A stretch of DNA of 23,894 nt. It comes from a virus. The stretch lies in IMG/VR virus record IMGVR_UViG_3300045456_000006, positions 1 to 23,894 of that record. The stretch is one strand, 5' to 3'. Numbering within the stretch: position 1 is the stretch's first letter; each line of letters opens with the position of its first letter. A model generated the notes under the pieces. That model saw only the letters and a list, made by a program, of their open reading frames with translations, made no database searches and was not told the DNA's origin. The position numbers and the translations under genes are program-made. Of this stretch, positions 1 to 23,894 are shown piece after piece.

Positions 1-780
1 GGCTTCTCAAACAACTCTTTCGCAGGCACTGTTCTGTATTTGGACAAGATCAAGACCGGTGACTCAGTAAAGATAACAGTGCGTGTTCCAGCTATCTTCG
101 AGATTCAGCCTGCACCCGGAGAAACTCTTCACTACACACGCATCTATAAGAACGTGCTGAAGAAAATCATTGAGAGTTTCAACGTTCGTTATCTGTTTGC
201 AGACCGATGGAATTCAATAGCATTGTTAGACCAAGCTACAGAAGACTTCTCAAAAGTAGAACTAGTTGGAGCTCAGTACTCTGTCAAGTACAAGGATTTC
301 ATTCAAGCAAGATCCTACATTGAAGAGTCAAAGATAGTCTTACCTAAGATCAACATGGATCTAGACAAGATTACTCTAATTGATGAGTACCCAACCTACT
401 TCGCAGACGATCCTGCAGCTCACCTGTTGTTCCAAATGATGACTGTCAAGGATGTAGGGAGTACGGTCGTGAAAGGCGGTAACTATACAGACGATATCTT
501 CAGGGCACTAGTGCTTGGAATTAGTCGTGTGTTAGATCCAAAGATCTCAGAGAGACTACTAGAGCTAAGTGCTAAGGTTACTAGGCAAAAACTAGTAGGA
601 GCGGTAACTGCTGGACGTTCAATGGGCATTCAAGGCATGTTAGGATTCGGAAGACCAAGACCTACTTCTACTTCCTTAATTGGGTATTCAGGCGCAAGTG
701 CTTCAGTTCCTAATTCTGTAGAGACCTCATTGGACACACCTAACAGCAACGTATTCGCAGTTCGAGTCAGTAGGAACTAA
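1..780 (+). CDS. Terminase large subunit, C-terminal nuclease part (partial at 5' end)
   Basis: The frame is open from base 1 to the TAA at 778-780, so this is the 3' part of a gene that begins outside the window; the TTG at 40 is not a credible start. Visible segments fit the RNase H-like nuclease domain of a phage packaging motor: SNNSFAG near the window edge, the core NVRYLFADRWNSI, and a late acidic motif TDDIFRAL of the kind that supplies a metal-binding aspartate. The ATPase half is not in the window. The role would be cutting concatemeric DNA and driving it into the prohead. The portal gene follows one small gene later, the usual packaging order. The last 50 residues (Ser/Thr/Pro-rich) look like a disordered tail. 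The call rests on motif pattern and context, not on an alignment. Confidence 0.68.
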   Translation, partial: GFSNNSFAGTVLYLDKIKTGDSVKITVRVPAIFEIQPAPGETLHYTRIYKNVLKKIIESFNVRYLFADRWNSIALLDQATEDFSKVELVGAQYSVKYKDFIQARSYIEESKIVLPKINMDLDKITLIDEYPTYFADDPAAHLLFQMMTVKDVGSTVVKGGNYTDDIFRALVLGISRVLDPKISERLLELSAKVTRQKLVGAVTAGRSMGIQGMLGFGRPRPTSTSLIGYSGASASVPNSVETSLDTPNSNVFAVRVSRN

Positions 781-803
781 TTTCATGCACAAGGAGTTCT
801 ACT

Positions 804-1010
804 ATGACTGAGAGAATTTACCCCTCTATCATGCTTGAAGTTGCGACTGAAGAGGAAACAAAAGACAAGACGCAAGAAACTGCTAGAGTTCAAAACATCG
901 AGCTAGGCAAGTGTCCTATTTGTCAGGCAATGCTAGTCAATGCTAAAGCTGATGGATTAGACGTTACCTATTGCCCTGATCACAATATCGTGATGCCACT
1001 AAAAGACTAA
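804..1010 (+). CDS. Small zinc-ribbon-like protein, 68 aa
   Basis: A 68-residue protein with a clear Shine-Dalgarno AAGGAG at 791-796 before the ATG. The C-terminal half holds a possible zinc knuckle: CPIC (residues 38-41) and CPDH (about 57-60), that is C-x2-C then C-x2-H about 15 residues later. The N-terminal half is polar and charged with no recognisable domain. It sits between the terminase large subunit and portal genes and ends 3 bases before the portal ATG, so it is likely co-translated with the portal. Small zinc-binding proteins are common in phage genomes. A role in packaging is suggested only by position. Specific function unknown. Confidence 0.6.
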   Translation: MTERIYPSIMLEVATEEETKDKTQETARVQNIELGKCPICQAMLVNAKADGLDVTYCPDHNIVMPLKD

Positions 1011-1013
1011 GCT

Positions 1014-2822
1014 ATGTTCAGCAACTCACGTAGATTCCAAGTTCAAGGTAATACGATCAGATCAACAACAAAGTATTCACCTAAGAAGACCGTAGCAAAG
1101 TCCAGTGCTAAGGCCGAGACGGCTAGTCTATTTGGAGCCTACGGTCTTGGTGCTATGTCTGGCAACTCAACAATGAATGTCCACGCTACAGGGCCTCTGG
1201 CTAGCGTAGGCATGTTGAGTTACCTGGTGCCGCAGCAAGAAGATATGCTGCGGATGTACTATAGAGACATCTACTACTATGATTCAGTCTGCGGCGCTAC
1301 TGTAGACATGATTTCTAGTTTCCCATTCTCTGAGTACACTCTAACTGGTTGTGACCAGAACATTCTCAACAAGTACGAAGAGAGCATGGTGCGACTGAAC
1401 ATTCGCACCTTGATGCCTGACATTAGCACTATCTATTTGGTAGACGGCCAGTTCGTAAGCTCTCTAGTGTTCAACAAGAAAGAGAAGATCTTCATTGACG
1501 TGATTGTCTATCCTGTAGACAACTGCAAGATAGATCCTATTCCGTTCTACAGCTCTGACCCCATCATCACTGTTAAGAACACAGAGTCGATGGTAAAGTT
1601 CATGATGAGCAACGACAAGCAAGCAATGGCAATCAGAAGCCTGTTGCCTGCGTCGATGATCAGCACTCTTCGGTCCTCGGCTTTCCAGCTTGATCCGTTG
1701 ACTACTTTATACATGGCACGTCGTACTCTTCCAGGTGAAGAGCCTACTTCGTTCCTGAAGCGTGTTCTTCCAGTCTACCTTTTAGAGAAGACGCTATATA
1801 GAGGTACGATTGTTGAAGCTAACAAACGTCAACGCTCTATGCTTCACGTTCAGATGGGTGATGACACTCATGAATTCACACCAGAGGAGATGGCTGAGAC
1901 TGTCAATCAGTTCCAACTAGCTGACTTAGATCCACTAGGTGCTGTGATTGGTACGAGAAACAACGTACAGGCTACAGAGCTTCGTCAAGGTGGTGATTTC
2001 TGGAAGTGGACTGACACGATTGACGTCCTCACTCCCTACAAACTGCGTGCGTTAGGCACAAGTGAAGCGTTCTTGTCAGGTGATGCTACCTACTCTAACG
2101 TTGAAACTGCTCTCTCAGTTTTCTTAGAGAACGCAGACGCCTACAGGTCGTATCTGACGTATGAGGTCTTTACAAACAAGATCTTCCCGCTAGTAGCTGT
2201 CTCTAACGATTTTTTCAAGAAAGGGAAGAAGACCAATACTGATGATAGAACTAAGATGACCTATCAGCTTAACAACGCAAATGACTTGGAAATTCCTATC
2301 TTGCGTTGGCATAAACGTCTGGAAGCTAAGGAAGAAGAGAACGTAATGGACGTTCTGACTACCTTAGAAGAAAAAGGTATGCCAATTCCTTTGCGCATGT
2401 GGGCCGCCGCAGGTAAGGTTGACCTAAACGCCTACTATCAGGACCTGGAACAAGATCACGAGATCAGAAAGAAGATCAAAGCTCTAACTGACGCAAACGA
2501 GTATCTCAATCCTACTCAACCTGGTTCGAGCTCTGACGATGCTGAGTTTGCCGCCCTAAGACGCCTGTCCAATTCGTTGAGACGTAAAAACCTGCTCACT
2601 AGAGACTTTGGAGAACTAGGTGAAGTTAAGGGTACAACCAAGACAGGTAAGGCGAAGTACATCAGGAACCAGAAAGAAGCTAATGCTCGGGTAAACAAGA
2701 TGATCAGCCAAGCAGTAGTAGCACTAAACGACCCTAACATTCGTAGATCTGCATTGAAGAAAGTACAAGCCAAGTTAGGTACTATCCCTAACATCCTAGA
2801 AGTTCCTGCACCTAGGAGATAG
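1014..2822 (+). CDS. Portal protein
   Basis: A 602-residue protein placed right after the terminase, the size and place expected of a portal (the dodecameric ring at the capsid vertex through which DNA enters and leaves). Supporting features: an N-terminal disordered Ser/Lys-rich stretch (1-60), a body starting near MLSYLVPQQEDMLRMYYRDI that resembles the early helix of portals, the segment LPVYLLEKTLYRGTIVEANKR, then ADLDPLGAVIGTRNNV and LTPYKLRALGTSEAFLSGDA, which match the usual portal pattern of a clip region followed by a stem/wing that reads like 'alGvseeflsGda'. The C-terminal 120 residues are Lys/Arg-rich. ATG start 3 bases after the preceding stop. Assigned by pattern and synteny; no exact family named. 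Confidence 0.8.
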   Translation: MFSNSRRFQVQGNTIRSTTKYSPKKTVAKSSAKAETASLFGAYGLGAMSGNSTMNVHATGPLASVGMLSYLVPQQEDMLRMYYRDIYYYDSVCGATVDMISSFPFSEYTLTGCDQNILNKYEESMVRLNIRTLMPDISTIYLVDGQFVSSLVFNKKEKIFIDVIVYPVDNCKIDPIPFYSSDPIITVKNTESMVKFMMSNDKQAMAIRSLLPASMISTLRSSAFQLDPLTTLYMARRTLPGEEPTSFLKRVLPVYLLEKTLYRGTIVEANKRQRSMLHVQMGDDTHEFTPEEMAETVNQFQLADLDPLGAVIGTRNNVQATELRQGGDFWKWTDTIDVLTPYKLRALGTSEAFLSGDATYSNVETALSVFLENADAYRSYLTYEVFTNKIFPLVAVSNDFFKKGKKTNTDDRTKMTYQLNNANDLEIPILRWHKRLEAKEEENVMDVLTTLEEKGMPIPLRMWAAAGKVDLNAYYQDLEQDHEIRKKIKALTDANEYLNPTQPGSSSDDAEFAALRRLSNSLRRKNLLTRDFGELGEVKGTTKTGKAKYIRNQKEANARVNKMISQAVVALNDPNIRRSALKKVQAKLGTIPNILEVPAPRR

Positions 2823-2824
2823 AC

Positions 2825-3274
2825 ATGTCTGTCTACAAGATGAGTGTGTTCTGGTCAGCTTGGACCCCACAAGTTGCGACTAGGATCATGAGAGACGTGC
2901 TAGCAATTCAAAGGCTAGCTAAGGTACACAGAGCTCAATTCGTTGTTGCTGCAGATGAACTCCTACACCCAAAACTAGAGGCTGTAGGAGTTTTTTACAC
3001 GACTGACTTTGCTAAGCCTAGCTCAGTTCGTGTCTATGTAGACCAAGGCTCATGTATCCCTGATGAAATTGCAGCACGCTTACCTGAGTGTGCTAGCTTA
3101 GAAGTGGTGTCAATAAATGGAGAAGCTCCACCAGCCCCAACTCTTACTGTTGAAGAAGACCCTTACGCTGGTGTGAAGTTCTACCAAGACTGGAAGCGAA
3201 TAAACGAAACAATGCCTCTTGACAGGAAGGCGCCTCCTCCCAACAGTGAACCTTTGTTATCACCATTCCTATAA
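2825..3274 (+). CDS. Unknown protein, 149 aa, downstream of the portal
   Basis: Not recognised. It starts two bases after the portal stop with a good Shine-Dalgarno (GGAG at 2815-2818) before ATG 2825; an in-frame Met at residue 6 is an alternative. The first 105 residues read as an alpha/beta domain (helix TRIMRDVLAIQRLAKVH, strands QFVVAADELL, GVFYTTDF, VRVYVDQG). The last 45 residues are Pro-rich and probably disordered. No signal peptide or membrane segment. Position suggests a virion-assembly role, but nothing in the sequence proves it. A terminator-like hairpin lies inside this gene (see 2958-2996). Confidence 0.6.
   Translation: MSVYKMSVFWSAWTPQVATRIMRDVLAIQRLAKVHRAQFVVAADELLHPKLEAVGVFYTTDFAKPSSVRVYVDQGSCIPDEIAARLPECASLEVVSINGEAPPAPTLTVEEDPYAGVKFYQDWKRINETMPLDRKAPPPNSEPLLSPFL
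2958..2996 (+). terminator. Terminator-like hairpin inside the 149-aa gene
   Basis: A perfect 10-bp inverted repeat, AACTCCTACA at 2958-2967 and TGTAGGAGTT at 2983-2992, with a 15-base loop, is followed by a T run that completes TTTTTT at 2991-2996. This is the layout of a rho-independent terminator, but it lies within coding sequence, the loop is long and the stem is only moderately GC-rich. It could attenuate transcription from the packaging genes into the ligase block, or be chance. Confidence 0.35.
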
Positions 3275-3283
3275 GGATCACGT

Positions 3284-3688
3284 ATGGAAAGCGGAGTAAT
3301 CAAGTCTCTAACGCAAACTGCGGTAGACACTAAACAAGCGGTGGGAACAACCTTTGCTGACCTGTTCATGTGGCAGCAGTCTAGCCCATGGGATTTGGTC
3401 TGGATTGCTATAGTGTCTGCGTTCTTGGGTATGATTACCCACTGGGCAAAGAAGTACTATAAAGACGGCAATGGAGTTACCATCGTAGACTGGTTCTGGA
3501 GAAAGAATCCAAGAGCTACCTTGGTGGCTGTGTTGACAATGCTTGGTACTCTGTTTGCTACCTTTGCTCCATTAGACTACACTACAATCACCTTGTATCA
3601 GACTATTACTCAAGCCTTCACGGTAGGGTACGCAGCTGATTCGTTTTTCAATACGAGTCATAAGTTAGGTGAAGTAGAACAAGGCTGA
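3284..3688 (+). CDS. Small membrane protein, holin-like
   Basis: A 134-residue protein with ATG at 3284 and AAGGA at 3273-3277. Residues 36-54 (WDLVWIAIVSAFLGMITHW) and 77-95 (RATLVAVLTMLGTLFATFA) are clear membrane segments; a third weaker one spans about 100-119. Between the first two is a basic, aromatic loop (KKYYKDG...WFWRKNPR), and the tail is polar and acidic. Size and topology resemble phage holins that permeabilise the inner membrane at lysis. No endolysin is visible nearby, so holin is an inference; it could equally be another phage membrane protein. Confidence 0.5.
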   Translation: MESGVIKSLTQTAVDTKQAVGTTFADLFMWQQSSPWDLVWIAIVSAFLGMITHWAKKYYKDGNGVTIVDWFWRKNPRATLVAVLTMLGTLFATFAPLDYTTITLYQTITQAFTVGYAADSFFNTSHKLGEVEQG

Positions 3689-3693
3689 ATGAT

Positions 3694-5565
3694 ATGCCAG
3701 TTGCTGAAAACCTTCAACGCCTGAAAAACAAGTACCTAAAAGCAAAGTGGATGTACTACAACGATCCTCAAGGCAGGACGTTGATGTCTGACGAAGAGTT
3801 TGACGCTCTTGAAGACAAGATTCGAGAGCTAGATCCGAAGTGGTCTGAGTTCAAGAAGACTGGCATTAGTGTTAAGAAGCTCAAGGCCAAACTACCAATA
3901 CCAATGGCCAGTTTAGACAAGGTGAAGCCCGACACAGTAGAGAACTGGCTAGCCAAAGTATCTACTAGTGACGTGGTACTGTCTGACAAGTTAGACGGCG
4001 CTGCCCTTCAGTTAGTCTACAAAGATGGAGTGCCTAGAAGGTTGTTCACAAGAGGTGATGGTAAGATAGGCGGTGACATTAGCTACCTGATACCACACTT
4101 GAGAGTACCACAGAAGGTAGGAAAATTCTCCTTCATTCTTCGGTGTGAAGGTCTCTTTTCTAGAGCAGCTTTTCAGAAGTACAAAGCAGAGTTTGATGCT
4201 GCTCGAAACGCAGCTTCAGGAATCTTCAATCGTCAGGATATTCATAGAGGTGCTAAGGATCTTTCGATCGTTGTATTGAAAGTCTTGGCACCCGCTATGT
4301 CTCCAAGTCAAGGACTAGCTTGGGCAAAGTCCAAAGGCTTTATGGTTGTACCCTATAAGGTGGTACCTACCAAGAAACTTAACTCAACCAATCTTACCAA
4401 TTTGGTCAACAAACGCAAGAAAGTTTCAAAGTACCAGCTAGACGGGATTGTGATTGAGGAAGACAAGATCAATCGAGTAACAGCCGATAGACCAGACTGG
4501 GCTAAAGCCTTCAAAGTCAACGTAGACATTGATAGTGCTACTGTAACTACAGTCCGTAAGGTTCACTGGGATATCAGCCCTCGAGCACAGATCATTCCTC
4601 GCATTGAGTTTGATCCCGTAGAGTTTGAGGGTGCTAAGGTTCGATTTGCTAGTGCGTTCAATGCAGCATACATCAACAAGAACTCTATTGGTCCTGGTGC
4701 TAAAGTCGTGATCCTTAGATCAGGTGACATTATCCCCTACATTGCAAAGGTCGTTAGAGGAGCTAGCAAACCTAGCAAACCAGACCCTCGTGAAGTAGGA
4801 GAGTACACACTAGACAAGAAGGGGACAAACTACGTCCTGTCCTCTCCTAAGGACAACGACGAGTTTAGAATCCAGCACCTGGCAAAGTTCTTCTCAACTT
4901 TAGGTGTAGACTTCATGCGCATTGGAACTGTGCGTCGTCTATACGCAGCAGGCTTCACAAACGTCAAGAGCATCATCAAAGCAACACCAGAGAAGTTCCT
5001 TAGACTAGAGGGTGTAAAGAGCGCTACTGCTAACAAGATACACGCGGCCTTGCACGCGGTTCTTGATAAAGGGATACCACTCACAGTGCTGATGGACGCT
5101 AGCGGGACTTTCCCTCACGGAATGGGACAGACTCGTTTTGAGAAGATAGCTGAACACTATGACTTGATGAAGCTCTTATCAGAAGATCCTACAAAGCAAG
5201 AGCGAGTTCTTCTGCAGATTCCTGGTTTTGGTTCCTCTACGATTCAGTCTTTCATCAAAGGTGCGCCTAAGTTTTTGAGATGGCTGTCAGTTGTAGGAAT
5301 AGAACCCGTGACCTCGAAGAAGAAAAAGGTCAAGACTAAGAGTGAAAAGTTGGAAGGTCAAAATGTTACTTGGACTGGGTACAGAGACAAAGAACAAGAA
5401 GCGATCGTGCAAGAAAACGGTGGCCAGGTGGTCAGTTTTGGAAGCAAGACCACGGTGCTACTTGTTAGCCCGTCAGGCAAGTCTTCATCGAAAGGGGACA
5501 AAGCCCGTGAGCGAGGTATACCTGTAATGACTTGGGATGAGTTCAAGCGAAAGTTCAAGCTATGA
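3694..5565 (+). CDS. ligA: NAD-dependent DNA ligase, LigA type, lacking the zinc finger
   Basis: Seals nicks using NAD+. Domains in order: Ia NAD-binding domain (residues about 10-50, YYNDPQGRTLMSDEEFDALE); nucleotidyl-transferase domain with the catalytic lysine K99 in KLDG (99-102), TRGDGKIGGD (119-128), RCEGLFSR (150-157), ARNAASGIFNR (170-180) and QLDGIVIEEDK; OB fold with ILRSGDIIPYIAKV; helix-hairpin-helix repeats (LRLEGVKSATANKI, LLQIPGFGSSTIQSF); and a BRCT domain over the last 70 residues. The four-cysteine zinc finger that bacterial LigA carries between OB and HhH is absent: after residue 151 there is no cysteine, and the region reads as a short EYTLDKKGTNYVLSS strand pair. Length is slightly under the 670 residues usual for bacteria, as expected from that loss. 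Probably acts in phage replication and repair. The stop overlaps the next gene (ATGA). Confidence 0.93.
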   Translation: MPVAENLQRLKNKYLKAKWMYYNDPQGRTLMSDEEFDALEDKIRELDPKWSEFKKTGISVKKLKAKLPIPMASLDKVKPDTVENWLAKVSTSDVVLSDKLDGAALQLVYKDGVPRRLFTRGDGKIGGDISYLIPHLRVPQKVGKFSFILRCEGLFSRAAFQKYKAEFDAARNAASGIFNRQDIHRGAKDLSIVVLKVLAPAMSPSQGLAWAKSKGFMVVPYKVVPTKKLNSTNLTNLVNKRKKVSKYQLDGIVIEEDKINRVTADRPDWAKAFKVNVDIDSATVTTVRKVHWDISPRAQIIPRIEFDPVEFEGAKVRFASAFNAAYINKNSIGPGAKVVILRSGDIIPYIAKVVRGASKPSKPDPREVGEYTLDKKGTNYVLSSPKDNDEFRIQHLAKFFSTLGVDFMRIGTVRRLYAAGFTNVKSIIKATPEKFLRLEGVKSATANKIHAALHAVLDKGIPLTVLMDASGTFPHGMGQTRFEKIAEHYDLMKLLSEDPTKQERVLLQIPGFGSSTIQSFIKGAPKFLRWLSVVGIEPVTSKKKKVKTKSEKLEGQNVTWTGYRDKEQEAIVQENGGQVVSFGSKTTVLLVSPSGKSSSKGDKARERGIPVMTWDEFKRKFKL

Positions 5566-6380
5566 GCATCAAACAGATCGTCTTAGTAAAGAGTGCTGTC
5601 ACGTTTGAAGGATTCGGAGATATCAAGAGACACGATTCTCAGCCTGAGATCCTTGATCCTAAGACAGGGAAGCCTTATGATCTAAATGATCCGCAACTAC
5701 CTGTAGTCAAAGGTCATAGGTTCAGATGGAACTACTGGGCGATGCCTAAAATGCCTACAGTGCTTTTGAACTACCTGAACGAACACTACGACTACTTCAA
5801 TCGTACTAGGTTTAGTTCGAGACTAACGAAGCCGAACATTGCACTGCTGAAAGACGTAGATGCTTTGCGTATGAGGCTTCGAGGTCTATGGACTCCTAGA
5901 ACACGTACTTTGAGCATCAGTCCTAATCTTTTCAATGCACCTCATGAAGGATGGGTTAACCGAATTCTCATACATGAGATGTGCCATCAAGAGGTTACCG
6001 ATCACTATGGTGGTGAACGAGAAGAAAATGGACACGGACCAAAGTGGAAAGCTTCAATGCTACGTGCGGGCCTGACACCTAACAGGTACGACATGGAAAG
6101 CAATGAAACCTACATGGACAAGAAAGAGAAGAAGGCTCATCAACAAACACTAGACAAGAGAAAGCCTTTTCTTGATGCAATCCAGAATCTTCGACAAGAA
6201 CGACAGCCTGTTACGCGAGTAGTTAAAGGCCTTAAGGTGATGTTTCCTGACAGTACTGGGACACTGTTAGAAGGTGAAGTCGTAGGCAAGTCTACTCTTG
6301 GTCCAAAGTACTATGCAGTCAAGCTGTCAAGCGGTGAAATATGGAGCGTGACTAAGCACTCCATGTTCTTACCTCAATAG
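5562..6380 (+). CDS. SprT-like zinc metalloprotease
   Basis: A 272-residue protein that overlaps the ligase stop by four bases. The SprT-like signature is clear: HEMCH at 138-142 (zinc ligands H138 and H142, catalytic E139), then NGHGPKWKASM with third ligand H158 and the family's H-G-x-x-W pattern. The N-terminal 50 residues begin with the peptide MSIKQIVL shared with other genes here, followed by a Pro-rich linker. The C-terminal 55 residues (from VVKGLKVMFPD) look like a small beta-barrel (KOW/SH3-like), possibly a nucleic-acid or protein-binding add-on. SprT/Spartan proteins in cellular life degrade proteins crosslinked to DNA; translational coupling to a ligase and the nearby type IB topoisomerase (which forms covalent protein-DNA links) fit such a job, but that is inference. 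Confidence 0.8.
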   Translation: MSIKQIVLVKSAVTFEGFGDIKRHDSQPEILDPKTGKPYDLNDPQLPVVKGHRFRWNYWAMPKMPTVLLNYLNEHYDYFNRTRFSSRLTKPNIALLKDVDALRMRLRGLWTPRTRTLSISPNLFNAPHEGWVNRILIHEMCHQEVTDHYGGEREENGHGPKWKASMLRAGLTPNRYDMESNETYMDKKEKKAHQQTLDKRKPFLDAIQNLRQERQPVTRVVKGLKVMFPDSTGTLLEGEVVGKSTLGPKYYAVKLSSGEIWSVTKHSMFLPQ

Positions 6381-6441
6381 GCCATAGACGACGCTAAGTG
6401 CCAAACCTATTCGTTCATCTCAAAATTGTCAGGAAAGAGAC

Positions 6442-6711
6442 ATGGGCATTAAACAACTGAAGGTAACTGCAGCTCTCAAGATGTCGGCTTTGATGAAGGC
6501 ATTTCCTGGAGCGAAGTCTTCTAGCAAGGACGTCTACACTTGCAACTCTGCTCCTAAGGACGTAGTTAACTCCTTGGTAGAGCAGTTGAAGAAGACATCT
6601 CAATACAGAGGCGTTACCGTAGACGCTGATGGATACAACATCACGACATATGACGGTCGGATAGTCGTGTCTGAAAAAGGTAGAGGAAGCCTCGTAGTCT
6701 ATTTGCCTTGA
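6442..6711 (+). CDS. Unknown small protein, 89 aa, 'MxIK' family
   Basis: Not recognised. ATG 6442 with AGGAAAGAG at 6431-6439. The N-terminus MGIKQLKVTAA matches the N-terminal peptide repeated in the genes starting at 5562, 7383, 7666 and 8307. After that come a helix (VVNSLVEQLKK) and a strand-rich end (GRIVVSEKGRGSLVVYLP), suggesting a compact alpha/beta fold. The layout of helix-strand-helix-strand resembles the 93-residue protein at 7383, so the two may be distant paralogues. No cysteine motif, signal peptide or membrane segment. The 61 bases before it show no clear promoter. Confidence 0.6.
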   Translation: MGIKQLKVTAALKMSALMKAFPGAKSSSKDVYTCNSAPKDVVNSLVEQLKKTSQYRGVTVDADGYNITTYDGRIVVSEKGRGSLVVYLP

Positions 6712-6722
6712 ATGCCAAGTCT

Positions 6723-6977
6723 ATGATTACTTCTAACATCAAAGCCAAGACGATCTTAGTTAGCGTAAAGAGGCAAGGTGGCTACGACTTTGTTGGAGAA
6801 ATTGCAGGTAAACTTACTCTAGAAGCACTAGCACAGCTAGGTGTGAACAGAGGAGACGAACTACTTCTTCAGTATTCTTCTGACCCAGCTGAGAATCCTA
6901 GTAGCAGCGCTAACCTTCGTCCTAAGAAGAACTATGCTTGGTACAGGCAATTTGAGAAGAGAGGATTCTTACGATGA
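6723..6977 (+). CDS. Unknown small protein, 84 aa
   Basis: Not recognised. I prefer ATG 6723, 11 bases after the preceding stop; a TTG at 6708 in the same frame would add five residues. Neither has a strong Shine-Dalgarno, so it probably depends on reinitiation after the preceding gene. The sequence starts with strands (TILVSVKR, YDFVGEIAG), has a helix TLEALAQLG, then a polar Ser/Pro/Asn stretch and a basic end (KKNYAWYRQFEKRGFLR). Its stop overlaps the next gene's ATG (ATGA at 6974-6977). Confidence 0.55.
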   Translation: MITSNIKAKTILVSVKRQGGYDFVGEIAGKLTLEALAQLGVNRGDELLLQYSSDPAENPSSSANLRPKKNYAWYRQFEKRGFLR

Positions 6978-7372
6978 CAGTTCACGTGAAGCAGAAGACT
7001 GACAATGACTGTGCTCTAGCGTCTATAGCAATGTCAGTCAATTGTTTGTGGGAAGACCTGTGGACACAAGATGACTTGACTCAGATCGAAGGTAAAGGTA
7101 TCAGTGACTTGGATCCTTGGCTGCTAAGAGCTGGCTACATCCGAAGTGAGTACAAGTACGTCTACACTCATGGTTCTTTGTCTATTGAAGGGCACGAACT
7201 ACTGTGGGCAAGGCGTGCTCTAGTCTCTATTCGATCTTTGAATGGTCCTAGCAACCACCTGATCTATTGGGATGGAAAGCGTGTATGGGACCCTCAAGAA
7301 GGAGTAGAAGGTAAGTTGTATGTCAAGCACTTGCATAGTGCAGTACTATCAAGAGTTGTTTTGCTGAACTAA
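6974..7372 (+). CDS. C39-like cysteine peptidase fold protein
   Basis: A 132-residue protein with GAGGA at 6961-6965 before ATG 6974. The start VKQKTDNDCALASIAM fits the papain-like/C39 pattern 'Q-x-x-x-D-C-x-x-A-x-x-x-M' with the possible nucleophile C13 at the head of a helix and an oxyanion-type Gln at residue 7. Further on, SNHLIYWDGKRVWDPQ gives H95 and D106 in the usual 'H-x-hydrophobic ... DP' arrangement. So a Cys/His/Asp triad can be drawn. Phage proteins of this type are common and mostly uncharacterised; they may be peptidases or inactive relatives. Substrate unknown. It sits in a cluster of small unknown genes. Confidence 0.55.
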   Translation: MTVHVKQKTDNDCALASIAMSVNCLWEDLWTQDDLTQIEGKGISDLDPWLLRAGYIRSEYKYVYTHGSLSIEGHELLWARRALVSIRSLNGPSNHLIYWDGKRVWDPQEGVEGKLYVKHLHSAVLSRVVLLN

Positions 7373-7382
7373 GAGGACAGAA

Positions 7383-7664
7383 ATGGCTATCAGAAAATTG
7401 GAGTTAGCACAGTCAAAGCTAGACGAAGTTAGACAAACCATCAAAGAGATTCTTGCTAAGAACAAACTGAGTGCTGCAGACTCTCAAGCGGGCAACCTAA
7501 CCGTCTACAACTATGATTCTAGCTCTATGGCAGCTATGCTAGCTAGAGAGTTGAGAACGAGCTTTTTCCGTAAGGGAATTTCAAACGAAGGTACAGTGTC
7601 GGGCGTTCGAGTTCTAGTGAGCCCTACTGGGAACAATTCAACCATTCAGATGATGTCTTACTGA
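7383..7664 (+). CDS. Unknown small protein, 93 aa, 'MxIK' family
   Basis: Not recognised. ATG 7383 follows AGAGGACAGA (7373-7382). Begins MAIRKLELAQS, the same type of N-terminal peptide as the genes at 5562, 6442, 7666 and 8307. A long first helix (KLDEVRQTIKEILAKNK) is followed by strand LTVYNYD, helix SMAAMLARELRTSFF and strands GVRVLVSP and STIQMMSY. The second half parallels the 89-residue protein at 6442. No known catalytic motif. It ends one base before the GACATG that starts the next gene. Confidence 0.6.
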   Translation: MAIRKLELAQSKLDEVRQTIKEILAKNKLSAADSQAGNLTVYNYDSSSMAAMLARELRTSFFRKGISNEGTVSGVRVLVSPTGNNSTIQMMSY

Positions 7665-7665
7665 C

Positions 7666-8025
7666 ATGGCAATCAAACACCTCGAAGTTCACGCTTCAGT
7701 AGAAGCGCATGCTTTGTACGAGTTCTTGGCTAAGAAGCTAGGATTTCGCATAAGCAAGGACAAAGCTACAAAGCTGTACCAGACTGGTGAACGAGACGAT
7801 GATGGCTTTGTGCTCACACTGACGTTTAAGCCTGGAACAGGCCTGTACTCAGAGTACAAGATGTACGAACACCATCTGCCACTCAACCTCATGGCAGACG
7901 AGCAAGGTAAAGCCTTTAGATCACGCCAGACACTAGACAAGTTCGTGAAGAATCTGAAAGCGGCCTCGGCTAGACTTGATTCTGATCTTGATGCAATTGA
8001 CCAATACTTGAAGAACAATGCCTGA
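7666..8025 (+). CDS. Unknown protein, 119 aa, 'MxIK' family
   Basis: Not recognised. Starts MAIKHLEVHAS, the shared N-terminal peptide. Then a helix (HALYEFLAKKLGF), a strand region (DDDGFVLTLTFKP, YSEYKMYEHHLPL) and a long C-terminal helix (SRQTLDKFVKNLKAASARLDSDLDAIDQYLKN) that may form a coiled coil. The spacing to the preceding gene is one base, and its stop overlaps the start of the next gene by 8 bases. No obvious Shine-Dalgarno stands out, so it is probably coupled to the upstream gene. Confidence 0.6.
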   Translation: MAIKHLEVHASVEAHALYEFLAKKLGFRISKDKATKLYQTGERDDDGFVLTLTFKPGTGLYSEYKMYEHHLPLNLMADEQGKAFRSRQTLDKFVKNLKAASARLDSDLDAIDQYLKNNA

Positions 8026-8344
8026 CAATCACGACGCACGTAGTCTTACCCCTGTGAGAGAAGCCTTTGATCAGATGTTTCTAGACCAAGGTTTCAAAGT
8101 AACGGTCTACGGGTCCTCTATACGCTACGATAAACGACTAACTAGGGTAGCTCATGAAGTTAGCCTACGATTGATAAAGTCTAGTATGTATCAAGTAGAG
8201 ATAAGCCAGATCAAAGACACGTACTCCGGTCGAAAGGTAGCGTCTAAGCTAACTACAGGAGGCTTAGCAACCTGCTTGAAGTTTGTTCAACAGGAGTTCC
8301 CTTCAGATGCCAATAAAACAGTTTCACACACGTCGGCCTCTTAA
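8018..8344 (+). CDS. Unknown protein, 108 aa
   Basis: Not recognised. Starts MPDNHDARSL inside the 3' end of the preceding gene and overlaps the next gene by 38 bases. Predicted helix (PVREAFDQMFLDQG), several strands (FKVTVYGSSIRYD, HEVSLRLIKSSMYQVEISQI) and a helix (GLATCLKFVQQEF) suggest an alpha/beta domain. No motif or membrane segment. Unlike its neighbours it lacks the M-x-I-K start. Long overlaps at both ends are consistent with a translationally coupled cluster. Confidence 0.5.
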   Translation: MPDNHDARSLTPVREAFDQMFLDQGFKVTVYGSSIRYDKRLTRVAHEVSLRLIKSSMYQVEISQIKDTYSGRKVASKLTTGGLATCLKFVQQEFPSDANKTVSHTSAS

Positions 8345-8711
8345 AGGTGATGACGTCTTGTTCAAAGGCGGACACTATATCTTGACAGTGAGGCAAGGTC
8401 AACCTGCGGTATTCCACGATGGTGACTACGTTTATTTCAAGTGGGGACAGCTCTCTCCTGATCCAAACAAAAAGAATGGGTGGATAGTTACTGACCAAGC
8501 TTTGGAACGAGACACTAATTTGATAGGGTACGAGGTGCTCATAGGTCTAAACGGAGAGACTCACGAGTTCCATCTAAAAGATGTGTCTGCTGATAAGGCG
8601 AAGAACAGAGCAGTGTTCACTCTAGCTAAGAAGCTAGGGATAGCAGTTCAATCTGTGTGGTTCAAGCTAAAGCAGTACCCTAACTCAATTACAGTCAAAG
8701 CAGTCAAATGA
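8307..8711 (+). CDS. Unknown protein, 134 aa, 'MxIK' family
   Basis: Not recognised. I place the start at ATG 8307, not at 8283, because CAGGAG (8291-8296) lies at the right distance and because the resulting N-terminus MPIKQFHT matches the M-x-I-K peptide of neighbouring genes. The body is beta-rich with aromatic residues (DDVLFKGGHYILTV, PAVFHDGDYVYFKW, YEVLIGLNGETHEF), then a helix (NRAVFTLAKKLGIAV) and a strand. The first half could be a small barrel, but I cannot name a family. The stop overlaps the topoisomerase start (ATGA, 8708-8711). Confidence 0.6.
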   Translation: MPIKQFHTRRPLKGDDVLFKGGHYILTVRQGQPAVFHDGDYVYFKWGQLSPDPNKKNGWIVTDQALERDTNLIGYEVLIGLNGETHEFHLKDVSADKAKNRAVFTLAKKLGIAVQSVWFKLKQYPNSITVKAVK

Positions 8712-10384
8712 AATCCCTAATGCAAGTCTTGGCAGTAAACCAGAAACAGCTAGAGTCTCTTATCAAGGTTCTGTACGCAGCCGTAGCTGTCATTGCAACA
8801 GATCAAGTGAATAAGAAGGTTGCCCAGACTGCAAGCGGGTGGGCTACAGGTGCGAAAGGCGTCGAGAAAGAACTAGGAACTGAGTTCCTTCCAACTCTCT
8901 TACAGATCATTCGTTCTGGAGAAGTGGACGACGATGTCCTAATTCCTGAAGCTAAACAATTCAGGCGCTTGATCGGATCAGAGCTCAAGTCTGACACTAG
9001 CATTGACCATCAAGAGCTGGAGATGGTGAAAGCCCTATCCACTTACTTAGTATCTAGGTCAGAAGGGGCTCTTAAGAAGGCAGTTCAGTTGTTGCCTGCC
9101 TTAGAAGAACGTGACTTGATTGACGCCTTCATCTTTGAGGCCAAGTCTCAAAAGGAGTTTGTCAAGCCGTTGCAGAAGATTGTCTACGCTGCAACAAAAG
9201 ACAAGAATCGCATTGCCTTAACTGCTGAAGAAGCTCAGCAACTAAAAGCTAGTCACCCAGCTGTTTACAAAGAGTACTTGAGACTGCGTAAGCAGTTCAA
9301 TCAAGTATGGAAAGATGAACTGCGTAATCTAGTCTTTGAGTCTAAGAAAAAGCTCATCAAGTTCCAAGACGCGCTAGACTACTTAGACCAACAAGGTATT
9401 CAACATACTTTGCCTCGTGGGTTTGTAGGTCTGATTGACGCTAACGGTAAGCTTTACACCGTAGCAGGAAAGGGGATTGCTGGATTTCCTGGTCCCGGCT
9501 TCAGTGTTCAGATGAACCCAGACTACAATCCGAAGGCAGACGACTCTTATGTCTTCACTACCATAAACGATGCTACAGGGGAGCGTAGTCAACACGTTTA
9601 TACCGAAGACTACAAAAAGCAAGCTACTCAGCAGAAGTTCGAGAAGGTAAAGAACCTAGACAAGGTTATCGACGCTGTTCGTAAGAAGTGGTTAGTGAAT
9701 GTCAGAAAGGGCGGGACTACGCCTGAGGTAGTTGCTTCTACTATTCTTGAACTGCTGTATCAGTTCAGTGCCCGTGTTGGAAGCACTGGGAACCAAGCAG
9801 AAGGTCAGAACACATACGGCATTTCAACACTGCTGGGCAAACACTTCAAAGTAAACGGTAACAAAGTTACTATCTCTTACATCGGCAAAGGCGGTGTCAA
9901 ACAGATACACCAACTAGATGGGTCGTCAGCTGAATCTAAGATGTTGATCCGCAACATCAAAGAGCTATTGGAAGGAAAAGGTCCTAAAGACAGAGTGTTC
10001 ACGTTCACAGGAAAGTCCGGCCGTGAACTGCCAATGACAGGCGCACTAGTCAACAGGTACTTCCAGAAGCTAGGTTCTCCTGTGACGGTGCACAAGCTTA
10101 GACACGTTCGAGGAACACGTCTGTTCAACGAGCTTCTAGAAGAGAACGAAGACAAGATCTTCAATGCGAAGAAACCCCTGAGTGAAGCACAAGCAGTAGC
10201 TCTGTTCAAGAAGTTAGCTACGCAAGTTGGGCAGATGTTGGGACACGTGAGAGGTGTTGGGCAACAACAGAAGGTAACGCCAGCAACAGCGATAAAGTCT
10301 TATCTTGATCCAATGGTCATGATAGGTTTCTTCGAGAAGCTAGGATATAGACCACCGAAAGGTCTCAAAGAGCTAATAAGATGA
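8708..10384 (+). CDS. DNA topoisomerase IB
   Basis: Relaxes DNA supercoils through a 3'-phosphotyrosine link. All five catalytic positions of the type IB family can be placed in the C-terminal half: R356 in YQFSARVGS with TYGISTLLGKHF following, K394 in YIGKGGVK, R465 in TVHKLRHVRGT, H513 in MLGHVRG, and the nucleophile Y532 in KSYLDP. F-TGKSGRE (about 431-440) is also typical. The protein has 558 residues against about 310-350 in pox- and bacterial-type enzymes; the extra is an N-terminal helical region of about 200 residues with no known domain. Overlaps the upstream gene (ATGA) and the homing endonuclease downstream (ATGA, 10381-10384). Its last 28 codons have a second, diverged copy at 11329-11415, so the present 3' end may have been exchanged. 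Confidence 0.88.
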   Translation: MKSLMQVLAVNQKQLESLIKVLYAAVAVIATDQVNKKVAQTASGWATGAKGVEKELGTEFLPTLLQIIRSGEVDDDVLIPEAKQFRRLIGSELKSDTSIDHQELEMVKALSTYLVSRSEGALKKAVQLLPALEERDLIDAFIFEAKSQKEFVKPLQKIVYAATKDKNRIALTAEEAQQLKASHPAVYKEYLRLRKQFNQVWKDELRNLVFESKKKLIKFQDALDYLDQQGIQHTLPRGFVGLIDANGKLYTVAGKGIAGFPGPGFSVQMNPDYNPKADDSYVFTTINDATGERSQHVYTEDYKKQATQQKFEKVKNLDKVIDAVRKKWLVNVRKGGTTPEVVASTILELLYQFSARVGSTGNQAEGQNTYGISTLLGKHFKVNGNKVTISYIGKGGVKQIHQLDGSSAESKMLIRNIKELLEGKGPKDRVFTFTGKSGRELPMTGALVNRYFQKLGSPVTVHKLRHVRGTRLFNELLEENEDKIFNAKKPLSEAQAVALFKKLATQVGQMLGHVRGVGQQQKVTPATAIKSYLDPMVMIGFFEKLGYRPPKGLKELIR

Positions 10385-11328
10385 GTAGAGTTCCGCCGGA
10401 AAGCCTGTTTAGGCGTTGCAAACTCTGTGGCGCTGACTTTAGCACCTCTCGGTCACCTAAGGCTTCTATGGCTCGTCACTTACGGTTTAGGCATAAAGAA
10501 GAGTTTGCAGCTTATTCGAAAGTCACTGACGGCTACATGGCAGAAGTGATTTTGAAAAACAAAATACCTACTTGTGCTAACCCTAAGTGCAAAGCTAAGG
10601 TTAGGCTACACGGATTTGAGTTTTTGCCACGGTATTGCTCTCCTAGGTGTTCTTCAGCTCATCAACACCTACTAGGAGGAGCTTTTTCAGACCCTGCTAA
10701 AGTAAGCGCTAGAAATAAAGAAATTTGGCAAAGGCCTGATTATCGCGATAGAATGCGGGAGATACACTCTACTCCAGAAGCAAAAGAGCGCAAAAGTAGG
10801 AGTGCTAGAAAGTACTGGTCTAAGCCCGGAGTAAAGGAGGCTAGGTCCGAAAGGCACAAGAAGTGGTGGCGTACAAAGTTTAAAGAGACTGAGTACATGA
10901 AGATGAGAAGCGAAGTTTCTTCTAGAAATGCATCTCACCTATTGAAACACAATCCAAACTTCGGTTATTCAAAGGCTCTAAAAGGAGGCAAGTACCGAGG
11001 GGTTCTTATGAGGTCTAGCTGGGAGATAGCCTTAGCTAAGAAACTTACCGAATTAGGTTTTAGATACAAGTACGAACCAGAGACGTTCAAACTAGACAAC
11101 GGTATTAGGTATACGCCTGATTTCTACTTACCTGAAGTAGACATCTACTTAGAAGTTAAACCTAGAAAGTTTTCTGCTGGACGTCCTACACAAAAACTCC
11201 GGGCGCTAAGGTCCAAATTTGGTAAACGCATAAAGTTTATTGACTTGGACGGTATAAAAGCCTTAAATTTTGAGAAACTTTTCGATCTAGTTCAGCCTTG
11301 TAGTCTCAAGCTAAACCCGATCCTCTAA
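10381..11328 (+). CDS. Free-standing homing endonuclease, zinc fingers plus PD-(D/E)XK nuclease
   Basis: A 315-residue protein with homing endonuclease architecture. Residues 13-38 form a C2H2 finger (C13, C16, H33, H38); 66-90 hold two further cysteine pairs (C66/C70 and C86/C90). From about 100 to 185 there are basic, repeated segments (ARNKEIWQRPDYRDRM, SARKYWSKPGVKEARS) like NUMOD3-type DNA-binding repeats. The C-terminus carries a PD-(D/E)XK nuclease: RSSWEIALAKKL (E215), RYTPDFYLP (D247) and YLEVKPRK (E258, K260). It starts on the topoisomerase stop codon (ATGA). Its codon choice looks looser and more A/T-rich than its neighbours (more AAA, TTT, ATA), which fits recent transfer. A diverged topoisomerase 3' end lies directly after its stop, marking the insertion point. 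Expected role: cutting topoisomerase genes that lack the element, so that it spreads. Confidence 0.78.
   Translation: MSRVPPESLFRRCKLCGADFSTSRSPKASMARHLRFRHKEEFAAYSKVTDGYMAEVILKNKIPTCANPKCKAKVRLHGFEFLPRYCSPRCSSAHQHLLGGAFSDPAKVSARNKEIWQRPDYRDRMREIHSTPEAKERKSRSARKYWSKPGVKEARSERHKKWWRTKFKETEYMKMRSEVSSRNASHLLKHNPNFGYSKALKGGKYRGVLMRSSWEIALAKKLTELGFRYKYEPETFKLDNGIRYTPDFYLPEVDIYLEVKPRKFSAGRPTQKLRALRSKFGKRIKFIDLDGIKALNFEKLFDLVQPCSLKLNPIL
10640..10687 (+). other. Bulged hairpin plus T run inside the homing endonuclease gene
   Basis: CTCCTAGGTGTT (10640-10651) pairs with AACACC (10664-10669) and TAGGAG (10673-10678): 12 base pairs with a three-base bulge and a 12-base loop, followed by TTTTT at 10683-10687. 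The 3' arm contains AGGAGG, a Shine-Dalgarno-like string that the hairpin would hide, but no start codon stands at the right distance. It could act as a weak terminator limiting endonuclease expression, or as a structural brake. Function not shown. Confidence 0.3.
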
Positions 11329-11415
11329 ACTTATTCTGACCCTGGTGCAATGGTCCAATACTTTGATCGTCTTAGTGTGAGACGCCCAAAGTTTTTGAGC
11401 AAGTTCAAGGAATGA
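11329..11415 (+). pseudogene. Relic of a topoisomerase IB C-terminus, including the catalytic tyrosine
   Basis: Directly after the homing endonuclease stop, in the same frame, are 28 sense codons and a TGA with no usable start. The translation begins TYSDPGAMVQYFDRL and ends RRPKFLSKFKE. It aligns without gaps, residue for residue, with the last 28 residues of the topoisomerase at 8708-10384 (SYLDPMVMIGFFEKL ... RPPKGLKELIR): 10 of 28 identical by my count, with conservative changes at most others (S/T, I/V, F/Y, E/D, K/R), and the same distance to the stop. The tyrosine matches nucleophile Y532. This looks like the original 3' end of the topoisomerase gene, cut off when the homing gene arrived with its own replacement end. 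Confidence 0.82.
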
Positions 11416-11416
11416 C

Positions 11417-11510
11417 ATGGCTATCAAACGTTTTCAGGCTATTGAAGTAAAAACGTAAGATTCTAACTAGAGCGGAGAGCGAACTTCGCCTTCTTGTTCA
11501 ACTACAGTGA
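11417..11510 (+). pseudogene. Broken 'MxIK' family ORF after the topoisomerase relic
   Basis: ATG 11417 has an excellent Shine-Dalgarno (AAGGA, 11407-11411) in the end of the topoisomerase relic, and encodes MAIKRFQAIEVKT before a TAA at 11456-11458. The start matches the shared N-terminal peptide of the genes at 5562, 6442, 7383, 7666 and 8307. A run of five A at 11449-11453 lies just before the stop; dropping one A continues the frame as RKILTRAESELRLLVQLQ to TGA 11508-11510, just before the next gene. So this is either a family member broken by one inserted base, a sequencing error in the A run, a programmed +1 shift, or a true 13-residue peptide. Confidence 0.45.
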
Positions 11511-11517
11511 GGTGTGT

Positions 11518-11664
11518 ATGGAATTTCCTCTGTTCGTAGCCGTCTTAGTCGTTGGTGTTGGCTTAGGCGCATATGGCTACCGCTATTGGCTTAAGCGTGA
11601 TCCAGAAGCCTTAGAGGCTTGGGCTAAGAAGCTCAAGGAAGCAGGAAAGAAACTAACCAAGTAA
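11518..11664 (+). CDS. Single-pass small membrane protein, 48 aa
   Basis: ATG 11518 with GTGAGGTG just upstream. Residues 4-20 (PLFVAVLVVGVGLGAYG) form one membrane segment or uncleaved signal anchor with no charged residue, followed by a basic stretch (YRYWLKR) and a Lys/Ala-rich amphipathic helix (PEALEAWAKKLKEAGKKLTK). By the positive-inside rule the C-terminus would be cytoplasmic. Not recognised as a named family. It is the last gene of the right-pointing block, five bases before the terminator hairpin. Confidence 0.62.
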   Translation: MEFPLFVAVLVVGVGLGAYGYRYWLKRDPEALEAWAKKLKEAGKKLTK

Positions 11665-11668
11665 AAGA

Positions 11669-11705
11669 AATGGGCACTGTTTTCACTTAAGAAACAGTGC
11701 CCATT
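11669..11705. terminator. Bidirectional terminator between convergent operons
   Basis: A perfect 14-bp inverted repeat, AATGGGCACTGTTT (11669-11682) and AAACAGTGCCCATT (11692-11705), with a 9-base loop. It stands in the 58-base gap between the last right-pointing stop (11664) and the last left-pointing stop (11723). On the minus strand the stem is followed by a T-rich run (TTTCTTTTAC), a good terminator for the left-pointing operon; on the plus strand the tail (CTTACG) is poorer. Confidence 0.85.
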
Positions 11706-11722
11706 CTTACGATCTGCTGACC

Positions 11723-12088
11723 TTACTTTACTAGCTTACCTTCAATGCCTCTTGCAACTCGTCTAGCAGTACGAGCTTCAAAAGCATCTAGAGCGCACTT
11801 CATGTGAAACAAAGCTCTATCGTTTTCTTCTGAGTGAAACTTGTTGTTCAGCACCTCAGTACGGTTGATCAAGACCGCTAGTAAGGCTTCGTTCGTCCAG
11901 CCGTTCACGCCTGCCACAGGTATAGGACCGTTTTGGAAGTTCAATTCACCTAGCTCTGTGTGAACTTCATTGTGTTCTCCTGTATCTGTATGCCTAGCCT
12001 CATAGTAGTGACCGTCTTCATAACCGTCATCTTCTTTGGTCTTGGCGAAGACCTCTAATCCACTCTGGTTCTTATAGATAAGCTTCAT
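11723..12088 (-). CDS. Acb2/Tad1-type hairpin domain protein, putative anti-defence nucleotide sponge
   Basis: I take ATG 12088 as the start (121 residues) because AAGGAA lies just upstream; the longer open frame to 12244 runs inside folE. The C-terminal half carries the pattern I know from the Acb2/Tad1 hairpin domain: VNGWTNEALLAVLINR (61-76), a second helix ENDRALFHMKCALDAFEART (88-107) and the ending ARRVARGIEG (108-117), as in relatives with NG-x-x-NEALLA-hydrophobic and RT-x-x-R-x-ARGVEG. Acb2 and Tad1 bind cyclic nucleotides (cGAMP-type signals, gcADPR) and so block CBASS and Thoeris. Here about 55 residues precede the hairpin, rich in strands and acidic residues, which recalls the N-terminal strand region of Tad1 more than the shorter Acb2. 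It is the last gene of the operon, 8 bases after folE. Assignment is by remembered pattern. Confidence 0.72.
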   Translation of the reverse strand: MKLIYKNQSGLEVFAKTKEDDGYEDGHYYEARHTDTGEHNEVHTELGELNFQNGPIPVAGVNGWTNEALLAVLINRTEVLNNKFHSEENDRALFHMKCALDAFEARTARRVARGIEGKLVK

Positions 12089-12096
12089 CGTATTCC

Positions 12097-12801
12097 TTAC
12101 TTTCCTACGTTGATAAGGCTGAAGAACTCTTGGCGAGGCATGTCTCGAGACTTGAAGACGCCGCCAAGCTGTGAGGTTACTGTGTCTGAACAAGAGTCCT
12201 CTACACCTCGAATCTTCACACACAAGTGCTCTGCTGCTATGCAAACTGCTACGTCTTCAGTCTCTAGTAAGTAGGTGAGCGTATGGAAAATCTGCGCGGT
12301 CAGCCGTTCTTGAATCTGGGGCCGGCGACAGAAGAAGTCTACAATTCGATTCAGCTTTGATAGGCCTAGAACTTTGTGCTTCGGAATGTAGGCAACATGC
12401 GCACCCCCTAGAATTGGCAGAAGGTGATGTTCGCACATAGACTGCACTGTGATGTTTCGTTCTAGAACCATCTCATCATAGCGCATCTTGTTCTCGACGA
12501 CCGTAGCCTTCGGGAAGTTGTTGTAGTCTAGCCCCCAGAACAACTCATTCTTCCACATTTTAGCAACACGTTTAGGTGTCTCTGCTAATGAGTCGTCTTC
12601 TAGATCCAAGTCCAAAGCAGTGAGCATAGAGGACGTACAATCCTCTAAGGTCGACATAACTTGTCCTTGTCTATTGAACTCTTCAGTAGACGAGTTCTCT
12701 AGTCTGACTAGCATTGGAGTTTCAACACCCGTGGTGACTAGGTGTTTTCGAACCTCAGCACCTGTCGTCGAATTGGCTTTGCTTGCTTCTGTCTTACTCA
12801 T
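12097..12801 (-). CDS. folE: GTP cyclohydrolase I
   Basis: Converts GTP to 7,8-dihydroneopterin triphosphate, the first step to 7-deazaguanines. At 234 residues it aligns throughout with the Escherichia coli type, including the N-terminal EVRKHLVTTGVETPM (compare 'EALVARGLETP'). Zinc ligands are C123 and H126 in MCEHHLLPI and C194 in AEHLCVKIRG. Other family motifs: LDLEDDSLAETPKRVAKMW (64-83), GLDYNNFPKATVVENKM, IPKHKVLGLSKLNRIVDFF (139-157), RRPQIQERLT, and TSQLGGVFKSR. The start overlaps the queE stop (AGGACTAGCATG) and AGGA serves as Shine-Dalgarno. Context with queE and queD points to deazaguanine DNA modification rather than folate. Confidence 0.95.
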   Translation of the reverse strand: MSKTEASKANSTTGAEVRKHLVTTGVETPMLVRLENSSTEEFNRQGQVMSTLEDCTSSMLTALDLDLEDDSLAETPKRVAKMWKNELFWGLDYNNFPKATVVENKMRYDEMVLERNITVQSMCEHHLLPILGGAHVAYIPKHKVLGLSKLNRIVDFFCRRPQIQERLTAQIFHTLTYLLETEDVAVCIAAEHLCVKIRGVEDSCSDTVTSQLGGVFKSRDMPRQEFFSLINVGK

Positions 12802-13682
12802 GCTAGTCCTGCGTATAGGTGTGTTTGAAGTTGAAAACGCAATCCATTCGACATAGCATATTTAGCTGTGTACTCATGATTGCGCTGATTCGCTTCCATG
12901 TCCAAGACTCCTGGTTCCCAAAATGATACCACTTCGTCTACAGTAGAACGTTCTTCGATTGACTTGTCGGTCTTCCCAGAGATCAGGCGCATCTTTTTAG
13001 GGATAGACTTGTACACGTTCATCGGACTCACAAAGATCTGTTTCCCGGAGCTATCTGCCCATTCAAACGCCCAGTCTGGGATAGACTCATAAGGGCTAGG
13101 ATTGTCTGCGTTTGTTGGAGCACACATTACAAACTTGAGACAGTGCGCTTGACGCAGCATCTGTTCTCTAGGCTTCAGGTACTTGGTAGGTCTTCCGTTA
13201 TCTTCGGCACACTTAGGACTAATGACAACAGTCACTGCGTCAGAGTTTAGGTTTACTTGTCGTATGCCGTTAGACTCAATCTGCACCCAAGGAAACTTTT
13301 TGCTAGCATCGTCTAAGAAGTCTACAAGGTTATCTTGAAGTGTGGGCTCTCCGCCTGTGATAACAAGTCCCACACCGTAGTAGTCTGGGTTCTCGTATAT
13401 AGCACAAGTAGGAACTCCTAAGCCTTGTTTCTGCCAATAGCTAAACAGTTCCGCCTTGATACGCTTATACAACTGATCAAAGGTCAACCATTCACCTTGA
13501 TCAAAAATCGTGTCACAGAAACTGCAAGCTAAGTTGCACTTAGCTAGACGAACGAAAACTGCAGGGCACCCGCTATACGGCCCTTCTCCTTGAAGTGTGT
13601 AGAACACAGATGTCACAAACAAGCTGTTTGTTGGAGCGTCCCTAAAGAACTTCGCTCCCACAATTTCGTTCGTCCCAAACAT
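12798..13682 (-). CDS. queE: 7-carboxy-7-deazaguanine synthase, radical SAM
   Basis: Makes 7-carboxy-7-deazaguanine (CDG) from 6-carboxy-tetrahydropterin. Family marks: TLQGEGPYSGCPAVFVRLAKCNLAC-type start, with the iron-sulphur cysteines C49, C53 and C56 in CNLACSFCDT; SAM-binding GGEP at 110-113 within VITGGEPTLQDN; ESNGIRQVN; VISPKCAEDN; LKFVMCAP; and the typical end RFQLQTHLYAGLA. The 294 residues exceed the short bacterial form (about 220) because of insertions after the cluster (about 60-105) and near 195-260. Shine-Dalgarno GGAG precedes ATG 13682. It lies between a dUTPase-like gene and folE. Confidence 0.93.
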   Translation of the reverse strand: MFGTNEIVGAKFFRDAPTNSLFVTSVFYTLQGEGPYSGCPAVFVRLAKCNLACSFCDTIFDQGEWLTFDQLYKRIKAELFSYWQKQGLGVPTCAIYENPDYYGVGLVITGGEPTLQDNLVDFLDDASKKFPWVQIESNGIRQVNLNSDAVTVVISPKCAEDNGRPTKYLKPREQMLRQAHCLKFVMCAPTNADNPSPYESIPDWAFEWADSSGKQIFVSPMNVYKSIPKKMRLISGKTDKSIEERSTVDEVVSFWEPGVLDMEANQRNHEYTAKYAMSNGLRFQLQTHLYAGLA

Positions 13683-13685
13683 CGA

Positions 13686-14423
13686 TTAATCTCCAACTGC
13701 GTTCTTCAGAATACGTACTTGGTACTCGTTAGCGAGCCAGTTCTTCACTTGCTCGATTGTAGGAGCAGTGTTCATGCCACCTACCCATTCGGCCAGGAAG
13801 TAGTTGTCTTCTCTGTCTTCTTTACCATTTTCAGACTCGGTTTCCCAAATCTTGGAATACTTGCCTTCCTTGTACCCGTGTTGCTGCCTAAACTTGTTCA
13901 GCACACTCTTACCGAGATACAAGGCGTAGAGCTTGTCGAAAGAAAAGTTGATGTACGTGCAAAGTTCAAACAATGCCTTAAACGCATCTTGCGTTTTGAA
14001 TTCTTCTTCAGACAGTTCTTTGCTCAGAACCTTTGACCTGCGAACTAGTTCTACCTGATCAAACTCCGTTTGAGTTTTGTCGGACGCAAGCAACGCCAGA
14101 TGAATGTCACTTGCAGCCTTTCCAATGTCCTCGAGGCTATGACTAGCGATAGCCTCGCTCAGCATAAAATGCAGCGCGTCTACTAGTTCGATTCGAGAGT
14201 TGGACCAGTCTCGTTCAGCTTTAGACCACCAAGGCAACCAAGAACTCTTGTTGAACTCTGCAACCTCTTGAATGGCTGCCATTGTGTAGCTCCACTCACC
14301 TGATCGCGCTTTGTCATGCCAGTCATTAGCGTAAGCGCTTGTGTTCAGCATCAGCTGATTTTCCAGCATCTCTACGATCATGGCAAAGTTGTTTTTGGAC
14401 TCTACGAAATTTATTGCTGTCAT
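13686..14423 (-). CDS. Dimeric dUTPase-like all-alpha NTP pyrophosphohydrolase
   Basis: The N-terminal half shows the all-alpha NTP pyrophosphatase pattern of dimeric dUTPases and T4-type dCTPases: E53 and E56 in AIQEVAEFNKSSWLPWW (metal-binding E-x2-E plus the aromatic W62/W65/W66 block), then E79 and D82 in RIELVDALHFMLSEAI. Role: hydrolyse dUTP (possibly dCTP) to the monophosphate, which supplies dTMP and keeps uracil out of DNA. At 245 residues it fits this family. Residues 110-240 are helical with a long polar loop (HGYKEGKYSKIWETESENGKEDRED). It is embedded between queD and queE, with spacings of 7 and 3 bases. Substrate cannot be fixed from sequence alone. Confidence 0.78.
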   Translation of the reverse strand: MTAINFVESKNNFAMIVEMLENQLMLNTSAYANDWHDKARSGEWSYTMAAIQEVAEFNKSSWLPWWSKAERDWSNSRIELVDALHFMLSEAIASHSLEDIGKAASDIHLALLASDKTQTEFDQVELVRRSKVLSKELSEEEFKTQDAFKALFELCTYINFSFDKLYALYLGKSVLNKFRQQHGYKEGKYSKIWETESENGKEDREDNYFLAEWVGGMNTAPTIEQVKNWLANEYQVRILKNAVGD

Positions 14424-14430
14424 TTGACTC

Positions 14431-14880
14431 TCACTTCATGTAGATGGCGCTGTTCGCGCCGTGTTCAGAAACCTCAACTGATACTAGTCGCACTCGACTC
14501 CCATAGCCCGCATCCTTGATCCACTGCTCTGTCACTTCAAACACTAGTTGTGCTGTTGCTTCACATCCAGTATTTTCTACTTCAATCACGCGAGCCAATC
14601 CATGCTTTCTGTCTAGGTCTAAAATGACCTCTTTCTTTGGATCGTCAGCTGCGACCAAAAGAGTATGATCAAACGTATCCTCTAAGATAGCTTTGAGAGG
14701 CTTCAGCCCTCCGAAATCAACTACCCAGTTTCGTACGTCTAGGTCGTTTGCCTCGAAGACAAACTTGAATGACAGAGCATAGCCGTGAATGAGACGACAA
14801 TGAGAGTCAGCGCGCCACTGTCTGAAGGCGCACGACAGGCCAATTTCGTGGCCAAAGGTCTTAGTTGATAGGTAAGGCAT
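14431..14880 (-). CDS. queD: 6-carboxy-5,6,7,8-tetrahydropterin synthase, QueD family
   Basis: Second step of the deazaguanine route, turning dihydroneopterin triphosphate into 6-carboxy-tetrahydropterin. A 149-residue T-fold protein with: GLSCAFRQWRADSHCRLIHGY (14-34), where C28 matches the catalytic cysteine of C-x3-HGH; WVVDFGGLKPLKAIL (52-66); FDHTLL (70-75) with the catalytic Asp/His pair D71/H72; GCEATAQLVFE; and SVEVSEHGANSAIY (134-147), where E139 binds the pterin. Zinc ligands look altered: the usual HGH reads HGY (32-34), and the usual His in the 'FSAAH' segment is Phe19; H27 may take over. I recall a subfamily of phage and bacterial QueD with the same SHC...HGY form, so this is probably functional. 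Its ATG overlaps the upstream stop (TAATG). Confidence 0.87.
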   Translation of the reverse strand: MPYLSTKTFGHEIGLSCAFRQWRADSHCRLIHGYALSFKFVFEANDLDVRNWVVDFGGLKPLKAILEDTFDHTLLVAADDPKKEVILDLDRKHGLARVIEVENTGCEATAQLVFEVTEQWIKDAGYGSRVRLVSVEVSEHGANSAIYMK

Positions 14881-15056
14881 TACTCGTCTTCCCAGGAGTC
14901 AACATCTGCGTCTGTAGCGACTTCAGGAGAAGAGGTCTGTCCAACCTCATCGTACAAACGTTCTGCGTACTGTTGAGCTGTATCTCGATCAATTGAAGTG
15001 GTGTTGACATACCTATTTAAGCTACGTGTGATCCACTCATCTTTACTGAGTTGCAT
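14880..15056 (-). CDS. Small acidic protein, 58 aa
   Basis: Not recognised. ATG 15056 has a strong Shine-Dalgarno (AAAGGAG at 15061-15067) and the frame runs to a TAA that overlaps the queD ATG (TAATG), so it is coupled to queD. The first half is a basic-polar helix (LSKDEWITRSLNRYVN); the second half is acidic (ERLYDEVGQ, then a Ser/Asp/Glu-rich tail ending DVDSWEDE), probably disordered. No membrane segment and no cysteine. Function unknown; coupling suggests it is needed together with QueD. Confidence 0.65.
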   Translation of the reverse strand: MQLSKDEWITRSLNRYVNTTSIDRDTAQQYAERLYDEVGQTSSPEVATDADVDSWEDE

Positions 15057-15089
15057 AGTGCTTCTCCTTTCTCATTCTTATTTACAGTG

Positions 15090-15362
15090 TCAGAAACAGT
15101 AGTCCGTGAACCAACAGACTAAACCTAAACCGGCGATTGCAAGCATTACCAAATTGACAAGAACCTGAGGAGTGTTCTTATGCTTCAAGAAGTAGAGAAG
15201 GAGTAAGCTGTTGCCTACAGGATAGGCGATGAAAGCCCATTTGCTGTAGTCACTGTTCAATGCGATCAACAAGGCGGCGGTGATGATAAGCGCACAACCT
15301 GTCCAATTAAGAGATGAATACGCGTTCCCTTGAACGCCTTTTTCTTTTTGAGAGTTCACCAT
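15090..15362 (-). CDS. Small membrane protein with three membrane segments, 90 aa
   Basis: Hydrophobic segments at about 20-36 (WTGCALIITAALLIALN), 41-59 (KWAFIAYPVGNSLLLLYFL) and 65-84 (PQVLVNLVMLAIAGLGLVCW), with a 19-residue polar N-terminus. The pattern 'W-x-G ... W-x-F-I-A-Y-x-x-G-N ... N ... G-x-x-x-W' looks like small bacterial and phage inner-membrane proteins of unknown function with three helices. The first 19 codons overlap the end of the MmcB-like gene by 56 bases. GGAG stands very close to ATG 15362; the next codon, GTG, would be better spaced and removes one residue. Function unknown. Confidence 0.55.
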   Translation of the reverse strand: MVNSQKEKGVQGNAYSSLNWTGCALIITAALLIALNSDYSKWAFIAYPVGNSLLLLYFLKHKNTPQVLVNLVMLAIAGLGLVCWFTDYCF

Positions 15363-15789
15363 TTCTCCAAGCTAGTCTTGCTAGTATGCTCAAACGAGTC
15401 TCTAACTTCACTTGAGGATTCTTGCTAGGTTTGACGATCTTAGCATAGCCGTCTGACCTTAAGACGATAACACCAACACGTTTGTTGATTCTCGCCTTGA
15501 GCTTTGTGTTTGCTACTACCTTGTTCCAAACTTCTTGTGTGAAGCACACGTAGAAACGATCACAGTATTCTAGGTACTCCTCGAACTTGTCATCGTTCTT
15601 GAAGTCTGCAACAGAAGACTTTACCTCAACAATGACTATCTGACCGTTGATCTTGTTTCCGATAACGTCTGCTCTTCTAGCTCCCCACATTTTGAGGCCG
15701 ACTTCAAAGTAGCAACTGTACCGGTACCTAAAGAAAAGATAAGCTGAGGCCTTTTTAAGTGCCTCAGCTATTTCTCTACGGGTAGCCAT
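15307..15789 (-). CDS. MmcB-like PD-(D/E)XK DNA repair nuclease
   Basis: A 160-residue protein with the PD-(D/E)XK core of the MmcB (DUF1052) family: candidate E29 in CYFEVGLKMWGARRADVIG, D41 in RRADV, and E55/K57 in IVIVEVKSSVADFKNDDKFEEYLEYCDRF. 'EVKSS-x-x-DF-x-x-D-x-K-x-x-x-Y-x-x-YCD' is typical. MmcB relatives in alphaproteobacteria belong to a DNA damage response; a phage copy could process DNA ends or damaged DNA. The C-terminus is very basic (NGELSKRKRRSRERV). The ATG overlaps the upstream stop (TAATG). Whether it is repair, recombination or host-DNA breakdown is not clear. Confidence 0.72.
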   Translation of the reverse strand: MATRREIAEALKKASAYLFFRYRYSCYFEVGLKMWGARRADVIGNKINGQIVIVEVKSSVADFKNDDKFEEYLEYCDRFYVCFTQEVWNKVVANTKLKARINKRVGVIVLRSDGYAKIVKPSKNPQVKLETRLSILARLAWRNGELSKRKRRSRERVFIS

Positions 15790-16466
15790 TAAGCAGGATC
15801 AACTACAACAGAAGCAGAGAAGGCCGTAGTAGACCCGATGTCGTTAGTAGCTGTGACTGCAACACGATACGTACCTGCAGAGGCAGGTGTGAAGGAGACT
15901 TCGTCTTCATCAGTGACGTCTTCCCACGAACCTGCATTGTCAACTTGCCACTGGTACTCGAAAGTATTGCTTGGGTTGTACCACCATGTTCCTGGGTCAG
16001 CAGTGAGCTCGTTTCCAGCTACTAGAGTGCCAGAAATAGAAGGAGGTACGGAGTTGAACGGAGCATTCGTGACAACGTTCAGTCCAAACCCGTTCTCGTT
16101 TTCGAGGCCTTGAAGAGCTAGGCCCTTGAAGTAGGTGAGGTATGTAGCTAGACCAGAGCCAGACGACCATTGGATGCCGGGACCAACAGCCTCCATCTCA
16201 ATGAACTGTGCGTATCCACGATGAACTTTCTGGGAAACCTGTTCTCGCGTAAAGATAGCAGCCATGAACCAGGGATTCACCTTCCCAGTGATAGCAGTAG
16301 ACGGATCGACTCTCTGAATGACAATGTTTCCATCACCTCCAGGTGGTACATCTAGTTCGTACTCTGTCTCAGTACCATTGAACTCTACGTTTTCGCCTAG
16401 GTCCAGTAAACCTAACAGAATACGTTTGTCTTCTTCGAAGATTGGTAGATAGTGTTGAACAGACAT
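15789..16466 (-). CDS. Protein with C-terminal Ig-like domain, 225 aa
   Basis: Residues 141-224 fit a bacterial Ig-like fold: PPSISGTLVAGNELTADPGTW, then FEYQWQVDNAGSWEDV, SFTPASAGTYRVAVTATN and GSTTAFSASVVV, the 'P-x-I-x-G-T ... G-T-W ... Y-Q-W ... A-G-x-Y-R-V-x-V-T-A-T-N-x-x-G-S' pattern. The first 140 residues form an unknown, strand-rich domain with aromatic and acidic surface (NVEFNGTETEYELDVPPGGDGNIVIQ-type). GAGGA precedes ATG 16466. Ig-like modules in phages usually decorate capsids or tails and stick to cell surfaces or glycans, so its place among DNA-metabolism genes is odd. No signal peptide. Confidence 0.68.
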   Translation of the reverse strand: MSVQHYLPIFEEDKRILLGLLDLGENVEFNGTETEYELDVPPGGDGNIVIQRVDPSTAITGKVNPWFMAAIFTREQVSQKVHRGYAQFIEMEAVGPGIQWSSGSGLATYLTYFKGLALQGLENENGFGLNVVTNAPFNSVPPSISGTLVAGNELTADPGTWWYNPSNTFEYQWQVDNAGSWEDVTDEDEVSFTPASAGTYRVAVTATNDIGSTTAFSASVVVDPA

Positions 16467-16475
16467 GGTGGGTCC

Positions 16476-17009
16476 TCAGTTAAACTCACATATGAAATTA
16501 AGAACAATGCCGTCTTTAGACAGTTGACTCAATAACCAGTCTGGAGGACTTCTTCTTTTCCACTCAAACAAGTGATTCTTGTACCTTGCATAAAACAATC
16601 TGTAGGACGTGATTGGATCATCAGTCTTACAGTCGTCGGGCATTGCTAAGGCAAATTTTGTTAGCCCTACATCAGCTATGTCAGGCTTAGGCAGTCTCTT
16701 TATCGTCTCCCAGCTCTTGTGCTTCTTGTCTCGCGGGTGCTGGTGTCTATATCTCCACTCACTCTCTAGTGCTTCAGACAAGTCTCTCAACCAGAGCCAA
16801 TTAGAGAGGCTATGTCTAGCCCATACAGTACAAGGATGATTGACGTGAGTCTTTTTCCAAGCATCACCTACACCTTTGACCCTATTAGGGTGAGCATGAA
16901 GCGTGGCAGACATCATTTGGCAGTTCTCACTAATCATCTTGTTGACATGAGAATTGACATACCACTCTGCACACTTGTCTACGTCTTTGCTTAAGGCAAA
17001 AATATTCAC
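16476..17009 (-). CDS. Conserved phage protein beginning MNIF (possible DNA glycosylase-like)
   Basis: I take GTG 17009 as the start (177 residues): AAGG-TAAGG lies just upstream and the product MNIFALSKDVDKCAEWYVNSHVNKM matches a phage family I remember as 'MNIF-x-LD-x-D-x-x-x-CA-x-x-x-x-DKHV-x-KM'. A TTG at 17027 would add six residues. Other family-like parts: SENCQMMSATLHAH, KKTHVNHPCTVWARHSLSNWLWL (a conserved NHP-C/W-WAR-x-SLSN block), and TKFALAMPDDCKTDDPITSYRLFY. Some database relatives are, as I recall, labelled pyrimidine-dimer glycosylase, but I see no clear T4 DenV motif. Function unproven; conserved His/Cys/Trp residues suggest an enzyme. Confidence 0.6.
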   Translation of the reverse strand: MNIFALSKDVDKCAEWYVNSHVNKMISENCQMMSATLHAHPNRVKGVGDAWKKTHVNHPCTVWARHSLSNWLWLRDLSEALESEWRYRHQHPRDKKHKSWETIKRLPKPDIADVGLTKFALAMPDDCKTDDPITSYRLFYARYKNHLFEWKRRSPPDWLLSQLSKDGIVLNFICEFN

Positions 17010-17013
17010 GGCC

Positions 17014-17742
17014 TTACCTTGTGACAAGGATGTACTTGATATCGAATGGACTTATCTTGTACTTCTTAGCTATGGTCTTGAGCTTACTTGGATCAAGCTT
17101 GGCCTTCTGAACAGCTTCTCTGAATCTTTTCATCTCAGCTGTAGTCAACAACTTCACAAACTGAAGAGCGATCTTGTCTGACCCAGCTTTTCTCAAATTC
17201 TTCTCTAGAGACGTGACACTCTCTTTAGACGCCATCCATTTCTTGATTGTCAAGCCAACTTCGTTTCTTACGTCTGTATCTTTGATCTTGTACAGCTGTG
17301 TTTGCAAGCTAGACAGAGCAGATGCGTTGTAAGACTTGAGTATCTCTGTGACAGGCGTGTAGGTCTTTCTTACTATCTGAACAGGTTCGTCTGAGTACTT
17401 GTCGTTGAGAAGCTTCAGCAAATCCTCTTTGAGGAAAGGATGAAAAGTGCACTTTGTCTTCTCTAGCGTAGCTCCTAAGAGTGGTAGTCCAAACTCTTTG
17501 TTGAGCGTGAAAGGCGTATCAATGACTAGAGCAAGCACCTTAGACTTCTTGAACTTTGAATGCGTCCTATAGAAGGCTGTAGCAGAGGCAAATACCACAG
17601 GCTTTACCAATGTAGTGCCTTCTAGTTTGACTGGATCGAACTTCAACTGTCTAACTACACCGTAGCTAACATTCAGTTGATTTAGTAGATTGGTAAGCTC
17701 TAGAACTGTTAGACCAGGAACACCAAAGGCAGCGACTACCAT
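17014..17742 (-). CDS. Unknown basic protein, 242 aa, coupled to the SbcC-like gene
   Basis: Not recognised. Its ATG overlaps the stop of the SbcC-like gene (AAATGGTAG), so the two are translated together. The first 100 residues look alpha/beta (strands VVAAFGVPGLTVLELTNLL, VVFASATAFYRTH, VLALVIDTPFTL). The rest is helical and lysine-rich (KESVTSLEKNLRKAG, AEMKRFREAVQKAKL), ending in a segment that looks like a small DNA-binding helical unit (PSKLKTIAKKYKISPFDIKYILV, like helix-turn-helix). No catalytic motif seen. Position suggests an accessory factor of the Rad50/Mre11-type complex or of replication. Confidence 0.6.
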   Translation of the reverse strand: MVVAAFGVPGLTVLELTNLLNQLNVSYGVVRQLKFDPVKLEGTTLVKPVVFASATAFYRTHSKFKKSKVLALVIDTPFTLNKEFGLPLLGATLEKTKCTFHPFLKEDLLKLLNDKYSDEPVQIVRKTYTPVTEILKSYNASALSSLQTQLYKIKDTDVRNEVGLTIKKWMASKESVTSLEKNLRKAGSDKIALQFVKLLTTAEMKRFREAVQKAKLDPSKLKTIAKKYKISPFDIKYILVTR

Positions 17743-19946
17743 TTCAGCCTGCCCTTCTCCAAGGAGATAACCCCACGGTGTTTCACTGCTGTGAAAGCAC
17801 GAGCACCTGGAACATCAAGCTCTGGATTAGGTGTAATGACAATGATATGCGGAATGATCTTGTTCAACATAGGTAAGGCTTTCAAGAAGTTCTGAATAGC
17901 TTCTGGCCCCATGTTTGCCTCTAGTTCGTCCAGTATGAGAACGTTAGACCTAAACCTAACAGGTGTCATGGTATAGCATGCTACTACTAGAAGCAGAATG
18001 AACATGCGCTTTTCAGCTCCAGACAATCGTCTCACGTCCGAGGTGCTAACCTTCTTTCCATACTTTCTATGGACCAGGACTTGTAGCTTTGTGTCATACT
18101 TGAACTCGAAAGTGAAGTTCTCTGAGAACGTGTACTTCACGAACTTGTTGACCTGAGACTGAAGGAGAGAAGCATACCTCTGAATCATCAACTTCTTCAT
18201 ACCCTTGTTAGAGTATGCTTTCACCAGCGACTTGAGGATTGGTTCGTCTGCAGCTTGCTTCTTAAGCGTTACCCCTCGTTGCTTCAGTCGTTGCAAGTTC
18301 TTCACTGCTTCGTCTTGAGAGACCTTAAGAGCTTCAAGCTCTGTTAGCTTCTCGTTGTAGCTACGAAGCTTCTCGTTCACGCTCTCATACACCTTCGACC
18401 GTTCACGGTCTTCCGTAGTCAACTTCTTCAAGTCTCGTACTCTCTCAATCACCGGTTCGATGGCGTTGAAAGTCTCAAGCTTCTTTAGGACCGATTCGAG
18501 CTTCTCTTCTATGTCTTCAGACTCTACCTTAGGAACGTCAGGCTTTGTAGGCTTCTCAGGTTGTTTGTCCAAAAGCTTTTCGGCTTCCTTGTACTTCTTG
18601 TACTTCTTCTTCAGACGGTCAGTCTCTTCTAGTTCATCAGTCTTCTCTTTCAACTGATCTTGAATCTCTTTGTTCTTCTTACTAGCCTCTTTGTAGTCTT
18701 CGTATGCTTCAGCTTTGGCTAGCCTGTCTTTCCACTTGGCTAGATCGTGCTTTACTTCCTTAACCGGTCTAGCCTCTACAGAGGAGCCACACATAGGGCA
18801 CTTACCTGACTTGAACTCATGAACGTGTTCTAGTTCTTCTTTCAGCTTAGAGACACGTAGTTCGCAGGTCTTTACGTCGTACTTTGCTTCCTCGACTCGA
18901 TCTACCTTGACTACCTGATCCTGAAGTTTGCTTATCTCACGACTAAGAAGAGAAGACTTCTCCTGTAGTTCTTCATACTTCTTACTGTACTTCGCCACGA
19001 GCTTTAAATCCTCTGTGACACCAAGCTCACCTAGTTCTTTCTGAAAAGAAGCTAAAGCTTTGTCATAGGTAGCCCGTGCCTTGTTATAGGCCTTCCATTC
19101 AATTGCAGCTTCTCGTTGCTCTCGCAAGGCTTTACGCTTTGAAAGAAGTGCCTTGCGGTCTTCTTCAAACGTAGATACAGAAGACAGCTTGAAGAATCGT
19201 GACAGAAGCTTCTCGTTGTCTCTCTCGAATGCAAGTAGTTCTTTGACACGTTGAGATTCGCTACTCTCTTCAAGTAGGTGGTCTCGTTTCTTCCTGAGCG
19301 TGTTGATTCTATCGCTTAGTTCTTCTCGTTCTTCAGCTGTCGTAGTCAGTTGAGACTTTGCTTCATCAAAGAGGACTTTCACCTCTCTGTATGACGCAGC
19401 TGTCTTTTGCACTGTAGACAACTCTGCTAGTAGCAGCTTTCTGATGTTGTCAATGTTCTCTAAGTGGAACATGCTGACAAAGAAGTCTTGCTTCTGTGCT
19501 GCAGACCCTGAAATCAGAGGGTGAGGCAACAAGGAGTCAATGTAGAGACGGGTGTAGAAGTCCTCCTCACTCCTACCAAAGAAAGCTTGCAGCTTCTTCT
19601 GTGCGTAGTCTAGAGTTCTAACGTTCAGGTTCTCGCCGTCTTTAGTGACTACAAACTTCTTGCTCTTCCCGTACTCTTTTGTGAACTGATACGTCTTGTT
19701 CTTGTCTTCAAACGTTAGACGTATCTTGGCCTCTTTATGCTTGTGTCCGTCGTTACCAGATGGGGGCTTACCAAACACAAGTTCAGGGAGAGCTGTAAAG
19801 AACTGGGACTTACCAGCTCCATTGGTTGCACCCGGGCTAGCGTCCTTGTTCTTGCCGAAGATGAAAGTGATACCTTGATAGTCTAGGTCAAGTTTCGCTT
19901 TCTTGATGTTGCCGTAGTTGACTACCGCTAGCTCTTTTAACTTCAT
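17736..19946 (-). CDS. SbcC/Rad50-like recombination ATPase (T4 gp46-like)
   Basis: ATPase subunit of a DNA-end processing complex. Residues 28-50 hold the P-loop TNGAGKSQ (41-48), preceded by GKNKDASPG, so the usual G-x-NG-x-GKS is spread out by an insertion. A long coiled coil (about 180-610, Lys/Glu/Leu-rich) is broken in the middle by the zinc hook GKCPMCGSS with C383 and C386. The C-terminal head has the ABC signature LSGAEK (641-646) and Walker B VLILDELEANM (669-679, D673/E674). 736 residues is between T4 gp46 (about 560) and bacterial SbcC (over 1000). The nuclease partner lies two genes upstream in the operon. In T4-like phages the complex makes 3' single strands for recombination-dependent replication. 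No strong Shine-Dalgarno before ATG 19946. Confidence 0.92.
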   Translation of the reverse strand: MKLKELAVVNYGNIKKAKLDLDYQGITFIFGKNKDASPGATNGAGKSQFFTALPELVFGKPPSGNDGHKHKEAKIRLTFEDKNKTYQFTKEYGKSKKFVVTKDGENLNVRTLDYAQKKLQAFFGRSEEDFYTRLYIDSLLPHPLISGSAAQKQDFFVSMFHLENIDNIRKLLLAELSTVQKTAASYREVKVLFDEAKSQLTTTAEEREELSDRINTLRKKRDHLLEESSESQRVKELLAFERDNEKLLSRFFKLSSVSTFEEDRKALLSKRKALREQREAAIEWKAYNKARATYDKALASFQKELGELGVTEDLKLVAKYSKKYEELQEKSSLLSREISKLQDQVVKVDRVEEAKYDVKTCELRVSKLKEELEHVHEFKSGKCPMCGSSVEARPVKEVKHDLAKWKDRLAKAEAYEDYKEASKKNKEIQDQLKEKTDELEETDRLKKKYKKYKEAEKLLDKQPEKPTKPDVPKVESEDIEEKLESVLKKLETFNAIEPVIERVRDLKKLTTEDRERSKVYESVNEKLRSYNEKLTELEALKVSQDEAVKNLQRLKQRGVTLKKQAADEPILKSLVKAYSNKGMKKLMIQRYASLLQSQVNKFVKYTFSENFTFEFKYDTKLQVLVHRKYGKKVSTSDVRRLSGAEKRMFILLLVVACYTMTPVRFRSNVLILDELEANMGPEAIQNFLKALPMLNKIIPHIIVITPNPELDVPGARAFTAVKHRGVISLEKGRLKW

Positions 19947-19970
19947 GTGATGCGATCAACTTTTGAGAAG

Positions 19971-21077
19971 TCATTCCTTCTCTTTGAAGTAAGGCTTAAG
20001 AAGTTGGATAGCCTCAAAAGCTGCAGTAGAGATCAACGTTGCCTCTGGCACCATGAAGGCCCCACTGCGAGCTCTCAAGTCTACTAGAACACGTTGCACT
20101 GTGGCGTAGGCCGTTAGCTCCTTGCCTTTCTTAAGTGACCCGTATTCTTCAATTCCTTCTTTTGTGTCTTTGTTTAGCTGCGACCACCAAACAGCCTTGT
20201 GCCTAGCGCCGTCCAAGACGTGTTGATTTAGCAAGAACGAATTGAGCTGAAGTAGCTTGCCAATCATCTTGAAAGGATCTTGAACGTCCAATAGTGCAAG
20301 CTGGACTTTCTTGAACTTGCCTGCGTACAAGGCAACCAGAACCTTCACTGCAAGTTGGTCATCAATACCATCAGAGGTAGAGAGTGCTTCCTCAATGTCT
20401 GTAGGCTTGATCTTGTTCTTACCAGACCCTGCTACGTATTGGTACACAGCCTCCATTAGCTTTGCTGCACTGCGCATCTCGCCATTGGAGTTCTCAGCTA
20501 CCTTCTTCAAGAGCTCAGGTGTCATGTAGTCCATGCCCTCACCCTTGGCGATACGCTTCACAAACTTGACAACGTTCTCCTGGGTCTGAGACTCTAAGAC
20601 GAACTGAGAGCATCTGTTCTTCATCGCCTGCAAGAGCTTCTCTGGCTCCATGCTACCAATGATGAACAAGGTGTTTGGAGGAGGATTCTCAAGAGGCTTG
20701 AGAAGAAGTTGAGCGCTAGGTCCTGTCAGCTGTTGTGCTTCGTCAATCAGAAACACACGGCGGGGAGCCATGCGTGGTTTAAGGCTAGCTACCTTAAGAA
20801 GGTCTCTAACGTCATCAATACCTCTAGCGTCTGCGCCGTTCAATTCATGAAAGTCATGAACGTTGCCGCTTTCTACGCTCTCAACTCCAAACAAAGAGGC
20901 TACGAAGGCCCTAGCTAGTGTAGTCTTGCCTGCAGACGAAGGGCCGACAAACAGCATCGCGTTTGGGTACTTCTTAGAGCTGATGATGCCTTGTAGTCTC
21001 TGAACGACTTTCTCATGACCGATGACCTTGTCTAGTGTCTTCGGTCTGTATTTGTCATCGAACGGTTTGTTGCTCAT
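19971..21077 (-). CDS. AAA+ clamp-loader ATPase (DnaX/RFC/T4 gp44-like)
   Basis: Loads the sliding clamp onto primed DNA. Starts with the classic PFDDKYRPKTLDKVIGH (5-21), then Walker A GPSSAGKTT (45-53), Walker B VFLIDEAQQL (108-117) with D112/E113, sensor 1 in LFIIGSMEPEK, and NRCSQF (154-159), the SRC arginine-finger motif, followed by lid helices. No zinc module of the bacterial DnaX type is present between Walker A and B, so it is closer to phage/RFC small subunits. The C-terminal 140 residues form the helical collar. Its ATG lies inside the end of the upstream 63-residue membrane-protein gene. No second clamp-loader subunit is visible in the window. Confidence 0.88.
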   Translation of the reverse strand: MSNKPFDDKYRPKTLDKVIGHEKVVQRLQGIISSKKYPNAMLFVGPSSAGKTTLARAFVASLFGVESVESGNVHDFHELNGADARGIDDVRDLLKVASLKPRMAPRRVFLIDEAQQLTGPSAQLLLKPLENPPPNTLFIIGSMEPEKLLQAMKNRCSQFVLESQTQENVVKFVKRIAKGEGMDYMTPELLKKVAENSNGEMRSAAKLMEAVYQYVAGSGKNKIKPTDIEEALSTSDGIDDQLAVKVLVALYAGKFKKVQLALLDVQDPFKMIGKLLQLNSFLLNQHVLDGARHKAVWWSQLNKDTKEGIEEYGSLKKGKELTAYATVQRVLVDLRARSGAFMVPEATLISTAAFEAIQLLKPYFKEKE

Positions 21078-21246
21078 TGTTTTCTCTTTGACACTGGTAA
21101 GTCACACCACGCACAACGAATTTTCCAGTAGCTACACACTCTATAGCTACGAAACGACGTGTCATATCCTCAATCCACTTGATACCTTGAAAGGCTGAGA
21201 ATATAGAGACACCTAAGACTACTAGAGCTATCAAGATTGTTTTCAT
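21055..21246 (-). CDS. Small single-pass membrane or exported protein, 63 aa
   Basis: ATG 21246 follows AAGGAC at a good distance and overlaps the end of the SbcD-like gene; the 3' end overlaps the clamp-loader gene by 23 bases. Residues 2-20 (KTILIALVVLGVSIFSAF) form a signal anchor or signal peptide. The rest is polar with two cysteines (37 and 52) around a probable strand pair (FVAIECVATGKFVVRGVTYQC), which could form a disulphide if periplasmic. Not recognised. Between two replication genes, a role is not clear; tight overlaps on both sides argue it is real. Confidence 0.55.
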   Translation of the reverse strand: MKTILIALVVLGVSIFSAFQGIKWIEDMTRRFVAIECVATGKFVVRGVTYQCQRENNEQQTVR

Positions 21247-22253
21247 GTTAGTCCTTGTAGGTTCTTCAAAATGAACATAGCTCTCTTCACTTCTTTAGTT
21301 GAGTGGCCTTCCTCTTTCAGCATGTTAGAGACGACGGCCTCATAGTCTACATTTACAACGTCAGTAACAGTCTCTGCGTCCAACTCCCATTCTTGTTGCA
21401 CCATCTCCTCAAGCTCCTTCTTGGATTTGAAGACATTGTGTTTGACAATGTTAGGGTACTTGGTTAAGACGTAGTCAATGTCAACGTCTGCACCGTCTTT
21501 CAAGAACAACTTGTACAGAACGTTAGAACTAGAGTCTAAGTCCTCTAAGTCTTTCTCAGAGGAAACAGTCAAGTTCAAGAGCTTCCAAGGAGGTTCAAAG
21601 GCGATGTTGTCTACGTGAAGCTCTGAAGCTGAATGTGCTTTGAAGTGATGGAAGGACTTTGGTAGGTGCTCACCAAAGTTTGTCTGATACAGAGTACCAG
21701 AGAAGTAGGTGTTGTTTACTCTATGGCAGGTATGAAGGTGACCCATCAACGTGTTGTGCTTGCTACTAGGCCCCTCTTCAATTTTCTTCCCATTGTCTCT
21801 TAGAGAGCCTTTGACTTCAAAGTGACCTACATTGATAGCTTTCTTCGTAGTCTCTGTGAATGGGTAAGGCAAGAAATTGAAGGGCACTCCGTCTAAGGTC
21901 TTTCGTTCAGGCTTTGTGTAGATGTAAACTTCACGGTCTATCTCGTTTGCGATAGACTGTATGACTTGAAGAGTATGCGTACCGTTTTCAGCAAAATCGT
22001 GATTGCCTAAGATGAAGTGTAGGCTCAAGTCTCTGTACTTCTTCTTCAAGAGAAGCTTATACAAGTTGACCTGTGCATCATATGACAGTCTAGGCCTCTC
22101 ACCTACGTCACCATAGAACAAAACGTTCTTGACGCCGTTGTTCAACGCGTACCTGAACACACGTTCAACAGACTTCACAATCAACTCTGATGCGTTAGGT
22201 ATCAACGAATCTAGCTTGTCGAAGTGAAGGTCCCCTATTCCAATGCCTTCCAC
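21243..22253 (-). CDS. SbcD/Mre11-like nuclease (T4 gp47-like)
   Basis: Calcineurin-like phosphoesterase that partners the SbcC-like ATPase. Metal-binding motifs: GDLHF (D8, H10), YGDVGER (D49), LGNHD (N84, H85, D86), VGHFEV (H144) and GHLHTCH (H172, H174), then YFSGTLYQTNFGE, the typical family segment. The second-motif Asp/His after GD is replaced by Glu-Arg. 336 residues is normal. The start is GTG 22253 directly on the preceding stop (TGA-GTG) with GGGAGG upstream, a strong Shine-Dalgarno that decides the start. Role: endo/exonuclease in DNA end resection for recombination. Confidence 0.9.
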   Translation of the reverse strand: MEGIGIGDLHFDKLDSLIPNASELIVKSVERVFRYALNNGVKNVLFYGDVGERPRLSYDAQVNLYKLLLKKKYRDLSLHFILGNHDFAENGTHTLQVIQSIANEIDREVYIYTKPERKTLDGVPFNFLPYPFTETTKKAINVGHFEVKGSLRDNGKKIEEGPSSKHNTLMGHLHTCHRVNNTYFSGTLYQTNFGEHLPKSFHHFKAHSASELHVDNIAFEPPWKLLNLTVSSEKDLEDLDSSSNVLYKLFLKDGADVDIDYVLTKYPNIVKHNVFKSKKELEEMVQQEWELDAETVTDVVNVDYEAVVSNMLKEEGHSTKEVKRAMFILKNLQGLT

Positions 22254-22460
22254 TCAGTCCTCCCGGTATTCTTTTAGCACTACTGACAATACTGCGCAAA
22301 CGAAAAGGAAGCAAGACACGTAAGTGAAGAATCTCAACATAGGATCCTTGAACAACCAATACCCTAAGATCAACGTTATCGAAGACCAGAAGGTTAGGCT
22401 GACCTGTTCTTGCTCTATCATTGCTACAAGGATACGCCTAAGCTTTACCGTTCTTCTCAT
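22254..22460 (-). CDS. Small membrane protein, two membrane segments, about 68 aa
   Basis: ATG 22460 gives MRRTVKLRRILVAMIEQEQV and 68 residues; a GTG at 22469 would add three. A strongly basic N-terminus is followed by two hydrophobic segments (LTFWSSITLILGYWLF and FFTYVSCFLFVCAVLSVVL), then KEYRED. The start lies inside the end of the neighbouring 73-residue membrane-protein gene. The segment FKDPMLRFF resembles FKDPVFLIS of that neighbour, so they may be diverged copies. Not recognised. Confidence 0.5.
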   Translation of the reverse strand: MRRTVKLRRILVAMIEQEQVSLTFWSSITLILGYWLFKDPMLRFFTYVSCFLFVCAVLSVVLKEYRED

Positions 22461-22659
22461 GCTCGCCACTCATTTTTCTTGGCAAATGGGAAAGACCTAT
22501 CATGAACGTTATAGACCCAGACAGGACTGACAAGATGATCCAGAAGATAGTCATGTACCAGTCCGTCTGAACGTTGCTTAAGACAGTAGCTGCTGAACAG
22601 ATAGCGAGGCTTATCAAGAACACTGGGTCTTTGAAAGCTGATCTTAAGAACTGTGACAT
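22438..22659 (-). CDS. Small membrane protein, two membrane segments, 73 aa
   Basis: ATG 22659 with a strong AAGGAGATAG just upstream, 21 bases after the recombinase stop. Hydrophobic segments at about 12-28 (PVFLISLAICSAATVLS) and 36-55 (MTIFWIILSVLSGSITFMIGL); the tail HLPRKMSGEHEKNGKA is basic and polar, so both ends are probably cytoplasmic. Not recognised. It overlaps the next small membrane-protein gene by 23 bases. A pair of small membrane proteins between a recombinase and a nuclease gene is unusual and might reflect membrane attachment or superinfection functions. Confidence 0.58.
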   Translation of the reverse strand: MSQFLRSAFKDPVFLISLAICSAATVLSNVQTDWYMTIFWIILSVLSGSITFMIGLSHLPRKMSGEHEKNGKA

Positions 22660-22680
22660 TCCTATCTCCTTGGACAGACG

Positions 22681-23894
22681 TTAGTCGTCTGAATCATCGT
22701 CATCGTCGCTAGCTACGCCCTTAGCAGCAGCTTTAGCACGGCGCATCTCAAAGTACATGTCTACACCTGTACCAGCTTGAATCTGCTTCAGACATAGCTT
22801 TCTCAGGAAGCAGGGTTTCATTCCAATCTTGGTGCAGATGTCTTTGATCTCAGGCTTGTCACCTAAGATAAGCTTCTTGAATGTCATCCATTCAATCGGC
22901 TTCTTCGCCTCATTACCTTTGAACTGAAGCAGCAACTTCTTTCTGTTGCCTTTTGCTTGCCCAGTAGACTTAAGGTACTCGTAGGTGTCAAAGACAGGAT
23001 CAAAGCCTCGGGCGTCTCCGTTAGCGTCCTCAATCCAAAGACGCAGCCAACCCTTCAAGTGAGGCTGACTGAACTTGTTCTTCTCACCTTTGATGCTGAT
23101 GTAGCGGTAAGTGTCTTTGCCTTCGTACTCAACAGAAGGTTCCTCTTCAAAGGGAGAGTCTTTGCCTTTCTTAGCCTCTGGGATAGCAGACAGAGCACGA
23201 GACGTGAACTCAATACGAACGTCGGAGTAATACCGAACAGCATTACCTGCAGCTTGCTTCTTTGGCGGACCATATCTTGCCATAGGCACGTCACGAAGCT
23301 GGTTAACACCAATCACCGCAATGCGCTTGCGTCGCAACTTGCCCTTTACTCTAGGCAGTTGTTCAGCAAACATACGAGCAACAGCTGCAAGACCTGCACC
23401 CGGATCATCTACGTCTAGTCTATCTGGCAGCATAGCCGGATAGGAGTCAGTAATCATCAGTGCTTGAAGTGAACCATCAGGTGCGGGTACATAGAACTTG
23501 TTGTACTTGCGAAACAGCTTCGCATCGTATTCAACACCTTTTGTCTTGAGCATCTTTTGGTTCTCTTTAGTATGCTCGTAGACGTACCACCACTGTCCAC
23601 TCTGGTAGATCTTGTCTGGAAGAGTTCGTTCCAGCATAGCCAAATAGTCAAAGAACTGTTCGGCAGTGTCTGTTGGAAGATAGCGTACTCGTGGTCGCTT
23701 AATGTACTCGCCTGTTCTGTCTCGAACTCCAAACACGTCTTCTACAGTGGCCTTAACACCAAGAGTGTTAAGCATGTTCTGAATGTAGTTTGGTTGAGAA
23801 CTACCTTCATAGTCAGCATACGCCAAGATCGGAACGTTCTGCGTGATTGCATAAGCCATGATAGCCATAGCTGTTGTGGACTTTGTAGACTGCT
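22681..23894 (-). CDS. RecA/UvsX-like recombinase (partial, N-terminus outside window)
   Basis: The frame is open to the window edge. The Met at 23868 is internal: the codons before it give QSTKSTTAMAIMAYA, the end of a P-loop (K-S/T with helix) in the style of UvsX and RecA. Counting from that Met: YADYEGS with the likely catalytic Glu at 21, Walker B LQALMITDSYPAM (135-146), AVIGVNQLRD (184-193) and GPPKKQAAGNAVRYYSDVRIEF (200-221), which match the RecA L2/'NQ-R' region. The C-terminal tail is very acidic (SDDDDDSDD), as in other recombinases. Role: strand invasion in recombination-dependent replication and repair, together with the SbcC/SbcD-like complex of the same operon. Confidence 0.87.
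   Translation of the reverse strand, partial: QSTKSTTAMAIMAYAITQNVPILAYADYEGSSQPNYIQNMLNTLGVKATVEDVFGVRDRTGEYIKRPRVRYLPTDTAEQFFDYLAMLERTLPDKIYQSGQWWYVYEHTKENQKMLKTKGVEYDAKLFRKYNKFYVPAPDGSLQALMITDSYPAMLPDRLDVDDPGAGLAAVARMFAEQLPRVKGKLRRKRIAVIGVNQLRDVPMARYGPPKKQAAGNAVRYYSDVRIEFTSRALSAIPEAKKGKDSPFEEEPSVEYEGKDTYRYISIKGEKNKFSQPHLKGWLRLWIEDANGDARGFDPVFDTYEYLKSTGQAKGNRKKLLLQFKGNEAKKPIEWMTFKKLILGDKPEIKDICTKIGMKPCFLRKLCLKQIQAGTGVDMYFEMRRAKAAAKGVASDDDDDSDD

What the first reader, a model, noticed from the sequence alone, without database searches (positions are those of the whole stretch)
10293..11415. Homing gene inserted before the catalytic tyrosine of topoisomerase IB, with a replacement 3' end and a relic of the original
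Seen: after the homing endonuclease stop (11326-11328) come 28 codons and a TGA that align without gap to the last 28 residues of the topoisomerase (TYSDP versus SYLDP, then FDRL/FEKL, RRPKFL/RPPKGL), with equal distance to the stop and about 10 identities. Known: homing genes target conserved active-site codons, and a few mobile ORFs carry their own copy of the host gene's 3' end so that the host gene stays whole (I recall the mitochondrial atp6 case in Allomyces). Inference: the element is about 1 kb, from near 10300 to 11328; the working topoisomerase is a hybrid of resident body and imported tail. A hybrid topoisomerase tail would also remove the endonuclease's own target site.
Basis: partly seen in the sequence, partly recalled or inferred. 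Interest (0 to 1): 0.85.

Follow-up and report, generated by a model that had tools for sequence, protein, structure and literature searches.

The report
Phage nuclease gene carrying replacement gene end
In this phage a DNA-cutting gene of the homing type sits just in front of the active-site codon of the phage's topoisomerase gene, the topoisomerase has a complete alternative ending, and a second, displaced ending still lies behind the cutting gene; a few other phages show the same layout at other genes, which suggests a natural 'cut, insert and repair the host gene' element.

Summary
Topoisomerase IB (8708-10384) ends SYLDP...R*. A PD-(D/E)xK nuclease gene (10381-11328) starts in its ATGA stop/start overlap. 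A second topoisomerase tail (TYSDP...E*, 28 codons plus stop) begins at the base after the nuclease stop. A profile of 22 relatives' tails finds both copies, and only those, in six frames (E 1.4e-5 and 2.9e-4). Relatives with a readable 3' end have one tail. Neutral decay of one copy from the other is rejected by simulation, so both tails evolved as working tails in separate lineages. No intron was found.

Surveying about 170 loci of the same nuclease family gave two clear independent cases, RusA 3' end (L114) and a mirror-image 5' end case (L169), and two weaker 5' cases (L060/L061, L184); control ORFs gave 1 weak hit in 358. Close precedents are fungal mitochondrial atp6/atp9/cox2/nad3 hybrids and the engineered home-and-rescue drive; I found no phage case in the papers searched.

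Not settled: which copy came with the nuclease. Likelihood tests lean, insignificantly, towards the resident tail being native. Cleavage and target immunity are inferred. Verdict: a real, new phage variant of a known kind.

The parts
8708..10384 (+). DNA topoisomerase IB gene (558 codons), the split-and-restored host gene; catalytic residues R356, K394, R465, H513 in the body, Y532 in the 3' end
   Evidence: Pfam Topoisom_I E 8.6e-24; the five residues are invariant in the 8-sequence alignment; AF2 model pLDDT 87 matching human, Deinococcus and poxvirus topoisomerase IB structures
10298..10384 (+). Resident (functional) 3' end: 28 codons plus stop, SYLDPMVMIGFFEKLGYRPPKGLKELIR*, including the catalytic Tyr codon 10301-10303
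   Evidence: profile E 2.9e-4; helices 535-545 and 551-557 in the model
10381..10384 (+). ATGA overlap: nuclease start codon and topoisomerase stop codon
   Evidence: sequence
10381..11328 (+). Free-standing homing-type endonuclease gene (315 codons): N-terminal C2H2-like and Cys-cluster fingers, helical repeat region, C-terminal PD-(D/E)xK nuclease
   Evidence: phrog_22215 E 1.6e-21 and endonuclease PHROGs; E215, D247, E258, K260 invariant in 40 relatives; C-terminal fold matches TnsA Z 8.2, I-Bth0305I Z 7.6, VSR 7.3, I-Ssp6803I 5.4 (middling Z)
11011..11160 (+). Nuclease core (codons 211-260, RSSWE...PDF...EVK)
11329..11415 (+). Second, displaced topoisomerase 3' end (relic): TYSDPGAMVQYFDRLSVRRPKFLSKFKE*, in frame, starting at the base after the nuclease stop
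   Evidence: best hit of the tail profile in the whole window, E 1.4e-5; no internal stop, stop codon at the homologous place; neutral-decay simulation 0 of 20,000

Best explanation
A homing endonuclease gene has landed inside the conserved active-site region of a phage topoisomerase IB gene by double-strand-break repair between two phages with divergent topoisomerases. The unit that stands there now is [alternative 3' end of the gene + endonuclease gene]. The topoisomerase reading frame runs from the body into a complete alternative 3' end that supplies the catalytic tyrosine, so the enzyme stays whole; the endonuclease is translated from the overlapping ATGA; the other 3' end is left as an untranslated relic behind it. 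The relic gives the element a right-hand stretch of homology to uninterrupted topoisomerases, as the body does on the left, so it can be copied into new phages on co-infection. Shown: two homologous, separately evolved ends flanking the nuclease; single ends in relatives; the same layout at other genes in the same nuclease family, at 3' and 5' ends. Inferred: DNA cleavage at the topoisomerase site, homing, poor cutting of the restored gene, and (favoured only by the fungal precedent) that the resident end arrived with the nuclease.
For: Two tails far above chance and the relic the best tail hit in the window. Relatives from three searches with a readable 3' end have one tail only; the downstream ORFs listed show no such nuclease. 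Third codon positions differ most (10/29 identical versus 16 and 17), and neutral decay from the resident copy never gives a tail as family-like as the relic (0/20,000; RusA case 0/5,000): the copies were separated while both were selected. All five catalytic residues are kept in the present gene. Same layout elsewhere in the family: L114 RusA 3' end (E 3.9e-17, relic starting at the nuclease stop), L169 5' end mirror image (E 4.5e-10), and weaker L060/L061 and L184. 5 of 119 nonredundant nuclease loci versus 1 of 358 control ORFs. In four of five, nuclease and restored gene overlap by stop/start (window and L169 ATGA, L060 and L184 TAATG). L169's nuclease passes Pfam's cut-offs for NUMOD3 and Phage_endo_I. 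No Rfam intron.
Against: No empty-site relative closer than about 40% identity, so the insertion event is not seen directly and the imported copy cannot be named; likelihoods lean slightly the other way. Some members of this nuclease superfamily are annotated in Bacillus phages as T7-like endonuclease or Holliday junction resolvase, so homing activity is not implied by the fold. Most family members (about 164 of 169) do not show the layout. The geometry criteria were set after the first cases were seen, so the enrichment figure is partly post hoc. L169 shows no recoding next to its junction. Metagenome contigs only.
Confidence: 0.72

Rival explanations
1. The direction is reversed: body and resident tail are native, and the nuclease arrived together with a foreign tail fragment (11329-11415) as its right-hand flank, joined just behind the recipient's intact topoisomerase stop. 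The host gene was then never hybrid.
For: Resident tails fit their body trees slightly better than the relics in both the topoisomerase and RusA cases (5.9, s.e. 7.9; 10.1, s.e. 12.1). In the RusA tail tree the resident copy pairs with L126, a member of the body's nearest group, while the relic is closest to L129 and L132. ATGA overlap with an intact gene needs no hybrid.
Against: The differences are not significant, and a relic freed from selection would also fit worse. It needs a donor in which the nuclease already sat in front of a topoisomerase tail, so the same split must have happened there. The fungal precedents run the other way (PMC3630166).
Confidence: 0.2
2. Group I or II intron (or intein) carrying the nuclease, with 11329-11415 as the true last exon.
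For: The nuclease is in frame with the relic; insertion lies at a conserved active site and before a Thr codon.
Against: No intron family match from 9500 to 12000; the body already ends in a homologous tail with the catalytic Tyr; the nuclease ends in a stop without intein C-terminal residues.
Confidence: 0.02
3. Local tandem duplication of the topoisomerase 3' end with the nuclease landing between the copies.
For: Two copies flank the nuclease.
Against: Copies are only 49% identical in DNA, yet both keep frame, length, stop and family residues; neutral decay to that level never gave this in 20,000 simulations.
Confidence: 0.03
4. Chimeric metagenome assembly that joined two phages at the topoisomerase.
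For: The window is a single 23.9 kb metagenomic virus contig.
Against: The nuclease abuts both copies exactly, with stop/start overlap, and the same exact layout recurs in other contigs from other samples at other genes.
Confidence: 0.03

Closest known systems
Mobile ORF gene hybrids of fungal mitochondria (Allomyces macrogynus atp6; Glomus sp. atp6, atp9, cox2, nad3; Rhizopus oryzae atp9; Mortierella verticillata cox2), PMC3630166
   Same: Body + alternative C-terminal end + endonuclease ORF + displaced C-terminal copy downstream; in the atp6 and cox2 cases the displaced copy is not expressed.
   Different: LAGLIDADG or GIY-YIG nucleases in mitochondria; there native and foreign ends were told apart with close relatives. 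Here a PD-(D/E)xK nuclease in phages, and the family also has the mirror form with 5' ends.
Free-standing homing genes that split phage genes (T4 mobA in topoisomerase gene 60, Aeh1 mobE in nrdA), PMC2988022
   Different: Those leave a gene in pieces whose polypeptides reassemble; here the gene is one uninterrupted frame with a complete alternative end. HNH nucleases, type II topoisomerase.
Engineered home-and-rescue (HomeR) drive at Drosophila PolG2, PMC7968924
   Same: Nuclease-guided cargo plus re-coded 3' end of the target gene between two homology arms.
   Different: Synthetic, Cas9-based, in flies.
I-Bth0305I and I-Ssp6803I homing endonucleases
   Same: Restriction-endonuclease-like catalytic fold (Z 7.6 and 5.4).
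   Different: Intron-encoded (own knowledge); no replaced gene ends known to me; sequence relation to this family not shown.
T7 endonuclease I-like phage nucleases (Pfam Phage_endo_I; Bacillus phages Curly and Finn, SP-15)
   Same: Same nuclease core by sequence.
   Different: Many are annotated as Holliday junction resolvases, not shown to be inserted in genes.

Membership tests
Type IB DNA topoisomerase | R-K-R-H/N-Y catalytic set in a Topoisom_I core | tested here: met
   R356, K394, R465, H513, Y532 invariant in the 8-sequence alignment; Pfam E 8.6e-24; structure matches
Type IB DNA topoisomerase | Relaxes DNA through a 3'-phosphotyrosine | not testable with these tools
   needs purified enzyme
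PD-(D/E)xK nuclease | PD...(D/E)xK motif with alpha-helix Glu | tested here: met
   E215, D247, E258, K260 invariant among 40 relatives
PD-(D/E)xK nuclease | Restriction-endonuclease-like fold | tested here: met
   residues 196-313 align with TnsA, VSR, Hjc and I-Bth0305I at Z 5-8; Z is middling, but the top rows agree with one another and pLDDT of the core is about 95
Free-standing homing endonuclease | Gene inserted in a host gene, absent from relatives at that site | tested here: met
   relatives have single tails; no such nuclease in the downstream ORFs listed
Free-standing homing endonuclease | Site-specific cleavage of the uninterrupted allele and biased inheritance | not testable with these tools
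   needs a cleavage assay or co-infection
Free-standing homing endonuclease | Modular DNA-binding parts such as NUMOD | tested here: inconclusive
   no NUMOD hit in the window nuclease; NUMOD3 above cut-off in relative L169, below cut-off in L114 and L184
Mobile ORF gene hybrid (Allomyces/Glomus type) | Two homologous gene ends flanking an endonuclease ORF, one in frame with the body | tested here: met
Mobile ORF gene hybrid (Allomyces/Glomus type) | Displaced copy is the native one, resident copy foreign | tested here: inconclusive
   likelihood differences not significant, sign opposite
Group I/II intron | Intron core structure | tested here: not met
   no Rfam intron match at E<=1 in 9500-12000

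The most novel reading that the evidence does not exclude
A class of natural 'home-and-rescue' elements in phages: PD-(D/E)xK homing genes that repeatedly and independently pick up a working copy of either the 3' or the 5' end of the gene they break, so that invasion of essential genes costs the host little and host genes become mosaics.
Probability: 0.5. Interest if true: 0.85.

Novelty: new variant of a known kind. Interest (0 to 1): 0.72.

Why it matters
Homing genes in phages are known to sit between genes, in introns or inteins, or to leave genes in pieces. A route in which the nuclease gene is coupled to a complete end of the broken gene would let it occupy the most conserved codons of essential genes without splicing, would make mosaic enzymes by gene conversion, and would be a natural counterpart of the engineered home-and-rescue drives. 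The 3' and 5' forms in one nuclease family make the idea directly testable by genome scans and by simple cleavage and co-infection assays.

Tried and rejected
Close empty-site relative: none. Trees of 28-residue tails are unresolved. First duplication scan returned nothing because of a wrong BLAST option; one search was swamped by self-overlap hits; both discarded. Motura's gene after its topoisomerase has a weak Cys/His-finger match (E 0.07) to the nuclease N-terminus, taken as chance. GC3 of body, tail, nuclease and relic (0.49, 0.35, 0.41, 0.41) is too short a sample to assign origin. The 50 further nuclease loci gave no new case. Literature searches found no phage example, which is weak evidence as most subscription papers are missing.

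Full report
WHAT IS THERE. The window is a whole 23,894-base metagenomic virus contig with no near match among 50,697 phage records. Topoisomerase IB (8708-10384) is of the jumbo-phage kind found in Achromobacter phage Motura (40% identical), NCTB, PaBG, Lu11 and others. Its stop overlaps the start of a 315-codon nuclease gene in ATGA (10381-10384). The nuclease ends with TAA at 11326-11328, and the next base opens a second topoisomerase 3' end, 28 codons and TGA (11329-11415).

CHANCE. The two ends share 10 of 28 residues and score 52 without gaps; no shuffle in 100,000 passed 33 and no other 28-mer of the window passes 19. A profile made from 22 relatives' ends, without the window, finds 11329-11415 first (E 1.4e-5) and the resident end second (2.9e-4) in six frames; the next is 0.98. 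Joining body and relic gives exactly 558 codons. The relatives with a readable 3' end have one end each, and the ORFs listed behind them are unrelated genes.

BOTH ENDS WERE WORKING ENDS. Between the two copies third codon positions are the most different (10/29 identical, against 16 and 17). Mutating the resident end neutrally to the same 43/87 identity left an open frame in 7,516 of 20,000 runs, but none reached the relic's family score. So the relic is not a decayed local duplicate; it comes from another topoisomerase lineage and was displaced recently enough to keep its frame. All five catalytic residues of the present gene are intact, and its model is a good topoisomerase IB (pLDDT 87), with the Tyr supplied by the resident end.

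THE NUCLEASE. Its C-terminal domain belongs with T7 endonuclease I-like phage nucleases. E215, D247, E258 and K260 are invariant in 40 relatives. The modelled domain lies among restriction-endonuclease-like folds, including the homing enzymes I-Bth0305I and I-Ssp6803I (Z of 5-8 is middling). The N-terminal half has finger-like cysteine clusters and helical repeats (sequence). Relative L169 has NUMOD3, a motif typical of homing enzymes (own knowledge), above Pfam's cut-off. Related phage proteins annotated as resolvases are a reason for caution.

OTHER CASES. Three collection scans gave about 170 nonredundant nuclease loci. L114 (139 kb contig): RusA resolvase gene, 1815-2408; nuclease 2512-3447; second RusA end from the nuclease stop to 3601, 53% identical over 47 residues, while seven RusA relatives have one end each. 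L169: mirror image; a 5' fragment (590-669, MRTYQGLVMSLEPNQVFVFGSNPEGM*), nuclease 719-1516, then a whole gene (phrog_2072) with an alternative 5' end starting in an ATGA overlap. L060/L061 and L184 show 12-13 residue 5' fragments with the same geometry; these are weaker. With the same flank scan, 5 of 119 nuclease loci qualify against 1 of 358 other ORFs (Fisher p 0.004; 0.014 if the 50 extra loci without a case are added). The criteria were shaped by the first cases, so this figure is partly post hoc; L114 and L169 stand on their own E-values.

MECHANISM. The layout follows from double-strand-break repair between two phages with diverged genes: one homologous side is resolved inside the gene, the other is joined at the cut, leaving gene body + one complete end + nuclease + the other end. 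Co-conversion of flanks by phage homing nucleases is established (PMC2988022). Shown here: layout, separate histories of the ends, recurrence. Inferred: cutting, homing, immunity of the restored gene. Which end came with the nuclease is open: the resident end fits the body tree better by 5.9 (s.e. 7.9), and in RusA by 10.1 (s.e. 12.1); neither is significant, and a relic released from selection would also fit worse. Recoding against self-cutting is possible here (ends 49% identical in DNA) but is not visible next to the junction in L169 (19 of 20 bases equal, sequences).

KNOWN OR NEW. The same four-part layout is published for fungal mitochondria: Allomyces atp6 and Glomus atp6, atp9, cox2 and nad3, with native and foreign ends told apart by close relatives (PMC3630166). 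Phage homing genes that break genes (T4 mobA in a topoisomerase, Aeh1 mobE) leave pieces (PMC2988022). The engineered HomeR drive uses a re-coded 3' end between homology arms (PMC7968924). I found no phage example and no 5' form in the searchable papers. I file it as a new variant of a known kind.

Noticed in passing
L114:1815-3601 (IMGVR_UViG_3300038321_000157): RusA Holliday junction resolvase gene with the same nuclease family behind it and a second RusA 3' end directly after the nuclease stop.
   Followed up: yes
L169:590-1980 (IMGVR_UViG_3300008448_013814): Mirror-image case: displaced 5' end of a phrog_2072 gene, then the nuclease, then the whole gene with an alternative 5' end in ATGA overlap.
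   Followed up: yes
L060:2392-4157 and L184:2522-5261: Weaker 5' cases: 12-13 residues of the downstream gene's start repeated just before the nuclease (L184) or fused to its N-terminus (L060, also L061).
   Followed up: partly
L114:2420-2488: Rfam int-alpA RNA (RF02996, 37.2 bits, above its cut-off) lies between the rusA stop and the nuclease start.
   Followed up: no
window 12097-14880, - strand: GTP cyclohydrolase I, a radical SAM protein, dUTPase and a PTPS/QueD-like gene in a row, suggesting a 7-deazaguanine (preQ0-type) pathway and possibly modified phage DNA.
   Followed up: no
window 11416-11705: Small ORFs after the relic, then an inverted repeat (AAATGGGCACTGTTT...AAACAGTGCCCATT, about 11668-11704) between convergent gene blocks, probably a two-way terminator.
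   Followed up: no
L002:4658-4903 (Motura): The gene right behind the Motura topoisomerase has a Cys/His finger weakly like the window nuclease's N-terminus (50% over 28 residues, E 0.07).
   Followed up: partly
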